From positions 1 through 64,000 of the forward strand of contig CAMDBI010000007.1 in the NCBI GenBank assembly GCA_945889005.1: a stretch of DNA of 64,000 bases, read 5' to 3'. How positions within the stretch are numbered: the stretch's first letter is position 1; the number at the start of each line of letters is the position of its first letter. This DNA comes from Bacteroides fragilis (GTDB taxonomy: Bacteria; Bacteroidota; Bacteroidia; Bacteroidales; DTGW01). This document shows, piece by piece, positions 1 through 64,000 of the stretch. A program made the position numbers and the translations under genes. The notes under the pieces were generated by a model, which was not told the DNA's origin, made no database searches, and saw only the letters and a list, made by a program, of their open reading frames with translations.

Positions 1-75
1 GACGGAATGGCAGCCAATGTGAAGGCTCCGCCTCCCGCCGAAAATACTTTTTAACTGAAATTAAACATCAAAAAG

Positions 76-143
76 TTGTACACTTTGCTCCGAAATGAGT
101 TGTACACTTTGCTCCGAAATCATTGTACACTTTGCTCCGAAAT
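76..143. repeat. Three direct 21-bp repeats (IS end or iterons)
   Basis: Three identical 21-bp copies sharing the core TTGTACACTTTGCTCCG lie at 76-96, 100-120 and 123-143, with starts 24 and 23 bp apart. Multiple short direct repeats at an element end are a known feature of the IS21 family (established knowledge), and the coupled gene to the right loses its coding sequence exactly here. A reading frame coming from the left ends at 52-54 (last residues PPPAENTF) and could belong to the same insertion. Iterons of a replication or regulatory protein are the alternative. The repeats are certain; the IS reading is an inference. Confidence 0.85.
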
Positions 144-260
144 ACTCAAACCTGCAAAATTTATACAATCAAAACGTTTAATTTTAGCCTCTAATTTTAT
201 TTTATGTTTGGCTTTTACCTCATCGGGCAAAACAACCATTTCAAAATAAGCACTAAACAT
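120..260 (-). pseudogene. Truncated gene coupled to the HTH gene
   Basis: A 46-codon frame starts with ATG at 260-258 and overlaps the end of the upstream HTH gene by 8 bp, which is typical of translational coupling. The first 36 or so codons (through NFAG) look like ordinary coding sequence. The last codons are read from the 21-bp repeat units, and the stop at 120-122 falls between two units. The likely explanation is a longer element gene that lost its 3' part when repeat-bearing DNA arrived from the left. The product is not recognised. Confidence 0.5.
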
Positions 261-555
261 GTTTTCCCCCTTTCTGATTAAGGGTTACATACTTTACAGC
301 TTCTTTTTCTATCTCATCGGCTGTCTTAATTGGGTTTTGAAGTAACCAAGCCTCAACCTGAGGGCGCTCAAAATAGATAACCTTATTAAAAGGTTTGTAA
401 TGTGGTATTCTGCCAGTTGAGGTTAATTTGTACAAATAACTTTTGCTCAACCCTGTAAACTGTGCCACCTCATCAAAGGTTAACACGCTCTTTTGTGATA
501 ACAAACCCGCCTCAATTCTATTTAATTGGGTTTGGATTGTTGAAAATTCTGTCAT
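253..555 (-). CDS. Excisionase/MerR-like helix-turn-helix protein
   Basis: A 100-residue protein with a short N-terminal helix and a central helix-turn-helix of the kind found in MerR/excisionase-type DNA-binding domains (about residues 25-75: LTFDEVAQFTGLSKSYLYKLTSTG, here with the recognition helix around SKSYLYKL, then the wing residues KVIYFERPQVEAWL). Such proteins commonly accompany tyrosine integrases in Bacteroidota elements, acting in excision or as transcriptional regulators. It lies downstream of the integrase and the 427-residue gene on the same strand, 148 bp after the latter, and overlaps a truncated gene at its 3' end. Its exact target is unknown. Confidence 0.75.
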   Translation of the reverse strand: MTEFSTIQTQLNRIEAGLLSQKSVLTFDEVAQFTGLSKSYLYKLTSTGRIPHYKPFNKVIYFERPQVEAWLLQNPIKTADEIEKEAVKYVTLNQKGGKHV

Positions 556-703
556 TTTCTTATCTTTTTAAATTAATAAAAAGACTTTAGCTAAAGTCAA
601 CCAATTGCAAATTGTGACACAAACATATAACTAAAAGAAAATGAATAAAATACTCATACCTTTAGAATGTGGGTATGGAAAACTATGAGGGTTTATTTAT
701 TTA

Positions 704-1987
704 TTAAAGATTTTTTATAATGCCGATTAACAGGCTGTTTCTTTGAGGTTTATTTGTTTTCTTTTTTTTATTCCATTCTTTAAAGCTTTGACTAATATTT
801 GCTTTTTTGTAATCATTACAAATACCATCTTTAAACATTTCTATAATGAAATTATTTAAAGTCTTTACATTGTCAGGCATTAATAGAATTGGTATAGTTT
901 CATTTATCAAATCAAATAATGTTTGTTTGTTTAGTGTTTCATTATGATTTGGGGCTTTATCAATCCAAACTACTTTATCAAACTCGGGCGTTGGTTCACC
1001 AAATACATGTTTGAAGTTTGTTTCTTTTGTATCGGGGTGTATAAATCCATTGTCAATTAGTTTTTGCCATAAGGTTGTAATTTGCTCGGGGCTTAGGTGG
1101 GTTTTAAAGGTTGAGGGTTTAATGGTTTTTGGGGCTGTTAGCTTTGGTATTGAGATTTGATCTAATAAATCTAATATCTTAAGTCCCCAATGACTTTCTA
1201 ATTTATTTTTTTCAATTGGTATATAGAAAGTAACTTCCAAATGTCTTTTGGGTTGATTGGCAAATGGAAACCTTCTAACACCCACAGTTAATTTTTCTGC
1301 TTTGCTTTTTAAACGTTCAATGTATGATACTACTAACTTTTCATTTTCAACATTACTAACATTCTGATAAACTTCATTTTGAAAATCTAACCAATAATTA
1401 TTAGCGTTTTCAATTTCATTAGTAATGCAACTGAATAGCTTTAATTCATAAGTAAAATTCATTTTATTATTTACCTTACTTTCATTCAAACAATTAGGAT
1501 TGGTTAATGATTGGTATTCATGTTTCAACATACTAACTAACAATAAATCGGCTTCATCTTCAATAATGGTTTGTATATTTTCATTTTTTAATATTTTAAT
1601 GGTTTTATCATAAAATTCAATATAATCTTCAAAACTAAAACAATCTAATATCATTAATCTAATACTTTCCTCATCCATTCCATTGTAATATGGTTCTTGA
1701 AGATTGATCTGTTTTCTTGTAGCTTCTAAATATGATTCTTTTTGAACTTCAATAGGTAGTTGTTTAATTTTAGATTTAATCAATTTAAATTTATCAGAAG
1801 CCTTCATTTCAGCATTTTTGTCAATTACATCTTTTACAACTTTGTAAAATTTCTCTTTAATTGAATTTTCAATTGTCCAATGCTTTTTAATTACAACAGG
1901 TTTCTCATGGTTTTTAAGATTTTCAATTCTTTTCTCAGGCACTTCAATTAACCAGCCAATTTCTATAAGTTTTTTTAAATCAGTCAT
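704..1987 (-). CDS. Unrecognised mobile-element protein, 427 aa
   Basis: The gene starts at the base pair next to the integrase stop, so the two are almost certainly co-transcribed. The protein is soluble, rich in Lys, Asn, Glu and Ile, and has no signal peptide, membrane segment or obvious catalytic motif. The N-terminal half is predicted to be largely helical. The C-terminal half, from about residue 300 (LSPEQITTLWQKLIDNGF), ends in a Lys-rich stretch (EWNKKKKTNKPQ) suggestive of nucleic-acid contact. Proteins of this size and position recur next to integrases in Bacteroidota integrative elements, but no family could be assigned by eye. A role in recombination or element maintenance is only inferred from position. 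Confidence 0.6.
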   Translation of the reverse strand: MTDLKKLIEIGWLIEVPEKRIENLKNHEKPVVIKKHWTIENSIKEKFYKVVKDVIDKNAEMKASDKFKLIKSKIKQLPIEVQKESYLEATRKQINLQEPYYNGMDEESIRLMILDCFSFEDYIEFYDKTIKILKNENIQTIIEDEADLLLVSMLKHEYQSLTNPNCLNESKVNNKMNFTYELKLFSCITNEIENANNYWLDFQNEVYQNVSNVENEKLVVSYIERLKSKAEKLTVGVRRFPFANQPKRHLEVTFYIPIEKNKLESHWGLKILDLLDQISIPKLTAPKTIKPSTFKTHLSPEQITTLWQKLIDNGFIHPDTKETNFKHVFGEPTPEFDKVVWIDKAPNHNETLNKQTLFDLINETIPILLMPDNVKTLNNFIIEMFKDGICNDYKKANISQSFKEWNKKKKTNKPQRNSLLIGIIKNL

Positions 1988-1988
1988 T

Positions 1989-3134
1989 TTAACAAATGTT
2001 TATTTCAGGCAAACTATTGGCAGCCCTTTTCTTTAATTCACTTATAACCCTTGTATATTTTTCTGTATGCTTAAGCCCTGCATGTCCTAATAATGAACTT
2101 ACTGTTTTTATATCTGTTTGGTTTGTGAGTAAGTTTACAGCAAATGAATGTCGGGCGCTGTGCCAAGTAATATTTTTTTCAATCTTAGCGTTTTTTGTCC
2201 ATGTTTTGAGCTGCAATAAACAACTGGTTAAGCTTGGTAATTTAAAAACAAGTTCATTGGCTTTGCCTTTTTCACCCAACAACCTTTTTGAAGTTGTGCT
2301 AAGGTCGATATATACCGATACACCTGTTTTTTGTTGGCTCTTTATGATTATATGTTCATCGTTTATACTTTGCCATTGCAAAGCTTTAATATCACAAAAT
2401 CTAAGCCCTGTAAATAGACTTAATAAAAATGCCCTTTTTACATTCTCATTGTTCAATGGTGTTGAGGCTAATTGATTTATTTCATCAAATGAAAGTATGT
2501 CTTTTTTTAATCCCTCATTCCTTTTATTCTTTATTTCTAATATTTTTCTATCTATTGGCAGTCCTTCATTAAATGCCTCTTTGCATATTTTTTTGAATTT
2601 AGTAAAGTAATTGTATGGGGTTTCACCGTTCAATTTTGATTCTAAAAAGTTTTTAAACTTCTTAGCAAATTTCTCATTAACCTCAACTGGTAATACATAG
2701 TCTTTGCCAGTTTCTTTTATTGCAAACTCATTTAAATACTTTACACAATATTTAACCAGTCGTTTATCTTTGTTTATATAGTCTAAAAGGAATTTTTCAG
2801 AATAATCAATGAAGTTTATTTTAGCCTTGTTTTTGTCCTCAATATTAAGTTTGTTGGACTTCAAAGTGTCCTCTCTTTTTTGTCTTATAGAATCGGCTAT
2901 TTGTAAAGTTTCTCTATTGTGTTCATTTTCTATTGCAGTTCTTGGCTTTTTATAGATATATAGTTCTAAACCTTCTTTTTTTCTTTTATGCTTTATTTGC
3001 CATTTGTCGGTTGTATTATTATATTCCTTAGAATACCCCAAATAATATTCTAAATATAAACTTAACCGACCATCTGAAAGCGGTTTTTGCATTAACTTTG
3101 GATTGTCTTTCTTTTTGGGGTGTAAATTTTTCAT
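1989..3134 (-). CDS. Tyrosine recombinase (phage-type integrase)
   Basis: A 381-residue site-specific recombinase. The N-terminal part (about 20-110) is the arm-type DNA-binding region seen in Bacteroidota integrases, 110-200 is the SAM-like core-binding domain, and 215-375 is the catalytic domain. The catalytic set is visible: Arg245 in FTGLRFCDIKALQW, His325 and Arg328 in WHSARHSF, His351 in LLGHAGL and the nucleophile Tyr360 in TEKYTRV. The gene is the last one of the element and faces away from the carotenoid operon, the usual arrangement at an attachment end. No tRNA or clear att repeat can be seen next to it. A -7 box lies upstream at 3171-3178. Confidence 0.93.
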   Translation of the reverse strand: MKNLHPKKKDNPKLMQKPLSDGRLSLYLEYYLGYSKEYNNTTDKWQIKHKRKKEGLELYIYKKPRTAIENEHNRETLQIADSIRQKREDTLKSNKLNIEDKNKAKINFIDYSEKFLLDYINKDKRLVKYCVKYLNEFAIKETGKDYVLPVEVNEKFAKKFKNFLESKLNGETPYNYFTKFKKICKEAFNEGLPIDRKILEIKNKRNEGLKKDILSFDEINQLASTPLNNENVKRAFLLSLFTGLRFCDIKALQWQSINDEHIIIKSQQKTGVSVYIDLSTTSKRLLGEKGKANELVFKLPSLTSCLLQLKTWTKNAKIEKNITWHSARHSFAVNLLTNQTDIKTVSSLLGHAGLKHTEKYTRVISELKKRAANSLPEINIC

Positions 3135-3170
3135 TGTTCTTTTTTACTTTCTTTTTGTTTCCCTTGTTAA

Positions 3171-3178
3171 CAAAGGTA
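3171..3178 (-). promoter_or_regulatory. Putative -7 box for integrase gene
   Basis: On the minus strand the bases read TACCTTTG, matching the Bacteroidota -7 consensus TAnnTTTG, about 40 bp before the integrase start. No convincing -33 TTTG is present at the usual distance. Just upstream (about 3197-3219) the plus strand holds two direct copies of GGTGTAAAAAA. Confidence 0.45.
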
Positions 3179-3279
3179 ATACAAAATCATTTTCAGGGTG
3201 TAAAAAAGGTGTAAAAAAATACAAAAGAAGGTAAATAAAGAGAAAATAAAAATTGTTGTTTTAAGTGTAATTAATTGAT

Positions 3280-3287
3280 TATATTTG
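3280..3287 (+). promoter_or_regulatory. Putative promoter of carotenoid operon
   Basis: TATATTTG at 3280-3287 matches the Bacteroidota -7 consensus, with a TTG at 3256-3258 in the -33 region (21-bp spacing). It is the only good promoter before the carotenoid genes and would give a leader of about 105 nt carrying the hairpins described next. Confidence 0.55.
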
Positions 3288-3311
3288 TTTTTAGTTTCTA
3301 ATGGTTGTACT

Positions 3312-3382
3312 GAAAAGAAGGTTTAGTTAATGTCCCCGCTACAATGAAAGCCTCTTTTCGGTAAACGATTAGAGGCTTTTTT
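3312..3382 (+). terminator. Leader terminator with competing antiterminator
   Basis: AAAGCCTCT (3347-3355) pairs with AGAGGCTTT (3371-3379), with an inner TCG/CGA pairing and a run of six T ending at 3382. This is a good intrinsic terminator. Upstream, GAAAAGAAGG (3312-3321) can pair with CCTCTTTTC (3351-3359) with one bulged base, and this would break the terminator stem because 3351-3355 are shared. The element lies between the predicted promoter and the first carotenoid gene. It could instead be the end of a small RNA or of a gene lost when the mobile element integrated. Confidence 0.6.
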
Positions 3383-3399
3383 AGTTTAATACCAGAAAT

Positions 3400-4086
3400 A
3401 TGTGGCTTTATTCAACCTTGTTGTTTTTCTCAATATTGGTGCCTTTTTTTTTAAGTTTTGATAAAAAGCTCCAGTTCTTTAAAAAATGGAAGTTTTTATT
3501 TCCATCGATACTAATTGTTGCTTTTTTTTATATTGTATTTGATATTATTCTTACCAATGCCGGTGTTTGGGGGTTTAACCCTATGTATCATTTCAATTAT
3601 TTGATTTTTGGATTGCCCATCGAGGAATGGTTGTTTTTTATCGTTATTCCCTATGCTAGTATTTTTCTTCACGAATCTTTGATTTTATATTTTCCTAATT
3701 TTAAGCTTAATGCGTATTGGAGCAGACTTGTTACGATTGTCGCAATTGTTTGTGCAACTATTGTAATTGGTTTTAATATTGAAAAAGCTTATACGGTTTA
3801 TATTTATAGCACATTAATCTTAACTTTGATTTTTTCATTATTGGACAAAGCTCATGTTATTCGAAGGTTTTATGCAACGTTTTTAGTTATACTGATTCCA
3901 TTTATTGCTGTAAATGCTATTCTGACCGGTAGTTTTATCGAATCTGAAGTGGTTTGGTACAACAATTCTGAAAATCTTAACTTACGTTTTTTAACAATAC
4001 CCATTGAAGATTTTTCCTATGCTTTTAGCCTTATTTTCTTAAATTTGTTGCTGACAGAAAAACTTAAAAGTTTTTTTCAAAATTAG
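3400..4086 (+). CDS. Lycopene cyclase, fused CrtYc-CrtYd type
   Basis: A 228-residue, very hydrophobic protein with about seven membrane segments. It contains two copies of the lycopene cyclase domain found in heterodimeric CrtYc/CrtYd and in the fused archaeal and fungal enzymes. The first copy carries VWGFNPMYHFNYLIFGLPIEEW split around PIEE (73-76); the second carries VVWYNN and PIED (201-204). These acidic PxE(D/E) motifs are typical of the family. The enzyme cyclises one or both ends of lycopene to beta rings in the membrane. It is the first gene of a run of five on the plus strand with gaps of 8 bp or less, behind a leader with a predicted attenuator. Confidence 0.85.
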   Translation: MWLYSTLLFFSILVPFFLSFDKKLQFFKKWKFLFPSILIVAFFYIVFDIILTNAGVWGFNPMYHFNYLIFGLPIEEWLFFIVIPYASIFLHESLILYFPNFKLNAYWSRLVTIVAIVCATIVIGFNIEKAYTVYIYSTLILTLIFSLLDKAHVIRRFYATFLVILIPFIAVNAILTGSFIESEVVWYNNSENLNLRFLTIPIEDFSYAFSLIFLNLLLTEKLKSFFQN

Positions 4087-4093
4087 TAGGTAA

Positions 4094-4759
4094 ATGACAA
4101 ATGATAAAGTAACACTCTTTTTTTTGAAACAAAGAGTCGCAATTATTCGGACTTTTGTTTATGTCTTTTACTTTGTTGGGCTTGTTGGTATGCTTGTTCC
4201 TGAGTTGTTTTCAATATTTGTATTGTTAATTCCCGCTGCATTAATCTTGTCTTTTGTTGTTCTATTGGCATTTCATAGCGATAAATTTGATTTAAAAACA
4301 TTGTATGTGTTTTTAATAATATTTTTTCTAAGTATTACAATCGAAACAATTGGAGTAAAAACTGGCAAAATATTTGGTAACTATACATACGACTATAGTT
4401 TGGGTTTCATGATTTTCGAAACCCCCGTAATTATTGGTTTAAATTGGTTTATTTTGGTTTATATCTCGTCGTCGGTTTTTGAAAAAATCAAGATTCATGT
4501 TATTTCAAAAGTTTTACTTGCTTCTTCTCTTATGCTATTGTACGATATAGTATTGGAAAAAGTAGCTCCAAAGCTTTATATGTGGCACTTTGAAGGATAC
4601 AATGTGCCAATTCAGAATTATTTAGCTTGGTTTGTCATTTCAATAGTATTGCATTCGTTGATTAAAATAGTTGGAATTTCAACCCAAAACAAATTGGCTT
4701 TTACTATCTTAATTGCTCAGTTTTTGTTTTTCTTTATACTTGCTGCATATTTAAAATAA
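4094..4759 (+). CDS. cruF: CruF-like carotenoid 1',2'-hydratase
   Basis: A 221-residue membrane protein with about six to seven hydrophobic segments, matching the carotenoid biosynthesis (DUF422, CruF) family in size and motifs: TIETIGVKTGKIFGNYTY at about 80-97, a GLNWFILVY stretch, MLLYDIVLEKVAPK and WHFEGYNVPIQNYLAWF. CruF adds water to the acyclic end of monocyclic carotenoids, giving a 1'-hydroxy group that can be glycosylated. It sits 8 bp after the cyclase and 5 bp before the acyltransferase. Some family members may be acyclic-carotenoid hydratases or of other function, so the substrate is inferred from the neighbours. Confidence 0.75.
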   Translation: MTNDKVTLFFLKQRVAIIRTFVYVFYFVGLVGMLVPELFSIFVLLIPAALILSFVVLLAFHSDKFDLKTLYVFLIIFFLSITIETIGVKTGKIFGNYTYDYSLGFMIFETPVIIGLNWFILVYISSSVFEKIKIHVISKVLLASSLMLLYDIVLEKVAPKLYMWHFEGYNVPIQNYLAWFVISIVLHSLIKIVGISTQNKLAFTILIAQFLFFFILAAYLK

Positions 4760-4763
4760 TACA

Positions 4764-5393
4764 ATGATTCTTAGGGCCAAACATAATTTCGTTATCTATC
4801 CATTTTTCAAACGCTATGCTCTTTGGATTATAAGAAGAAGTTTTTCAAAAGTTCAGATTTTAGGATCATTGAACGATAAAAACAAACCCGTACTGCTAAT
4901 TTCTAACCATATAAGTTGGTGGGATGGTTTTTGGGCCATGTATCTTAATCGATACATTCTGAAGCGCAGGTTTCACTTTATGATGCTCGAAGAGCAATTG
5001 CGCAAGTTTTGGTTTTTTAACTATGCAGGAGGTTTTTCTGTAAAGAAAAATACGCGTAGTATGGTCGAATCGTTGAACTATACAGCAGAGCTACTCAACG
5101 ATAGCAAAAATATGGTTTTGATGTTTCCTCAAGGAGAAATCGAAAGTATGCATCAACAAAACTTTGTGTTTGAAAAAGGAATAGAAAGGGTTTTAGAAGG
5201 CAAAGATAACAAGGTGCAAATCGTATTTATGGCAAATTTGGTCGACTATTTCTCGCAGCCCAAACCTTGCATCAATATTTATATTCAAGAATATTCAGAC
5301 CAGCCTCTTAATTTCGAAGCCATTGAAAAAAGTTACAATCAATTTTTTGCAAGAAGCATCGAAAAACAGAAGAGTATAAAATTTGATATATGA
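4764..5393 (+). CDS. PlsC-type acyltransferase of carotenoid operon
   Basis: A 209-residue acyltransferase of the 1-acylglycerol-3-phosphate acyltransferase superfamily. The HX4D motif is His49-Asp54 (NHISWWD), and the second block is FPQGE at 121-125. No long membrane anchor is visible, so it probably sits on the inner face of the membrane. Its place between a carotenoid hydratase and a glycosyltransferase, with a 4-bp overlap with the latter, suggests it esterifies the sugar of a carotenoid glycoside, as CruD does in green sulfur bacteria and CrtO in staphylococci. A general phospholipid role cannot be excluded. Confidence 0.8.
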   Translation: MILRAKHNFVIYPFFKRYALWIIRRSFSKVQILGSLNDKNKPVLLISNHISWWDGFWAMYLNRYILKRRFHFMMLEEQLRKFWFFNYAGGFSVKKNTRSMVESLNYTAELLNDSKNMVLMFPQGEIESMHQQNFVFEKGIERVLEGKDNKVQIVFMANLVDYFSQPKPCINIYIQEYSDQPLNFEAIEKSYNQFFARSIEKQKSIKFDI

Positions 5394-6487
5394 TTTACCT
5401 TTCGTATTTTGTAATTATATTCACTATTGTCCAATTGCTCGTTGCATTGTCAAATTTTATATACATACAAAAGTTGAGTGGTAAAAATTTCGATTTCGAA
5501 GGACTTGTGTCTGTTTTAATACCGGCACGAAACGAGGCATACAACATAGCCAATATTTTATCTGACCTGCAAAATCAGTTATTTTCCAACATTGAGATCA
5601 TTGTTTTCGACGATCAGTCGACCGACCAAACAGCCGCTATCGTTTCTGATTTTTGCAAAAACGATCAAAGAATAAAACTGATACAGTCCGACGGTTTGCC
5701 CACAGGATGGATGGGAAAAAACAATGCATGTCATAAACTTTCAGAACTGGCAAAAGGCGATTATTTATTGTTTTTAGATGCCGATGTACGTATCAAAAAC
5801 GATATTGTAATAAGGTCTGTCGAACATTCTGTAAAACACAAACTCGGACTACTTTCTATTTTTCCCAAACAGCAACTCAAAACTATTGGCGAATGGCTTA
5901 CTGTGCCCAATATGAATAGCATTCTGCTTACACTGCTTCCTCTCATTTTGGTACGGAAATCGAAAAACCCGGCTCTGTCTGCGGCAAATGGACAGTTTAT
6001 GCTTTTCGACAAAAAGCAATATCAACAACTCAGACCACACGAAACCATGAAAGCAAGCATGGTAGAGGATATTGAAATTGCTCGGTTTTATAAAAAAAAC
6101 GGCATTTCGATTGCTTGTATCGCAGGCGATAGCTTTGTTCAATGTCGTATGTACAAAGGGTTTTACGATGCTGTTAATGGCTTTTCTAAAAATGTAGTAC
6201 TGTTTTTTGGCAATTCGTTTTTATTAGCTTTTCTCTATTGGATGGTAGGAGCAAGTGGCTTATTTTTAGTGTATTTTAACCTTAGCTCAGAATATTTTGT
6301 TTTATGCTTTGCAACAATTCTTTCAACAAAACTGTTTGTATCTTTGGTGAGTCGACAAAATGTTTTTATAAATAGTATCCTATTTTACCCTCAGCAATTG
6401 GTGTTAGGCTTGTTTATTTATAAAGCTTTAGTCAATAAGATCACAGGGCAGTATCGATGGAAAGGACGTAATATTTCTAAAATATAA
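5390..6487 (+). CDS. GT2 glycosyltransferase, likely carotenoid
   Basis: A 365-residue family 2 glycosyltransferase. A membrane segment lies at 1-25, the catalytic GT-A domain at about 38-250, with DDQSTD at 74-79, the DAD nucleotide/metal motif at 130-132, a VEDIEIAR acceptor motif near 225, then three or so membrane segments (270-350) and a QYRWKGR tail. This matches the CruC/CrtQ architecture of carotenoid glycosyltransferases. It overlaps the acyltransferase by 4 bp (ATGA), pointing to coupled translation. Predicted role: transfer of a hexose to a hydroxylated carotenoid on the cytoplasmic membrane. The sugar and acceptor are inferred from context. Confidence 0.8.
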   Translation: MIYLSYFVIIFTIVQLLVALSNFIYIQKLSGKNFDFEGLVSVLIPARNEAYNIANILSDLQNQLFSNIEIIVFDDQSTDQTAAIVSDFCKNDQRIKLIQSDGLPTGWMGKNNACHKLSELAKGDYLLFLDADVRIKNDIVIRSVEHSVKHKLGLLSIFPKQQLKTIGEWLTVPNMNSILLTLLPLILVRKSKNPALSAANGQFMLFDKKQYQQLRPHETMKASMVEDIEIARFYKKNGISIACIAGDSFVQCRMYKGFYDAVNGFSKNVVLFFGNSFLLAFLYWMVGASGLFLVYFNLSSEYFVLCFATILSTKLFVSLVSRQNVFINSILFYPQQLVLGLFIYKALVNKITGQYRWKGRNISKI

Positions 6488-6493
6488 TTTTAT

Positions 6494-7963
6494 ATGGCAA
6501 AAAGTGTATTGGTTGTTGGCGCTGGTCTTGGAGGATTGGCAACAGCTTTGCGATTGGTCAAAAAAGGATGTAAAGTTGAAATCATAGAAAAAAATGCTCA
6601 GGCAGGTGGTCGGCTCAATCAACTCAAAAAGGATGGTTTTACCTTCGATGTAGGTCCAAGTTTTTTTAGCATGTCGTACGAATTTGAGCAGTTTGCTAAG
6701 GACTGCAACATCGATTTGCCATTTAAATATGTAGAACTCGACCCTTTATATACAGTTAATTTTAGCAACAGCCCCAAAACATTTTATCTTTATAAAGATA
6801 TAAAAAAACTGGCTGAACAGTTTAAAGATGTAGAACCCGATTTTGAGGCGAAAATGGAAAAATACCTCGACAAATCGGGTCGATTGTTTCACGATACGGT
6901 CGAATTAGTAATAAAAAACAATTTCGATTCGTATTTATCGTATATTATCACTCTCATGCGGGTTAATCCTGTTCATTTGCCTGTGCTTTTCAAGAGTTTT
7001 TGGGAGCATGTGAAACAACATTTTTCTTCGACCGAAGCGCGACAAATAATTTCGTTGGTGGCTTTCTTTCTGGGACGAACCCCATTTGACACTATGGCTA
7101 TATACTCCTTACTATCGTATACCGAATTTAAACACGACGGCTACTACAATGTTGATGGTGGCATGTATCGAATAGTAGAAGGAATAGTCGAAGAACTAAA
7201 AAAGGAAAATGTGCCCATTACCTATAACACTGAGATAGTCGATTTCGTTGGTAATCAAAAGAAGTTGGAATACCTTGTAGATCGTGAAGGTAAAAAATGG
7301 ACTGCCGATGTTATACTAATTAATGCCGATGCCGCCGTGTTTAGAAGTAAGATACTAAAACGAGCCGCCTTTTCTGAAAAGAAACTTGATTCTATGAATT
7401 GGACTATGGGTTACCTTACTTTTTATATTGGCGTAAAATGTAAGCTCCCGCAAGTGAACCACCACAATTATTATCTGGGGACCAATTACGAAGAATATGC
7501 CAACAATGTGCTGCAGAACCCCGACACGCTGCAAAAGCCTTATTACTACGTCAATGTGCTATCGAAACATAACAACGAATGTGCGCCCGAGGGATGCGAA
7601 AGTTTATTTTTCGTATGCCCGGTGCCAAACCTTCAATACAAACCAAATTGGGACGACAAAGACCGAATAGTCGACAGCATAATCGACGATTTTTCTAAGC
7701 GAATTGGTCAAAACATAGCGCCCGAAATTGTTTCCAGAACCATATACACCCCAATCGACTGGCAAAACCAGTTTAATCTGCATAGAGGTAGTGGATTGGG
7801 ATTGTCGCACAATATGAATCAGATCGGAGCCTTTCGTCCGTCTAACTTTGATGAGCAGTTCAAAAATCTATTTTACGTAGGAGCCTCGACCTTGCCGGGA
7901 GCAGGATTGCCAATGGCTATTATTAGTTCAAAACTAGCATTTGAACGAATAGAGAGATTTTAA
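6494..7963 (+). CDS. crtI: Carotenoid desaturase, CrtI/CrtD family
   Basis: A 489-residue FAD-dependent desaturase. The N-terminal dinucleotide-binding motif is VLVVGAGLGGLATALRL (5-21), followed by AGGRLNQLKKDGFTFDVGPSFF. The C-terminal FAD motif is LFYVGASTLPGAGLPMAIISSK. Length is normal for bacterial CrtI. It could be a phytoene desaturase (CrtI) or the 1'-hydroxycarotenoid 3',4'-desaturase (CrtD). The presence of a CruF-like hydratase in the same operon makes CrtD a real possibility. It is the last gene of the operon and overlaps the convergent deacetylase gene by 4 bp. No phytoene synthase gene (crtB) is next to it. Confidence 0.85.
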   Translation: MAKSVLVVGAGLGGLATALRLVKKGCKVEIIEKNAQAGGRLNQLKKDGFTFDVGPSFFSMSYEFEQFAKDCNIDLPFKYVELDPLYTVNFSNSPKTFYLYKDIKKLAEQFKDVEPDFEAKMEKYLDKSGRLFHDTVELVIKNNFDSYLSYIITLMRVNPVHLPVLFKSFWEHVKQHFSSTEARQIISLVAFFLGRTPFDTMAIYSLLSYTEFKHDGYYNVDGGMYRIVEGIVEELKKENVPITYNTEIVDFVGNQKKLEYLVDREGKKWTADVILINADAAVFRSKILKRAAFSEKKLDSMNWTMGYLTFYIGVKCKLPQVNHHNYYLGTNYEEYANNVLQNPDTLQKPYYYVNVLSKHNNECAPEGCESLFFVCPVPNLQYKPNWDDKDRIVDSIIDDFSKRIGQNIAPEIVSRTIYTPIDWQNQFNLHRGSGLGLSHNMNQIGAFRPSNFDEQFKNLFYVGASTLPGAGLPMAIISSKLAFERIERF

Positions 7964-8559
7964 ATTTTATGAAACGAATAGCCTTTTCCTGAATAGTATT
8001 CCAATAAAAACTCAAGCGCAAACAGCAAGTTGTTTTTGGCTTGCTCAGTATCGTGAAAAACTATAATTGAACCATCTTTAGCATTATTCACAACATTTTT
8101 GATGCATTGCACACGGCTTGTGCTTTTTGAAAAATCGTATGACATTACATCCCAAAGAACAATTCTATAGTTTTTTCGAAGTTCAAAATATTGAAAAGGC
8201 AACAATCTTCCGTAAGGAGGTCTGAACAAATTGGATTGAATCAAATAGTTAGCTTTTTGAATGTCGTTCAAATAACAAGAAGTTTTTGTCCTCCATGCAT
8301 CCGGATGTGAGTAACTGTGATTTCCTATACTGTGACCTTCCGATTTGATTTCGTTAAAGATACTTGAAAAATTTTCAATATTTTCGCCTAAACAAAAAAA
8401 TGTAGCTTTTGCCTGAAATCGACTTAATAAATTCATTACTTGCAGAGTAATATCTGGTGTAGGGCCATCGTCGAAGGTTAAAAAAAGCTTTCCCTCTTGC
8501 GAAGGAAAGCTATATGTTGCAGGAAATATTTTTTGAACAATATTTGGAATTCGAATCAT
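7960..8559 (-). CDS. Polysaccharide deacetylase (NodB fold)
   Basis: A 199-residue protein made almost entirely of the NodB homology domain (carbohydrate esterase family 4). TFDDGP at 28-33 carries the catalytic base and metal Asp, His81 and His85 in GNHSYSH are the metal ligands, RPPYG lies at 113-117, and a late VFHD motif holds the catalytic His. No signal peptide is obvious, so it may act at the cytoplasmic side or be exported by an unseen route. Its start directly follows the stop of the DUF2723 gene (TAAATG), so the pair is co-transcribed. The substrate could be a peptidoglycan or lipid-linked sugar and is unknown. Confidence 0.88.
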   Translation of the reverse strand: MIRIPNIVQKIFPATYSFPSQEGKLFLTFDDGPTPDITLQVMNLLSRFQAKATFFCLGENIENFSSIFNEIKSEGHSIGNHSYSHPDAWRTKTSCYLNDIQKANYLIQSNLFRPPYGRLLPFQYFELRKNYRIVLWDVMSYDFSKSTSRVQCIKNVVNNAKDGSIIVFHDTEQAKNNLLFALEFLLEYYSGKGYSFHKI

Positions 8560-11500
8560 TTATTCGTTTGGAGTGTAAAGCATTGCCAGCGTTTGTAAGC
8601 GCTCTTGAATGCCTTTCGAGAGCTCGGTTTGCCCAAAGGTCTCAGTTAGCCTTGCACATTCTTGCATAATATGAAAGTTGAGTCTTTTCTCGAAATCGAG
8701 TGTTTTTCCGTATTTTGCAGGTAGTTTTAAATAGTAATTCAATTCTTTTTCAACAATTTGATTAACTATTTTAATAATTTCATTAGCTTTTTCGGGCTTA
8801 TTGAGTCTGTAGTAATTGTCGGCTATTGGCAATGAATAGTAATTGTATGGAATCGTACTGTTAGGCATAACTTCAATACATTTGTCAAGAACAGTAAGTG
8901 CCGAGTCTTTTTTGCCTTCAGTAATAAGTGCCTCTGCTAACTTTGCAAAATTATTTCTAAAGTTCGAAGCCATTCTAAGGTTGTTGTCGTCAAGATATAC
9001 CTTCGGATTGTTTATGCCTCCCCATTTAAATTTATTGATCATATTGTCGTACAAAATTTTAGTGTCAATTCCGGTTACTTCGCCCTGAATTGCAGGAGAT
9101 AGTATAGGAACAATTTTGTATGCAAGACCATGCAATTCAAAATACGATTCGAGGTTGAGATAGTTTTCGCGCGAAACTGTAATGGCAAAGTAAATTGGTC
9201 GTTTCCAGTCATTGTTAGCAAGTAGGTCGAGCACCATCATGTCGCTCTTGGTTATGTAGTTGCGATTGATAGACCACTGCATTGTATTCGCGATCTTCGA
9301 AGCTTTTTCTTTTGGAACAATACCGTTTTTCAAAACTTGCGCAGAATCTACTTTTATACTGAATTTTTTTGAGGGCAGATAATCGACTTTTTCCGATGTG
9401 CTTTGAATCGATTTGGTTTCGGGATTGTCGCTTGCCAAAAAGCGCATTGCATCGCCTAGATCTATTGGTTCTTTAATGCGGTCGACCAAATAAATTACAT
9501 CGCGGTTGCCTTGTCGGTATTTTTCAATATTCATGCTAAATGGTAGCTTTTCCGATTCGTACATTTTTTGTTGCATTTGTTCTATGTACCAATCGGCTCC
9601 CAAATAGCTAAGGTTTACAACTCTAATATCGAGTCTAACACCTTCAACTTCTTGCACATACCAAAGAGGGAATGTATCGTTGTCGCCATTGGTAAATATT
9701 ATGGCATTTGGTTCGCACGAGTTCAGATAGTTACTTGCAAAGTCACGAGCTGTATAACGATTCGAACGGTCGTGGTCGTCCCAGTTTTGAGATGCCATTA
9801 AGCCTGGTACAGCCAATAAACAAGCAATAGTAACTATGCTCGAAACGGCTGCATGTGGAACTTTTTTCTTTAACGCATCTATCAGCGACAATACTCCTAG
9901 ACCAATCCAAATGGTAAATGCATAAAAAGATCCGGCATACGCATAGTCACGTTCACGTGGTTGATAAGGAGTTTGATTGAGATAAACTAAAATGGCAAAG
10001 CCTGTTAGTATAAATAGTAGCGATACAATTGTGAAATCGCGTTTGTTTTTCGAGAGTTGAAAATAAAACCCGATTAAGCCTAATATTAATGGCAAAAAAT
10101 ATAGTTTGTTTTTTGCTTTGTTTTTGTCCAAATAGTCGGGCAGATTTTTTTGTGGCCCAAGTCGCATTTCATCAATAAAATTGATGCCCGAAATCCAATT
10201 GCCTTTTGTAATATCACCATGTCCCTGAATATCGTTTTGGCGACCTGCAAAGTTCCACATGAAGTATCTAATGTACATGTGTCCTATTTGGTAGCTAAAG
10301 AAAAATTTCATATTTTCAAAAAAAGTGGGCCTGTAGATTGTTTCTGCCTCACCTTTGTTGTTCGTTGTTTGTATTGGTGTACCCTTTATATTTGCCCATT
10401 CCTTATATGCTCTCACATGATCGGCTTCTGGACTATACATGCGGGGAAAGAACATCATAAACCTTTCATCGTACTTGTAAGATATTTTTCTGTTGGTTAT
10501 CTCGTATTTGTCGCCAATAGGAGTGTATACGGGTTTCCCTTCTTCGTAGCCTGTTACCGGAGCGTTAAATACAGGTCCAGATATTAATGGTCTGTCGCCA
10601 TATTGTTCGCGATTGAGATAGGCTTGCAAAGCAAACATATCGTCTGGATTGTTTTCGTCGAGGGGGGTGTTGGCATTGGATCTAATCACGATCATGGCAA
10701 CTGAAGAATAACCTAATATTATAACTGTTACTCCCAGTAATATTGTGTTCCAAATGGCTTGTTTCTTGGTATAGGTGTAATATAAGCCCCAAACAATAAG
10801 CCCCAAAACAAGTAATACATAAAACAATACACCCGTATTGAAAGGTAAACCAAAGCCATTGACAAATAAAAGTTCAACATAACCAGCTATAAGAACCAAA
10901 CCTTGAATGATACCATACATTATCAAAGCCAATATTACAACAGACAAAATTGAAGTAATAATCAGCCCTTTTCGGGTAACTGTATAGTTTTTGTAATAAT
11001 AAACAAATACGATGGCGGGTATAGCCAATAAGTTCAATAAGTGGACGCCGATAGACAAGCCCATGAGGTAGGCAATGAAAATCAACCAACGGTTCGAGAA
11101 TTCTTTGTCGGCTACATCTTCCCATTTGAGAATTGCCCAAAAAACGATTGCTGTAAAAAACGACGACGAAGCGTACACTTCACCTTCGACAGCAGAGAAC
11201 CAAAAAGTGTCTGAAAATGTATAAGCCAATGCACCAACAAGCCCCGAGCCAACAATGGCAATTAGGTTGCCTGCTGTAAAATCGGCATCGGTTTTAATTA
11301 CTATTTTTCGTGCATAATGTGTTATGGTCCAAAATAAAAATAATATGGTAAGAGCGCTCATTATGGCCGACATAGCATTGATCATAACCGGCACTAATTC
11401 TGTATTATTTCCTGCAAATAAAGTAAAGAAGCGACCAATAATCATAAACAATGGTGCGCCGGGAGGGTGACCCACTTCGAGTTTAAACGCGGTTGATATA

Positions 11501-11616
11501 AACTCGCCACAATCCCAGAAACTTGCTGTTGGTTCTATGGTCATCAAATATACAACTACTGCCACTATGAATGTGAGCCAACCAGTTATATTGTTTATAA
11601 TTCTGAACTTATTCAT
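8560..11616 (-). CDS. DUF2723 membrane protein, TMEM260-like
   Basis: A large polytopic protein (about 1018 aa) with ten or more membrane segments in the N-terminal 600 residues and a soluble C-terminal part with TPR-like helices. The family motif TIEPTASFWDCGEFI...VGHPPGAPLF lies near the N terminus. DUF2723 proteins have a GT-C fold, and the human relative TMEM260 is an O-mannosyltransferase, so a role in protein O-glycosylation or envelope glycan assembly is likely. The frame extends to 11649, but ATG at 11616 was chosen because it directly precedes the first membrane segment and removes an Asn/Lys-rich lead. The downstream deacetylase is coupled to it. Confidence 0.85.
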   Translation of the reverse strand: MNKFRIINNITGWLTFIVAVVVYLMTIEPTASFWDCGEFISTAFKLEVGHPPGAPLFMIIGRFFTLFAGNNTELVPVMINAMSAIMSALTILFLFWTITHYARKIVIKTDADFTAGNLIAIVGSGLVGALAYTFSDTFWFSAVEGEVYASSSFFTAIVFWAILKWEDVADKEFSNRWLIFIAYLMGLSIGVHLLNLLAIPAIVFVYYYKNYTVTRKGLIITSILSVVILALIMYGIIQGLVLIAGYVELLFVNGFGLPFNTGVLFYVLLVLGLIVWGLYYTYTKKQAIWNTILLGVTVIILGYSSVAMIVIRSNANTPLDENNPDDMFALQAYLNREQYGDRPLISGPVFNAPVTGYEEGKPVYTPIGDKYEITNRKISYKYDERFMMFFPRMYSPEADHVRAYKEWANIKGTPIQTTNNKGEAETIYRPTFFENMKFFFSYQIGHMYIRYFMWNFAGRQNDIQGHGDITKGNWISGINFIDEMRLGPQKNLPDYLDKNKAKNKLYFLPLILGLIGFYFQLSKNKRDFTIVSLLFILTGFAILVYLNQTPYQPRERDYAYAGSFYAFTIWIGLGVLSLIDALKKKVPHAAVSSIVTIACLLAVPGLMASQNWDDHDRSNRYTARDFASNYLNSCEPNAIIFTNGDNDTFPLWYVQEVEGVRLDIRVVNLSYLGADWYIEQMQQKMYESEKLPFSMNIEKYRQGNRDVIYLVDRIKEPIDLGDAMRFLASDNPETKSIQSTSEKVDYLPSKKFSIKVDSAQVLKNGIVPKEKASKIANTMQWSINRNYITKSDMMVLDLLANNDWKRPIYFAITVSRENYLNLESYFELHGLAYKIVPILSPAIQGEVTGIDTKILYDNMINKFKWGGINNPKVYLDDNNLRMASNFRNNFAKLAEALITEGKKDSALTVLDKCIEVMPNSTIPYNYYSLPIADNYYRLNKPEKANEIIKIVNQIVEKELNYYLKLPAKYGKTLDFEKRLNFHIMQECARLTETFGQTELSKGIQERLQTLAMLYTPNE

Positions 11617-11740
11617 ATAATTTTTATTATAATTTTTTTTGTCGAGCAAAGTAAGATAAATTTCCTGATTTTAAAACTTTGTTGTATAATATTTATTGTA
11701 TTCTTATTTGTCGATTATATTTTTTTAACAAAAATAGAGT

Positions 11741-12661
11741 TTAATTTTGTTCGAGCCAGTCGGCAAAGGCCTTCAGTTTGTCTGGATTGTTTTTAAACCA
11801 TTCGTAAGCTATAGTTTCGTATGACGATTGTAAAATGAAATATTCAAATGCAATTAAATGACCGGCATTTTTCAATTTTATATAAAAATCTTCAACGAGA
11901 TTGTTGTTTTTATTCTCTATAGTGTGTTCGATATACAAGTTGGTTTCGATTAAAAATTGTTCAATATCAAGAGGTGTTCGCTGCTCTTTGGCAATATTGT
12001 TTGCGTTCGATTTGTTTAAAATGTCCAATACTGAAAGCATTGTTGTTCGTTCGTCGAAACTGGGCAAAGAAATATCTGCGTGTTTTTTATTAAGCATTTT
12101 TAATGCAAGGGCGAATGCTTGTTTCGAAGTTTCGTTTTTTGGATTGAGCATTATTCCGTACATAAGCCATAATGCAGATTTTGGATTGTTTTCTTTTTCG
12201 TACAAAACAATCGATTTTAATATATAAGCATCCTGAAGTCCTTTTTCTATATACAATATGTTGTCTATCGCTTGTAACGATTTTTCATATTCCATATTTT
12301 TGTATTGAACAAAAGCCAAATTGTACCAAAGAAGGTGGTTTCTAGGAAAAAGCATGGTGGCTTTTTGGAATATATCAGTGGCTTTTTGAGTTTTTTTTTG
12401 CATTTCTAGAGCTGTTCCAAGCAATAACCAAGCTTCTTGTTCGTAGTCGGAGTGTAAAGCTATACAACATTCGGCATAATAGGCAGACTGCTCATATTCG
12501 GCATTCCGAAAACACAATGATGCTAGACCCATATTGGCATATGCCGATTTTTTGTTATGCTCAAGTATTTTTTTGTACTGTTGCTCAGTTGTTAAACTGT
12601 CAGATTGCGAAAAAGCCTTTAAAACTATAAACATAAATAGAATTGCTATTATTTTTCTCAT
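11741..12661 (-). CDS. Secreted TPR-repeat protein
   Basis: A 306-residue protein with a clear signal peptide (MRKIIAILFMFIVLKAFSQS) and four or so tetratricopeptide repeats between about 40 and 190 (for example AYANMGLASLCFRNAEYEQS and WYNLAFVQYKNMEYEKSLQA). The last third is helical with no motif I recognise. TPR domains bind other proteins; here it would act in the periplasm. It lies 124 bp upstream of the DUF2723 gene on the same strand and may be functionally linked to it. No lipobox is seen. Confidence 0.75.
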   Translation of the reverse strand: MRKIIAILFMFIVLKAFSQSDSLTTEQQYKKILEHNKKSAYANMGLASLCFRNAEYEQSAYYAECCIALHSDYEQEAWLLLGTALEMQKKTQKATDIFQKATMLFPRNHLLWYNLAFVQYKNMEYEKSLQAIDNILYIEKGLQDAYILKSIVLYEKENNPKSALWLMYGIMLNPKNETSKQAFALALKMLNKKHADISLPSFDERTTMLSVLDILNKSNANNIAKEQRTPLDIEQFLIETNLYIEHTIENKNNNLVEDFYIKLKNAGHLIAFEYFILQSSYETIAYEWFKNNPDKLKAFADWLEQN

Positions 12662-13121
12662 TTATTTGCGATTTTAGTTATTAACGACAAACGTACATTA
12701 ATATTATTCAATATGCAAAGCGTAGTTCAAGATTGTGTTTGTATTGTATGTTTTCAAAGTCAGTGTAAATAGGCCTTAAGTGTTCATTTTGACAAATTAC
12801 TCACCAAGATTAGTAATTTTACTCAATATATATAGTAGTTATGCTCATTTAAAAAAGTAAAATTACTCAGTTGTTCTTTTGTAATAACTAAATGGGTTGA
12901 GTAAAATACATAAGTAATATTAGTTAAAATGCTAATTATAGCTATTAAAATAACTAAATATAATGAGTAGAATTAATAATAATAACTAGTAATAAAGCTC
13001 ATTATAATTAGTTGTTTTAATCATTATATAAGGTTAATTTACTAGATATTATTATATAAATTACTAATTATCTCTAGTAAAAAACATCTAAATATTTAGT
13101 TAAAATACTAACTATGATTAG

Positions 13122-13129
13122 TATATTTG
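13122..13129 (+). promoter_or_regulatory. Putative -7 box of the DUF4143 ATPase gene
   Basis: TATATTTG matches the Bacteroidota -7 consensus and lies 51 bp before the ATG. The -33 region is not distinctive. Confidence 0.5.
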
Positions 13130-13139
13130 CATTATATAT

Positions 13140-13164
13140 TTAGTATAATAAATTATTATACTAA
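13140..13164. promoter_or_regulatory. Perfect inverted repeat, possible operator
   Basis: TTAGTATAAT (13140-13149) and its exact complement ATTATACTAA (13155-13164) are separated by 5 bp. The site lies about 10 bp downstream of the predicted -7 box and 15 bp before the ATG, a position where a bound dimer would block transcription. The half-site contains the same TTAGT word that is scattered through the region upstream. Confidence 0.55.
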
Positions 13165-13179
13165 GTGAAATAACTTAAT

Positions 13180-14376
13180 ATGCTTACTAATATGTATGAG
13201 CGAAAAGAATTGCAGCTAATAATTAAACGAATCAGAGAGCCTAGAAAGTTCATTCAGACACTTCTTGGACCACGTCAGGTCGGAAAAACAACATTAATTC
13301 GTCAAGCAATAAATTCAGTTAATACTCCTTGGATTTATACTACTGCCGACGAAAAAGTAAATGCTGATGAGACTTGGCTTAGGCAGCAATGGGAAATGGC
13401 TCGAATGAGACTTAAGAACTCTGAGGAAGATGAATTGTTGCTTATAATTGACGAAATTCAGAAAGTCGATGATTGGAGCAGTATTGTAAAGTCGTTGTGG
13501 GACGACGATACTTTTAATCTGCGAAATTTGAAAGTTATATTATCTGGTTCTGCAAGATTGCTTTTGCAAAAAGGACTTACCGAGTCGATGGCTGGAAGGT
13601 TCGAGATTATACATATTATGCATTGGAATTACACAGAAATGAAGAATGCATTTGGTATTTCTGCTAACGAATATGTTTGGTATGGCGGATACCCTGGTGC
13701 CATTGGACTAGTGAGTGAGTATAAGCGATGGGTCGATTATATTGTCAACTCCATGGCCGAATCGACCATTTCGAAAGACATACTTATGCTTACCCGTATT
13801 GATAAACCAGCCTTGTTGAGAAGATTATTTGAGCTTGGTTGTGCATATTCAGGTCAAATACTTTCGCTTACAAAAGTATTAGGGCAGTTGCAAGATGCGG
13901 GCAATACTGTTACACTGGCTCATTATTTGCAATTGCTCGATTCGGCGGGTATACTTGCCGGTCTCGACAAATTTGCTGGCCAACAAATGCGTTCTCGTGC
14001 TTCGGTGCCTAAATTTCAGGTATATAACTCGGCATATATGAGTGCTTATTCCGGTATTACATTAGATGTGGCTATGAGCAATCCCGATATTTGGGGTCGA
14101 CATGTTGAATCTGCTATTGGTGCATATTTGTTAAATGCTGCAAAAATCAATAATATGGAAGTGTATTATTGGCGAGAGCGCGACAAAGAGGTCGATTATA
14201 TTGTAAAATATAATAATAAAATTGTTGCTTTGGAGGTTAAAAGTGGTGCACGAAAAGCTATTTCCGGGGTAAAAGCGTTTGACGAGCAGTTTAAGCCCGA
14301 GAAGTCGTTTGTCGTTGGAACGGGTGGTTTCCCATGGTCAGAGTTTCTTGAGATTAATCCAACTGATTTGTTTTAA
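13180..14376 (+). CDS. AAA-type ATPase with DUF4143 domain
   Basis: A 398-residue protein of the archaeal-type AAA_14/DUF4143 family. Walker A is GPRQVGKT at 30-38, Walker B is LLLIIDE ending at Asp91-Glu92, and an ILSGSA sensor motif follows. The C-terminal DUF4143 part ends with a restriction-endonuclease-like stretch, EVDYIVKYNNKIVALEVKSG (about 350-370), whose D...ExK pattern is that of PD-(D/E)XK folds. The family is widespread and patchy in bacteria and archaea, and its function is unknown. The gene stands alone, behind an unusual AT-rich region, which fits horizontal acquisition. Confidence 0.88.
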   Translation: MLTNMYERKELQLIIKRIREPRKFIQTLLGPRQVGKTTLIRQAINSVNTPWIYTTADEKVNADETWLRQQWEMARMRLKNSEEDELLLIIDEIQKVDDWSSIVKSLWDDDTFNLRNLKVILSGSARLLLQKGLTESMAGRFEIIHIMHWNYTEMKNAFGISANEYVWYGGYPGAIGLVSEYKRWVDYIVNSMAESTISKDILMLTRIDKPALLRRLFELGCAYSGQILSLTKVLGQLQDAGNTVTLAHYLQLLDSAGILAGLDKFAGQQMRSRASVPKFQVYNSAYMSAYSGITLDVAMSNPDIWGRHVESAIGAYLLNAAKINNMEVYYWRERDKEVDYIVKYNNKIVALEVKSGARKAISGVKAFDEQFKPEKSFVVGTGGFPWSEFLEINPTDLF

Positions 14377-14382
14377 ACATTG

Positions 14383-14889
14383 CTATTCAGATTTCTCGAC
14401 AATCTTGTCGATTGATATTTGAATAGCATCGGGATCGAATCCTCGGGAAATTCCAAAGCGGTATAGTTTAGATCGGATTTGATATTTGTCTGTTGATTTT
14501 ATGCTTTTGAGTTTTTTAAAAAGTTGGTCGAAAATTTGCTTGTTCGAATCTTCTTTAGGGATTAATTGAAGAGCATTGTCAATAATAGTTTCGGGAATAA
14601 ATTTTGCTTTTAGCGAATTCTCGATTTTGTATTTGCCCCATTTGTTAAACTTAAATTTGTCGTTAACAAAGGCATTGGCATAGCGCTGCTCGTTTACGAA
14701 ATTGTTTTTTAGAAGGAATTCAATAATTTTCAATGAGGTTGAATTGTCAAATTCCCATATTCTGATTTTTCGGGCTATTTCAGAAACGCACAATTCCTTT
14801 TTACTACATAATGCCGTAAGTGCTCTAATAGCTTCTTTTTCAGATAATGTTTTAGAATTGTCGGACTTTTTCGAGTTCGGGATTTGCAC
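14383..14889 (-). CDS. recX: Regulatory protein RecX
   Basis: A 168-residue RecX family protein, which binds RecA filaments and modulates their activity. The conserved repeats of three helices are visible: LKIIEFLLKNNFVNEQRYANAFVNDKFKFNKWGKYKI split around FVNEQRYA, then IRSKLYRFGISRGFDPDAI at the C terminus. The gene overlaps the end of prmC by 38 bp on the same strand, and no later ATG is available without losing conserved sequence, so coupling to prmC is likely. It converges on the DUF4143 gene with a 6-bp gap. Confidence 0.85.
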   Translation of the reverse strand: MQIPNSKKSDNSKTLSEKEAIRALTALCSKKELCVSEIARKIRIWEFDNSTSLKIIEFLLKNNFVNEQRYANAFVNDKFKFNKWGKYKIENSLKAKFIPETIIDNALQLIPKEDSNKQIFDQLFKKLKSIKSTDKYQIRSKLYRFGISRGFDPDAIQISIDKIVEKSE

Positions 14890-15778
14890 CTTTTTTATAA
14901 AGTTTTATTTGAGATCTTATTACACGAGATTTTCCGCTCAGATCTTTACGTGTTTGAATGTTACGATATCCTTTAAGGGTAAGCATATCTACTATTTCCT
15001 TTTCGAAGCGAGGGTTTATTTCGAAATATAAAAAACCGCCCCACTCGAGTTTAATACGCGCAAAGTCTGCAATAGCTTTGTAGTATATCAAAGGGTCTGA
15101 ATCGTCGACAAACAAGGCAATATGAGGTTCGTAATCCAATACGTTTCGAAGCATATTGGCTTTTTCGCTATTGGTTATATATGGAGGATTGCTTACAATT
15201 AGGTCGTAGTGATCTTTGAAGTTTTCGGAGTTTTCGCCATTGTGTCCCTGAAAAATGTCGTATTTAAAAAAACTGACAATACTTTCGTTGGTAAAAGAAT
15301 TTTCTTCAGCAATTTCTAGGGCTTCATCAGAAATGTCGATAGCATCGGTTTGTGAATGTAGCATTAGTTTGTCGAGTGCTATTGCAATACAGCCGGTTCC
15401 AGTACCAATATCGAGTATTCTGTTTTCGTTAAATTTGTGGGTTTTTATTATCCAGTCTGCCATTTCTTCTGTCTCGGGGCGGGGGATAAGAACGGCAGGG
15501 CTTACCCTCATTTGCATTCCCAAAAACTCGGTAGTGCCTAAAATATGTTGAATAGGACGATATTCTTTTAATTCATCAACAATTTTTGTAATTTTCGCAA
15601 AAATATCGGGAGATATTTCTTTAAGAGGTTTTAAGTGAAAATCGAGGGGTTTTATATCAGTGAGTTGCTCGAAGATAATTCTTCGAATCGATCTAATTTC
15701 TAACTCAGGATAAAGTTCACCCAGCTCTGCATCAATCAACTTAAGGGTATCGTTAAGGGTAATCGTCATCACTTCCAT
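14852..15778 (-). CDS. prmC: Release factor glutamine methyltransferase
   Basis: A 308-residue class I SAM-dependent methyltransferase of the HemK/PrmC family, which methylates the Gln of the GGQ motif in release factors RF1 and RF2. An N-terminal helical domain (1-85) binds the release factor. The catalytic part has LIPRPETEEMADW near 115, the SAM motif DIGTGTGCIAIAL near 140 and the active-site motif NPPYI near 207. The start region holds several possible ATGs. It is divergent from ribD with a 47-bp gap and overlaps recX at its 3' end. Confidence 0.93.
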   Translation of the reverse strand: MEVMTITLNDTLKLIDAELGELYPELEIRSIRRIIFEQLTDIKPLDFHLKPLKEISPDIFAKITKIVDELKEYRPIQHILGTTEFLGMQMRVSPAVLIPRPETEEMADWIIKTHKFNENRILDIGTGTGCIAIALDKLMLHSQTDAIDISDEALEIAEENSFTNESIVSFFKYDIFQGHNGENSENFKDHYDLIVSNPPYITNSEKANMLRNVLDYEPHIALFVDDSDPLIYYKAIADFARIKLEWGGFLYFEINPRFEKEIVDMLTLKGYRNIQTRKDLSGKSRVIRSQIKLYKKGANPELEKVRQF

Positions 15779-15825
15779 ATTTTACTGTTTGCGAATTTAA
15801 GATGTTTTAACGCATTTTTATTAAA

Positions 15826-16869
15826 ATGGATGCAAAAAAAATAAAAATAATACGTTGTATCGAGTTGGCCAAAAATGGCTTTGGAAATACTCTTGGGAAC
15901 CCAATGGTAGGGGCTTTGATTGCCATTGACGATCGAATTATTGGTGAGGGATATCATCGGAAATACGGTGGCGCTCATGCCGAGGTTAACGCTATTAATG
16001 CGGTAAGCGACACTTTGCTACTAAAGTTATCAACAATCTATGTTAATCTAGAACCTTGTTCTCATTTTGGAAAAACTCCTCCTTGTGCCGATCTAATAAT
16101 TGAAAAGCAGATTCCTCGAGTGGTTATTGGAATGTTAGACCCATTTGCTAAGGTTGCCGGACAAGGAATAGAAAAGCTTAGAAATGCAGGGGTAAATGTT
16201 GAGGTAGGTGTTATGGAAACCGAATGCAGAGAACTTAATAAAAGGTTTATTACTTTTCATGAAAAAAGAAGACCTTATATTATTTTGAAATGGGCAGAAA
16301 CATCAGATGGTTATATAGATATTGATAGAAACGAGCAAAGTGCCCAACAACCCAATTGGATTACTGATGATTTGGCTCGCCAATTGGTTCACAAATGGCG
16401 AATGGAAGAACAGGCAATATTAATAGGTACAAATACCGCATTGTTCGATAATCCAAAACTTACAGTACGCGACTGGCATGGCAAAAACCCAATAAGGATG
16501 GTGGTTGATAAGAATGAAAAACTTTCCAATGATTTGGCAGTGTTTGACAATTCGGCAACAACGATATTTTTTTCCGGAAATAATTCTTGTCAAAAAAATA
16601 ATTTAACATTCGAAAATGCTCAGTTTGGCAAGGATTTTCCGAAATGGTTTTGCGATTATTGTTATAACAGTCAAATAAATTCTGTAATAGTTGAAGGAGG
16701 AGCAACACTTTTACAATATTTTATAAATGCAGGGTTGTGGGACGAAGCACGTGTATTTAAAGGCGATATTTCGTTCGGTAGTGGATTGAGTGCCCCAGCG
16801 ATCGAAACATTGCCTTATGTTGAAGAACGATTGAGAAATTCTGTGTTAAAGCTGTTTTTAAATAAATAG
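15826..16869 (+). CDS. ribD: Riboflavin biosynthesis deaminase/reductase
   Basis: A 347-residue bifunctional enzyme carrying out the second and third steps of riboflavin synthesis. The N-terminal deaminase domain (1-145) has the zinc site HAE in GGAHAEVNAI and PCSHFGKTPPC. The C-terminal reductase domain (150-345) has RPYIILKWAETSDGYI, ILIGTNTALFDNPKLTVR and the NADPH-site motif VEGGATLLQ. Length is typical. It is transcribed alone from a short gap shared with prmC, and ends 8 bp from the convergent engB gene. No riboswitch is seen in the 47-bp upstream gap. Confidence 0.95.
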   Translation: MDAKKIKIIRCIELAKNGFGNTLGNPMVGALIAIDDRIIGEGYHRKYGGAHAEVNAINAVSDTLLLKLSTIYVNLEPCSHFGKTPPCADLIIEKQIPRVVIGMLDPFAKVAGQGIEKLRNAGVNVEVGVMETECRELNKRFITFHEKRRPYIILKWAETSDGYIDIDRNEQSAQQPNWITDDLARQLVHKWRMEEQAILIGTNTALFDNPKLTVRDWHGKNPIRMVVDKNEKLSNDLAVFDNSATTIFFSGNNSCQKNNLTFENAQFGKDFPKWFCDYCYNSQINSVIVEGGATLLQYFINAGLWDEARVFKGDISFGSGLSAPAIETLPYVEERLRNSVLKLFLNK

Positions 16870-16876
16870 TATGGTG

Positions 16877-17470
16877 TTACTTTTCAATGTTTTCGATGTA
16901 GCTCAGTATTTCTTCTTTTCCGCGCTTATCAACAACCGACGAAACAAACCAGCGAGGAAGTTCTTCCCATTGTTCGCTAAGTTTTTTGAGAAAGGTGTCG
17001 ATGTTTTCGTCGAGAATAGCTTTCCCAAGTTTGTCTGCTTTTGTAAATATTATTGAAAATGGCACTTCGTGATTTCCAAGCTTTTCGATAAATTCGAGGT
17101 CTTTTGCTTGTGGTTTTATGCGGCTATCGATTAATACAAAGAGGTTGAATAATTCTTCTCTTCTAAAAATATAGTGGTCGATTAGTTTTTGATATTTTTC
17201 ACGATCGGTTTTTGAGGTTTTGGCATATCCATAACCTGGTAAATCGACCAGGTACCATTTTTCGTTTATAATAAAATGATTGATAAGTTTGGTTTTGCCG
17301 GGCATCGACGAGGTTTTGGCCAAGTCTTTTTTGCCAGTAAGCATATTGATAAGAGACGATTTGCCTACATTGGAGCGACCAATAAAAGCAAACTCACTTC
17401 TTTTGTCGGTTGGGCAATCGGCTATGCCTTGGCTACTTTTTAAAAATGTTGCGGTTTTTATTTCAACCAT
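16877..17470 (-). CDS. engB: Ribosome-biogenesis GTPase EngB/YsxC
   Basis: A 197-residue TrmE-Era-like GTPase needed for late assembly of the large ribosomal subunit. G1 is GRSNVGKSSLIN near 32-43, the switch region has SMPGKTKLINHF, G3 is DLPGYGYA and G4 is TKADK. No other domain is attached. The first 8 bp overlap the end of manA on the same strand. The assignment is secure from the motif set and size. Confidence 0.94.
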   Translation of the reverse strand: MVEIKTATFLKSSQGIADCPTDKRSEFAFIGRSNVGKSSLINMLTGKKDLAKTSSMPGKTKLINHFIINEKWYLVDLPGYGYAKTSKTDREKYQKLIDHYIFRREELFNLFVLIDSRIKPQAKDLEFIEKLGNHEVPFSIIFTKADKLGKAILDENIDTFLKKLSEQWEELPRWFVSSVVDKRGKEEILSYIENIEK

Positions 17471-18464
17471 TTTTGTCCTTGGTTTCTTCTATATATATTT
17501 CGAGAATTTCTGTATAGCATTCTGGGATTAGTTCTAAATTTTTTGTGACAGCTGGAATGAGTATTGTATCGCCTTTGTCGATACTAACAACATAACCCGA
17601 AGCTGTTTTGATGGTAAAAGCCCCTTCGAGACACATATAAACCACGAATGAGTCGAGTAGGTTGTAATCTTTCTCGATAGGCTTGTCGAACCTCAAGGTA
17701 TTGGTTGTAAAATATGGGCATTTGGCTATTTGAGTTGTTTTGTTGGGGGTGGTATCGTATTTAATTCTAGATTCTTTGGTTGCTTTGTAGTCGATAGCAT
17801 CGAGTGCTTGTTCTATATGTAATTCGCGAATATTGCCATTTTTGTCGAGGCGGTTCCAGTCGTAGATACGATAGGTAATATCGGAAGCTTGCTGTATTTC
17901 GGCAATAAGAATTCCTTTTCCAATAGCATGAATACGGCCGGCTGGCAAGAAAAAAGCATCGCCTTTCGAAACTTTTACTGAATTGAGAATTTCGGACAAT
18001 GAGCTGTCGTTTAGTTTTATAAGGTATTCTTCTTTGCTAACATTGTGCGAAAAGCCAATGATAATGTCGGCATCGGGTTCGTGTTCCATAACGTACCACA
18101 TTTCAGTTTTTCCAAACGATTGGTGGCGGTCGGCAGCCATTTTGTCGTCGGGGTGAACTTGAATTGATAGTACATCGTTGGCATCTATGTATTTAATAAG
18201 TAAAGGAAATTTTAGTCCAAATTTTTCATATACATGGTCTCCAACCAGATCGCCCATGTATATTTCGATAAGTTCTTCGAGATTATTGCCTTTTAAAAAG
18301 CCTTCAGACACAACCGATATACTTTCTTCAACTCCCGAAATTTCCCAGCTCTCGCCTGTGTGTTTATATTTGTCGAGTTTGCCAAGTATTTGGTGCAAAC
18401 GTTTACCACCCCATATCGTTTCTTTAAGTATGGGCTCGAATTTTAAAGGATAAAGCTCTTTCAT
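17463..18464 (-). CDS. manA: Mannose-6-phosphate isomerase, class I
   Basis: A 333-residue zinc-dependent cupin isomerase interconverting fructose-6-phosphate and mannose-6-phosphate. It starts with the family sequence YPLKFEPILKETIWGGKRL. The metal site includes QVHPDD near 110 with E (TEMWYV) and the later LPAGRIHAIGKG, and a second cupin-like domain lies at the C terminus. It feeds GDP-sugar and glycan synthesis. It overlaps engB by 8 bp and is divergent from the MFS gene, with a promoter on each strand in the 100-bp gap. Confidence 0.92.
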   Translation of the reverse strand: MKELYPLKFEPILKETIWGGKRLHQILGKLDKYKHTGESWEISGVEESISVVSEGFLKGNNLEELIEIYMGDLVGDHVYEKFGLKFPLLIKYIDANDVLSIQVHPDDKMAADRHQSFGKTEMWYVMEHEPDADIIIGFSHNVSKEEYLIKLNDSSLSEILNSVKVSKGDAFFLPAGRIHAIGKGILIAEIQQASDITYRIYDWNRLDKNGNIRELHIEQALDAIDYKATKESRIKYDTTPNKTTQIAKCPYFTTNTLRFDKPIEKDYNLLDSFVVYMCLEGAFTIKTASGYVVSIDKGDTILIPAVTKNLELIPECYTEILEIYIEETKDKNG

Positions 18465-18484
18465 ATTTTGAGAAAAAATGTTTG

Positions 18485-18492
18485 CAAATTTA
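18485..18492 (-). promoter_or_regulatory. Putative -7 box for manA-engB
   Basis: The minus strand reads TAAATTTG, matching TAnnTTTG, with TTTG at 18514-18517 in the -33 region (21-bp spacing). The palindromic word TTTGCAAA occurs at both boxes, at about 18481 and 18510. Confidence 0.55.
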
Positions 18493-18546
18493 GTTTTTTT
18501 TATTTTGTGTTTGCAAATAGCATAAAAATTAGATCAATAATATTGT

Positions 18547-18554
18547 TATTTTTG
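18547..18554 (+). promoter_or_regulatory. Putative -7 box for MFS gene
   Basis: TATTTTTG matches the Bacteroidota -7 consensus and ends 10 bp before the ATG, so the transcript would have almost no leader. The -33 region is weak. Confidence 0.4.
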
Positions 18555-18564
18555 AAATTTATAA

Positions 18565-19737
18565 ATGGTCGCTGTGATTAAAAATAATTTATTTAGTCTT
18601 TATATTATTAAAATCGTTTTTTGGTTTTTGCTAATAATGCCAGTGATAGTGCCATTTTACTATCATTTTGGCTTGTCGACTTCTCAGATTTTTATTATTC
18701 AGGCAGCCTATTCGTTGTCGATGGTTTTGTTCGAAATACCTTCGGGTTATATTGCCGATCGGTTTGGTCGCAAAAATTCGATTTTAACTGGCGCTGTTTT
18801 GGGTTTCTTAGGTTATTTGTTGTATTGTTTCTCTGGTGGGTTTTGGGAGTTTATGATTGCCGAAATAATTTTGGGTATTGGACAAAGCATGATTTCGGGA
18901 GCCGATTCGGCGTTGCTATACGACACTTTAAAATCGGGCAATACGGAGGGCGATTATATTAAATACGAAGGGCGAATGTCTTCTTTTGGCAATTTTGCCG
19001 AATCAATTGGAGGAATATGCGGTAGTTTGTTGGCTGTTATAGCCATAAAAATGCCTTTTTACATTCAGTGTAGTTTAGTGTTTTTTGCAATTCCTGCTGC
19101 TATGTTTCTCAAAGAACCTACTATGTATACTGTGCATAAAACTAATTTGAAGGATATTTTTAGAATTGTTCGATATACTTTGCATGACAATAAACGGTTG
19201 CGTGAAAACGCTCTTTTTTCGGCAATAATGGGTGCTGCAACTTTGTCGATGGCATGGCTGGCGCAGCCTTTTTTCTTGAGTGTTGCTATTCCTATTGCTT
19301 TATTTGGTGTTTTATGGGCTGTGTTAAATTTTTCTGTAGGGTTAAGTTCATTTTATGCTTTTAAAATAGCAAAAAATAAAACGCAAACAATTGTTTTGTG
19401 GTCGATTGCAATTTTAATCCCTTTTTTCTATGTATTTTTAGGCATATTTGTAAGCCAATGGGCTTTGGTTGGATTGCTGGCTTTTTACTTGTTGAGAGGT
19501 TTTGTTCATCCTGTACTTAAAGATTATATTCATAACGAAACTCCCTCTGAAATGAGGGCGACTGTTCTTTCAATTCGGAATTTTATTATTAGAATTGTTT
19601 TTTCAATTACGGGTCCAATAATTGGTTATATGACAGATAAATTGAGTTTAGGAAATACATTAATTTGGGCTGGGGTGTTTTATTTTGTTAGTAGTGCTTT
19701 AGTTTTGTTGTGGCACAGAAATGATAGAAAAAAATGA
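18565..19737 (+). CDS. Major facilitator superfamily transporter
   Basis: A 390-residue polytopic membrane protein with about twelve hydrophobic segments. The MFS motif A between segments 2 and 3 is clear (GYIADRFGRKNS, about 60-71), and a second related loop with YMTDKLSLG occurs in the C-terminal half. Family members move small molecules by proton exchange; the substrate cannot be told from sequence. The stop overlaps the start of the protease gene by 4 bp (ATGA), so the two are translationally coupled even though their functions look unrelated. Confidence 0.88.
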   Translation: MVAVIKNNLFSLYIIKIVFWFLLIMPVIVPFYYHFGLSTSQIFIIQAAYSLSMVLFEIPSGYIADRFGRKNSILTGAVLGFLGYLLYCFSGGFWEFMIAEIILGIGQSMISGADSALLYDTLKSGNTEGDYIKYEGRMSSFGNFAESIGGICGSLLAVIAIKMPFYIQCSLVFFAIPAAMFLKEPTMYTVHKTNLKDIFRIVRYTLHDNKRLRENALFSAIMGAATLSMAWLAQPFFLSVAIPIALFGVLWAVLNFSVGLSSFYAFKIAKNKTQTIVLWSIAILIPFFYVFLGIFVSQWALVGLLAFYLLRGFVHPVLKDYIHNETPSEMRATVLSIRNFIIRIVFSITGPIIGYMTDKLSLGNTLIWAGVFYFVSSALVLLWHRNDRKK

Positions 19738-22289
19738 ATTTTAAGATTCATATTATATTATTGTTTTTGTTGTTCTGTATCGTTGTATGGGGGCAGCATT
19801 CTGAGCCAATACAGCCAATGTCGTTTCGAGATCCGATTACAGATACTGTCATAGTTAAAAATATAAAACTAAGAACTGAGTCTCAAAAAAGCCTTATAGA
19901 GACAGATGCTATATTTCCAAGTCCATATAGATATGGGGTTTGCACAGACTTAAATATTGACTTTAAGCAAAGGGCAAGTAAAGTCAAGGTGGATACCTTT
20001 GGAACATTGTGGCAATTGAAAATTTCTTCGCCTGGTGCTTATGCAATAGAGATGCTATTCGATACATTTTATATTCCAAAAGGTGCTATGTTATTTATTA
20101 TAAACAAAGACCGGAGTGCATATTTAGGTGCATTTACTTGGCAAAACAATAATAAATTTAACAATCTTCCGGTATCATTACTGGTAGGCGATGAACTTAC
20201 AATCGAATATTTTGAACCGCAAAAAAGCGATTTTTACGGTAAGCTTTTTTTAGCTAAAGCTTGTTATGCTTATAAAGATATTTCAAATATTACTCATCAG
20301 AAATCTACATTGTCGACTACGCCTGGTATTAATTGTAAGGAGGGCGATTTTTGGCAAGTCGAAAAACATGCAGTTTGTAGAATATCATACATTAGTGGAA
20401 AATATACTTATTTTTGTACTGGCACACTTGTCAATAATACCAGAAACGATGAAACCCCCTATTTTTTAACTGCCAATCATTGTGTTTCGACAGACTCTAT
20501 AGCAAAAATTACGGTGTTTTATTTTAATTATGAACAGGCTATTTGTGATGCGGGTTATGCGCCTGAAAATAAAACGCTTACTGGTTCTGAGCTGCTTGCA
20601 ACTGGTATTGATAGCGATTTTACATTGCTTAAGCTAATTAAGAAACCGGACTCGTCTTATCAGGCATACTATGCTGGGTGGAATATAAATGATATAGCGC
20701 CAAAATCAGGTGTATGTATTCATCATCCCGAGGGCAATCCAAAGCGTATATCTTTGTCGACTAAAGCTGCTTCGAATTATCCCTATCATCTTAAATGGGA
20801 TTCTAATCATGTTACACCTTCAGACTCTCATTGGTATATGGTTTTTTCTAAAGGCGATACATATTCAGGGTCGTCGGGAGCTGCTTTTTTCGACCAGAAC
20901 AAACAAATTGTTGGTCAACTTCATGGAGAGGTTCAAAGTGCTGTTAATAATGGCTTATTTGGAAAGTTGTCTACTTCATGGACATTGGGAAGTACAAAGG
21001 ATAAACAGCTTAAATATTGGTTGAATCCTAACAACCTAAATGTTACACAACTCGATGGAATTAGTGCATATATAGTTCCTGAACCAAACTTTTATACATC
21101 TGCATTTTTGGTATGTGTAAATGCATCGGTTAAAATTAGAGATACATCAGATTTTGAGCCTACTGCATGGAAATGGGCAATTTTTCCGGGTACTTATGGA
21201 TTTAATAATGGTACCAATGATACATCGAGACATATAGATGTTTCGTTTTTTGAGCAAGGGAGCTACTCCATTACATTAACTGCGCGAAATAAGTTTGGGT
21301 CAAAAACCAAAACTCGTTATGATTATATTACTGCTGGGTATACAATTTCTCCAGAATTTATTGGGATAGATTCGTCTTTTATTTGTAGCAATAAGATTGA
21401 TAGTTTCTCGATTTATACTATAGGAGCCGAAAAGGTTACTTATTCAATAACACAGGCTAAGGATCGTATAAGTTATAGTTTTGTAAATAATGAGCTGAAG
21501 ATGGTTTTTAATAAAGCTATGTTAGATACATCGTGGTTTTATGTAAATATAAAAGCATTGGCGAGTCAGGCATCGTGTTCGACAACTATCGAGAAAACTT
21601 TGAAAATTTATGTTCCTTTGAACGATAATATTGAAGATGCTTTGCAACTTAAACTTGGGGATAATGGTTATTTTTCTAATGAATGTGCAACTGTACAGAT
21701 CAATGAGCCTAAACCTCGCAGGGCAGATTGTAACGTTGGTTGGTGCCCGGAAGATGGAGAAGTTAGGCTAGACAACTCTTTGTGGTATAAGTTTGTTGCA
21801 CCACAGAGTGACTATTTGTCGATTGGTACATGGGGTTTAGATAATCAGTTAGCCTTATACGATGTTAATTCTGAATTAGACCTTCTCAATGGCAATTATC
21901 GGTTGGTTCAAGCGAATGATAACAAGTATTCGTCGGCCGAATTGAAAGACTTAGAATTAGTGCCAGGCAAGATCTATTATTTACAGATCGACGGAAGTGG
22001 AGGTGGTAAAACAGGTGAATTTATTGTTTGGCTCAGAGCTTCGGGATTCGAGGTTTTTTCTAATCCAACAAAAGGTATTGTCGAAATTATGATAAGCGCA
22101 TCTATAAAGAATGATTTTACTGTTGAAGTTTTTTCGGCTCAAGGAGGAAAAATATATGGGCGTAAATTCAATTATACAGAGGCGGCAGTTCCCATTCCAA
22201 TAAACTTAACTGGTCAATATCCTGGTGTTTACAATATTGTAGTTAATCTCGAAGGAGTATTTTACTCGAAACGAGTTATAAAATACTAG
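19734..22289 (+). CDS. Secreted trypsin-like protease, T9SS substrate
   Basis: An 851-residue secreted protein. A signal peptide ends near residue 20 (VVWGQ). The catalytic region resembles lysyl endopeptidases of the S1 fold: His249 in FLTANHC, Asp295 in DSDFTLLKL and Ser381 in [14 protein letters not shown]-like domain follows at about 450-530, then a domain rich in beta structure, and the last 75 residues (from [12 protein letters not shown] to YSKRVIKY) form a type A sorting domain of the type IX secretion system. It is expected to be exported and anchored or released at the cell surface. It is coupled to the MFS gene and overlaps the convergent hisS by 14 bp. Confidence 0.88.
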
Positions 22290-23643
22290 CTTTTTTTGAA
22301 ATAAAATCCTCAATACTTATATTTTCTTGCTTTCCATCGATCATGTTTTTTAGGCTAATGCTATTGGTGGCTATTTCATTTTCTCCGGCTATTACAACGT
22401 ATGGAATTGCTCGCTTGTTGGCATATTCCATTTGTTTTTTAAACTTGGCTCGGTCTGGATAGATTTCAGATTGTATGCCATCTTCTCTGAGCTTCGATAG
22501 TATAGGAAGGCAATATGCTTCTTCTTTTTCGCCAAGGTTCAGAAACAATACTTTAGATGATAAAGATGTGCTCTCGGGAAATTTGTTGAGAGCATCAAGA
22601 ACATCGTAAATACGATCGGCACCAAAAGAAATTCCTACTCCCGACATGCCCGATAGGCCAAATACTCCGGTAAGATTGTCGTAGCGCCCACCCCCCGATA
22701 TGCTTCCTATCTGATAATCGATTGCTTTGACTTCAAATATGGCTCCGGTGTAATAATTTAGACCCCGAGCCAGTGTAAGATCGAGTTCAAATTGGGTTTG
22801 AAGATTAAATTTATTTAGATATTCAAAAAGTATTAGTAATTCATTTACACCTTGTTGCCCAATTTTTGAATTGATTAAAATGCCCGATATTATATCGATT
22901 TTTTCTTTGTTGTTGCCTTTTAACTCAAGAATTGGTTTTAGTTTCGATACCGCTTCGTGGTCGAGCCCTTTGTTGTATAGCTCTTCGTTAACCTTGTCAA
23001 CTCCAATCTTATCAATCTTGTCGATAGCCACAGTAATGTCGACAATTTTGTCGGGGTGTCCAATATAATCGGCAATTCCAGCAAGAAGTTTGCGATTATT
23101 TATTTTTACCACTACCCTTATGTCGAGTTTTGTAAAAACCTTGTCGATAATTTGAACCAATTCGGCTTCGTTTAGGAGCGAATCGCTACCGACTACATCG
23201 GCATCGCATTGATAGAATTCGCGGTATCGACCTTTTTGAGGTCGATCGGCGCGCCAAACAGGTTGTATTTGATATCGTCGAAATGGAAAGCTAATTTGGT
23301 CGCGATGTTGAACCACATATCGGGCAAAAGGTACCGTAAGGTCGTAGCGCAGACCTTTTTCACATATTTTTGATGAAATGCCTTGTGCATTGTCTTTTCG
23401 GATTTCAGAATCATCGACACCCGAGAAATAGTCGCCCGAGTTGAGTACACGAAATAAAAGCTTGTCGCCTTCCTCACCGTACTTGCCCATGAGAGTCGAA
23501 AGGTTTTCTATTGTTGGGGTTTCGATGGGTTGAAAGCCAAACAATTTGAAAGTGCTTCGAATGGTGTTGAATATATAATTTCGTTTGGCCATTTCGTTTG
23601 GGCCAAAGTCTCGTGTTCCTTTAGGTATAGATGGATGCGACAT
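22276..23643 (-). CDS. hisS: Histidyl-tRNA synthetase
   Basis: A 455-residue class II aminoacyl-tRNA synthetase. Motif 1 lies near the N terminus ([18 protein letters not shown]), motif 2 is [27 protein letters not shown] split around VWRADRP (about 120-145), the histidine-specific motif [14 protein letters not shown] is near 290, and motif 3 is [17 protein letters not shown]-terminal anticodon-binding domain follows from about 365. The gene is followed on the same strand by the WbuC-type cupin and ettA genes upstream, with gaps of 9 and 3 bp, so the three are probably one operon. Confidence 0.95.
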
Positions 23644-23652
23644 GCTTATTTT

Positions 23653-24126
23653 TTAAACCAAATTAAGTTGTTTCAAAATATTATTGGTGTATTCGTTGCA
23701 GTTGGCATCACCTTCTCGGGGAGCCCATTTTGCAAAGCATTTGTCGTCTAGTTGTTGGTAAGGGCCATGTTTTACTTCGTAGAGCACAGTGCCTTTTTCG
23801 AGTATTATTAAGGTATGAAAAGTGCGAGCTTTGATTTCAATGCCATAGTTTCCTATTTCATTATTTAATACAATATGATTGCTTATGTTGCCATTGGTGT
23901 CGAACTCAATAACCAGAGCCTTACCTTTGAGAATAATAAATGCTTCGTCTTTGTCGGGGTTTTCGTGTTTGTGAGGTTGCACATATGTGCCGGGCTCCAT
24001 AGCATTGAGTAGTCGTTGTAGGGTGTCGTCGAGTGTTGGATGGAAATTGTAGTTTTTGCGCATGCGTGGCGAAGCTTGTGCTTCGGTCGAAACTTTGTCG
24101 ATTAGTGCTTTGTTGATAGCTATCAT
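23653..24126 (-). CDS. WbuC-family cupin metalloprotein
   Basis: A 157-residue single-domain cupin of the WbuC family. The metal-binding pattern PHKHENPDKDEAFIILKG (about 51-68) and later RTFHTLIILEKG match cupin motifs 1 and 2. WbuC proteins were first seen in O-antigen clusters, but their reaction is not firmly established. Here the gene lies between hisS and ettA with tiny gaps, outside any polysaccharide cluster, so its role may be different. Confidence 0.8.
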   Translation of the reverse strand: MIAINKALIDKVSTEAQASPRMRKNYNFHPTLDDTLQRLLNAMEPGTYVQPHKHENPDKDEAFIILKGKALVIEFDTNGNISNHIVLNNEIGNYGIEIKARTFHTLIILEKGTVLYEVKHGPYQQLDDKCFAKWAPREGDANCNEYTNNILKQLNLV

Positions 24127-24129
24127 TGA

Positions 24130-25803
24130 TTAACCTCTTATTAGTTTTTTATATCTAGATCGGGTTGGGGTGTTGTCGCCCAATCGTTTAATTTTGTTTT
24201 CTTCGTAGTCGGAAAATGAACCTTCGAAAAAGTAAATACTACCATTTCCTTCGAATGCGAGTATGTGTGTAGCTACACGGTCGAGAAACCAGCGGTCGTG
24301 CGAAATTACCACAGCACAGCCAGCAAAGTTGTCGAGGCCTTCTTCCAAAGCCCTTAGGGTATTGATGTCTATATCGTTGGTAGGTTCGTCGAGCAGCAGT
24401 ACGTTGGCTTCTTCTTTAAGTGTAACCGCTAGGTGAAGTCTATTGCGCTCTCCGCCCGAAAGAATGCCGCATTTCTTTTCTTGGTCTGCACCCGAGAAAT
24501 TGAATTTAGCCACAAATGCACGAGCATTGAGCATTCGTCCGCCGAGCGTAATATTATCTGCACCACCCGAAATGACTTCAAACACCGATTTGTCGGGGTC
24601 TATAGCTGCGTGACTTTGATCGACATAGCCGATTTTCACTGTGTCGCCAACAGCAAATGTTCCATTGTCGGCTTGTTCTTGTCCCATAATCATTCGAAAG
24701 AGCGTAGTTTTGCCCACTCCATTGGGTCCGATTATGCCCACAATACCAGCAGGCGGGAGCTTGAAATTGAGGTTTTCGAACAATACCCGGTTGCCAAACG
24801 ACTTGGTAACGTTTGTGGCTTCTATCACATTCTGACCTAAACGTGGGCCATTTGGGATAAATATTTCGAGGCGTTCTTCTTTTTGTTTCGACTCTTCGCT
24901 CATGAGTTTTTCGTATGCTCCTAAGCGCGCTTTTCCTTTAGCCTGACGGGCTTTTGGTGCCATTCGGACCCATTCGAGCTCTCGTTCTAAGGCCTTTCGG
25001 CGTTTGCTTTCCGATTTTTCTTCTTCGGCAAGGCGTTTCGATTTTTGTTCGAGCCACGAGCTGTAGTTTCCTTTCCATGGAATACCTTCGCCACGGTCGA
25101 GTTCAAGAATCCAGCCTGCAACATTGTCGAGGAAGTAGCGGTCGTGCGTAATGGCAATAACTGTGCCTTTGTATTGTTGCAAGTGTTGCTCGAGCCACTG
25201 AATACTTTCGGCATCGAGGTGGTTGGTAGGTTCGTCGAGCAATAGAATGTCGGGTTCGCGAAGCAACAAGCGGCAAAGAGCTACTCGGCGGCGTTCTCCA
25301 CCGGACAATACTTTAATAGGAGTATCGCCATCTGGACAAAGCAATGCATCCATAGCTATGTCGAGCTTGTTGTCAATATCCCAGCCTCCTGCTGCATCGA
25401 TTTTTTCGGTAAGTTCGCCTTGAAGGGCTATGAGCTTATCCATATCGGCATCGGGGTCGGCAAATTTGTTGTTTACTTCTTCGTATTGCTTAAGTAGGTC
25501 GGCAATTTCCTGCACGCCTTCCATTACAATATCTTTCACGGTTTTGCTCTCGTCGAGTTGAGGCTCTTGTTCAAGATAGCCTACTGTATAACCTGGCGAA
25601 AATGTTACGTCGCCCTGAAACGTTTTTTCAATTCCGGCAATGATTTTTAATAAAGTCGATTTTCCAGAACCATTAAGACCAATAATTCCAATTTTTGCAC
25701 CATAGAAAAACGACAGGTAAATGTCGCTCAGAACTTTTTTTTGTGGGGGATAAGTCTTGCTTACCCCTATCATTGAAAAAATTATTTTTTTATCGTCGCT
25801 CAT
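24130..25803 (-). CDS. ettA: Energy-dependent translational throttle EttA
   Basis: A 557-residue ABC-F ATPase. Two ABC cassettes are present: the first with GLNGSGKSTLLK (about 43-54) and LSGGERRRVALCRLLL, the second with GPNGVGKTTLFR and LSGGERNRLHLAVTLK. Between them lies the basic linker (KSKRLAEEEKSESKRRKAL...). Both cassettes have DEPTN Walker B motifs, and the length and arm insertion (AADLLKQYEEV region) are those of EttA, which binds the ribosomal E site and gates entry into elongation according to ATP/ADP. It heads the presumed ettA-cupin-hisS operon. Confidence 0.92.
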   Translation of the reverse strand: MSDDKKIIFSMIGVSKTYPPQKKVLSDIYLSFFYGAKIGIIGLNGSGKSTLLKIIAGIEKTFQGDVTFSPGYTVGYLEQEPQLDESKTVKDIVMEGVQEIADLLKQYEEVNNKFADPDADMDKLIALQGELTEKIDAAGGWDIDNKLDIAMDALLCPDGDTPIKVLSGGERRRVALCRLLLREPDILLLDEPTNHLDAESIQWLEQHLQQYKGTVIAITHDRYFLDNVAGWILELDRGEGIPWKGNYSSWLEQKSKRLAEEEKSESKRRKALERELEWVRMAPKARQAKGKARLGAYEKLMSEESKQKEERLEIFIPNGPRLGQNVIEATNVTKSFGNRVLFENLNFKLPPAGIVGIIGPNGVGKTTLFRMIMGQEQADNGTFAVGDTVKIGYVDQSHAAIDPDKSVFEVISGGADNITLGGRMLNARAFVAKFNFSGADQEKKCGILSGGERNRLHLAVTLKEEANVLLLDEPTNDIDINTLRALEEGLDNFAGCAVVISHDRWFLDRVATHILAFEGNGSIYFFEGSFSDYEENKIKRLGDNTPTRSRYKKLIRG

Positions 25804-26154
25804 GTTATGTTTTTTTCGAACTACAAAAATACAAAGAGAATTGGGATTGAAAAATATATATTTTTCTTAAAATTTGAAATAATGCCGTTTGGTAAAAAAA
25901 AAATAAAACCCCAAACCTTTATATTTCGACTACGCTCAACAATTAGGGGCTATAACATTGCAGTATGGCGGGTTTTCCTCATCGGTTACTGAGCATATTC
26001 GAAGTAAAGGAGGGCAGGGGGTGGTTTAAAATGCTTAACTAAACGGTATTGAAACTTGAAATATGAAGTTAAAAAAACTTAAACAAAATGCGCGTATTTT
26101 TCTAAATAGTTGATTAACTTTGATAGAAGTGATAAAATTTAATCATCTATATCC
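25804..26154. other. Intergenic region with REP-like palindrome
   Basis: This 351-bp gap between divergent ettA and the TPR/SpoIIE gene holds no gene. It contains an imperfect palindromic repeat at 25924-26005 and a -7-like box, TAACTTTG at 26115-26122, before the SpoIIE gene. Confidence 0.6.
25924..26005. repeat. REP-like palindromic element, copy A
   Basis: The left arm TTTCGACTACGCTCAAC (25924-25940) and the right arm GTTACTGAGCATATTCGAAG (about 25985-26004) are imperfect inverted copies around a 45-bp centre. Related arms occur at 29625-29682 and as a half-element at 61231-61250. Dispersed palindromes with TTCGACTACGCTCAG arms are common in Bacteroidota intergenic DNA. Confidence 0.65.
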
Positions 26155-29100
26155 ATGAAAAATAGTTTGTTATTGTTGATTGTGGCATTTTTAGTAACTG
26201 GAACTTTAAATGCTAACTATTATTTAGCTACTGCCGATTCTTTTACCTTCGAAGGGTTTGTTCAAACTACATCAAACGTAAATCTGTCCGGAGTTATTCT
26301 CAATGTGTATCAAAAAAATGGAAATGATAAGAAAAAAGTATCTGCCGGGATGTCCAATTTTCTTGGTAAGTTTTTTATTTATCTTAAACACAATGTTTCT
26401 TATGAAATTGAGTTGATGAAAAAGGGTTTTCAAAACCAATGGATTTTAATAGATACAAAAGTATTGCCAGAAACTATAAAAGATGGAGGTATAGGCGTAG
26501 CTTACGACAATAAAGTTACGGTATATGAATATTTTCCGGGGGTCGATTATTCATTTTTCAACAAACCGGTCGAGTTTTGGGAGTACGATTCCAAACAATT
26601 GTTTTTTAACAAAAATTTAAACAAGGCTCCTGTAGCTAAACTTAACAAAATTGCACCCCTTATAGCAGAGAAAAAGCAAGAAGTATTTAATAGATTAAAA
26701 GTTAGTGGCGATAGTGCTTTTGCGTTTTTAAAGTACGATAAAGCAGTTACAATATATAGTGAAGCACTACAAATATTTCCCGACGACAAATCGGTTGGAC
26801 AATCTTTGGCAGACGCTAAGAAACTTTTGAAAAAAGGAAAGAATGCCGATCAGAAATACAAAGAGTTAATGACTGAAGCTGATCAATATTTTGAAGGTAA
26901 AAAATATCCTGCTGCACGTGAGAGTTATTTAATGGCACGAAACTATAACGAAAAAGACACTAGGGCAATTTCGCAATTGTCTAAAATAGATTCAATAGCT
27001 GCATTGCAGTATCAGCAAAAATTGCTCGACGAGTTGCTTGCAAATCAACGTCTGTTTGAGAAAAATCGTTTGGATAGTATTAATTTGCTTCGCCAAAATG
27101 CCATTCGCGACAGCATATTGTTGGATGAAAAGAAAATGAAAGAAGAAGAGGATAAACAAAAAAAACAAAAAGAAGTTGAAGGAAAAACTGCTGAAGAAAA
27201 GAGAATTTTAGCAGAAAAAGAGAATAAAGAAAAAATGGCACGTGAAAAATTGGCTCAGGAAAGGTTGGCACGTGAAAAATATATTAAAGATAGCATAAAG
27301 CAATCGTTGCTATCTAAGAAACAAAAAGTAATTGAAGAAAAGGCCGCAAAAGAGAAAAGGCTAATTGCAGAAAAAGAAACCAAAGAAAAATTGGCTCGTG
27401 AGAAAATGACTCGTGCAAAATTTATTAAAGATAGTATAAGACAATTGGAGCTATCTAAAAACAAAGATAAAAAGACCGAAACTCAAGAATTGGATGAGAA
27501 GAAAGACGATAAGGTTGTGGTCAAAAAAACAATTGTAGAGATGTTGGCTAGTGCCCTTAAGCTCGAGAAAGGCAATAAAAAAGATGATGCTGCAAGAATG
27601 TATATTGAGGTTGCCGAACAATACAATCAGGAAAAAGACCTTGGAAGCTCTTTAAACAATTACAATAAGGCCTTAAATATTTATAAAAAGTCTGGAGACA
27701 AGGTAAACGTAGCATTTGCAATGAGTCAAATTTCTGCAGTAATGCTCGATTCGGGTTTGTATAAGCAAAGTATCGATGCCAAAAAGGAAGTGTTGCAAAT
27801 AAAGCGTGAATTAGGCGATACAAAAGGCGAATTGGAATTGATGAAAGAAATGGGCGAGATTTATATTAATACCTACAAGCCCGACGAAGCTGAGGCAATT
27901 TACATCGAAATGCTTATAAAAACTAATGCTTTAAAAGATTTAAATGCAACAGCAGAAATTACCGAAAAACTTGGAGATCTTTATACAGAACGAAACGATT
28001 ACGAAAATGCTATCGATTTTTATACCAAAGCAATTGAAATTGCAAAAGAACAAAAAAATTTGGAACAACAAGGAACTTTGTATAACAATGTAGGGGTTGT
28101 TAATCTTAAAAATGGAAAATATGATGAGGCTATTCAATATTTTACTCAAACCCTCGAAATTGAAAAAAAATCGGGAAACAAGCAAAATGCATCTTATGCT
28201 TTGAATAATATTGGAAATATCAATTTTGAGAGAAAACAATACAATACAGCTATACTTTATTATGAAAAAGCATTAAAACTGAAAAAGGAAACTAAGAATG
28301 AAGAGGCTATTGCAACTTCGTTGTTCAATATAGCTAATGCCTATTTGATTCAGAAAAACTATGCTAAAGCTAAAGAGTACTTTTTGCGATCGTTGGAAAT
28401 ATGCATAAGTACCAATTTTAGAGAAGGTTTGGCGCAAAATTACAGATTGTTGTCGAGACTTTACGACGAAACTCAAAAATATAAAGATGCCGTTGGCGCT
28501 TTTAAGAATTATTTTAAGTTGGCAAGTTATAGTTCGTTTGCCGAAGGCCCCATTACCGAAACTCGCAGTATGTATAGCTACGAAAAGGGGGTGGTTTCGG
28601 ATCTTCGTCGTCAATTGCAAAAACAACGAATACTAACCGACTACGAATCGATGCAAAACTTACAAAAACAGCAACAGCTCGAGTTGAAGGAGTTGGAGCT
28701 GAAAAACCAAGAAGCTCAAGTTTTACGTCAAAGAATATTGTTGATATTTACGTTGGTTTGCTTGATTCTTGCAATTTTTATGGGATATCAAATCTATATT
28801 CGCTACAAAGAGAAAAAACAATATGCCGAAGTTATTGCTTTTCAACATAAGCAGATAACCGATAGTATTACTTATGCACGCCGCATTCAACAAGCTGTGC
28901 TGCCTCCTTCAAATCAGGTAAAAGACTGTTTGCACGACGGTTTTGTGCTTAGTAAACCTAAAGATATTGTTAGTGGCGATTTTTACTATACCAAGCAAAA
29001 GGGCGATTTGTTATACATTGTTGTTGCCGATTGTACAGGACATGGTGTGCCAGGTGCGTTTATGAGTATGCTTAGTTTGTCGATACTAAAAGATATAATT

Positions 29101-29601
29101 TCGCACGATGAAACATGTGAAGCAAAAACAATTCTTGAAAAATTGCGCGAATCTATTATACAAGCGTTGAATCAATCGGGTAAGGACGATGAGGCGAAAG
29201 ATGGTATGGATCTGTCGTTGGTTATTATCGATAGTAAAAACAAAAAGCTCAAATATGCCGGTGCCAACAACAAGGGCCTGATTATAAATAACCAAACTAT
29301 TACAGAATTGCTTGCCGATCGTATGCCAATAGGCATACATCCGGTTATGAAGCCATTTAAAGAAGAAATAATTGATCTCAAGCCAAACGATACGCTATAT
29401 CTATACTCCGATGGTTTTTGCGATCAAATAGGTGGTGAGTCGCGAAAGAAGTTTAAAATAAGGCAGTTTGTTCAGCTTTTGTTAGAAATAAATCACTTGC
29501 CCCTCAATGAGCAACAACAAATACTCGAAACCCGTCTCGAGCAATGGAAAGGCGATGTAGAACAAACCGATGATATTACAGTGCTTGGATATAAAATGTA
29601 A
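26155..29601 (+). CDS. TPR protein with SpoIIE-type phosphatase
   Basis: A 1148-residue signalling protein. A signal peptide (1-20) is followed by a beta-rich carboxypeptidase-regulatory-like domain (about 30-100), TPR helices (185-270), a long charged coiled coil (about 290-465) with an internal duplication (IKDSIKQSLLSKKQ and IKDSIRQLELSKNK), seven or so TPRs (465-780), a short coiled coil, one membrane segment (about 862-885) and a cytoplasmic PP2C/SpoIIE phosphatase (900-1148, with PKDIVSGDFYY, DCTGHGVPGAFMS and LYLYSDGFCDQ). It probably senses a periplasmic signal and dephosphorylates an anti-sigma-factor antagonist or similar partner. No such partner is nearby. Confidence 0.87.
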   Translation: MKNSLLLLIVAFLVTGTLNANYYLATADSFTFEGFVQTTSNVNLSGVILNVYQKNGNDKKKVSAGMSNFLGKFFIYLKHNVSYEIELMKKGFQNQWILIDTKVLPETIKDGGIGVAYDNKVTVYEYFPGVDYSFFNKPVEFWEYDSKQLFFNKNLNKAPVAKLNKIAPLIAEKKQEVFNRLKVSGDSAFAFLKYDKAVTIYSEALQIFPDDKSVGQSLADAKKLLKKGKNADQKYKELMTEADQYFEGKKYPAARESYLMARNYNEKDTRAISQLSKIDSIAALQYQQKLLDELLANQRLFEKNRLDSINLLRQNAIRDSILLDEKKMKEEEDKQKKQKEVEGKTAEEKRILAEKENKEKMAREKLAQERLAREKYIKDSIKQSLLSKKQKVIEEKAAKEKRLIAEKETKEKLAREKMTRAKFIKDSIRQLELSKNKDKKTETQELDEKKDDKVVVKKTIVEMLASALKLEKGNKKDDAARMYIEVAEQYNQEKDLGSSLNNYNKALNIYKKSGDKVNVAFAMSQISAVMLDSGLYKQSIDAKKEVLQIKRELGDTKGELELMKEMGEIYINTYKPDEAEAIYIEMLIKTNALKDLNATAEITEKLGDLYTERNDYENAIDFYTKAIEIAKEQKNLEQQGTLYNNVGVVNLKNGKYDEAIQYFTQTLEIEKKSGNKQNASYALNNIGNINFERKQYNTAILYYEKALKLKKETKNEEAIATSLFNIANAYLIQKNYAKAKEYFLRSLEICISTNFREGLAQNYRLLSRLYDETQKYKDAVGAFKNYFKLASYSSFAEGPITETRSMYSYEKGVVSDLRRQLQKQRILTDYESMQNLQKQQQLELKELELKNQEAQVLRQRILLIFTLVCLILAIFMGYQIYIRYKEKKQYAEVIAFQHKQITDSITYARRIQQAVLPPSNQVKDCLHDGFVLSKPKDIVSGDFYYTKQKGDLLYIVVADCTGHGVPGAFMSMLSLSILKDIISHDETCEAKTILEKLRESIIQALNQSGKDDEAKDGMDLSLVIIDSKNKKLKYAGANNKGLIINNQTITELLADRMPIGIHPVMKPFKEEIIDLKPNDTLYLYSDGFCDQIGGESRKKFKIRQFVQLLLEINHLPLNEQQQILETRLEQWKGDVEQTDDITVLGYKM

Positions 29602-29624
29602 AAATTTGTATTTTGAATAAAAGT

Positions 29625-29682
29625 TTTCGACTACGTACAACCCGACATTAATAAATAAGTCACACAGTGCGAAGTCGAAGTG
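29625..29682. repeat. REP-like palindromic element, copy B
   Basis: TTTCGACTACGTACAA (29625-29640) is followed by the inverted arm CAGTGCGAAGTCGAAG (about 29665-29680). The arms resemble copy A at 25924-26005, so the SpoIIE gene is bracketed by two related palindromes. The remaining sequence of the gap shows nothing else. Confidence 0.6.
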
Positions 29683-29718
29683 TAATTGAATAGCGAGAAA
29701 ATGAATTTTGGATTTAGC

Positions 29719-30492
29719 TCATTTTAAAAAATTATTTTCTTCTGGTTCTGGAATTTTGCCCTTATTTTTTTCGATAAGTTCAAAAAGTTGTTGTTTTTTC
29801 TGTTTGAGCTCTTCGCTGTTTTGAGCGATGCCATTTATATATTGAACCTTCATTTCTTCTTTGCCATCGGGTAGGTAGTAAATCCAATCGCCTTCCATAA
29901 GGTCGTTGGCAAAAGTTCCGATGGTTTCTGTTTTTCCGTCGGGATAATAAGTGGCGTATTTGCCCTCGCGTTTGCCTTTATTGTATGTGGCATCTAAATG
30001 TAGTTGATCGTTTTCGTAGTATTGAAGCCATTTGCCGTGGTGCTGGTTGTTGCTCCATTCGGTTATTTCGGCTTTTTTTCCATTGGGGTAATAGCGTGTT
30101 GTGGGGCCTTGTTTTGCCGTGTTGACATATATTTCTGTCATCGAAAGGGTTTTGGTATAGTACGAGTAGTAATTCCAGGTGCTGTCTTTCTGGTTTCCAA
30201 TATAATTGCCTTCTCCGGCAAGTACACCATTGTCGAAGTATAGCTTGGCGTGCGATTTGTCGGTGAGGGCATAATAGTACATTTCTGCTTTTAGGCTGCC
30301 ATCTTCGAAGTAGCGTTTCATAAGACCTGTGGGCTTGTTGTCTTTAAATGTGCCTTCGTACTTGGTTTTGCCGTTCTCGTAGGTCACTTTCCATGCGCCT
30401 TGTTTTTGTCCTTTAGCGTCCAATTGGTTGATCGACTGGGCTTGTATTGCCGAAAATAAGAATAAAATAATAATTGTAATAAGTGGTTTCAT
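29719..30492 (-). CDS. Secreted MORN-repeat protein (YwqK-like)
   Basis: A 257-residue protein with a signal peptide (MKPLITIIILFLFSAIQAQS) and about eight MORN-type repeats built on the pattern YxNGxxKxxGxxxxN, for example YENGKTKYEGTFKDNKP, YYPNGKKAEITEWSNNQHHG and YYPDGKTETIGTFAND. Databases often call these proteins YwqK-type antitoxin-like, but no toxin gene is next to it, so that label carries little meaning here. The repeats form a beta-sheet and probably mediate binding in the periplasm or at the surface. Confidence 0.82.
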   Translation of the reverse strand: MKPLITIIILFLFSAIQAQSINQLDAKGQKQGAWKVTYENGKTKYEGTFKDNKPTGLMKRYFEDGSLKAEMYYYALTDKSHAKLYFDNGVLAGEGNYIGNQKDSTWNYYSYYTKTLSMTEIYVNTAKQGPTTRYYPNGKKAEITEWSNNQHHGKWLQYYENDQLHLDATYNKGKREGKYATYYPDGKTETIGTFANDLMEGDWIYYLPDGKEEMKVQYINGIAQNSEELKQKKQQLFELIEKNKGKIPEPEENNFLK

Positions 30493-30559
30493 TTAAATGT
30501 TTTTTATGTTTTCTGTACTTAGTAATCTGGTATTGTGATGAATGGTAAGTATGTTCAAT

Positions 30560-30901
30560 TTATTCAATTTCTAAACAAGATCTATTTGTGTTTTCAATAT
30601 CTACAATGAAATCATGAATAGTTAAAATGTTAGAAATTAATAGCTCCTTAATTTTATTTGTTGTCAAATTGCCGGTTCTAAGCCATATAATTTTTGGAGG
30701 ACTACCATTTATTAGGCTAATGTCAAAATAATCGGAATCGAATGTAACAATTGTAAAGTTTTCATTTTTTGCAAATTGCCATATATCAATGTCCTCTGAA
30801 TCATTCAGTCCAAAGTGACTTACGTGTTTTGAATCAGCAAATGTTTCTGTTAATTTATTTACAATACGATATGAAATATTTTGGTCAAATAATAGTTTCA
30901 T
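30560..30901 (-). CDS. DUF5615 PIN-like toxin
   Basis: A 113-residue protein of the DUF5615 (Mut7-C/PIN-like) family: MKLLFDQNISYRIVNKL at the N terminus contains the first acidic residue (Asp6), ADSKHVSHFGLNDSEDIDIWQFA the next, and FTIVTFDSDYFD the third, the acidic cluster expected for a metal-dependent nuclease. The start codon overlaps the stop of the DUF433 gene by one base (TAATG). The pair makes a typical type II toxin-antitoxin module; the RNA target is unknown. Confidence 0.85.
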   Translation of the reverse strand: MKLLFDQNISYRIVNKLTETFADSKHVSHFGLNDSEDIDIWQFAKNENFTIVTFDSDYFDISLINGSPPKIIWLRTGNLTTNKIKELLISNILTIHDFIVDIENTNRSCLEIE

Positions 30902-31122
30902 TAGGCATATTGCAGTTTATGTTCCCTATCAGCAGCATAAGCCAAACAGGCTTGTATATCTTCAATGCTTAATTCCGGAAAGTCTTCAATTATTTCTGTA
31001 TTAGTCATTCCAGCCGCAAGCCAACCCAAAACATCATAGACAGAGATTCTGGTTTCCCTAACACAGGGCTTGCCAAATCTTTTATTTGGATTTCGTTTGA
31101 TTATTGATTGATAATGTATCAT
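30901..31122 (-). CDS. DUF433 antitoxin
   Basis: A 73-residue DUF433 protein. Its first part binds DNA-like targets through a short helix-turn-helix (ISVYDVLGWLAAGMTNTEIIEDFPELSIEDIQACLAYA, here across residues 26-63), the usual design of antitoxins paired with DUF5615 toxins. PCVRETRI is the family's N-terminal signature. It is upstream of and coupled to the toxin, and probably represses the operon. Confidence 0.85.
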   Translation of the reverse strand: MIHYQSIIKRNPNKRFGKPCVRETRISVYDVLGWLAAGMTNTEIIEDFPELSIEDIQACLAYAADREHKLQYA

Positions 31123-31164
31123 AGGAAATGTTTTTTGAAATCCAAATTTACAAAATAATTACGA

Positions 31165-33861
31165 TCATTTCAATTCTTTCAATCGTTCTTGTAACGAGGT
31201 TATTTTTGCTTGGGCATCGGCTTGTTTTTTGCGTTCATTGTCGACTACTTGAGCAGGGGCACTGCCTACAAACTTCTCGTTGCTGAGTTTTTTCAATACC
31301 GATTCCAAAAAGCCTTGTTGGTACTTGAGCTCTTCGGTTATTTTGGTTTTCTCGGCTTCAACATCAAGCAGTCCGCCTAGCTGTACGAAGTATTCGTCGG
31401 TTTTGACCATAAACGATACCGAGCCCTCGATCTTTGATGTTGTATGTGCCAACGAAGAAAGGTTCGCCATTTTCTTCAATACAGGCTCGAACTGCTTGCT
31501 GTATTCTTTGTTTTCGGCTTTAATATATAGCTCCAATTGCTCTTTGTTGGCAATGCCTTTTTCCTGGCGGATATTGCGCACCTGGGCAATGGCTTCTTTG
31601 GTGTTTTCGAACGAAACGATGAGCTTATCGTCAATTTTGCCAGCAATAGGCATACGATTGATCATGATGCTTTCGCCCTGCTTGCGTTCGGCCAAAAGTT
31701 GCCATATTTCTTCGGTGATAAAAGGCGTGAATGGGTGCAAGAGGTGCATGAGTTTGTCGAAAAAGCCCAATGTAGCATCGAGCGTGAGCTTGTCGATGGG
31801 TTTTTGATATTCGGGTTTTACAATTTCGAGGTACCAAGCCGAGAACTCGTCCCAGAAGAGTTTGTACACGGTCATAAGGGCTTCCGAAAGGCGGTACTTC
31901 GAAAAGTGATCGTCAATTTCGGCTATCGATTTGTTCAGTTGGTTTTCGAACCACTCGATGCCCAAACTGGCGTACTCAGGTTGAGGTATCGATGGGTCGA
32001 CCTGCCAACCTTTTACCAAGCGGAAGGCATTCCATATTTTGTTTCCAAAGTTACGTCCCTGTTCGGTAAGAGCTTCGTCGAATGGCAAATCGTTTCCGGC
32101 AGGCGAGCACAGAAGCATGCCAACACGTACGCCATCGGCGCCGTACTGTTCGATGAGCTTGAGGCAGTCGGGCGAGTTGCCGAGCGATTTGGACATTTTG
32201 CGTCCAAGCTTGTCGCGAACAATGCCGGTGAGGTATACATTTTTAAAGGGCATTTCTTTTTCGTATTCGTAGCCGGCAATAATCATACGTGCTACCCAGA
32301 AGAATAAGATTTCGGGAGCAGTTACCAGGTCGTCGGTAGGGTAGTAGTAGTCGATTTCGGGGTTTCGGGGATTGCGTATGCCGTCGAATACCGATATGGG
32401 CCACAACCACGACGAGAACCATGTGTCGAGCACATCGTCGTCTTGTCGAAGGTCGGCAATGCTTAGGTTTTTGCCGGTCTTTTGCTGTGCCATGGCGAGT
32501 GCTTCGGCTTCGGTATTGGCTACCACGTATTCGTTGGTGTCGCCAATGTAGTAGGCTGGTATGCGATGTCCCCAATAGAGTTGGCGCGAAATGCACCAGT
32601 CTTTAACGTTTTCCATCCAGTGTCGGTAGGTGTTCTTGAACTTTGCCGGATGCAGTGTAATGTTGTCGTTCATTACATTTTCGAGGGCAGGTTCCGAAAG
32701 TTTTTTCATACGGAGAAACCACTGCATCGATAGTTTTGGTTCGATTACGGCATTGGTGCGCTCCGAATAACCTACTTTGTTGGTGTATTCTTCTATTTTG
32801 GCTATTTGATCGAGCTTTTTGAGGTCGGCAACTATTTTTTCGCGAACGGCGAAACGGTCTTCGCCCACATAAAGAAGGGCTTTTTCGTTGAGTGTGCCAT
32901 TGTCGTTAAAAATATCGATGGTGGGGAGCTTGTATTTCTGTCCCAGTTCGTAGTCGGCAAGGTCGTGAGCAGGAGTAATCTTGAGCACACCGGTACCAAA
33001 CTCGCGGTCGACATAAGGGTCGAAAATAATCGGCACTTCGCGGTCGATAAGGGGTACATAAACCTTGCAGCCTTTTAGGTGGCTATAGCGCTCGTCGTCG
33101 GGGTGCACGCACACTGCTGTATCGCCCAGTATGGTTTCGGGACGGGTGGTGGCAATGGTTAGGTAGTGGGCCGTTTCTCGTGAACCGTGGACAGTTTCTC
33201 GTGAACCGTGGACCGTGGGTTGTGAACCGTGAACCGTGTCGGAGGGAACGATTTTGTAGCGAACATGGTAGAGTTTCGAGTTTACCTCTTTGTAGTTTAC
33301 TTCTTCGTCCGATACGGCTGTGAGAGCCACGGGATCCCAGTTGACCATACGAACGCCACGGTATATTTGTTCTTTTTTATATAGGTCGACAAACACGTTG
33401 ATAACACTTTCGGAGCGTTCGGGATCCATGGTAAAGCAGGTACGATCCCAGTCGCACGACGATCCTAGTTTTTTGAGCTGTTCGAGTATAATGCCGCCGT
33501 GTTTGTGTGTCCATTCCCAGGCATGTTCCAAAAATTGGTCGCGGGTAAGGTCACGTTTGTTGATGCCTTCGGCAGCCAATTTGGCAACTACTCGTGCTTC
33601 GGTGGCAATAGATGCATGATCGGTGCCGGGAACCCAGCAGGCATTGAAGCCAAGCATACGGGCACGGCGAACAAGTACATCTTGTATGGTATTGTTGAGC
33701 ATGTGACCCATGTGTAGCACTCCGGTAACGTTGGGCGGAGGTATTACTATCGTGTAAGGTATGCGACCATCGGGCTCTGAGTGAAAAAAACGCTGATCGA
33801 GCCAGTATTGATACCATTTGCTTTCGGTTAGTTGAGGATCGTACTTCGAAGGAATTTCCAT
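31165..33861 (-). CDS. valS: Valyl-tRNA synthetase
   Basis: An 898-residue class I synthetase. The HIGH-type motif is HMGH in [16 protein letters not shown] (about 41-56) and the KMSKS motif is [11 protein letters not shown] (about 553). The CP1 editing domain (about 200-345) has [13 protein letters not shown]. The anticodon-binding domain and a C-terminal coiled coil (about 835-898) complete it. At about residues 207-231 it carries an extra loop of three near-identical seven-residue units ([21 protein letters not shown]) coming from a DNA tandem repeat, placed in a loop that varies in length in the family. The enzyme should remain functional. Confidence 0.95.
33166..33242. repeat. 21-bp tandem repeat inside valS
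   Basis: Three 21-bp units plus a partial one occur at 33166-33242, each beginning with GTGAACCGTG on the plus strand. They keep the valS frame and encode repeats of TVHGS in the N-terminal part of the editing domain. GTGAACCGTGAACCGTG-type repeats are otherwise intergenic in many genomes. Confidence 0.8.
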
Positions 33862-33903
33862 TGTTTGCTTTTGTGTTTTTTTTTAAGAATGGCAAATATA
33901 AAA

Positions 33904-34369
33904 AATATTTAAACACAGAGACACGATGACACGGAGGGCAAAATTGTATTTTATCAATGCCTCTCTGTCCTGATCATTAGTTATGCGTGAACCCCTTTAG
34001 ATATAGCATTTGCAAAAATTGGTTGCTTGCCCCTTAAGGTTGAAAGCTCGTTTTGGCTTATAATGTGGGCGTCTGTAATAATATTGTATTTTAAATCAAT
34101 TTCGTAGCACCAATCAGATATTTCTCGTTCTTTTTTCCAATCGACTTTTTGTTTTAATACAATTAAAATATCGTAATCCGAGTCTTTTTGATGATTGCCA
34201 ACTGAACGAGAGCCAAATAATACAATGTCTTGAAGATTGTCAGATAGTTTTGACGAAAGTAATGCAATCAAATCGCTTAAAATCTGTCGATTTTTAGTTC
34301 TCATTTAATCGAAATTTATTCACGAAGGAAAACTTTTATTTTCTTACAATATTTATACATAGATACACG
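33904..34369. repeat. Direct repeats flanking the MNT gene
   Basis: The 22-bp segments at 33904-33925 and 34348-34369 agree at 19 positions (shared core AATATTTA...ACA...AGA...ACACG), and ACACGGAGGG also recurs at 33929-33938 and 34365-34374. They lie on either side of the small nucleotidyltransferase gene and could be traces of insertion, or two copies of a dispersed repeat. Confidence 0.55.
33981..34304 (-). CDS. MNT-type nucleotidyltransferase protein
   Basis: A 107-residue minimal nucleotidyltransferase. The fold signature is LFGSRSVGNHQKDSDYDILIVL, with GSRSVG at 31-36 and the metal-binding Asp43 and Asp45. Such proteins usually form pairs with HEPN proteins, the MNT adenylylating the HEPN RNase as an antitoxin. 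No HEPN gene is present on either side, so it is an orphan or a remnant. Direct repeats flank it. Confidence 0.82.
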   Translation of the reverse strand: MRTKNRQILSDLIALLSSKLSDNLQDIVLFGSRSVGNHQKDSDYDILIVLKQKVDWKKEREISDWCYEIDLKYNIITDAHIISQNELSTLRGKQPIFANAISKGVHA

Positions 34370-34511
34370 GAGGGTTAAAAATGAAGTTAATCAAACTCTG
34401 AGTAGTCGTGTTTAAGTGTTTAAAAAGATTAAGTCATATTTTGTATTTTTCCAATTATTTTTTTAAGTTTGTTTTAGAGTTTTTTATATTAATCATATAA
34501 CCATTAAAACC

Positions 34512-34988
34512 ATGGAAAACAAAATTTCGTTGGACATAGCGTCCGACACCCTTCAATCGGTAAAAGCTTCGATCGCGAGCATTAAGCAAAACCTGCCTTT
34601 TTTACTATCGCTAACACCCGACGATAGGCAAAGTATGCCCAAGATGGGCGACAAAACATTTGCGTTTGTCAAAAAATCGTACGAGTATGCAACCCAAAAC
34701 CCCGAATTGGTGCCATCGTATGTCGATATTGAAGAAATGCGCAAGGATGTGGAAACCGTCGAAAAGCTACAAAGTGTATACATGTTGTTGAACGAACTGC
34801 ACTCGAAGCTCGACGATACCATGATGATAGCCGGTAGCGAAGCTTATGTTGCCTCGCTCTCGTTTTACGGTGCTGTAAAAGAAGCTGCCAAAAAGAACGT
34901 GGGAGCAGCCAAGCCCATTGTCGAAGATCTGTCGGCGCGTTTTGTAAAAGGACGGTCGAAAGTAGAAACTGCAGCCAAGGCTCAGTAA
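34512..34988 (+). CDS. Conserved hypothetical protein, 158 aa
   Basis: A helical, soluble protein of 158 residues with no signal peptide or membrane segment. Its N-terminal part (SLDIASDTLQSVKASIASIKQNLPFLLSLTPDDRQS across 6-42) and the following helices (TFAFVKKSYEYATQNPELVPSYV) resemble a family of hypothetical proteins found in Bacteroidota, but I cannot name a function. It is transcribed alone and ends in a strong terminator at 35018-35044, beyond which a ten-unit tandem repeat begins. The codon use looks like that of its neighbours. Confidence 0.75.
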   Translation: MENKISLDIASDTLQSVKASIASIKQNLPFLLSLTPDDRQSMPKMGDKTFAFVKKSYEYATQNPELVPSYVDIEEMRKDVETVEKLQSVYMLLNELHSKLDDTMMIAGSEAYVASLSFYGAVKEAAKKNVGAAKPIVEDLSARFVKGRSKVETAAKAQ

Positions 34989-35017
34989 GCTCCGAGAAAA
35001 GATTTTTTACAAGCAAC

Positions 35018-35044
35018 AAAAAAGACCCTAATAAGGTCTTTTTT
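35018..35044 (+). terminator. Rho-independent terminator
   Basis: AAAAAAGACC (35018-35027) and GGTCTTTTTT (35035-35044) form a perfect 10-bp stem with a 7-base loop and a terminal T run, 30 bp after the conserved hypothetical gene. Confidence 0.85.
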
Positions 35045-35083
35045 GCTTTTTGCTCGATGCTTGTCGTTAAAAAAACCTCCATT

Positions 35084-35293
35084 GAAGCTTTTACCGACAA
35101 CAATGAAGTTATTTGCTTCGACAATGTAGCTTTTTGCAACAACAATGGAGCAAAAAGCTTCGCAGTTTAAGTTATTTGCTCCGTTGTGGGAGCTTTTAAC
35201 TCGGCTGTCGAAGCTTTTAACTTCGATAGCCGAGTTTTTTGCTTAGACGATGGGACTTTTAGAGTCGCTGGCGAAGATGTTTTAGAGAGTGTT
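35084..35293. repeat. Ten-unit degenerate 21-bp tandem array
   Basis: Ten consecutive 21-bp units start at 35084, 35105, 35126, 35147, 35168, 35189, 35210, 35231, 35252 and 35273. Most begin GAAG or GGAG followed by CTTTT or TTATTTGC and then a CTTCGACAA-like tail; for instance unit 7 begins GAAGCTTTTAACTTCG and unit 6 GGAGCTTTTAACTCGG. The period is exact and a multiple of three, while the bases have diverged, which fits an old array, possibly from a seven-residue coding repeat. One frame is broken by TAA in unit 5. Confidence 0.85.
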
Positions 35294-35320
35294 AAGCAAA
35301 TAGGGTGATTTTTAGTTTTT

Positions 35321-36589
35321 TTACTTGAAGATTTCAGCATTTTCAGGCTGAATTTTATAAAATCTGATTATGTCATTTTTCCCCAGTTTTCTCTTATCTA
35401 AAGCTTTATCTAGTTCATCTCTTAAAGCATATAGTAAAGTTTGAATATTCTCCTTAGTATGATAATTGCATATCATTATTCTTATACCTGAATTGTTTGC
35501 AGGTACAGCTGGAAAATGAGTTACGCACATGTATATTGAACGTTTAAGTAAGCCATAGTTAATTTCATTTGTTATTTCCGGTGTTGAACCAGGAAATAAA
35601 AAAACAGGAGAATACGTATCTCCAATGATTGGGACTTGCAGTTCGTGAGCTAATTCAATAAAATATTGAATTTTCTCACGCAAATCGGCTTGTCGGGTAT
35701 AGATTTCGTTTGTGAGGTGTATTTTTGCGGATGCAATGATTGCACCTAATGTTGGAGGCGCAATAGGAGAGCTGAAAGTAAGAGGGGGAGCACATACTTC
35801 GCAACGCAATTTGGTTCTCTCATCGTAAAATACAGCAACACCTCCTCCTGCTCCAAATCCTTTGCCCAAAGAAGTAATTAATGTGATTTGCGGATGATAC
35901 CCGATTTTGTCTGGTGCAAATCCACGACCATTTTCTCCTGTCCAGCTTATACCATGCGAGTCGTCAATATATAAATGAAATTGGGGGTATTTTTTTATTA
36001 GAGCCATTAAGTCAACAAATGGGAATGAGTCGCCAAACATAGAATATACACTATCGGCTAAGTACCATATTTTTTTATATTTGATTGACAATTCTTTTAT
36101 TTTATCTTCTATAATGCCAATATGGTTGTGTTTAATTACTTCTACAGATATTCCATTGACCTTTAGGCTGTCTGTAGCCAATTTTATGCTTGCATGGGCA
36201 TGGTGGTCAACCAGTATTGCATCGTCTGAGTTTATTATTACAGGCAAAATTCCCGTATGAGCAATTGTGGTTCTCGAAAATAATAGACATGGCTTGCCAA
36301 ACATGTTTGATAGTTGTTCTTCTGCTTCTTGATATTTGTCTATTTTAATAAATACTTTTGAAACTGATGAATAAGCTCCGTGCTTTTTGATAGCATCAAT
36401 TGCGCCTTGTTTAACTCTTTTGTCTTGGGTAAGTCCTAAGTAGTCGTTTAAGCAAAAGTTTAAATATTTTTTTTTATTTATTGTAAAATAGTTTGAAGAG
36501 AGCCCTTGTTTATCTGTTGTTAGTAAACCCATTCCTAAATCGGCAGAGCTTTTAAAAGTCTGAAATACTGAATCGTAAATGTTTTTCAT
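35321..36589 (-). CDS. Alpha-oxoamine synthase-like PLP enzyme
   Basis: A 422-residue fold-type I PLP enzyme of the KBL/BioF/serine palmitoyltransferase family. Visible are NFCLNDYLGLTQ, HHAHASI (ring-stacking His), ADSVYSMFGD, the cofactor-binding IDDSHGISWTGENGRG and the Schiff-base lysine in ITSLGKGFGAGGG. Members condense an amino acid with an acyl-CoA, giving ketosphinganine, KAPA or 2-amino-3-ketobutyrate. The SLGKGFGAGGG motif differs from the usual SKAFG form, and no biotin, threonine or sphingolipid gene is adjacent. Ketosphinganine synthesis is one option in this phylum, but the substrate is undecided. Confidence 0.8.
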   Translation of the reverse strand: MKNIYDSVFQTFKSSADLGMGLLTTDKQGLSSNYFTINKKKYLNFCLNDYLGLTQDKRVKQGAIDAIKKHGAYSSVSKVFIKIDKYQEAEEQLSNMFGKPCLLFSRTTIAHTGILPVIINSDDAILVDHHAHASIKLATDSLKVNGISVEVIKHNHIGIIEDKIKELSIKYKKIWYLADSVYSMFGDSFPFVDLMALIKKYPQFHLYIDDSHGISWTGENGRGFAPDKIGYHPQITLITSLGKGFGAGGGVAVFYDERTKLRCEVCAPPLTFSSPIAPPTLGAIIASAKIHLTNEIYTRQADLREKIQYFIELAHELQVPIIGDTYSPVFLFPGSTPEITNEINYGLLKRSIYMCVTHFPAVPANNSGIRIMICNYHTKENIQTLLYALRDELDKALDKRKLGKNDIIRFYKIQPENAEIFK

Positions 36590-36671
36590 TTTTTTTAGTT
36601 AATTAGTTATGTATTTATAATAATTATTTTAAAAATTAATCTAAATTTATTATTATAAATATAACTTTTGT

Positions 36672-38354
36672 ATGGGAGTTTTGAACAGGTTGTTAACAAA
36701 GATGTTTCGCAATAAAAGTGATTATAGTTTTGAGGAGAATTTTCTTATAACATGTATTATATTTTCATGGGCAGTTGTGTTTTTTTCGATTTTTACTAAT
36801 TATTATGCCCAACTAACAATTTCAATTTATATTATTTCACTTATCTTTTATTCGTTAAATTTTTTTTTAACTCGTTTTCGTAAATATTTATTATTAGCAA
36901 AATACATTTTTAGCATATATACATTATTATTTTGTAACTTTTATTGGTACTACAACTATGGTTCAAGTGGAAATGCAATATACTTGTTTATTATTTATTT
37001 CGCTTTTATGGTTTTTATTTGGGAAAAGAAAATATTAAGAACGATTATAGCTGCTATTTTTATTAATATCGTTCTATTGTTTGCTATAGAAATTACATTT
37101 CCCGATTTTTTGCCTGTTTATCCATCGCACGAATTAAGAATTGTAGATAGTTATTTAACTTTAATTATTTACTTGTGTATTATGTCTTTATTGGTAGTTG
37201 CAGCAAAAAATAATTATTTGCGTGAATATGCTAAGGCTCAACAAGCCGACCGTCTCAAATCGGCGTTTCTCGAAAATATGTCGCACGAAATTAGAACCCC
37301 GATGAATGCTATTGTGGGTTTTTCGGAACTAATTCAACGCAACAAAGTGACCGACGAGAAAAAGAATGCCTATGCCTCTATTATTAAAGACAATTCGCTT
37401 CAATTGCTAAGTTTGCTCAACGACATACTCGATGTGTCGAAACTCGAAGCAAAAATGGTAAAAGTCGATGAGCAAGATTGCAACATCGACGAGTTTATGA
37501 AACATGTTTTCGTGCAATTTCAGAAAACGATAACCAAAAACAACTTGGGCGAAAAAATAGAATTGATCTATAAAAAACACGATACCAACTTTATATTTAA
37601 AACCGACACCAAGCGTTTGCTTCAAATAATCGGGAAACTTATAGATAATGGTATCAAATATACCAACAATGGTAGCGTGGAGTTTGGCTATGATCTTGGT
37701 GAGCAAAACTTCATTACCTTTTATGTAAAAGATGCCGGTATAGGAATTAACAAAGACTACCACAGCTTGTTGTTTCAGAGTTTCAATAAATTTGAAGCCG
37801 ACAAGAAAAAAGAACTTCACCGGGGCACGGGCATAGGCTTGTATATGGCACGTTTGTTGGTCGAATTGCTTGGCGGGCGCATTTGGTTTACGTCGGAAGT
37901 TAATGTGGGGTCAACTTTTTACTTTAGTATTCCGGCTAGGAATTTTGTACACGTTGTAAAAGAGCGAAAACAAAAAGTTGAGGTTCAGAAGAAATGGGAT
38001 AGTTTCAATATTCTTATAGTCGAAGACGACGATACCAGTTTTGTGTATTTAAAGGAACTGCTTTCGATTACAGGTATAAATATTGTAAGGGCCGAAGATG
38101 GAGTCGAAGCACAAGATAAAATTAATGGCAATTACAATGCCATATTGATGGACGTTAATATGCCAAGAGGCAATGGTTACGATCTGATTAAACAAATTAG
38201 AGAAAAAGATACCAAAGTGCCAATAATCGTTCAAACATCGTATGTATATCAAGATATCCCTGTTGAAATGAGAGCAGCTTTTGATTATTTTCTGCCAAAA
38301 CCTGTCGAATCGGCTAGGCTCATGGAAATGCTCGAAAAGCATTTGGTGTGCTAG
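36672..38354 (+). CDS. Hybrid sensor histidine kinase
   Basis: A 560-residue membrane kinase with an attached receiver. About six membrane segments (25-178) form an integral sensor without a large extracytoplasmic domain. HisKA has the phosphoaccepting His205 in NMSHEIRTPMN, the HATPase domain (about 270-412) has IGKLIDNGIKYTN and GTGIGLYMARLL, and the receiver (445-560) has the acidic pocket EDDD, Asp494 in LMDVNMP and Lys543 in LPKPVE. No output domain or separate regulator gene is next to it. A truncated copy of its sensor region follows immediately. Confidence 0.92.
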   Translation: MGVLNRLLTKMFRNKSDYSFEENFLITCIIFSWAVVFFSIFTNYYAQLTISIYIISLIFYSLNFFLTRFRKYLLLAKYIFSIYTLLFCNFYWYYNYGSSGNAIYLFIIYFAFMVFIWEKKILRTIIAAIFINIVLLFAIEITFPDFLPVYPSHELRIVDSYLTLIIYLCIMSLLVVAAKNNYLREYAKAQQADRLKSAFLENMSHEIRTPMNAIVGFSELIQRNKVTDEKKNAYASIIKDNSLQLLSLLNDILDVSKLEAKMVKVDEQDCNIDEFMKHVFVQFQKTITKNNLGEKIELIYKKHDTNFIFKTDTKRLLQIIGKLIDNGIKYTNNGSVEFGYDLGEQNFITFYVKDAGIGINKDYHSLLFQSFNKFEADKKKELHRGTGIGLYMARLLVELLGGRIWFTSEVNVGSTFYFSIPARNFVHVVKERKQKVEVQKKWDSFNILIVEDDDTSFVYLKELLSITGINIVRAEDGVEAQDKINGNYNAILMDVNMPRGNGYDLIKQIREKDTKVPIIVQTSYVYQDIPVEMRAAFDYFLPKPVESARLMEMLEKHLVC

Positions 38355-38824
38355 TAAAGGAGAGGTTTTTTGTTATCTTTTCTTTTGTCTATTATCTTAC
38401 ATCTACTTATCTTACATCTATTTATTCTATATTTTTTTGTACTTTAGTTAATATTGCTGGTGGGCTCGTAATTTCAATACTTTATATTCAGGTAAGGTGC
38501 TTTCATAGCAGGAAACAATATATTTCATTTGTTTTTTTCATTACTACTAACATAGTTTTAACTTTTAATTGGTTTTACAGCGAAGGAATGAAAGGCAGTA
38601 ATTCCTTAGGTTTTTTAACTTTTGTTGCATTTATATTTTTTCTTTTTGAAGGAAAAATGAAATTTTACATGATAATGCTACTTTTATTAAATGTGGTAGT
38701 GTTATTTTTAATTCAATACTATTATTCTTATAGGGTTATAAAATTGCAAATATTTATTATAACGCGCTGCTACGCCTTTACACCCTCAAACAACAAACCC
38801 TACTCAAGAAAAAGTCAAGAGTAG
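38348..38824 (+). pseudogene. Truncated copy of a kinase membrane sensor
   Basis: A 158-codon frame overlapping the histidine kinase by 7 bp, starting with GTG. It has four to five membrane segments and resembles the sensor of the kinase before it: TNIVLTFNWFYSEGMKGSNSLGFL here against TLLFCNFYWYYNYGSSGNAIYLF in the kinase, then FLFEGKMKFYMIM against FIWEKKILRTII. After about residue 125 the likeness stops and the frame runs out into the terminator that follows. It is probably the remnant of a second, deleted kinase, though a short membrane protein cannot be excluded. Confidence 0.55.
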
Positions 38825-38831
38825 GGCTTTT
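38798..38831 (+). terminator. Rho-independent terminator
   Basis: CCCTACTC (38798-38805) pairs with GAGTAGGG (38819-38826), flanked by AAA and CTTTT, forming a hairpin at the end of the kinase/truncated-sensor transcript. Confidence 0.75.
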
Positions 38832-38894
38832 ATATCTGATATTAGAGTCCAGATTTAATTTTCATATTTGCATATTGGTCATTTGCACATTCAA

Positions 38895-41051
38895 TTACTC
38901 TTCTACATTAGCGGCTTCGTATACCTTGAGCAGTTCGGCTTGAACCTCCATTGGCACCTGCGAATATTCGGCAAATTTCATTTGGTATATGGCTCGACCT
39001 TGTGTAAGAGAGCTAAGAGAGGTAGAGTATTTGTTCATTTCGGCTAAGGGCACTTTGGCAGTAATTTTCTCAAAGCCTTTTTCGCTACTCATGCCCAATA
39101 CAATGGCGCGGCGTGTTTGCAGGTCGCTCATTACATCGCCCATGCGATCGGCAGGCACCCATACATCGACATCGTACACGGGTTCCATAATCTTTGGGCC
39201 GGCATTTTTAAAGGCTTCTCTAAATGCGTTGCGGCCTGCTAGGCGAAACGATATTTCGTTCGAATCGACCGGGTGCATTTTGCCATCGTATACATATACC
39301 TTCAAATCGCGGGCGTAAGAACCAGTTAGAGGGCCTTCTTCCATTTTTTCCATCACCCCTTTTAGAATTGCTGGCAAGAAACGCGCTTCGATGGCTCCAC
39401 CTACTATACAATTGTAAAATATTAGTTTCCCGCCCCATGGCAACAAATGTTCTTCTTTATCGCGAAGACTAAGCTTGAGTTCTTTGCCATTGACTTTAAA
39501 TATATTGTTGTCGGCTTCGCCTTCGATGTAGGGCTCAATAATCATGTGTACTTCGCCAAACTGACCCGAACCACCCGATTGTTTCTTGTGCCGGTATTCG
39601 GCTTGTGCCACTTTGGTAATGGTTTCTCGGTACGAAATTTTGGGAGTAATAAATTCGGTGGCAATCTTAAACTCGTTGTCGAGATGCCATTTCAATATGT
39701 TCATGTGGTATTCGCCTTGGCTATAAACAATGGTTTGCTTCAGCTCTTTCGAATATTCGACAATTATTGTTGGGTCTTCGTGGTGCATGCGGTGCAATGC
39801 TTCGCCCAGTTTTTCTTCGTCGGCTTCGTTTTTGGCTTTTATGGCTGTGCGGTATTTGGGATGTGGGAAAATAATTGGGTCAAAAATGTATGTCTTGTTG
39901 GGAGCCGTGAGTGTATGGTTGGTTTTTGTGCTTTTGAGTTTCACAGTGCATCCAATATCGCCTGCCAATAAACGAGTAACTTTTACACGGTTTTTGCCAT
40001 TTGAAACAAACAACTGCCCTATTCTTTCCTTTGTTTGTATATTGTTGTTGACTAAGTCCATATTCTCGGCTACTTCGCCACGTATAACTCTGAAATAGCT
40101 AATTTCGCCAATGTGAGGTTCTACATGTGTTTTAAACACAAACAACGAAGTGCTGCCGCTAACCTCTACGTGAACGGTGTCGCCTTCCGAGGTTTTGAGT
40201 TGGTGACCTTCAACGGGACCAAGCGATACATTGCTTATGAATTCCATAAAAGCTCCAATACCTATATTTTTCTTTGCCGAGCAACAAAAAACCGGAAAAA
40301 TATCGTGATGAAGCAAACCTAGGCTAATGCCCATGCGGAGCTCGCTCACTTCGAGTTCGCCTTTTTCGAAAAAAAGCTCCATCAATTTTTCGTCGTTTTC
40401 GGCAGCTTTCTCTACTAATTTATTGTGTAGCTCGGCAGCTCTTGTAGCTTCCGAAGCTGGAATATCTGAGATTTCGGGTTTGCCGCCTTCTAAGGGGTAT
40501 TGGAGTTGTTTCATCAACAGTACGTCGATTATTGTTGTGAAATTTGTGCCTTCGTTTATAGGATATTGAACAATGGTTACGTTTTTGCTCAATCGTTCAC
40601 GAGCCATTTCAAGCGTTTTCTCGTAATTGGATTTTTCGCTGTCGAGGTGGTTAATAAGTATTACCGATGGTTGCTGGTGTTCTTCGAGGTGTCGGAATTG
40701 AATTTCGGTGCCAACTTCAACACCGTTTTGCGCGTTGAGCACTAGTACTGCAGTGTCCGATACTTCCATTGAGGCAAAAAGCCCTCCCACGAAATCGTCT
40801 GAACCGGGGTTGTCGATAATGTTAATCTTTTTTTCGTTACATTCGGCAAACATCACCGACGAATAAACCGACGATCGGTTGACGTGTTCAATTTCGCTGT
40901 AGTCCGAAACTGTGTTTTTTTGTTCTACTGATCCCCGTCGGTCGATCAGCCCACTCTCGAAAAGCATGGCTTCTGCCAGAGTGGTTTTGCCCGATCCGAT
41001 ATTGCCGGCAAGGCAAATGTTCTTAATTTTCTCTGTTGAATATTCTTTCAT
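38895..41051 (-). CDS. EF-G-like translational GTPase paralog
   Basis: A 718-residue five-domain protein aligned end to end with elongation factor G, including the domain IV part with SGGSGQFGEVHMIIEP and the C-terminal domain V. The GTPase motifs are altered: G1 is GNIGSGKT (16-23), G3 is DNPGSDDF (80-87) instead of DTPGHVDF, so the catalytic His is Ser84, and G4 is NHLD (134-137) instead of NKMD. Fast ribosome-stimulated GTP hydrolysis is therefore doubtful. It is probably a second, specialised EF-G of the kind found in Bacteroidota. It is transcribed alone from a good promoter. Confidence 0.85.
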   Translation of the reverse strand: MKEYSTEKIKNICLAGNIGSGKTTLAEAMLFESGLIDRRGSVEQKNTVSDYSEIEHVNRSSVYSSVMFAECNEKKINIIDNPGSDDFVGGLFASMEVSDTAVLVLNAQNGVEVGTEIQFRHLEEHQQPSVILINHLDSEKSNYEKTLEMARERLSKNVTIVQYPINEGTNFTTIIDVLLMKQLQYPLEGGKPEISDIPASEATRAAELHNKLVEKAAENDEKLMELFFEKGELEVSELRMGISLGLLHHDIFPVFCCSAKKNIGIGAFMEFISNVSLGPVEGHQLKTSEGDTVHVEVSGSTSLFVFKTHVEPHIGEISYFRVIRGEVAENMDLVNNNIQTKERIGQLFVSNGKNRVKVTRLLAGDIGCTVKLKSTKTNHTLTAPNKTYIFDPIIFPHPKYRTAIKAKNEADEEKLGEALHRMHHEDPTIIVEYSKELKQTIVYSQGEYHMNILKWHLDNEFKIATEFITPKISYRETITKVAQAEYRHKKQSGGSGQFGEVHMIIEPYIEGEADNNIFKVNGKELKLSLRDKEEHLLPWGGKLIFYNCIVGGAIEARFLPAILKGVMEKMEEGPLTGSYARDLKVYVYDGKMHPVDSNEISFRLAGRNAFREAFKNAGPKIMEPVYDVDVWVPADRMGDVMSDLQTRRAIVLGMSSEKGFEKITAKVPLAEMNKYSTSLSSLTQGRAIYQMKFAEYSQVPMEVQAELLKVYEAANVEE

Positions 41052-41436
41052 GGTAGGTAAGTTTTAGTAAAATATTAGGTGTTAGTTGAGCACTATTATT
41101 AATTTTTAATATTAACATAGTCTTAACGCAAATATAACATTTTCTTAATATTATGCAAGAAAAATGGCAATTTTTAAACGGCTAAAAAGCTGGTTTTTAG
41201 TGTTTGAAGGCTTTGTTGGGGAGGTGTTGTTAAAGAGGTCGAATTAATAGTAAATTTTAAATGCGAGGTCGCAAAGCCGCGAAGAAAAATTGAACAATGA
41301 TACTTTGATAGATTAAACAAACTAAAAACTATATACATAGCATCAATAAAGCCGAAAACATAGTTTAATAAAAAGCAATATAGTTGCGATATCTTTGTAG
41401 AAAGACTGTCGAAGCAGAATTAATCAATATGTTTTT
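41052..41436. other. Intergenic region before EF-G-like gene
   Basis: This 385-bp gap contains the promoter of the EF-G-like gene near 41129-41158. A GC-richer patch at 41263-41284 with the words GCGAGG, CGCAAAG and CCGCGAAG resembles dispersed intergenic repeats. No gene or RNA is recognised in the rest. Confidence 0.55.
41129..41158 (-). promoter_or_regulatory. Promoter of EF-G-like gene
   Basis: On the minus strand TATATTTG (41136-41129) and TTG (41158-41156) are separated by 19 bp, matching the Bacteroidota -7/-33 pattern closely. The start codon is about 78 bp downstream. Confidence 0.65.
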
Positions 41437-42420
41437 TTAAAACAATTCTGATTCTAAGTGTTTTTTGTCGATGGGTACTACTCCTACTTTTTCGCAAACC
41501 AATCCTCCCGCCATATTCGATACATAAGCAATAAAATAAGGCTTAAAATTGGTGCTTAAACACAGCGAAGCAACACTAATAACTGTATCGCCGGCACCCG
41601 ACACGTCGGCTATATCGCGAACCTCGGCCGGAATGACATGGAATGTATGGTCGTCACATATAAATACTCCTTTTTCGGAGAGGGTAATCATCAAATATTT
41701 TATGTTTTTTTCCTTGCGGAATGCATTGGCGGCTTCGTATAGGGCGTTGGTATCTGATTTGCTAAGTTCTAACTTTAGGCCTTCGCAAAATTCTTTGAAA
41801 TTGGGTTTGAAAAAAGTAACATTGTTGTATTGGTCAAAATTGCGTTTTTTGGGGTCGACCAAGGTAGGGATATTTTTTTTGCTGGCTATATCGGTTGTTG
41901 TATTGATAATATTGGGAGTCAATACGCCTTTGTCGTAATCCTGATAAATAATCGCATCGAATTTGTTGTTGTTGAGCAATTGCTCAATGTGAGCAATAAA
42001 AGCTGGTTCGTCGGCTTTTGCCAAGGGCTTGTCGGTCTCTTCGTCGACACGTATAAGCTGTTGATTTCCGCCTATTACACGGGTTTTAACTGTTGTGGGT
42101 CTGCCAGGCACGGTATATATGCCTTTTGTTTCTAGATTAAGTTTCTGAAGCATCTCTAAAAAGTTTCGTCCTGTTTCGTCGTTGCCAATAAAGCCGCAAA
42201 GAAAGGGTTTTGCTTCGAGAGCCAAAAGATTAAGGGCAACATTGGCTGCACCTCCTAAGCGATTCTCGCGTCGCGAACAATTAACGATAGGAACAGGTGC
42301 TTCTGGCGATATGCGTTCTACTTTTCCCCAAAGGTACGAATCGACCATAACATCGCCAATAACCAGTATTTGCTTGTTGTGGAAGTTTTCAAATGCGCTG
42401 CGTATTTCTGCTGGACTCAA
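41437..42420 (-). CDS. rfaE1: Heptose-7-phosphate kinase (PfkB family)
   Basis: A 327-residue PfkB-family sugar kinase matching the kinase domain of HldE/RfaE: ILVIGDVMVDSYLWGKVERISPEAPVPI split around MVDSYLWG, GGAANVALNLLAL (about 57-69), and the anion-hole motif DVSGAGDTVISVASLCL near 270. It phosphorylates D-glycero-D-manno-heptose-7-phosphate for the LPS core; the adenylyltransferase half of HldE is missing and is encoded elsewhere in such genomes. It may share a transcript with priA, 41 bp away. Confidence 0.85.
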   Translation of the reverse strand: MSPAEIRSAFENFHNKQILVIGDVMVDSYLWGKVERISPEAPVPIVNCSRRENRLGGAANVALNLLALEAKPFLCGFIGNDETGRNFLEMLQKLNLETKGIYTVPGRPTTVKTRVIGGNQQLIRVDEETDKPLAKADEPAFIAHIEQLLNNNKFDAIIYQDYDKGVLTPNIINTTTDIASKKNIPTLVDPKKRNFDQYNNVTFFKPNFKEFCEGLKLELSKSDTNALYEAANAFRKEKNIKYLMITLSEKGVFICDDHTFHVIPAEVRDIADVSGAGDTVISVASLCLSTNFKPYFIAYVSNMAGGLVCEKVGVVPIDKKHLESELF

Positions 42421-42461
42421 TGTTGTAATTTTTGTGCTAAAATATAATAATTTTTAAAACA

Positions 42462-44939
42462 TCACATTGGATCTACATCAATATTGATTAAAATACTTTT
42501 GAATGCAGCTACTTCGCTCAGTGCTTTTATTTCATGGGCAACAAGTTCTTTAATAGTTGAAGCCGGTTTGTCGCGTTCCATTTTAATCAGAATATTTTTT
42601 AGAAATAAGCTTTGAATGCGATTTATTAAGGGAAAGTCGGGCCCAACAATGCGATTGCCCAGGCGTTTTTTGAGTGTGTTGGCAAGTTGTTGAGCTCCAT
42701 TATTGCAAGTGTTTTCGTCGCGGTGCTTTAGGGTAATTCGCATGAGACGGTAAAAAGGAGGGTAGTGGAAATCGCGGCGTTCGGCCAATTGTTCATTGAG
42801 CATTTCTAAATAATTGTTTTTAACGACCTGACTAATAATCGGGTGCCCCGGTTTCGCAGTTTGAATATACACAAGCCCTCGCTCGTTGCTTCGTCCTGCA
42901 CGTCCTGCCACTTGACTCATGAGCTGAAACGAACGCTCGTATGCCCTGAAATCTGGATAGTTGAGCATAGAGTCGGCATCGAGAATTCCGATCAGATGAA
43001 CATTGGCAAAGTCGAGTCCTTTCGAAACCATTTGCGTACCAATGAGTATGTCAATAGCGCCAGCTTCGAACCGTGCAATAATCTCTTCGTGTGCATGTTT
43101 CTTTCGGGTAGAGTCAACATCCATACGTTCTATGCGAGCAGAAGGAAAGTAAACAGATATTTCATCTTCAATTTTTTCGGTGCCAAACCCTTTGGTTTTG
43201 AGGTTGGTGCTACCGCATTCGACGCATTTGTGAATCGATGAAACTGCGTAGCCACAGTAATGGCAGGTCAGTTGCTTCGACGAGCGGTGCAGGGTAAGGC
43301 TAACGTCGCAATACTTGCAATGGGGTATGTTGCCACAATCTTCGCAGTAGTTAAAAGGGGAGTAGCCTCGTCTGTTTTGGAACAATATAGCTTGTTTGTC
43401 TTTTTTTAATGTTTCTTCCAACGCATTGATTAGCTCTTTGGAAAAATGTGAGTTCATATTGCCCTTTTTACGGGCAATTAAAGTGTTGACCAATCGTATT
43501 TCGGGCAGTTTTATTTCTTTGTAGCGTTTGTCGAGTTTTACCAAGCCGTATTTGCCGCACATGGCATTGAAGTACGACTCGAGCGAAGGAGTTGCTGTGC
43601 CTAACAGTACTTTCGATTTGTGCATGCCAGCAAGTACAATAGCTGCATCGCGTGCATGATAGCGCGGCGATGGATCGAACTGTTTGTAAGTGTTTTCGTG
43701 CTCTTCGTCAATTATTATTAAACCTAGCTTACTAAATGGCAGAAATACACTTGAGCGCACACCTAAAATAATCTGATAACTATCGTCGTTGTTAATGAGC
43801 AGCTTGTTCCAAATTTCAACCCTTTCCGAATCGTTGAATTTCGAATGATAGACACCCACTTTGTTGCCAAAAACTTGGCGTAAGCGATTAATTATTTGTG
43901 TAGTTAATGCAATTTCGGGCAAAAGATACAGCGCTTGTTTGCCTTGGGCAATTGTTTGGGCAATCAGATGAATGTAAATTTCGGTTTTCCCGCTCGAGGT
44001 AATGCCATGCAACAGCGTTACATCTTTTTCTTCAAACGATGATATTATTTCCTGAAAAGCTTTGTCTTGAAATGAATTAAGCTTGTTTAATTCTGATGTA
44101 TTGTAAGAGTTTTTCTCTATCCGGCTTTTTTCTTTGGTATAGGTTTCGAAGATCCCTTTTTCGAGCAATGTATTAAAGGTTGCATACGATGCGTTTGCTT
44201 GTTTGAGTAATTCAGACTTTTTAACTTCAATTGGCTCAATGTTTTCTGTCCATTCGGAAAGCCTTAAATAATGTGTGAGAACTTCTAATTGTTTTTTAGC
44301 TTTTTTTAAACTATCGAACGCTTCATTAACATTGGTTTCGCAAATTAATGTGCTCGAAAGCCTTACGAATGATTCGTTTTGTGGTTTATATCCTTCGCGA
44401 AGTTGTTCGTCGATAATAACAGCGCCCTTTTCATAAAGGCTTTTGATGGCTTGTATAACATTGCGCTTGCCTGCTTTTGAAGTAATGTCGGCAATGGACA
44501 TTTGATGTTCCTTTTCAATCAAAGTCAGAATAAGCGATTCGTCAGCTGAAATGTCTAGTGTGTTTTCGAACTGCTCGTTGAAATAAACATGAGTGTCGCT
44601 TTCGAGTTTGAAACCTGCCGGCAATGCAGCTTTCATTACATCGCCAATTGGGCTCATGTAATAATTGCTAAGCCATGTCCAATGCTCAAGTTGAATAGTA
44701 TTAATGACAGCTTGTTTGTCTAGTATTGAAACTATGGGTTTTACTGCATAATTAATTGGCTTTGTAATGTGAATTTTCTGTACTATGCCCGTGTATAATC
44801 TTTTAGCTCCGAACTGAACCACAACTCGCATTCCGGAAGCAGCAATTTCGGCATATTCATTGGGTACACTGTATGTAAATACTTGCTGAAGCGGAAAAGG
44901 AAGTATTATATCGGCAAATATCTCGGAATCAGGCATCAA
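42462..44939 (-). CDS. priA: Primosomal protein N' (PriA helicase)
   Basis: An 825-residue replication-restart helicase. An N-terminal DNA-binding domain (to about 110) is followed by a winged helix and the helicase core, with Walker A HGITSSGKTEIY, DEEHENTYKQ and later motifs including SQVAGRAGR. Between the two helicase lobes is the zinc-binding insertion with eight cysteines (NYCEDCGNIPHCKYCDVSL then CHYCGY and CVECGS). Length and motifs are normal for PriA. Confidence 0.95.
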   Translation of the reverse strand: MMPDSEIFADIILPFPLQQVFTYSVPNEYAEIAASGMRVVVQFGAKRLYTGIVQKIHITKPINYAVKPIVSILDKQAVINTIQLEHWTWLSNYYMSPIGDVMKAALPAGFKLESDTHVYFNEQFENTLDISADESLILTLIEKEHQMSIADITSKAGKRNVIQAIKSLYEKGAVIIDEQLREGYKPQNESFVRLSSTLICETNVNEAFDSLKKAKKQLEVLTHYLRLSEWTENIEPIEVKKSELLKQANASYATFNTLLEKGIFETYTKEKSRIEKNSYNTSELNKLNSFQDKAFQEIISSFEEKDVTLLHGITSSGKTEIYIHLIAQTIAQGKQALYLLPEIALTTQIINRLRQVFGNKVGVYHSKFNDSERVEIWNKLLINNDDSYQIILGVRSSVFLPFSKLGLIIIDEEHENTYKQFDPSPRYHARDAAIVLAGMHKSKVLLGTATPSLESYFNAMCGKYGLVKLDKRYKEIKLPEIRLVNTLIARKKGNMNSHFSKELINALEETLKKDKQAILFQNRRGYSPFNYCEDCGNIPHCKYCDVSLTLHRSSKQLTCHYCGYAVSSIHKCVECGSTNLKTKGFGTEKIEDEISVYFPSARIERMDVDSTRKKHAHEEIIARFEAGAIDILIGTQMVSKGLDFANVHLIGILDADSMLNYPDFRAYERSFQLMSQVAGRAGRSNERGLVYIQTAKPGHPIISQVVKNNYLEMLNEQLAERRDFHYPPFYRLMRITLKHRDENTCNNGAQQLANTLKKRLGNRIVGPDFPLINRIQSLFLKNILIKMERDKPASTIKELVAHEIKALSEVAAFKSILINIDVDPM

Positions 44940-44966
44940 TTTTGGATGTTTTTACAAAAATAAGAA

Positions 44967-46055
44967 CTATTTTTGGTTAATCTCGATCACCTCTCCAATA
45001 GTGGCATTTACCAACGAAACATTTTTTATTTTTGCTTCTTTTTCAGCCCTTTCTATCGATTCGTGCCAGTGCGAAAGATTTAGCATAAATTTTCCCCAGT
45101 GAATGGCTAACATTTTTTTGCCTTTCAGATCGATATTTGCCTGAACTGTTTGCTCGGGAAATGAATGAATATAAGCCCAAAGCTCGTTGTACTGTCCACA
45201 TTCGAGCATGGTAAGGTCAAATGGGCCATATTTGTCGCCAATTTGCTTGTAATGTATGCCATAGCCCGAGTCGCCACCAAAGAAAAGCCTGTAATTGCCA
45301 ATATTTATAACCCACGAACTAAATAATGTCGAGTTCCTATTGCCCATTCGTCGACCCGAGAAATGTCGTGCCGGCGTATTGACAAACCAATGCGACGAAT
45401 CTACCTCATGCTTCTCCCACCAATCGTAATCGGCAATTTTATTGGCAGGTATTCCCCAGCGTTCCAAGTGGGCTCTTACACCTAGGGGAACGAGAAACAT
45501 TTTTGTAATTGGGGCAATCTGTTTAATGGCTTTATAGTCTAAATGATCGTAGTGGTCGTGCGATATGATAACATAGTCGATTGGAGGCAGACTGTCGATA
45601 AGCAATGTGTTGGTGTAGTCAAATGCTTTGGTTCCAGCAAAGGAAAAAGGCGATGCCCGCTTGCTAAAAACAGGATCAGTTATAATATTGATGCCATTGA
45701 CTCGCAAAAGAACCGTTGAATGTCCAAGCCAAGTAATCGAAACAGACGTGTCGTTGTCGAGAAACTTCTGTTTGTCGAAAACCATAGTTTCAATAGGACT
45801 TTTCGGCACATTTATTCTCGACGATTCGCGAAACTCCTTAAACATCTTAAAGAAATTGACTTTGCCCGACATCATAGGCGTTGCTTCGAGATTCACAAAC
45901 TTCCCATTTTTGAAATTGGGCGAGCGCTCCATGCGTTGCCGCTCGGCTTTCGAAGGCGATGCACCAAATTGAGGAGCACATCGGTAAAAAATCACAGAGG
46001 AGGCTATGATAAATAGAATTGTGGCAAGGAGCATATAGATTGTTTTTTTTATCAT
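44967..46055 (-). CDS. Metallo-beta-lactamase fold hydrolase
   Basis: A 362-residue protein with an N-terminal membrane anchor or signal segment (MIKKTIYMLLATILFIIASS) and a metallo-beta-lactamase domain. WLGHSTVLLRVNG, ISHDHYDHLD (metal ligands), FGGDSGYG and the late AIHWGKFML match the NAPE-PLD/UlaG-like subgroup, suggesting a phosphodiesterase acting on membrane lipids from the periplasmic side. It is 27 bp before priA on the same strand. Confidence 0.82.
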   Translation of the reverse strand: MIKKTIYMLLATILFIIASSVIFYRCAPQFGASPSKAERQRMERSPNFKNGKFVNLEATPMMSGKVNFFKMFKEFRESSRINVPKSPIETMVFDKQKFLDNDTSVSITWLGHSTVLLRVNGINIITDPVFSKRASPFSFAGTKAFDYTNTLLIDSLPPIDYVIISHDHYDHLDYKAIKQIAPITKMFLVPLGVRAHLERWGIPANKIADYDWWEKHEVDSSHWFVNTPARHFSGRRMGNRNSTLFSSWVINIGNYRLFFGGDSGYGIHYKQIGDKYGPFDLTMLECGQYNELWAYIHSFPEQTVQANIDLKGKKMLAIHWGKFMLNLSHWHESIERAEKEAKIKNVSLVNATIGEVIEINQK

Positions 46056-46094
46056 TCACTAAAATATATATTTTTTCAATAGCTCATTGCTGCG

Positions 46095-46127
46095 AACTCC
46101 GAAAGGGTTTTAAACCCTTTCGGAGTT
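46095..46127. repeat. Perfect 16-bp palindrome
   Basis: AACTCCGAAAGGGTTT (46095-46110) and its exact complement (46112-46127) are separated by one base. There is no T run on either 3' side, so it is not a standard terminator. It lies between two minus-strand genes, rfbB upstream and the hydrolase downstream. Similar palindromes are dispersed in Bacteroidota intergenic DNA. Confidence 0.8.
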
Positions 46128-46137
46128 GAAAAAAATC

Positions 46138-47214
46138 TCAATAATCGTTATTCGTTACTTTTCTTTTTCCATATTGGCGGTTGTAATATTTTTCGTAAGC
46201 CCCGCTGTCGATATTGTTGATCCATTGTTCGTTGGCAAGATACCAGTCGACGGTCTTTTCAAGTCCTTCTTCGAACTGAAGCGATGGTATCCAGCCCAAT
46301 TCTTTTTGAATCTTGCTCGAATCTATCGCATAGCGTAGGTCGTGACCGGCTCGGTCGGTAACAAAGGTGATAAGCTTTTCCGAAGTGCCTTCTGCTCTAT
46401 TGAGTTTTCTGTCCATAATTTTGCACAACAAGCGAATGAGGTCAATATTGGTCCATTCGTTGTGGCCGCCAATGTTGTATGTTTCTCCTGTTTTGCCAGT
46501 GTGGAATATTTGGTCAATAGCTCTTGCATGATCAACCACGTAAAGCCAGTCGCGAATATTCTCGCCTTTACCGTATATAGGAATATTCTTGTTGTTCTTG
46601 ATATTGTTGATCGAAAGGGGGACTAGTTTTTCGGGAAATTGATTGGGTCCGTAGTTGTTCGAGCAGTTCGAAACTACTACTGGCATTTTATAGGTGTGAT
46701 AGTATGCTCTTACAAGATGGTCGCTACTGGCTTTCGACGATGAGTATGGGCTACGAGGGTCGTAACGGGTATCTTCGTAAAAGAAGCCAGTTTCGCCTAA
46801 CGAGCCATATACCTCGTCGGTCGATATATGGTAAAACAGTTTGCCTTCCATTTGGTCTTTCCAACTTTGACGAGCTGCATTGAGCAAGTTTACAGTTCCC
46901 AATATATTGGTTTTGATAAATGCCATGGGGTCGCTAATCGAACGGTCTACATGCGATTCTGCGGCTAAATGCACAACTCCGTCGAATTCGTATTTTTTGA
47001 AAATAAGATCGACCGCTTCGGCATCGACAATATCTACTTTTTCGAATATATAATTTGGAGCATCCTGGATATCCTTTAGATTTTCCAAGTTGCCTGCATA
47101 GGTAAGCTTGTCGAGATTTACGATGGTGTAATCGGGGTATTTGGTAACAAATAACCGCACAACATGCGAGCCAATAAATCCAGCTCCTCCGGTGATTAAT
47201 AATGTTTTTTTCAT
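46138..47214 (-). CDS. rfbB: dTDP-glucose 4,6-dehydratase
   Basis: A 358-residue extended short-chain dehydrogenase: ITGGAGFIGSHVVRLF binds NAD, HLAAESHVDRS is the substrate-site signature, the catalytic TDEVYG (dehydratase-specific D-E pair) is present, and YSSSKASSDH carries the YxxxK. It makes the 4-keto-6-deoxy sugar precursor of dTDP-rhamnose and related sugars. No rfbA, C or D gene is next to it, unlike the usual cluster. Confidence 0.93.
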   Translation of the reverse strand: MKKTLLITGGAGFIGSHVVRLFVTKYPDYTIVNLDKLTYAGNLENLKDIQDAPNYIFEKVDIVDAEAVDLIFKKYEFDGVVHLAAESHVDRSISDPMAFIKTNILGTVNLLNAARQSWKDQMEGKLFYHISTDEVYGSLGETGFFYEDTRYDPRSPYSSSKASSDHLVRAYYHTYKMPVVVSNCSNNYGPNQFPEKLVPLSINNIKNNKNIPIYGKGENIRDWLYVVDHARAIDQIFHTGKTGETYNIGGHNEWTNIDLIRLLCKIMDRKLNRAEGTSEKLITFVTDRAGHDLRYAIDSSKIQKELGWIPSLQFEEGLEKTVDWYLANEQWINNIDSGAYEKYYNRQYGKRKVTNNDY

Positions 47215-47318
47215 TATATTAATATTTGTTTATAAAAGTATGATGAAGCCGCACATGTCTATAAATAAATACTTACGTGTTTGTGTCTTTGATAGCATGT
47301 GGGTTTCATAGTTAAAAA

Positions 47319-48350
47319 TTATTTCATTTTTGAACGTATATATTGCTCCCATTTCCAAGCCGAGTTGAGCGTTTCCTCAAGAGTGCTTTCGGCTTTCCAG
47401 CCAAGTTCGGTGTTGGCATAGTGAGTGTCGGCATATATTTTTTCAATATCGCCAGCTCTTCGGTCTACAATTTTATAGTTAAGTTTCAGAGCGTTAACTT
47501 TTTCAAAAGTGTTGATTATTTCTAATACAGTAGAACCTTTGCCAGTTCCAATGTTGAACACCTCGTAGCGATTTTTGTTTTTATTTTCGAGCAAACGTTT
47601 TACGGCTATAACATGTGCTTTTGCTAAGTCTACTACATGTATATAGTCTCTTATACAGGTTCCATCGGAAGTGTTGTAATCGTTGCCGTATACGCTCAGT
47701 TGTTGACGAATACCAATAGCGGTTTGGGTTATAAAAGGCACCAAATTGAGAGGAACGCCTATTGGAAGCTCTCCAATGAGAGCGCTTTTATGAGCACCAA
47801 TTGGGTTGAAATACCGTAATGCTATGGTTTTTATTTCGGGAATGGCAATTACAGAATCTTGTAAAATCTCTTCGGCTATTTGTTTGGTGTTGCCATAAGG
47901 CGAGTTGGCTTTTTTAACAGGAGCTTGCTCGGTAATAGGCAACGAGTCGGGCTCTCCGTAAACTGTGCACGACGATGAGAATATTATGTTCTCAATCTTA
48001 TGTTGTTTCATTGCCTCGAGCAAGTTGACCAAGCTTAAAATATTGTTACGATAGTACAAAAGGGGTTTGTCGACCGATTCTCCAACGGCTTTCGAAGCTG
48101 CAAAATGAATAATGCCCGAAATTCTTGGATATTTCTCGAAAAAGCTATTGAGTTTGTTGGCGTCGCAAAGATCAAAATTTTCAAAAATGGGTCTTACTCC
48201 GGTTATATTTTCTATTCCATCTAAGGAGTCTATTTTCGAATTCGAAAGGTTGTCGATAATAATGACTTCGTATCCTTCATTGATCAATTCTACTGCAGTA
48301 TGTGAGCCTATAAAGCCGGTTCCACCTGTAACTAATATTTGTTTTTTCAT
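47319..48350 (-). CDS. galE: UDP-glucose 4-epimerase
   Basis: A 343-residue SDR epimerase: ILVTGGTGFIGSHTAVEL binds NAD, FAASKAVGESVDKPLLYYRNN and FSSSCTVYG carry the active-site Ser, and YGNTKQIAEE holds YxxxK. The ALRYFNPIGAHKSALIGE stretch and length are those of GalE. It interconverts UDP-glucose and UDP-galactose for glycan synthesis. It is 104 bp upstream of rfbB on the same strand, with which it may be co-expressed. Confidence 0.94.
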   Translation of the reverse strand: MKKQILVTGGTGFIGSHTAVELINEGYEVIIIDNLSNSKIDSLDGIENITGVRPIFENFDLCDANKLNSFFEKYPRISGIIHFAASKAVGESVDKPLLYYRNNILSLVNLLEAMKQHKIENIIFSSSCTVYGEPDSLPITEQAPVKKANSPYGNTKQIAEEILQDSVIAIPEIKTIALRYFNPIGAHKSALIGELPIGVPLNLVPFITQTAIGIRQQLSVYGNDYNTSDGTCIRDYIHVVDLAKAHVIAVKRLLENKNKNRYEVFNIGTGKGSTVLEIINTFEKVNALKLNYKIVDRRAGDIEKIYADTHYANTELGWKAESTLEETLNSAWKWEQYIRSKMK

Positions 48351-48508
48351 TTTTTAAAGTGTATTAAAATGCGAATATATTGAATAGTATTAAACTAAAA
48401 AAATAAATATTTTTCATACCGTTGTATATCAGTGTTTTTAAAATAAAAAATTTGCGATTAATAAAAAAAACAATTAGGTTTGTTATTTGAAATCAAAAGC
48501 ATAAAATC

Positions 48509-49558
48509 GTGCAATACATCAAATATCTAGAAAAGATCCTAATTACAAAGGGAGAAGCCGGAGTTCCCGGTTTAGGCAGTTTTGCTTTAAAAGATGTACC
48601 TTCGTATATTTCTGATGGGAAAATGATTCCTCCTGCCAAAAAATTAGTTTTTGAAGCCAATTTAGTGGAACCTGGTGACGAATTGGTAAAAGAATTTGCA
48701 TTGGGCGAGAAATTCTCGGAAACTGAAGCGCGCGAGTCTATTGTAAATCAGGTTAACAGTATGCTTCATGTGCTTCGCGAAGGCCGATCGATCGATGTTC
48801 AAGGAATTGGACAGTTGAAATTGGAAGATGGGCAAATTTTATTTATTTCAAAAATTTCGGAGGTGTTAAATTCGGGGTCGTTTGGTTTACCTGAGGTTGA
48901 GCCGATTTTAGAGTTAGATGCTGACGATAAAAAACCATTTGAGGAAAAACAGGAGCGGAAAATTCATTCAGCTCCAATACAAGAAACCAAAACTATAGAA
49001 CCAATTATGAATGAAGAGAAAAAAAATACCGAACCAGTAGTGCCTCAAAAGCCAATTACTCCGCCGTATATCCCGCCGGTAGCCTCGATCAAGAAGCCCG
49101 TTGAAAAGCGTAATAACTCAAAATGGGTTCTGGTTGCATCAATATTAGTTGGATTAGGTGTTTTGTCATATTTTGCTTACAATTTCGATTTGCTCAATAA
49201 AGCTAAATCGTATTTTGCTAATTTTAATAAAAAAGAAATCGTAGCTCCGGCTCAGGTTCCCGATTCATTAGGTATAGATACCCTAAACGAGAAGCGAAAT
49301 GCATTGTTGTTCGACGAAAACGAGTCAAAAAAACTGTTAACATATTATATTATTTCGGGCAGTTTTAAACAAAAAGAGAATGCCGAAAAATACAGTACAA
49401 AGATGTCGCAGGATGGTTTTACCACTTATACATTGAATTATGGCGATACGCTTTTCCGAGTAGCTATTTTTGCTTCGCAAAAACGTCAGGAAGCGGTCGA
49501 TGCATTTATCGAAATGCAAAACGAAAAGGGATTAAGAATTTGGTTAATAAGCTTGTAG
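48509..49558 (+). CDS. HU-CCDC81 and SPOR domain protein
   Basis: A 349-residue protein of a Bacteroidota-specific design. Residues 1-120 form two HU-CCDC81-type domains (IKYLEKILITKGEAGVPGLGSF and the second with VQGIGQLKLEDGQ), followed by a Pro-rich linker (150-200), one membrane segment (about 205-225) and a periplasmic SPOR domain (about 275-349, YIISGSFKQKENAEKY...LFRVAIFASQK). SPOR domains bind denuded peptidoglycan at the septum, and the cytosolic HU-like part may link to DNA or filaments. The start is GTG. It is divergent from galE. Confidence 0.85.
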   Translation: MQYIKYLEKILITKGEAGVPGLGSFALKDVPSYISDGKMIPPAKKLVFEANLVEPGDELVKEFALGEKFSETEARESIVNQVNSMLHVLREGRSIDVQGIGQLKLEDGQILFISKISEVLNSGSFGLPEVEPILELDADDKKPFEEKQERKIHSAPIQETKTIEPIMNEEKKNTEPVVPQKPITPPYIPPVASIKKPVEKRNNSKWVLVASILVGLGVLSYFAYNFDLLNKAKSYFANFNKKEIVAPAQVPDSLGIDTLNEKRNALLFDENESKKLLTYYIISGSFKQKENAEKYSTKMSQDGFTTYTLNYGDTLFRVAIFASQKRQEAVDAFIEMQNEKGLRIWLISL

Positions 49559-49609
49559 ATTATAATAGTGTATTTCTTATATAACAACTTACATAGATGT
49601 TATATAAGT

Positions 49610-51643
49610 CTATTTTACCTCACCACCATTCCATATTTTGTCGCTTGGCGAAACAAATACCAATCGACCATCAGCATCTTCGGCCATGAGTATCATGCCA
49701 TGCGATGTAATGCCTTTCAATTCGCGGGGTTGAAGGTTTGCCAATAAGCATACCTGTCGTCCAATAACCTGCTCGGGTTCATAATATTCGGCTATGCCCG
49801 ATACAACGGTGCGTTTGTCGATGCCGGTATCTATGGTTAGCTTCATGAGCTTTTTGGTTTTGGCTACTTTTTCGGCTGTAAGCACGGTGCCTACACGAAT
49901 GTCCATTTTCGAAAAATCGTCGAACGATATTTCGGGTTTCAAAGCTGTGGCTGTTTGTTGAGCCATTTCGTTGGCTTTTTTAGATTGTGCTAACTTTTCG
50001 ACTTGACGAGCAATGGCATCGTCTTCTACTTTGCTGAAAAGCAAAACAGGTTCGCCCAATTGATGTCCGGGTTTTAAAAGTTCTGCATTTCCTGTTAGAT
50101 CCCACTTAATAGGTTCGAACTGCAACATTTTACTCAGTTTTTTACTTGTAAAAGGAAGGAAGGGTTCTCCCAAAACGACTAAGTTGGCCGCAATTTGCAA
50201 CGATATATTAAGAATTGTAGTAACTCTTTCGGCATTGGTGTTGATGAGTTTCCATGGCTCGGTATCGGCAAGGTATTTGTTGCCCAAACGTGCCAGATTC
50301 ATGAGCTCTTTCAAGGCTTCTCTAAACCGAAAACTTTCAATATTCTCTTCGATCGAGGTCTTGAGCAATGCGATGTCTGAAATTACTTGCTTGTCCTGAT
50401 CTTCAAGGGAGCTTATCGACGGAACAACGCCATTGTAGTACTTTTGAGTAAGTACAACTGCTCGGTTTACAAAATTGCCATAAATGGCAAGCAATTCGCT
50501 GTTGTTGCGTGTTTGAAAGTCTTTCCAGGTGAAATCGTTGTCTTTGGTTTCGGGTGCATTGGCACATAAAACATAGCGAAGTACATCTTCTTGTCCCTTA
50601 AAGTCTTCTAAATACTCGTGAAGCCAAACCGCCCAATTGCGCGAGGTCGATATTTTGTCGCCTTCGAGGTTGAGAAATTCGTTTGCTGGAACATTTTCGG
50701 GCAGTATATAGCTTCCTTCGGCCTTTAGCATGGCAGGGAATACAATACAGTGAAACACAATATTGTCTTTCCCAATAAAATGAATTAGTCTGGTGTCTTC
50801 ACTTTTCCAATATTTTTCCCAGTCGGGGGTATACTCTTTGGTAGCCGAAATATAGCCTATTGGAGCATCGAACCATACGTACAGCACTTTTCCTGTTGCA
50901 CCATCGACGGGAACAGGTATGCCCCAGTCGAGATCGCGGCTTACAGCACGCGCTTGAAGTCCCTGGTCGAGCCACGATTTGCATTGCCCATAAACATTGG
51001 TTTTCCATTCTTTGTGTCCCTCCAAAATCCATTGGCGCAACCATTGCTCGTGTTTGTCTAATGGCAAATACCAGTGTTTTGTTTCTCGCAGTACAGGAAC
51101 ATTGCCACTTATGGTCGATTTGGGGTTGATAAGGTCAGTCGCATTGAGCGATGTGCCACAGCGCTCGCATTGGTCGCCATAAGCACTATCGTTGCTGCAA
51201 TGTGGGCAGGTGCCGGTAATGTAACGATCGGCAAGAAATTGATTGGCTTCTACATCAAAATATTGCTGTGTTTCTTTTTCTACAAAATCGCCTTTGTCGT
51301 AAAGTGTTTTGAAAAACTCCGAAGCTGTAGAATAATGGGTTTTTGAGGAGGTTCTCGAATAATGATTAAATGAAATATCGAAATCTTCAAACGACTTTTT
51401 TATAATGCCATGATATTTATCTACAACGTCTTGCGGGCTAACGCCTTCCTTTTTGGCTTTAATGGTAATGGGTACTCCGTGTTCGTCCGAACCACATACA
51501 AATAACACATCGCGCCCTCTTTGGCGAAGGTAACGAACATAAATATCGGCAGGTATATATACTCCTGCAAGGTGTCCAATGTGAACCGGGCCATTGGCAT
51601 AAGGTAAAGCAGCTGTTATGGTATATCTTTTATAATCGCTCAT
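49610..51643 (-). CDS. metG: Methionyl-tRNA synthetase
   Basis: A 677-residue class I synthetase. [15 protein letters not shown] holds the HIGH motif, a zinc knuckle has [18 protein letters not shown], and the KMSKS motif is present as KISTSRNW. The anticodon domain (about 390-545) is followed by a C-terminal EMAP/Trbp111 tRNA-binding domain (about 575-677: [18 protein letters not shown]), the dimerising type. It is divergent from the LD-carboxypeptidase gene, each with its own promoter. Confidence 0.95.
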
Positions 51644-51706
51644 TTATTTTATCTTTTATCTTTTGTCTATTTTCACTATCTACTATCCACTTTTCTTTTT
51701 TCGCCA

Positions 51707-51740
51707 CAAAGATAATGACTTCTTTTTATTTTTATCTTTG
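51707..51740. promoter_or_regulatory. Divergent -7 boxes, metG and ldcA-like genes
   Basis: TATCTTTG occurs on the minus strand at 51714-51707 (toward metG) and on the plus strand at 51733-51740 (toward the LD-carboxypeptidase gene). Both match the TAnnTTTG consensus and the two are only 18 bp apart. Confidence 0.55.
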
Positions 51741-51763
51741 ACCCAATAAAACTGAAAGAAACA

Positions 51764-52660
51764 ATGCAAACTCCTTCAAGTCTTCTGCCTGGCGATACAA
51801 TTGCTATTGTAGCCCCCTCAAGGGCTATTAATCTCGAAGATTTAGAATATACAATTAATATTATTGAGCAAAATGGATTTGTTGCCAAAGTTGGCAATAG
51901 TATTGGGTTGCAAAACGGTCAATTTGCAGGATCCGATCGCGAAAGAGCCAATGATATAAATAGTATGTTTGCCGATAAGTCTGTAAAGGCTATTTGGTGC
52001 GCAAGAGGAGGGTATGGGTCGGTAAGAACTTTGCAATATGTCGATTTTGAACTGGTTCAAAAAAATCCAAAATGGTTTATTGGTTATAGCGATATTACTG
52101 TGTTTCATTCTGCTTTTCATAACTTGGGTTTAGAAACGATACACGCTACAATGCCTGTAAATATTAACCCCAATAGCGATATAGAAAATGTAAATACTTT
52201 GGTTGAAATCCTTATGGGCAAAAAGTTGTCTTATATGATTAAAAGTCATGGCTTTAATATAAAAGGCAGCGCTGTCGGTCAATTGGTTGGCGGAAATCTT
52301 TCGGTTTTATATAGTCTTCGAAATACGCCAATCGATTTGGATACTAGTGGAAAAATTCTTTTTATCGAAGATTTGGACGAATATCTTTACCACATCGATC
52401 GTATGATAATGAATTTGAAATATAGTGGTTTTTTAAAAAATTTAAAAGGTTTGCTTATTGGCGGATTGAGCGATATGAAAGATAATGCGATACCCTTTGG
52501 TAAAAAAGCAGAGGAAATTATTTTAGAACATGTTTGCGATCTTGGTATTTCTGTTTGTTTTGGGTTTAATGCCGGACATACTATCAAAAATATAGCTTTG
52601 CCAATGGGACGTGTAGTGAATTTGACGGTTGCAGAAAATGAATGTAATTTGCTGTTTTGA
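51764..52660 (+). CDS. LD-carboxypeptidase (peptidase S66)
   Basis: A 298-residue member of the S66 family (LdcA/MccF). It has IVAPSRAI near the N terminus, WCARGGYGSVRTLQYVD (about 86-102), the nucleophile Ser in IGYSDITVFH, the Glu in LFIEDLDEYLYH and the His in GFNAGHTIKNIALPMG. Such enzymes remove the terminal D-Ala from murein tetrapeptides during peptidoglycan recycling; some instead cleave microcin C-like compounds. No signal peptide, so it acts in the cytoplasm. Confidence 0.9.
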   Translation: MQTPSSLLPGDTIAIVAPSRAINLEDLEYTINIIEQNGFVAKVGNSIGLQNGQFAGSDRERANDINSMFADKSVKAIWCARGGYGSVRTLQYVDFELVQKNPKWFIGYSDITVFHSAFHNLGLETIHATMPVNINPNSDIENVNTLVEILMGKKLSYMIKSHGFNIKGSAVGQLVGGNLSVLYSLRNTPIDLDTSGKILFIEDLDEYLYHIDRMIMNLKYSGFLKNLKGLLIGGLSDMKDNAIPFGKKAEEIILEHVCDLGISVCFGFNAGHTIKNIALPMGRVVNLTVAENECNLLF

Positions 52661-52664
52661 AAAA

Positions 52665-53306
52665 TTACAAAATCAAAAGTTTATAATCAGACGGAATAAC
52701 AAACAGAGAATTGCTTACTTCTTTTTTGGTAATTTTTATCAATGATTTTTTCGATCGAGTGTCGCGCAACAGCGTGCGTTCTTCACATAAGAGTGGAAGG
52801 TAGCCTTGATATTCGGGGATTTTTTTAAAAAAACAAATTGAGTTGTCTGTTTTGTTGAGGCTCAATATCGTTTTGTTGTAAATAGAAAAACTATCGCGAG
52901 TTACCCAGTAGGTTATTTCGGTGTTTTTTGCTTGGTTTCGTACACGCCATTGATAGCATTTTGTGCCGTTAATAATCTTGTAATTGTTGCTTTTTGTAAT
53001 TTGAAAATTATTGTCGGCAAATAAATCGATTTTATTTTGCTCATAAGGGGTATATAATTTTTGGTCTGGAGAAATTTGATAGGAAATTTCTTTCTCTATA
53101 TCTACAAGAACAGTGCTGCTAATTTCGTGAAATCTATTGTATTCTTCAATTCGAACCTTGTTTCCTTTTATAAACCAATAAACATAAGAGGTGTCGTTGC
53201 CACATTCTTTTATGTAACTCAAAGTTCCTTCAAAATTTTTTGAAAATACAGAAATGGTAAAGAAAGTAATTAGAATTATAGCTATCTTTAGCCTTGTTTT
53301 AACCAT
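52665..53306 (-). CDS. Secreted protein, DUF4412-like
   Basis: A 213-residue protein with an N-terminal signal or anchor (LKIAIILITFFTISVFS). The following beta-rich sequence (FEGTLSYIKECGNDTSYVYWFIKGNKVRIEEYN..., then a stretch with NGTKCYQWRV and TEITYWVTRD) resembles DUF4412-type outer-envelope proteins of Bacteroidota, in which a small molecule or lipid may bind. The match is by pattern only. It is convergent with the LD-carboxypeptidase gene (4-bp gap) and divergent from yraN. Confidence 0.6.
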   Translation of the reverse strand: MVKTRLKIAIILITFFTISVFSKNFEGTLSYIKECGNDTSYVYWFIKGNKVRIEEYNRFHEISSTVLVDIEKEISYQISPDQKLYTPYEQNKIDLFADNNFQITKSNNYKIINGTKCYQWRVRNQAKNTEITYWVTRDSFSIYNKTILSLNKTDNSICFFKKIPEYQGYLPLLCEERTLLRDTRSKKSLIKITKKEVSNSLFVIPSDYKLLIL

Positions 53307-53399
53307 TATTTTAATTGTTTTGATTCGGATGCAATATTAATCCGATAATTTTTAAATGACTTAATTTTTTCGATGTATTTTATGAAAGTGTTTTTATAA

Positions 53400-53765
53400 A
53401 TGATAGATTACAAGAATATTGGGATAAAAGGAGAGGAGTTGGCTTTAACTCATTTAATTGAAAAGGGTTTTCTAATTATGGAAACCAATTGGCGAACACA
53501 GCATCTCGAGGTCGATATTATTGCGAAGTATAATAATTTCATTGTTTTTGTTGAGGTTAAAACTCGTTCGGGCAATGTTTTGGTTCAGCCAGCCGACGCT
53601 GTCGATAAAAATAAACAGAAATTACTTATAAGAGCTGCAAATGCTTATGTGCTTTCTAAAAATATCAAGGAAGAAGTTCGGTTCGATGTAGTATCTATTA
53701 TTATTAACAATGCCAACCCTTTAATAGAGCATATTGAAGATGCTTTTTATCCGTCTGTACGATAA
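53400..53765 (+). CDS. YraN-family endonuclease-like protein
   Basis: A 121-residue UPF0102/YraN protein. The start is GIKGEELALTHLIEKGF, and the restriction-endonuclease-like motif is EVDIIAKYNNFIVFVEVKTRSG (about 47-68), with the D...ExK pattern intact. Family members are Holliday-junction-resolvase-like; their role is unclear. It is first in a run of three plus-strand genes with gaps of 5 and 4 bp. Confidence 0.85.
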   Translation: MIDYKNIGIKGEELALTHLIEKGFLIMETNWRTQHLEVDIIAKYNNFIVFVEVKTRSGNVLVQPADAVDKNKQKLLIRAANAYVLSKNIKEEVRFDVVSIIINNANPLIEHIEDAFYPSVR

Positions 53766-53770
53766 ATTAT

Positions 53771-54127
53771 GTGTATATGGATGTTGAAACAGTAAGAAAC
53801 TATTGTATTTTAAAGCCTGGAGTTAGTGAGAGCTTTCCTTTTGACCAAACTACATTGGTGTTTAAGGTTGGTTCCAAAATGTTTGCCTTGCTCAGTCTCG
53901 ATTCGAATTTTACCATGAATCTTAAATGCGATCCAGGTAAGGCAATTGAGTTAAGAGAGAGTTATAGTTGTGTGTTGCCAGGTTATCATCAAAACAAAAC
54001 GCATTGGAATACTATTGTTTTAGGCGAATTGCCAAAAGAACAGCTTTTATTTCAGTGGATAGATCATTCTTATGAGTTGGTATTTAATAGTTTAACGATT
54101 AAAGAAAAAAGTAGAATTAAAAATTAA
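53771..54127 (+). CDS. MmcQ/YjbR-family protein
   Basis: A 118-residue protein of the MmcQ/YjbR family: VRNYCILKPGVSESFPFDQTTLVFKVGSKMFALLSLD and a late KTHWNTIVLGELPKEQLLFQWIDHSYELV are the conserved parts. The fold resembles the cyaY/double-wing DNA-binding type, but the function is not established. It is second in the yraN-DUF502 run. Confidence 0.85.
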   Translation: MYMDVETVRNYCILKPGVSESFPFDQTTLVFKVGSKMFALLSLDSNFTMNLKCDPGKAIELRESYSCVLPGYHQNKTHWNTIVLGELPKEQLLFQWIDHSYELVFNSLTIKEKSRIKN

Positions 54128-54131
54128 TCAA

Positions 54132-54740
54132 ATGAGTCAGAATCAATTGTTCAAAGAAAGAATGCGTATCGGGTTAAAAAAAATGTTCGATTATTTTCTC
54201 CAAGGTTTGTTGTATACTGCTCCTTTAGGCTTAACCTTGTATTTCGGATATTTGCTCTACGACTTTTTAGATAGTAGGGTTCAGTCAATTTTTATTAGTC
54301 TTTTCGATATGAGAATTCCCGGATTGGGAATAGTGATCATTTTTTTAGTGGTGTCGTTAATGGGATATGTAATTCCCAAGCTGTTGACACGTCCGGTAAC
54401 TATTCTGTTTAATAAGCTGTTAAGTAAAGTTCCTATTGTCGAAACAGTATTTTCATCTATAAAAGATTTTCTTTCGGCGTTTATCGGCAAAGAAAAAAAG
54501 TTTAATCAGCCTGTACGTATCAAAATCAATTCCCAGCTTGAAATCGAAAAACTCGGTTTTATTACTCAGGAAGATCTTTCTGTTTTAGGTCTAAAAGAAA
54601 TGGTGGCTGTTTATGTGCCTTTCTCGTATAGCTTTATGGGCGATTTGCTTATTGTGCCAACTGCACATGTTACTCATATCGATGCTCCGGCTGCCGATGT
54701 AATGAAGTTTGTTGTCTCGGGAGGTGTAACAAAGTTTTAA
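54132..54740 (+). CDS. DUF502 membrane protein
   Basis: A 202-residue DUF502 protein with two membrane segments (about 23-45 and 65-90) and a conserved C-terminal domain (GDLLIVPTAHVTHIDAPAADVMKFVVSGG). The family is widespread and its function unknown, with a suggested link to envelope stability. It is last in the yraN run, before a bidirectional terminator. Confidence 0.88.
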   Translation: MSQNQLFKERMRIGLKKMFDYFLQGLLYTAPLGLTLYFGYLLYDFLDSRVQSIFISLFDMRIPGLGIVIIFLVVSLMGYVIPKLLTRPVTILFNKLLSKVPIVETVFSSIKDFLSAFIGKEKKFNQPVRIKINSQLEIEKLGFITQEDLSVLGLKEMVAVYVPFSYSFMGDLLIVPTAHVTHIDAPAADVMKFVVSGGVTKF

Positions 54741-54743
54741 GAT

Positions 54744-54775
54744 AAAGCAATGAATTATTCCCAATTCATTGCTTT
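54744..54775. terminator. Bidirectional terminator
   Basis: AAAGCAATGAATT (54744-54756) pairs perfectly with AATTCATTGCTTT (54763-54775). The stem lies between the convergent DUF502 and kdsB genes and overlaps the 3' end of kdsB. T runs are short, so efficiency is uncertain. Confidence 0.6.
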
Positions 54776-55516
54776 AACTTTTTCGAGATCTTCGGGCGTG
54801 TCTATAGCGATATTTTCAAAATCGGTTGTTTGAACGTATATTTTATATGAATTTTCGAGCCAGCGGTTTTGTTCGAGCGATTCGGTTTTTTCGAGCGACG
54901 TTTGCTTGAGTGCTGTTAACTCCTTTAAAATATTGGTTTTATAAGCATATATGCCCAGGTGTTTGAGGTATTGGTGGTTGTTGAGCCATTCCGAATGGTC
55001 TACGCCTCTTTGAAACGGTATAGGCCAACGGCTAAAATAAATGGCAAAATCGTTGCAGTCTTTAACAAGTTTTACTGAATTTTGATCAAACAACTGTTCG
55101 GTATTGCTTATTTTCTTTGCCAAGGTTGCTATTTGAACACATTCGTCGTCGAAGCAACCGCAAAGTAGTCGCAATTGTTCGGGTTTTATAAATGGTTCGT
55201 CGCCCTGAATGTTGATTACAACATCAAATTTCTTTTTTTCTTCTATTCCCGATATTTTTCTAATAGCTTCTGAGCATCGGTCGGTGCCGCTTTGATGGTT
55301 TGCCGAAGTCATAATGTATTTTCCTCCGAACTTTTCAACTGCTTGTGCAATGCGGTCGTCGTCTGTTGCAACATATACAAACTCGAGTGCTTTCCTGGAT
55401 TGCTCATATACTCTTTGTATCATCGATTTGCCACCAATGTCGACCAATGGCTTGCCCGGAAAACGTGTTGAGGCATATCGCGCCGGAATGATTCCGATAA
55501 TATTGTGTGTTTCCAT
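54755..55516 (-). CDS. kdsB: CMP-KDO synthetase
   Basis: A 253-residue 3-deoxy-manno-octulosonate cytidylyltransferase: IIGIIPARYASTRFPGKPLVDIGGKSM is the nucleotide-binding start, ATDDDRI follows, then NIQGDEPF is the family signature and the late GIYAYK and ETTDFENIAIDTPEDL patterns match. It activates KDO for lipid A-core assembly. It is divergent from the sigma-54 activator gene. Confidence 0.93.
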   Translation of the reverse strand: METHNIIGIIPARYASTRFPGKPLVDIGGKSMIQRVYEQSRKALEFVYVATDDDRIAQAVEKFGGKYIMTSANHQSGTDRCSEAIRKISGIEEKKKFDVVINIQGDEPFIKPEQLRLLCGCFDDECVQIATLAKKISNTEQLFDQNSVKLVKDCNDFAIYFSRWPIPFQRGVDHSEWLNNHQYLKHLGIYAYKTNILKELTALKQTSLEKTESLEQNRWLENSYKIYVQTTDFENIAIDTPEDLEKVKAMNWE

Positions 55517-55673
55517 TTGATTAGTATCAGGTTTTTGATTGCTAAAGTTTTCTTAAGTGTGTTTATTTAAAATGAAATATGCTTTTGTTAGAGTTTTTAT
55601 TCTCGAATTTTAAAGATAGTTAAAAAGCTTGGAACATTCGCCTGTTAAAAATAAAATAATTAAAATTTTAATG

Positions 55674-55681
55674 TAATTTTG
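55674..55681 (+). promoter_or_regulatory. Putative -7 box of sigma-54 activator gene
   Basis: TAATTTTG matches TAnnTTTG, 75 bp before the TTG start. The -33 region is AT-rich without a clear TTTG. Confidence 0.4.
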
Positions 55682-55695
55682 TCAGGTGAAAATTC

Positions 55696-55713
55696 AAAAT
55701 GGCAGATATTTTT
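55696..55713 (+). promoter_or_regulatory. Motif shared with groES promoter region
   Basis: AAAATGGCAGATATTTTT here matches the sequence at 59047-59064 in 17 of 18 positions. It lies 43 bp before the activator's start codon. It could be a binding site for a shared regulator, perhaps the activator itself. Confidence 0.5.
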
Positions 55714-55755
55714 CTCCATTTTAAAAAAGAGTAGATTTTTTTAAAATTTAAAAAT

Positions 55756-57000
55756 TTGTCAAACGAAATACAACATATAAAACAGCGTTTTGGAATTATT
55801 GGCAACAATCCCTCTCTTCATAGGGCTATTGATATAGCGCGTCAAGTAGCACATACCGATTTATCGGTGTTAATTACCGGCGAGAGTGGAACTGGGAAAG
55901 AATTTTTTCCTCAAATAATACATCAATTCAGTTCACGCAAACATGGTCAATATATAGCAGTTAACTGTGGTGCAATACCAGAGGGAACGATCGATTCCGA
56001 ACTATTTGGTCACGAGAAAGGCTCTTTTACCGGAGCGCACGAAGCTCGTAAAGGGTACTTCGAAGTTGCCAATGGAGGTACTATTTTTCTCGATGAGGTA
56101 GCCGAGTTGCCTTTGTCGACTCAGGTTCGATTGTTACGAGTGTTAGAGGCCGGCGAATATATGCGAGTTGGTTCATCGAAGGTGCTTAAAACCGATGTTC
56201 GTGTCGTTGCTGCTACTAATGTCGATGTTGTTAAAGCTATTCAAAACGCCAAGTTTCGCGAAGATTTGTATTACAGACTCAATACCGTTCCTATTCAAAT
56301 GCCATCTTTGCGCGAACGAAATGGCGATATCAATTTGTTGTTTCGGAAATTTGCCGGCGATTTTGCCGAGCGATACCACATGCCTCCTATAACGCTTGAT
56401 GCCGAAGCTGCTTATGTACTCGAAAATTACGACTGGCCTGGTAATATTAGGCAGTTGAAAAATATTACCGAGCAAATTTCTATTATTGAGAATAACAGGC
56501 TTATAACAGAAGATACTCTTAAATTGTATTTGCCAAACTATCACGAAAGCAATGTGCCTGCATTGTTTCAGTCAAAAGATTCGGCTTCGTTTGCTTCGGA
56601 AAGAGAAATTTTATACAAGATTCTTTTCGATATGCGAAACGATGTTACGGATCTCAAAAAATTGGTGTTTCAGTTAATGCAAACCTCCGGTACTTCAACT
56701 GGTTCTCCAAGTTTTTCTCACGACGAAAATGGAGTAATTACACGTTTGTTTGGGGGCGAGGTTTCAAATAATAATAATAATACTGTAAAAAATGTCGAAA
56801 TAAAACGTCCTCAAGAACAGCATATCGAAGATACCGAAGAGGTTTTGGAAGAATCGCTTTCAATAACCGATAAAGAGAGAGAATTGATTATAAAAGCTCT
56901 CGAAAAGTACAATGGCAAACGGAAATTGGCTGCCGACGAGCTTGGCATTTCGGAACGAACGCTTTATAGAAAAATAAAAGAATATAATATCGAAGATTGA
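55756..57000 (+). CDS. Sigma-54-dependent activator, no receiver
   Basis: A 414-residue enhancer-binding protein. The AAA+ domain begins almost at the N terminus: Walker A GESGTGKE (42-49), the sigma-54 contact loop GSFTGA (89-94), and Walker B GGTIFLDEVAEL. A Fis-type HTH closes the protein (NGKRKLAADELGISERTLYRKI). There is no receiver, GAF or PAS domain, so activity is probably set by expression or by a partner. The start codon is TTG, chosen because no upstream in-frame ATG exists. It heads a run with lptE, a TPR protein and secG, a gene order typical of Bacteroidales. Confidence 0.9.
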   Translation: MSNEIQHIKQRFGIIGNNPSLHRAIDIARQVAHTDLSVLITGESGTGKEFFPQIIHQFSSRKHGQYIAVNCGAIPEGTIDSELFGHEKGSFTGAHEARKGYFEVANGGTIFLDEVAELPLSTQVRLLRVLEAGEYMRVGSSKVLKTDVRVVAATNVDVVKAIQNAKFREDLYYRLNTVPIQMPSLRERNGDINLLFRKFAGDFAERYHMPPITLDAEAAYVLENYDWPGNIRQLKNITEQISIIENNRLITEDTLKLYLPNYHESNVPALFQSKDSASFASEREILYKILFDMRNDVTDLKKLVFQLMQTSGTSTGSPSFSHDENGVITRLFGGEVSNNNNNTVKNVEIKRPQEQHIEDTEEVLEESLSITDKERELIIKALEKYNGKRKLAADELGISERTLYRKIKEYNIED

Positions 57001-57554
57001 TGTTTATTAATAGATACGTGCTTCAAAAAGCAAACTTAAAAATATTTTCTAAAATTGCATTTGCCGTTTCGGTATTAATGGTGTTTGTTTGTTCTTGCTC
57101 TGTAAAATACTCTATGTCAGGGGCGTCAATTTCGCCTGAGCTAAATACGTATTCGGTAACCAATATTCAAAATCAAGCTCCAATAATTTTTCCTTCACTG
57201 AGTATAGATATTACAGAAGCTTTGCGCGACAAATGCAGAAATCAGACTCGTTTAAAGTTGATACCCGAAAATGGAGATGCAGCTTTCGAAGGCGAAATAA
57301 TATCGTACGATACACAACCTGTTGGAATTCAGGGAAACGATGTGGCTGCAAAAACAAGACTTACTATTAGTGTTCGGATTAGGTACACCAATAATGCAGA
57401 GCCAAAATTGAGCTTCGATCAAGCTTTTACACGATTTGTCGATTTCGACAATAACTTGTCGCTTTCGACGGTCGAAAACGATGGTAAAACTATAAAAGAA
57501 TTAATAGAACTTTTAAACGAAGATATTTTTAACAAAGCATTTGTAAACTGGTAA
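57000..57554 (+). CDS. lptE: LPS-assembly lipoprotein LptE
   Basis: A protein of 184 residues from ATG at 57000, which overlaps the activator stop by one base (TGATG). A TTG three bases earlier is possible but less likely. A signal peptide precedes a lipobox-like VFVCSC (Cys near 33), then a beta/alpha LptE fold (SISPELNTYSVTNIQNQAP...ITEALRDKC...). LptE plugs the LptD channel that inserts lipopolysaccharide. It is second in the activator operon, 1 bp before the next gene. Confidence 0.85.
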   Translation: MFINRYVLQKANLKIFSKIAFAVSVLMVFVCSCSVKYSMSGASISPELNTYSVTNIQNQAPIIFPSLSIDITEALRDKCRNQTRLKLIPENGDAAFEGEIISYDTQPVGIQGNDVAAKTRLTISVRIRYTNNAEPKLSFDQAFTRFVDFDNNLSLSTVENDGKTIKELIELLNEDIFNKAFVNW

Positions 57555-57555
57555 T

Positions 57556-58551
57556 ATGCTAACAGCTTTTGATATAAAAGAATTTTTGAAAAATCCACAT
57601 TTGCTGGGCAAGGGTACTGTTGGCGATATTCAAAAGGAATTGGAGAAATATCCCTATTATCAAATATTGCATTTCTTGTTGCTCAAAAATTTATTGAACA
57701 TTCAAAGCGAAGAATTCGACAAGCAGCTACACTCCTCTATTATTCATATATCTGACAGGGCTATGCTGTATAATTTCTTGTATCAGTCGCATGGCGATAT
57801 AGATGAAGTGGTAGAGTCTAATATTAGGCGAAGAGAAAAAGATTCGATGCTCGAAAATATTTCGGATGTGTTGAAAATACAAGTTCAACAAAAAAATCAG
57901 CCTGTATCGGACGAGCTTATATTGTTGCCAGATATTGATTTCGAGTTCGATGCCAAATCAAGTATCTATACTCATTCCGAACATATTGAGCCAATAGTAA
58001 TTGATACAAATTTCAATAAAAGTTTTGAAATAGAAAGCTCAGTCGAATCTGATGCCGATGAATCTTTTGTCAATAGTCTATTAGAGGAACAACATGTTTT
58101 AGAAGAAAGTGTCAAAATTGTAGAAATAGATACAAATGTAAAGTCTGAAATTGAAAATGAGCCTATAGAAGAAGAAGTAAAACAAATGCCTGTTGTTGAA
58201 AAACCCAAAAGGACATCGAATGCAACATCATATTTCGATATCAACGAATTGGCAGGCGACGATTTTAAAATTGAATCAAAAGAGAATGATCTTATAGCTA
58301 AGTTTTTGGTCGAAAGTCCTCGTTTGGAACCCAAAATGGAGGTAGTGCCTTTAAGTGAAGAAGTTTCAGAGTCGGGAAATAAAATTTACGATGATTTTAT
58401 GACCGAATCTTTGGCAAAAATTTATATCAAACAAGGGAATTTTGAGAAAGCTCTGTTAATTTTTGATAAATTAAGTTTGAAATATCCCGAAAAAAATAGT
58501 TACTTTGCAGCCCGTGTTGAAGAAATCAATAAATTAAAAAACAATCAATAA
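57556..58551 (+). CDS. Conserved Bacteroidota protein, C-terminal TPR
   Basis: A 331-residue soluble protein. The N-terminal 90 residues (LTAFDIKEFLKNPHLL...YPYYQILHFLLLKNL) form a helical domain, the middle (90-270) is acidic and low-complexity, and the last 50 residues are a single TPR-like hairpin (SLAKIYIKQGNFEKALLIFDKLSLKYPEKNSYFAARV). Proteins of this design lie between lptE and secG in many Bacteroidota. The function is unknown; a scaffold or assembly role is inferred from its neighbours. Confidence 0.8.
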   Translation: MLTAFDIKEFLKNPHLLGKGTVGDIQKELEKYPYYQILHFLLLKNLLNIQSEEFDKQLHSSIIHISDRAMLYNFLYQSHGDIDEVVESNIRRREKDSMLENISDVLKIQVQQKNQPVSDELILLPDIDFEFDAKSSIYTHSEHIEPIVIDTNFNKSFEIESSVESDADESFVNSLLEEQHVLEESVKIVEIDTNVKSEIENEPIEEEVKQMPVVEKPKRTSNATSYFDINELAGDDFKIESKENDLIAKFLVESPRLEPKMEVVPLSEEVSESGNKIYDDFMTESLAKIYIKQGNFEKALLIFDKLSLKYPEKNSYFAARVEEINKLKNNQ

Positions 58552-58562
58552 ATCAACAAGTT

Positions 58563-58922
58563 ATGTATATCGCAATTATTATATTAATGATTATTATAAG
58601 CATTTTGCTTGTACTTATAGTGCTGGTACAGAATTCGAAAGGTGGAGGTTTGGCAGCAAATTTTACCGGTTCGCAAGTTATGGGAGTTCGTCGTACGGCA
58701 GATTTTCTCGAAAAAGCTACTTGGACTTTAGCATCGGCTATTCTTGTATTAGCAATAGTAGCAAATATTATTATGCCTCGTCAGGTCGAAGTTGAACGCA
58801 AATCGTTAATCGAAGATCAAGTAAAAAATGCAATTGATCCGAATGCTGTTCCCAATTTTCCAACTTCAGCTCCAGCTTCACAGCCTGCACAAAACGCACA
58901 ACCAGCCCCAGAAAATAAATAG
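58563..58922 (+). CDS. secG: Preprotein translocase subunit SecG
   Basis: A 119-residue protein with two membrane segments (3-22 and about 55-73), and between them the SecG signature VQNSKGGGLAANFTGSQVMGVRRTADFLEKATW split around GGGLAANF. The C-terminal extension is Pro/Ala/Gln-rich. SecG assists SecYE during protein export. It is last of the activator-lptE run and is followed by a strong terminator. Confidence 0.92.
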   Translation: MYIAIIILMIIISILLVLIVLVQNSKGGGLAANFTGSQVMGVRRTADFLEKATWTLASAILVLAIVANIIMPRQVEVERKSLIEDQVKNAIDPNAVPNFPTSAPASQPAQNAQPAPENK

Positions 58923-58943
58923 TTTTTTCTTCAAAAGATTTAC

Positions 58944-58976
58944 AAAAAGTCAGCAAAACACTTTGCTGACTTTTTT
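58944..58976 (+). terminator. Rho-independent terminator after secG
   Basis: AAAAAGTCAGCAAA (58944-58957) and its exact complement (58962-58975) form a 14-bp stem with a four-base loop and a T run. It separates the secG operon from groES. Confidence 0.9.
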
Positions 58977-59018
58977 ATTTTATATAATCGTAATGATATT
59001 ACTTTTTCGAAATTAAGT

Positions 59019-59103
59019 ATCTGCCATCGCTTCAAAAATTGCTGAAAAAATGGCAGATGTTTTTGTTCAAAAATGACAAATTCCGTTTTGGCACGATTTG
59101 TGA
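59019..59103 (+). promoter_or_regulatory. groES control region: inverted repeat, sigma-54-like site
   Basis: ATCTGCCAT (59019-59027) and ATGGCAGAT (59050-59058) are perfect inverted copies 22 bp apart; the second lies in the 18-bp motif shared with 55696-55713. Downstream, TTTTGGCACGATTTGTGA (59086-59103) resembles a -24/-12 site (GG at 59090-59091, then G at 59102), but the -12 GC is GA. CIRCE (GAGTGCTAA) is absent. An upstream-activator-plus-sigma-54 layout is the inference. Confidence 0.5.
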
Positions 59104-59153
59104 AAAAGAGAATTGCAAAAAAGAATGTTTAACCAAATTAAATAATAGTTACT

Positions 59154-59432
59154 ATGTCAGAAGTTAAAATTAAACCCTTGGCCGACAGGGTGCTCGTTCA
59201 ACCACAAGAAGCAGAAACTAAAACTGCAAGCGGAATTTTTATTCCCGATACAGCAAAAGAAAAACCACAACGCGGAGTTGTAATTGCTGTTGGTAAAGGC
59301 ACTAAAGACGAAGCAATGGAATTAAAAACAGGCGATGTTGTATTGTATGGCAAATATGCCGGAACCGAAATTTCGGTCGAAGGTAAAGACTATTTAATGA
59401 TGCGTCAGAGCGACGTGTTGGCAGTAATTTAA
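59154..59432 (+). CDS. groES: Co-chaperonin GroES
   Basis: A 92-residue Cpn10 with the family start [36 protein letters not shown] split around TASGIFIPD (the mobile loop that docks onto GroEL), and the end [13 protein letters not shown]. It caps the GroEL chamber. It is followed after 83 bp by groEL on the same strand, and its upstream region may carry sigma-54-type control. Confidence 0.96.
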
Positions 59433-59479
59433 TTGACAATTGACAATCAACAATTGTCGAAAATCATTTATTTTAATAA

Positions 59480-61147
<1,668 letters not shown>

Positions 61148-61167
61148 GAAGTCTTTTTTAAACATAC

Positions 61168-61202
61168 AAAAAGCTCTTGGGTGTTCCTAAGAGCTTTTTT
61201 TG
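61168..61202 (+). terminator. Rho-independent terminator after groEL
   Basis: AAAAAGCTCTT (61168-61178) pairs with AAGAGCTTTTT (61189-61199) across a short loop, followed by T residues. It ends the groES-groEL transcript. Confidence 0.88.
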
Positions 61203-61230
61203 TATCTTTCCATTGTTTTTTGCACTAATA

Positions 61231-61250
61231 TTTCGACTTAGCTCAGAAAC
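61231..61250. repeat. Half REP-like element, copy C
   Basis: TTTCGACTTAGCTCAGAAAC here matches one arm of the palindromes at 25924-26005 and 29625-29682. No opposite arm is visible, so it is probably a decayed copy. Confidence 0.45.
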
Positions 61251-61315
61251 CAAGCAGACGGCAATTGGTAAATCTCAACTCTTAATTTACATTATTTATT
61301 AAATTAATTTGAATA

Positions 61316-62320
61316 ATGAAAGTAAAAATTGTATTGAAACAGCTTTTAAATCAGCTTAAGACAGACCTTACAGGCAAAGATACTCTGAGTGGATACACTT
61401 TTACCTATTCATGGATGGCAAACCAGTTAGGGCACTTTTGTATGGGTTTTGTGTTGGTGTTTTTTCTGGTTTGGGGTGTCGATACTTTTGCTCAACAAGC
61501 CCCTAGTTGGTATTATTTGGCTACATACCTTGTTGCAAGTTTGGTTTGGGTTTTAATGGAGCTTCGTAAAACCATAATTGCTATAAATGTTCAAAGAAGC
61601 TATGGCTCTTTCGAACCCGATACTAGCTTCATTTGGAAGGACGTAATTGTCGATATTGCTTTTTTTATATATGGAACCACGATTGCCTATTTAGGCTATA
61701 TGTATAATATTTGGGGAATTGTGGCTTTTGTTGGATTGTTAATCATTTACATATTCCCTGCATATCATTGGCTGATGCGTAAAATGTATTACCAACAGGC
61801 GTGTTTTCCAAAATATATGCGATTGAGCGAGATTACAAAAACATTTGACTCGACTGTGAAAACGCAAATTGAAGACTTTTCGAAAAACAAAGGCGCAATT
61901 AAGGTAATATTGATTTTTGGTGGAATGCAAGCCGGTAAAACAGCCTTGGCAAATGCTATTGCAATTGAACATGCAGTGAAATGCAATGTTACAAGATATT
62001 CAACATTTCTGAAATTTGCCGATTTGTTGATGTGTCGCGAAACATACAATCGTCAAAAAAGCAATCAAATATGGCCATGGCATTTTTCAGATATTTTGGT
62101 AGTCGACGATATAAACTCTTCGTCCAACCATTTCGAATTAATTAAACCTCAGGATGTTAATGATGTGTTGTATACAGGAGCTCTAAAAGACGAAAATATG
62201 AATTTTTTAAAAAACATGAAAAGTATTTGGGTGTGTGGTGGTGGAAATGCACTCCAATGGAAGCAATTATTTGGCGAAATTGGATTTTCAGAATCTGAAA
62301 TATTGGCAATTTGTTTATAG
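61316..62320 (+). CDS. Membrane-anchored P-loop protein, unknown
   Basis: A 334-residue protein with four or so membrane segments in the first 155 residues (about 40-55, 66-82, 108-128 and 132-150), then a cytosolic NTPase domain. Walker A is GGMQAGKT (202-209) and Walker B is DILVVDD (259-265). The cytosolic part (FLKFADLLMCRETYNRQ...VWVCGGGN) resembles DnaC/IstB-type ATPases only loosely. I do not recognise the family. It stands alone between groEL and the convergent recJ, 11 bp away. Confidence 0.7.
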   Translation: MKVKIVLKQLLNQLKTDLTGKDTLSGYTFTYSWMANQLGHFCMGFVLVFFLVWGVDTFAQQAPSWYYLATYLVASLVWVLMELRKTIIAINVQRSYGSFEPDTSFIWKDVIVDIAFFIYGTTIAYLGYMYNIWGIVAFVGLLIIYIFPAYHWLMRKMYYQQACFPKYMRLSEITKTFDSTVKTQIEDFSKNKGAIKVILIFGGMQAGKTALANAIAIEHAVKCNVTRYSTFLKFADLLMCRETYNRQKSNQIWPWHFSDILVVDDINSSSNHFELIKPQDVNDVLYTGALKDENMNFLKNMKSIWVCGGGNALQWKQLFGEIGFSESEILAICL

Positions 62321-62330
62321 TTAGGTTCTA

Positions 62331-64000
62331 TTAATCAACTTTAAGGTCTTTTATTCGCAATTGAAGTGTAGTATTTCCACGGTATTCGTTTTCGTCTATA
62401 CAATAGCAAATGTCAAAAGGTTTTCCTTTGCCTATGTGTTTGAATTTTTGAGCCATGTTAAAGCCAATAGCAGGATAGGGCTTGAAGGGTTCGTCTTCTT
62501 GCAATAAGCTTAGTTTCAGGTGTTCTTTAGTTGTGCCAACTTCTTTGCCGGTACCATCGTCAACTACATTTTCCGACATAAAAACAGGCGACATATTCTC
62601 TGGCCCAAAAGGTTCGAATTGTTTAATAATTCTATAAAACTTTGGTGTTATATCTTTCAAACTTAACTCCATATCGATTTCGATATTTGGAATCATTTGT
62701 TCGTTCAAAATGGTATCGCAAACTGTTTCTTCAAACATTTGAGTAAATGCTTTGAAGTTTTCTTTCTTTAAGGTGAGACCTGCTGCAAACATATGCCCGC
62801 CAAAGTTTTCGAGCAATCCGCTGCAAGATTCTATGGCTTTGTACAAATCGTACCCAGCAACCGAACGTGCCGAACCGGTGATAAAGCCATTAGATTCAGT
62901 AAGTACAATGGTTGGTTTGTAATACGATTCGGTTAGTCTCGACGCAACAATTCCAACAACTCCTTTGTGCCATTCGGGATTGAAAAGTATGGTCGATTTT
63001 TTATTTTGTAATTCCTTACTGGTCGAAATCATTTTTAACGCCTGCTGGGTAATAGTGCTGTCGATACTGCGACGGGTGTTATTGAAGTCGTTAATTACTC
63101 CGCTCATATCGGCAGCCAGACTGGCATCGCACGAAATTAAAAGGTCTACCGACGATTTTCCAGTGTTTATACGACCAGCAGCATTGATTCGGGGGCCTAT
63201 TTTAAATACAATATCATCGATCGTTATTCCTTTACCGTCTAAACCCGATGTGTTGATAATGGCTTTGAGTCCACTCCGCGGATTGGCATTGAGGTGTTTA
63301 AGTCCAAAATGCGCAAGAATTCTATTTTCGCCCACAATAGGAACAATGTCTGAAGCAATACTTACTACAACTAGGTCCAGGTATGGGTAAATTGTTTCTT
63401 CCGAAATATTATTTTTTAAGCAGTATGCCTGAATTAGTTTGAAACCTACACCACAACCCGAAAGCTCTTTAAATGGATAAGTGCAATCGTGTCTTTTGGG
63501 GTCTAGCACAGCAACAGCATCGGGTATAGTTGCATCTGATGTATGATGGTCGCAGATAACAAAATCGATGTGTTTTTTCTTTGCATATTCAATTTTTTCG
63601 ATTGCTTTAATGCCACAGTCGAGGGCAATAATAAGAGAATATCCGTTTGATTCTGCATAATCGATTCCTTTGTAGGAAATCCCATAACCTTCTCCATATC
63701 GGTCGGGAATATAAAACCCTATTTGCCGGTGAATTTTTTCGAAAAAAGTAAACACCAAGGCAACTGAAGTAGTGCCATCGACATCGTAATCGCCATAAAT
63801 CAATATTTTTTCGTTTTTGGCAATCGCTCGTTCAATTCTTTCTATGGCTTTTGCCATATCTTTCATAAGAAAAGGATCGTGCAAATCGGCTAAATCGGGA
63901 CGAAAAAACTTCTTAGCATCCTCAAATGTGCTTATATTGCGTTGTACCAAAAGATTGGCAACTGGATAGTCGACCCCCAAAGCCTCCATCAGATGCCTTG
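62331..64000 (-). CDS. recJ: Single-stranded-DNA exonuclease RecJ, 5' partial
   Basis: The last 556 or so codons of recJ. The DHH motifs are clear: LIYGDYDVDGTTSVAL, ALDCGI, VICDHHTSD (DHH), the DHHA1 domain motif GVVGIVASRLTES and GGHMFAAGLTL, then the C-terminal OB-like domain. An in-frame ATG lies at 63989, but the reading frame continues open to the window edge, and known RecJ proteins have about 20 more residues, so the true start is outside. RecJ degrades single strands 5' to 3' in recombination and repair. Confidence 0.93.
   Translation of the reverse strand, partial: RHLMEALGVDYPVANLLVQRNISTFEDAKKFFRPDLADLHDPFLMKDMAKAIERIERAIAKNEKILIYGDYDVDGTTSVALVFTFFEKIHRQIGFYIPDRYGEGYGISYKGIDYAESNGYSLIIALDCGIKAIEKIEYAKKKHIDFVICDHHTSDATIPDAVAVLDPKRHDCTYPFKELSGCGVGFKLIQAYCLKNNISEETIYPYLDLVVVSIASDIVPIVGENRILAHFGLKHLNANPRSGLKAIINTSGLDGKGITIDDIVFKIGPRINAAGRINTGKSSVDLLISCDASLAADMSGVINDFNNTRRSIDSTITQQALKMISTSKELQNKKSTILFNPEWHKGVVGIVASRLTESYYKPTIVLTESNGFITGSARSVAGYDLYKAIESCSGLLENFGGHMFAAGLTLKKENFKAFTQMFEETVCDTILNEQMIPNIEIDMELSLKDITPKFYRIIKQFEPFGPENMSPVFMSENVVDDGTGKEVGTTKEHLKLSLLQEDEPFKPYPAIGFNMAQKFKHIGKGKPFDICYCIDENEYRGNTTLQLRIKDLKVD

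Follow-up and report, generated by a model that had tools for sequence, protein, structure and literature searches.

Genes of a protein family that we call F1 are followed, in the window (the whole stretch of 64,000 nucleotides that was analysed) and in other genomes of its order and phylum, by tandem arrays of diverged units that repeat every 21 or 22 bp, and the period of the array largely follows the clade of the protein. We consider it somewhat better than an even bet, with a probability of about 0.55, that F1 is a dimeric DNA-binding protein that acts on its own array. The association links many unexplained short-repeat arrays of the Bacteroidota to two uncharacterised protein families, F1 and a second family, F2, and it offers in F1 and its array a protein-DNA pair that can be tested directly.

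The F1 gene of the window and its array

The initial annotation had described a conserved gene, a terminator behind it and then ten divergent units of exactly 21 bp, and gene, hairpin and array are all as described. The locus consists of the following features.

34440 to 34471, plus strand: possible promoter of the F1 gene, TTTG-N20-TAAGTTTG, from a pattern match
34512 to 34988, plus strand: F1 gene, encoding a 158-aa, all-helical protein with a low-confidence C-terminal tail, from the open reading frame, its relatives and AlphaFold2
35017 to 35045, plus strand: terminator-like hairpin of 11 pairs and then a T-rich tail, separating the F1 gene from the array
35057 to 35295, no strand assigned: diverged 21-bp array with units in both orientations (ten clear units at 35083-35293), from a period scan, Tandem Repeats Finder and inverted-repeat analysis
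35198 to 35236, plus strand: terminator-like hairpin of 16 pairs within the array, from hairpin analysis

The ten units are in register and strongly diverged from each other. Their pairwise column identity is 0.512, whereas 2000 dinucleotide shuffles average 0.261 (sd 0.015) and never exceed 0.331, and the array matches itself at 0.52, 0.51 and 0.47 for lags of 21, 42 and 63 bp, with values of 0.18-0.31 at the other lags tested. Tandem Repeats Finder, suggested earlier as a check, does report period 21, but only for 35083-35151 and with a score of 68. At a score threshold of 0.50 the array extends over 35057-35295, which places its start somewhat 5' of 35083, near the terminator. At least one unit is inverted (35146-35166), units being present in both orientations, and several inverted repeats are found across the array. 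A search of the window's own genome did not reveal the unit a second time, the best other match having an E-value of 0.2, and a search of that genome with the unit pattern gave 21 matches (five of them inside the array itself) against 31 in a backward-read control, and therefore no excess. The promoter pattern, which represents the Bacteroidota promoter consensus, occurs 10 times in the window when 6.6 occurrences are expected by chance, so the promoter call is weak.

Could the array be what is left of an old coding repeat of seven residues, as was first proposed? Twenty-one is divisible by three, and one frame, reading EAFTDNN, EVICFDN and VAFCNNN, is open across four units. However, that frame then encounters a TAA at 35168, units are inverted, and arrays beside the F1 family that have a period of 22 bp cannot hold a reading frame. 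We attach virtually no credence to the coding repeat.

The F1 protein and its distribution

The AlphaFold2 model of F1 is all-helical (mean pLDDT 91.1), with helices at residues 11-27, 36-41, 47-62, 73-127 and 133-145 and a tail, 149-158, of low confidence. Searches with F1 gave nothing above the curated cut-off in Pfam and NCBIfam, no convincing match in PHROGs or in PADLOC (which covered three proteins), and a best match of E 0.11 among PDB sequences. Fold searches were equally unconvincing, with a best PDB E-value of 2.6 and a best viral library value of 0.86 in Foldseek, and a best Z of 4.8 over 53 residues in VIA-align, which the tool describes as common for helical models. No recognisable DNA-binding motif is present in F1, and when 72 relatives were scanned against Pfam (E <0.01), APP1_cat was touched by four and two other families by one each, which we take as chance. 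The absence of functional support from Pfam, NCBIfam, PHROG, PADLOC and PDB counts against binding of F1 to the array. No relative of F1 or F2 was found in viral contigs, and none of F1 in phage records. The F1 proteins of loci L037, L141, L142, L145 and L147 have about 235 aa, and their extra C-terminal stretches look alike by eye.

The distribution of F1 is patchy. With the window's own genome counted in each case, F1 is present in 6 of 60 relatives; it occurs in 44 of 393 genomes at the level of the order, where a single genome may carry as many as 10 copies, and in 31 of 395 at the level of the phylum. Named carriers, which come from 80 of 113 relatives, include among the matches listed Pedobacter, Solitalea, Labilibaculum, Marinifilum, Breznakibacter, Taibaiella and Tannerella; further carriers among the matches listed are metagenome bins labelled Spirochaetes, Verrucomicrobiaceae, Planctomycetaceae and other groups, a part of them perhaps mis-binned. 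A distant relative without an array is encoded on a plasmid of the gammaproteobacterium Candidatus Thiodictyon syntrophicum (L300, 3914-4381).

Arrays accompany F1 genes across genomes

Loci were chosen by F1 protein similarity alone, and the tandem structure downstream was then scored. An array was called when a period of 21 or 22 reached a score of at least 0.5 within 900 bp, at least 300 bases being available. The first set contains 93 loci, made up of 12 outside the window's own genome, 80 of the 112 order-wide places (those omitted being mostly weak or partial) and the window; the second contains 80 loci, of which five duplicates of first-set loci were dropped; and the third, fetched to test the prediction of an array, contains 20 of 51 phylum-wide places outside the own genome, all in other orders. 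Downstream arrays of period 21 or 22 were found at 56 of 91 loci in the first set and 59 of 71 in the second, and upstream arrays at 11 of 89 and 1 of 71, respectively. With the control periods 19, 20, 23 and 24, the downstream count falls to 1 of 91 and 0 of 71, and to none for F2. If instead the strongest period with a z of at least 8 is recorded for all 80 second-set loci (duplicates included, four being too short), it is 21 (35 loci) or 42 (31 loci) downstream of 66 of the 76 testable loci, the other ten having none, while upstream it is 42 in one of 77 and some other period in four. The strongest period was 21, 42 or 22 at 15 of the 20 third-set loci, the rest giving 15, 32, 43 and two loci without an array. 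Downstream of L351 the strongest period is 43, as if 21 and 22 alternate. The link between gene and array that the initial annotation suspected is strongly supported by the arrays beside relatives, and the outcome named there as refuting, absence of the array beside orthologs, is contradicted by arrays in other genomes.

The association is not universal. In the first set 35 of 91 loci, and in the second 12 of 71, have no array at the threshold, some of these loci being fragments, and the array of L102 sits nearly 900 bp or more downstream of its F1 gene. Nor do the flanking ORFs of 168 loci include a widely shared neighbour gene: the largest cluster, which resembles generic sensor kinases, is represented at 14 of 168 loci and the next at four.

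It might be argued that minisatellites are frequent in these genomes, that they are neutral, and that F1 is a bystander. In G197, the array-richest genome, a 400-kb sample without F1 genes (L150-L169) contains 18 stretches of period 21, 22 or 41-44, mostly behind or between ordinary genes and few of them sharing units with F1-linked arrays, and so many arrays away from F1 count against the pairing. Furthermore, 21-bp arrays occur in two of ten 20-kb samples of other F1-carrying genomes (L291 and L298, neither behind an ORF of at least 150 codons) and in none of ten samples of other genomes, and the window itself holds a second array, of period 22 (12765-13234), beside which no F1 gene was found. 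However, the base rate of downstream arrays at sampled genes (ORFs of at least 150 codons) is 0 of 108 in ten genomes without F1, 0 of 114 in ten genomes with F1, and 16 of 286 in G197, far from the rates at F1 in the first and second sets. Periods 21 and 22 are enriched whereas neighbouring periods are not, and both symmetry and period track protein family and clade, as described below. We regard the bystander explanation as very unlikely.

A second family, F2 (about 250 aa, with a start like MASTSETGHAKNVANF), was found at two of the 18 G197 array stretches, its genes being directly upstream of the array. It is present in 35 of 386 genomes of the order, and 24 of these 35 also carry F1, where chance would give about four. 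Within F2, one half is related to the other (hhalign 96.9), indicating an internal duplication, and no kinship between F1 and F2 was detected by hhalign (probability at most 0.2). A 21-bp array is found downstream of F2 in 18 of 22 loci and upstream in 0 of 23; of 30 F2 loci, four without an ORF and two with a wrong ORF (L264 and L271) were left out of the count of 18 of 22, although the arrays of L264 and L271 were kept in the symmetry test below. Together, the first set and F2 provide 88 arrays, 76 downstream and 12 upstream, L271 being counted as upstream only through its wrong ORF.

What the arrays conserve

Which properties of the arrays are shared between loci? In those of the 88 arrays that are longer than 140 bases, the averaged autocorrelation peaks at multiples of 21 (59 arrays) or 22 (11 arrays), with a slight elevation at neighbouring lags and nowhere else, and sub-periods of 7, 10.5 or 11 bp are on average absent. 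A single conserved motif across F1 arrays was considered and rejected: letters differ between loci and there is only a weak shared tendency, the similarity of units between arrays being 0.383 against about 0.374 with permuted columns for period 21 (50 arrays) and 0.391 against 0.37 for period 22 (15 arrays). Two-fold symmetry of the unit, expressed as a z relative to the same array with its columns permuted, exceeds 2 in 39 of 56 F1 arrays of the first set and 35 of 52 of the second (74 of 108), compared with 1 of 19 F2 arrays, when arrays of at least 130 bases are taken from the 67, 59 and 21 available, respectively. A first run of the symmetry test agreed with this.

An alternative is that the array acts as RNA, transcribed into a row of hairpins that would be bound by F1 and serve as a repeat-RNA antitoxin or scaffold. 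The region 34985-35310 of the window folds beyond shuffles on either strand (z of -5.5 and -8.7), as would be expected from any inverted repeat, some arrays seem to hold a terminator as a unit (L122 and L123), and F1 arrays are locally slightly more complementary than expected (0.027, positive in 42 of 56). Yet double changes that would preserve pairing within a unit are no more frequent than in shuffles (147 against 133.5, sd 10, and 127 against 151, sd 9.3), and symmetry of the units without an excess of compensatory change favours symmetric sites in double-stranded DNA over RNA hairpins. The RNA explanation is also difficult to reconcile with the asymmetric units of F2 arrays and with the terminator-like hairpin that splits gene from array at 18 of 56 first-set loci, the window included (none was found by rule at the other 38). 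No Rfam family reaches its gathering score in 34000-36700 of the window, where the Phe leader, at 32.8 bits against 55, and four other families stay below threshold. The initial annotation had offered a structured or protein-binding array; protein binding is our best reading of the array, and RNA structure seems to us quite unlikely.

The period of the array largely follows the F1 protein clade. In a tree of 122 F1 proteins with arrays, from which duplicates, fragments and rows holding X were left out, one clade of 20 rows (SH-aLRT 99) holds 13 of the 15 period-22 arrays, much of it coming from one genus so that the effective sample is smaller than the count, and outside this clade period 22 is found in 2 of 102. 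The tree requires 9 changes of period, compared with a shuffled mean of 14.4, and none of 500 shuffles was as low. When downstream arrays alone are considered, period 22 accounts for 9 of 11 in the period-22 clade. Both periods occur in, among other genomes, G197, G352, G321 and G373, by and large distributed according to clade. There are exceptions: inside the period-22 clade, L130 and L040 have a downstream array of period 21 and five more have one upstream, and outside it L141 and L129 have period 22. In the third set, L345 has period 22 yet its nearest proteins are of the period-21 kind, and L348 and L350, which are nearest to the period-22 clade, are without a downstream array.

A putative protein-DNA pair

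How might a protein be matched to the spacing of an array and to so little of its sequence? A spacing of two helical turns, symmetric units beside a one-domain protein, asymmetric units beside a duplicated protein, and a period that largely follows the protein clade together lead us to infer that F1 is a DNA-binding protein that acts as a dimer and reads the array in its double-stranded form. On this reading the small helical protein, probably in the form of a dimer with two-fold symmetry, would occupy the array units that lie downstream of its own gene. With one unit every 21 bp, or in one clade mostly every 22 bp, the spacing corresponds to two turns of B-DNA, so that bound dimers would all sit on the same side of the helix and could form a cooperative patch. 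Spacing and symmetry would be retained while the letters drift and are occasionally swapped as a block, the module of upstream stretch, gene and array could be duplicated at other locations, and gene-free arrays elsewhere may represent further F1 sites. A role of the patch in local organisation of the chromosome or in control of its own gene seems to us slightly more likely than a purely selfish one that serves the spread of the module.

Proposed copying and turnover of the gene-array module

In the paralogous loci L105 and L106 of G362, similarity covers the gene, the array and about 135 bp of upstream sequence, and the stretches compared beyond these do not match; the unit sequences of their arrays are partly different and the register is the same. 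Gene and array are also common to L102 and L103, L102 having extra intervening sequence, whereas L117 and L118 have the gene in common and not the array. L086 and L078 represent an orthologous locus in G282 and G197 with flanks that are 74-89% identical, and blastn found no match between their 22-bp arrays. Such unlike units at orthologous loci are hard to fit to strict sequence recognition and count against binding of the array by F1.

Units of F1-linked arrays also occur away from the gene: in each of the genomes G197, G352 and G221, one F1-linked array has such dispersed copies. The G282 unit is found in G197 at two other places without F1, the L093 unit of G352 recurs at three places without an F1 match, and the L075 unit recurs at G197 2429237-2429616 and at C13 of G282, beside the same gene in both species. 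When 17 array-only stretches were compared with linked arrays, most had no clear counterpart, or had one only among arrays that are themselves poorly defined; the clear matches, relative to a 99.9% chance level of 0.77, are L161 to L075 (0.96), L315 and L319 to L086 (0.86 and 0.85) and L167 to L071 (0.84). G006, where no F1 was found, retains an array that resembles those of other members of its genus. We did not find a site from which the module is cleanly missing: one flank of the G221 locus has a match, without F1, in G006, and the other flank was not located. In the light of block copying and of array-only copies, the pair seems to be a dispersed module.

A dispersed module could be a selfish one, similar to REP/RAYT systems, in which F1 spreads or amplifies the arrays as parasites, the F1-bearing copy being autonomous and the array-only copies its dependants. 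The up to 10 dispersed paralogs in a genome, the patchy distribution in the phylum, the L105/L106 block confined to upstream stretch, gene and array, and the array-only copies carrying the unit of an F1-linked array would all be in keeping with this. On the other hand, no similarity of F1 to a transposase or nuclease was found, neither terminal repeats nor target duplications are evident by eye at the L105/L106 borders, and an array-only copy whose position is shared by two species (L322 and L323) points to stable inheritance. A selfish system is unlikely in our estimation, though it is the alternative to which we give most weight.

The reading of F1 as a DNA-binding dimer can be extended to a broader one, which we put forward tentatively and at less than even odds. 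The protein family would dictate the repeat length and symmetry of the array and tolerate almost any letters, the sequence of the arrays would turn over with their two-turn period retained, the pair would spread as a unit and seed array-only sites, and F2 would have evolved the same arrangement with asymmetric units, the whole amounting to a bacterial satellite-DNA system. If F1 does set the spacing of the array, the pair would be a bacterial counterpart of eukaryotic satellite DNA and its binding proteins, and a new dispersed genomic module.

Relationship to known repeat systems

The nearest described array that we found is BrickBuilt, a 23-nt minisatellite MITE of Porphyromonas gingivalis with a leader and a tail that have inverted-repeat ends (PMC4596501). 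Like the F1 arrays, it consists of short tandem units without spacers, dispersed between genes in a Bacteroidota genome; it differs in its period of 23 rather than 21 or 22, and in that the portions of the report available to us describe no adjacent cognate protein family (PMC4596501). At the L105/L106 borders, a leader or tail with inverted-repeat ends is not evident by eye.

The nearest gene-plus-repeat system is that of REP/REPIN sequences and RAYT. RAYT is of the Y1/HUH transposase type. According to the available portions of two reports, the transposase-related RAYT gene (TnpA-REP) is linked to short palindromic repeats of which there are dispersed copies (PMC3116915, PMC8266576). The F1 pair is similar in having a gene-linked repeat and dispersed copies in the genome, although no second copy was found in the window's genome. 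No transposase similarity of F1 was found in Pfam, NCBIfam and PDB-sequence searches, its predicted fold is all-helical with no confident PDB match, and its repeats form long tandem arrays with a fixed period of 21 or 22 bp.

In iterons with their Rep proteins and in parS/ParB-type sites, direct repeats approximately two helical turns apart, beside the gene of the binding protein, place proteins on one face of the DNA. F1 arrays are similarly spaced by whole helical turns, 21 or 22 bp, with F1 as the putative bound protein. Unlike iterons and parS, F1 is found in many contexts, several times per genome and without a widely shared neighbour gene. Type III toxin-antitoxin systems of the ToxIN type pair the gene of a small protein with a row of short repeats, the array being upstream of a ToxN/AbiQ-type gene and giving rise to a processed RNA. 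The window locus resembles them in its small protein gene, its repeat row and the terminator-like hairpin between the two; it differs in that F1 arrays are downstream, in the window as in 76 of the 88 arrays, have a period of 21 or 22, and have no RNA covariation above shuffles. A ToxN/AbiQ-type protein was not detected by PADLOC in three proteins or as a fitting Pfam match in 72 relatives. No description of the F1-array pair was found in a literature search whose scope excluded most subscription journals and bioRxiv, and our view that the pair is new rests on this search and on the missing protein and fold matches.

Other features of the window

The second array of the window, at 12765-13234, is AT-rich and outscores the 21-bp array in a 210-base scan (near 12781-13051); downstream of it is an ORF (13180-14376) that by eye is ATPase-like. 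Near the F1 gene, a small nucleotidyltransferase gene at 33981-34304 matches Pfam Polbeta (1.8e-09) and, below cut-off, the NCBIfam MntA antitoxin (29.5 against 60 bits). On the minus strand, the gene at 31165-33861, by eye a valine tRNA synthetase, contains at 33166-33238 an in-frame 21-bp repeat, read as TVHGSRE repeats, that appears to be an insertion in this conserved enzyme.
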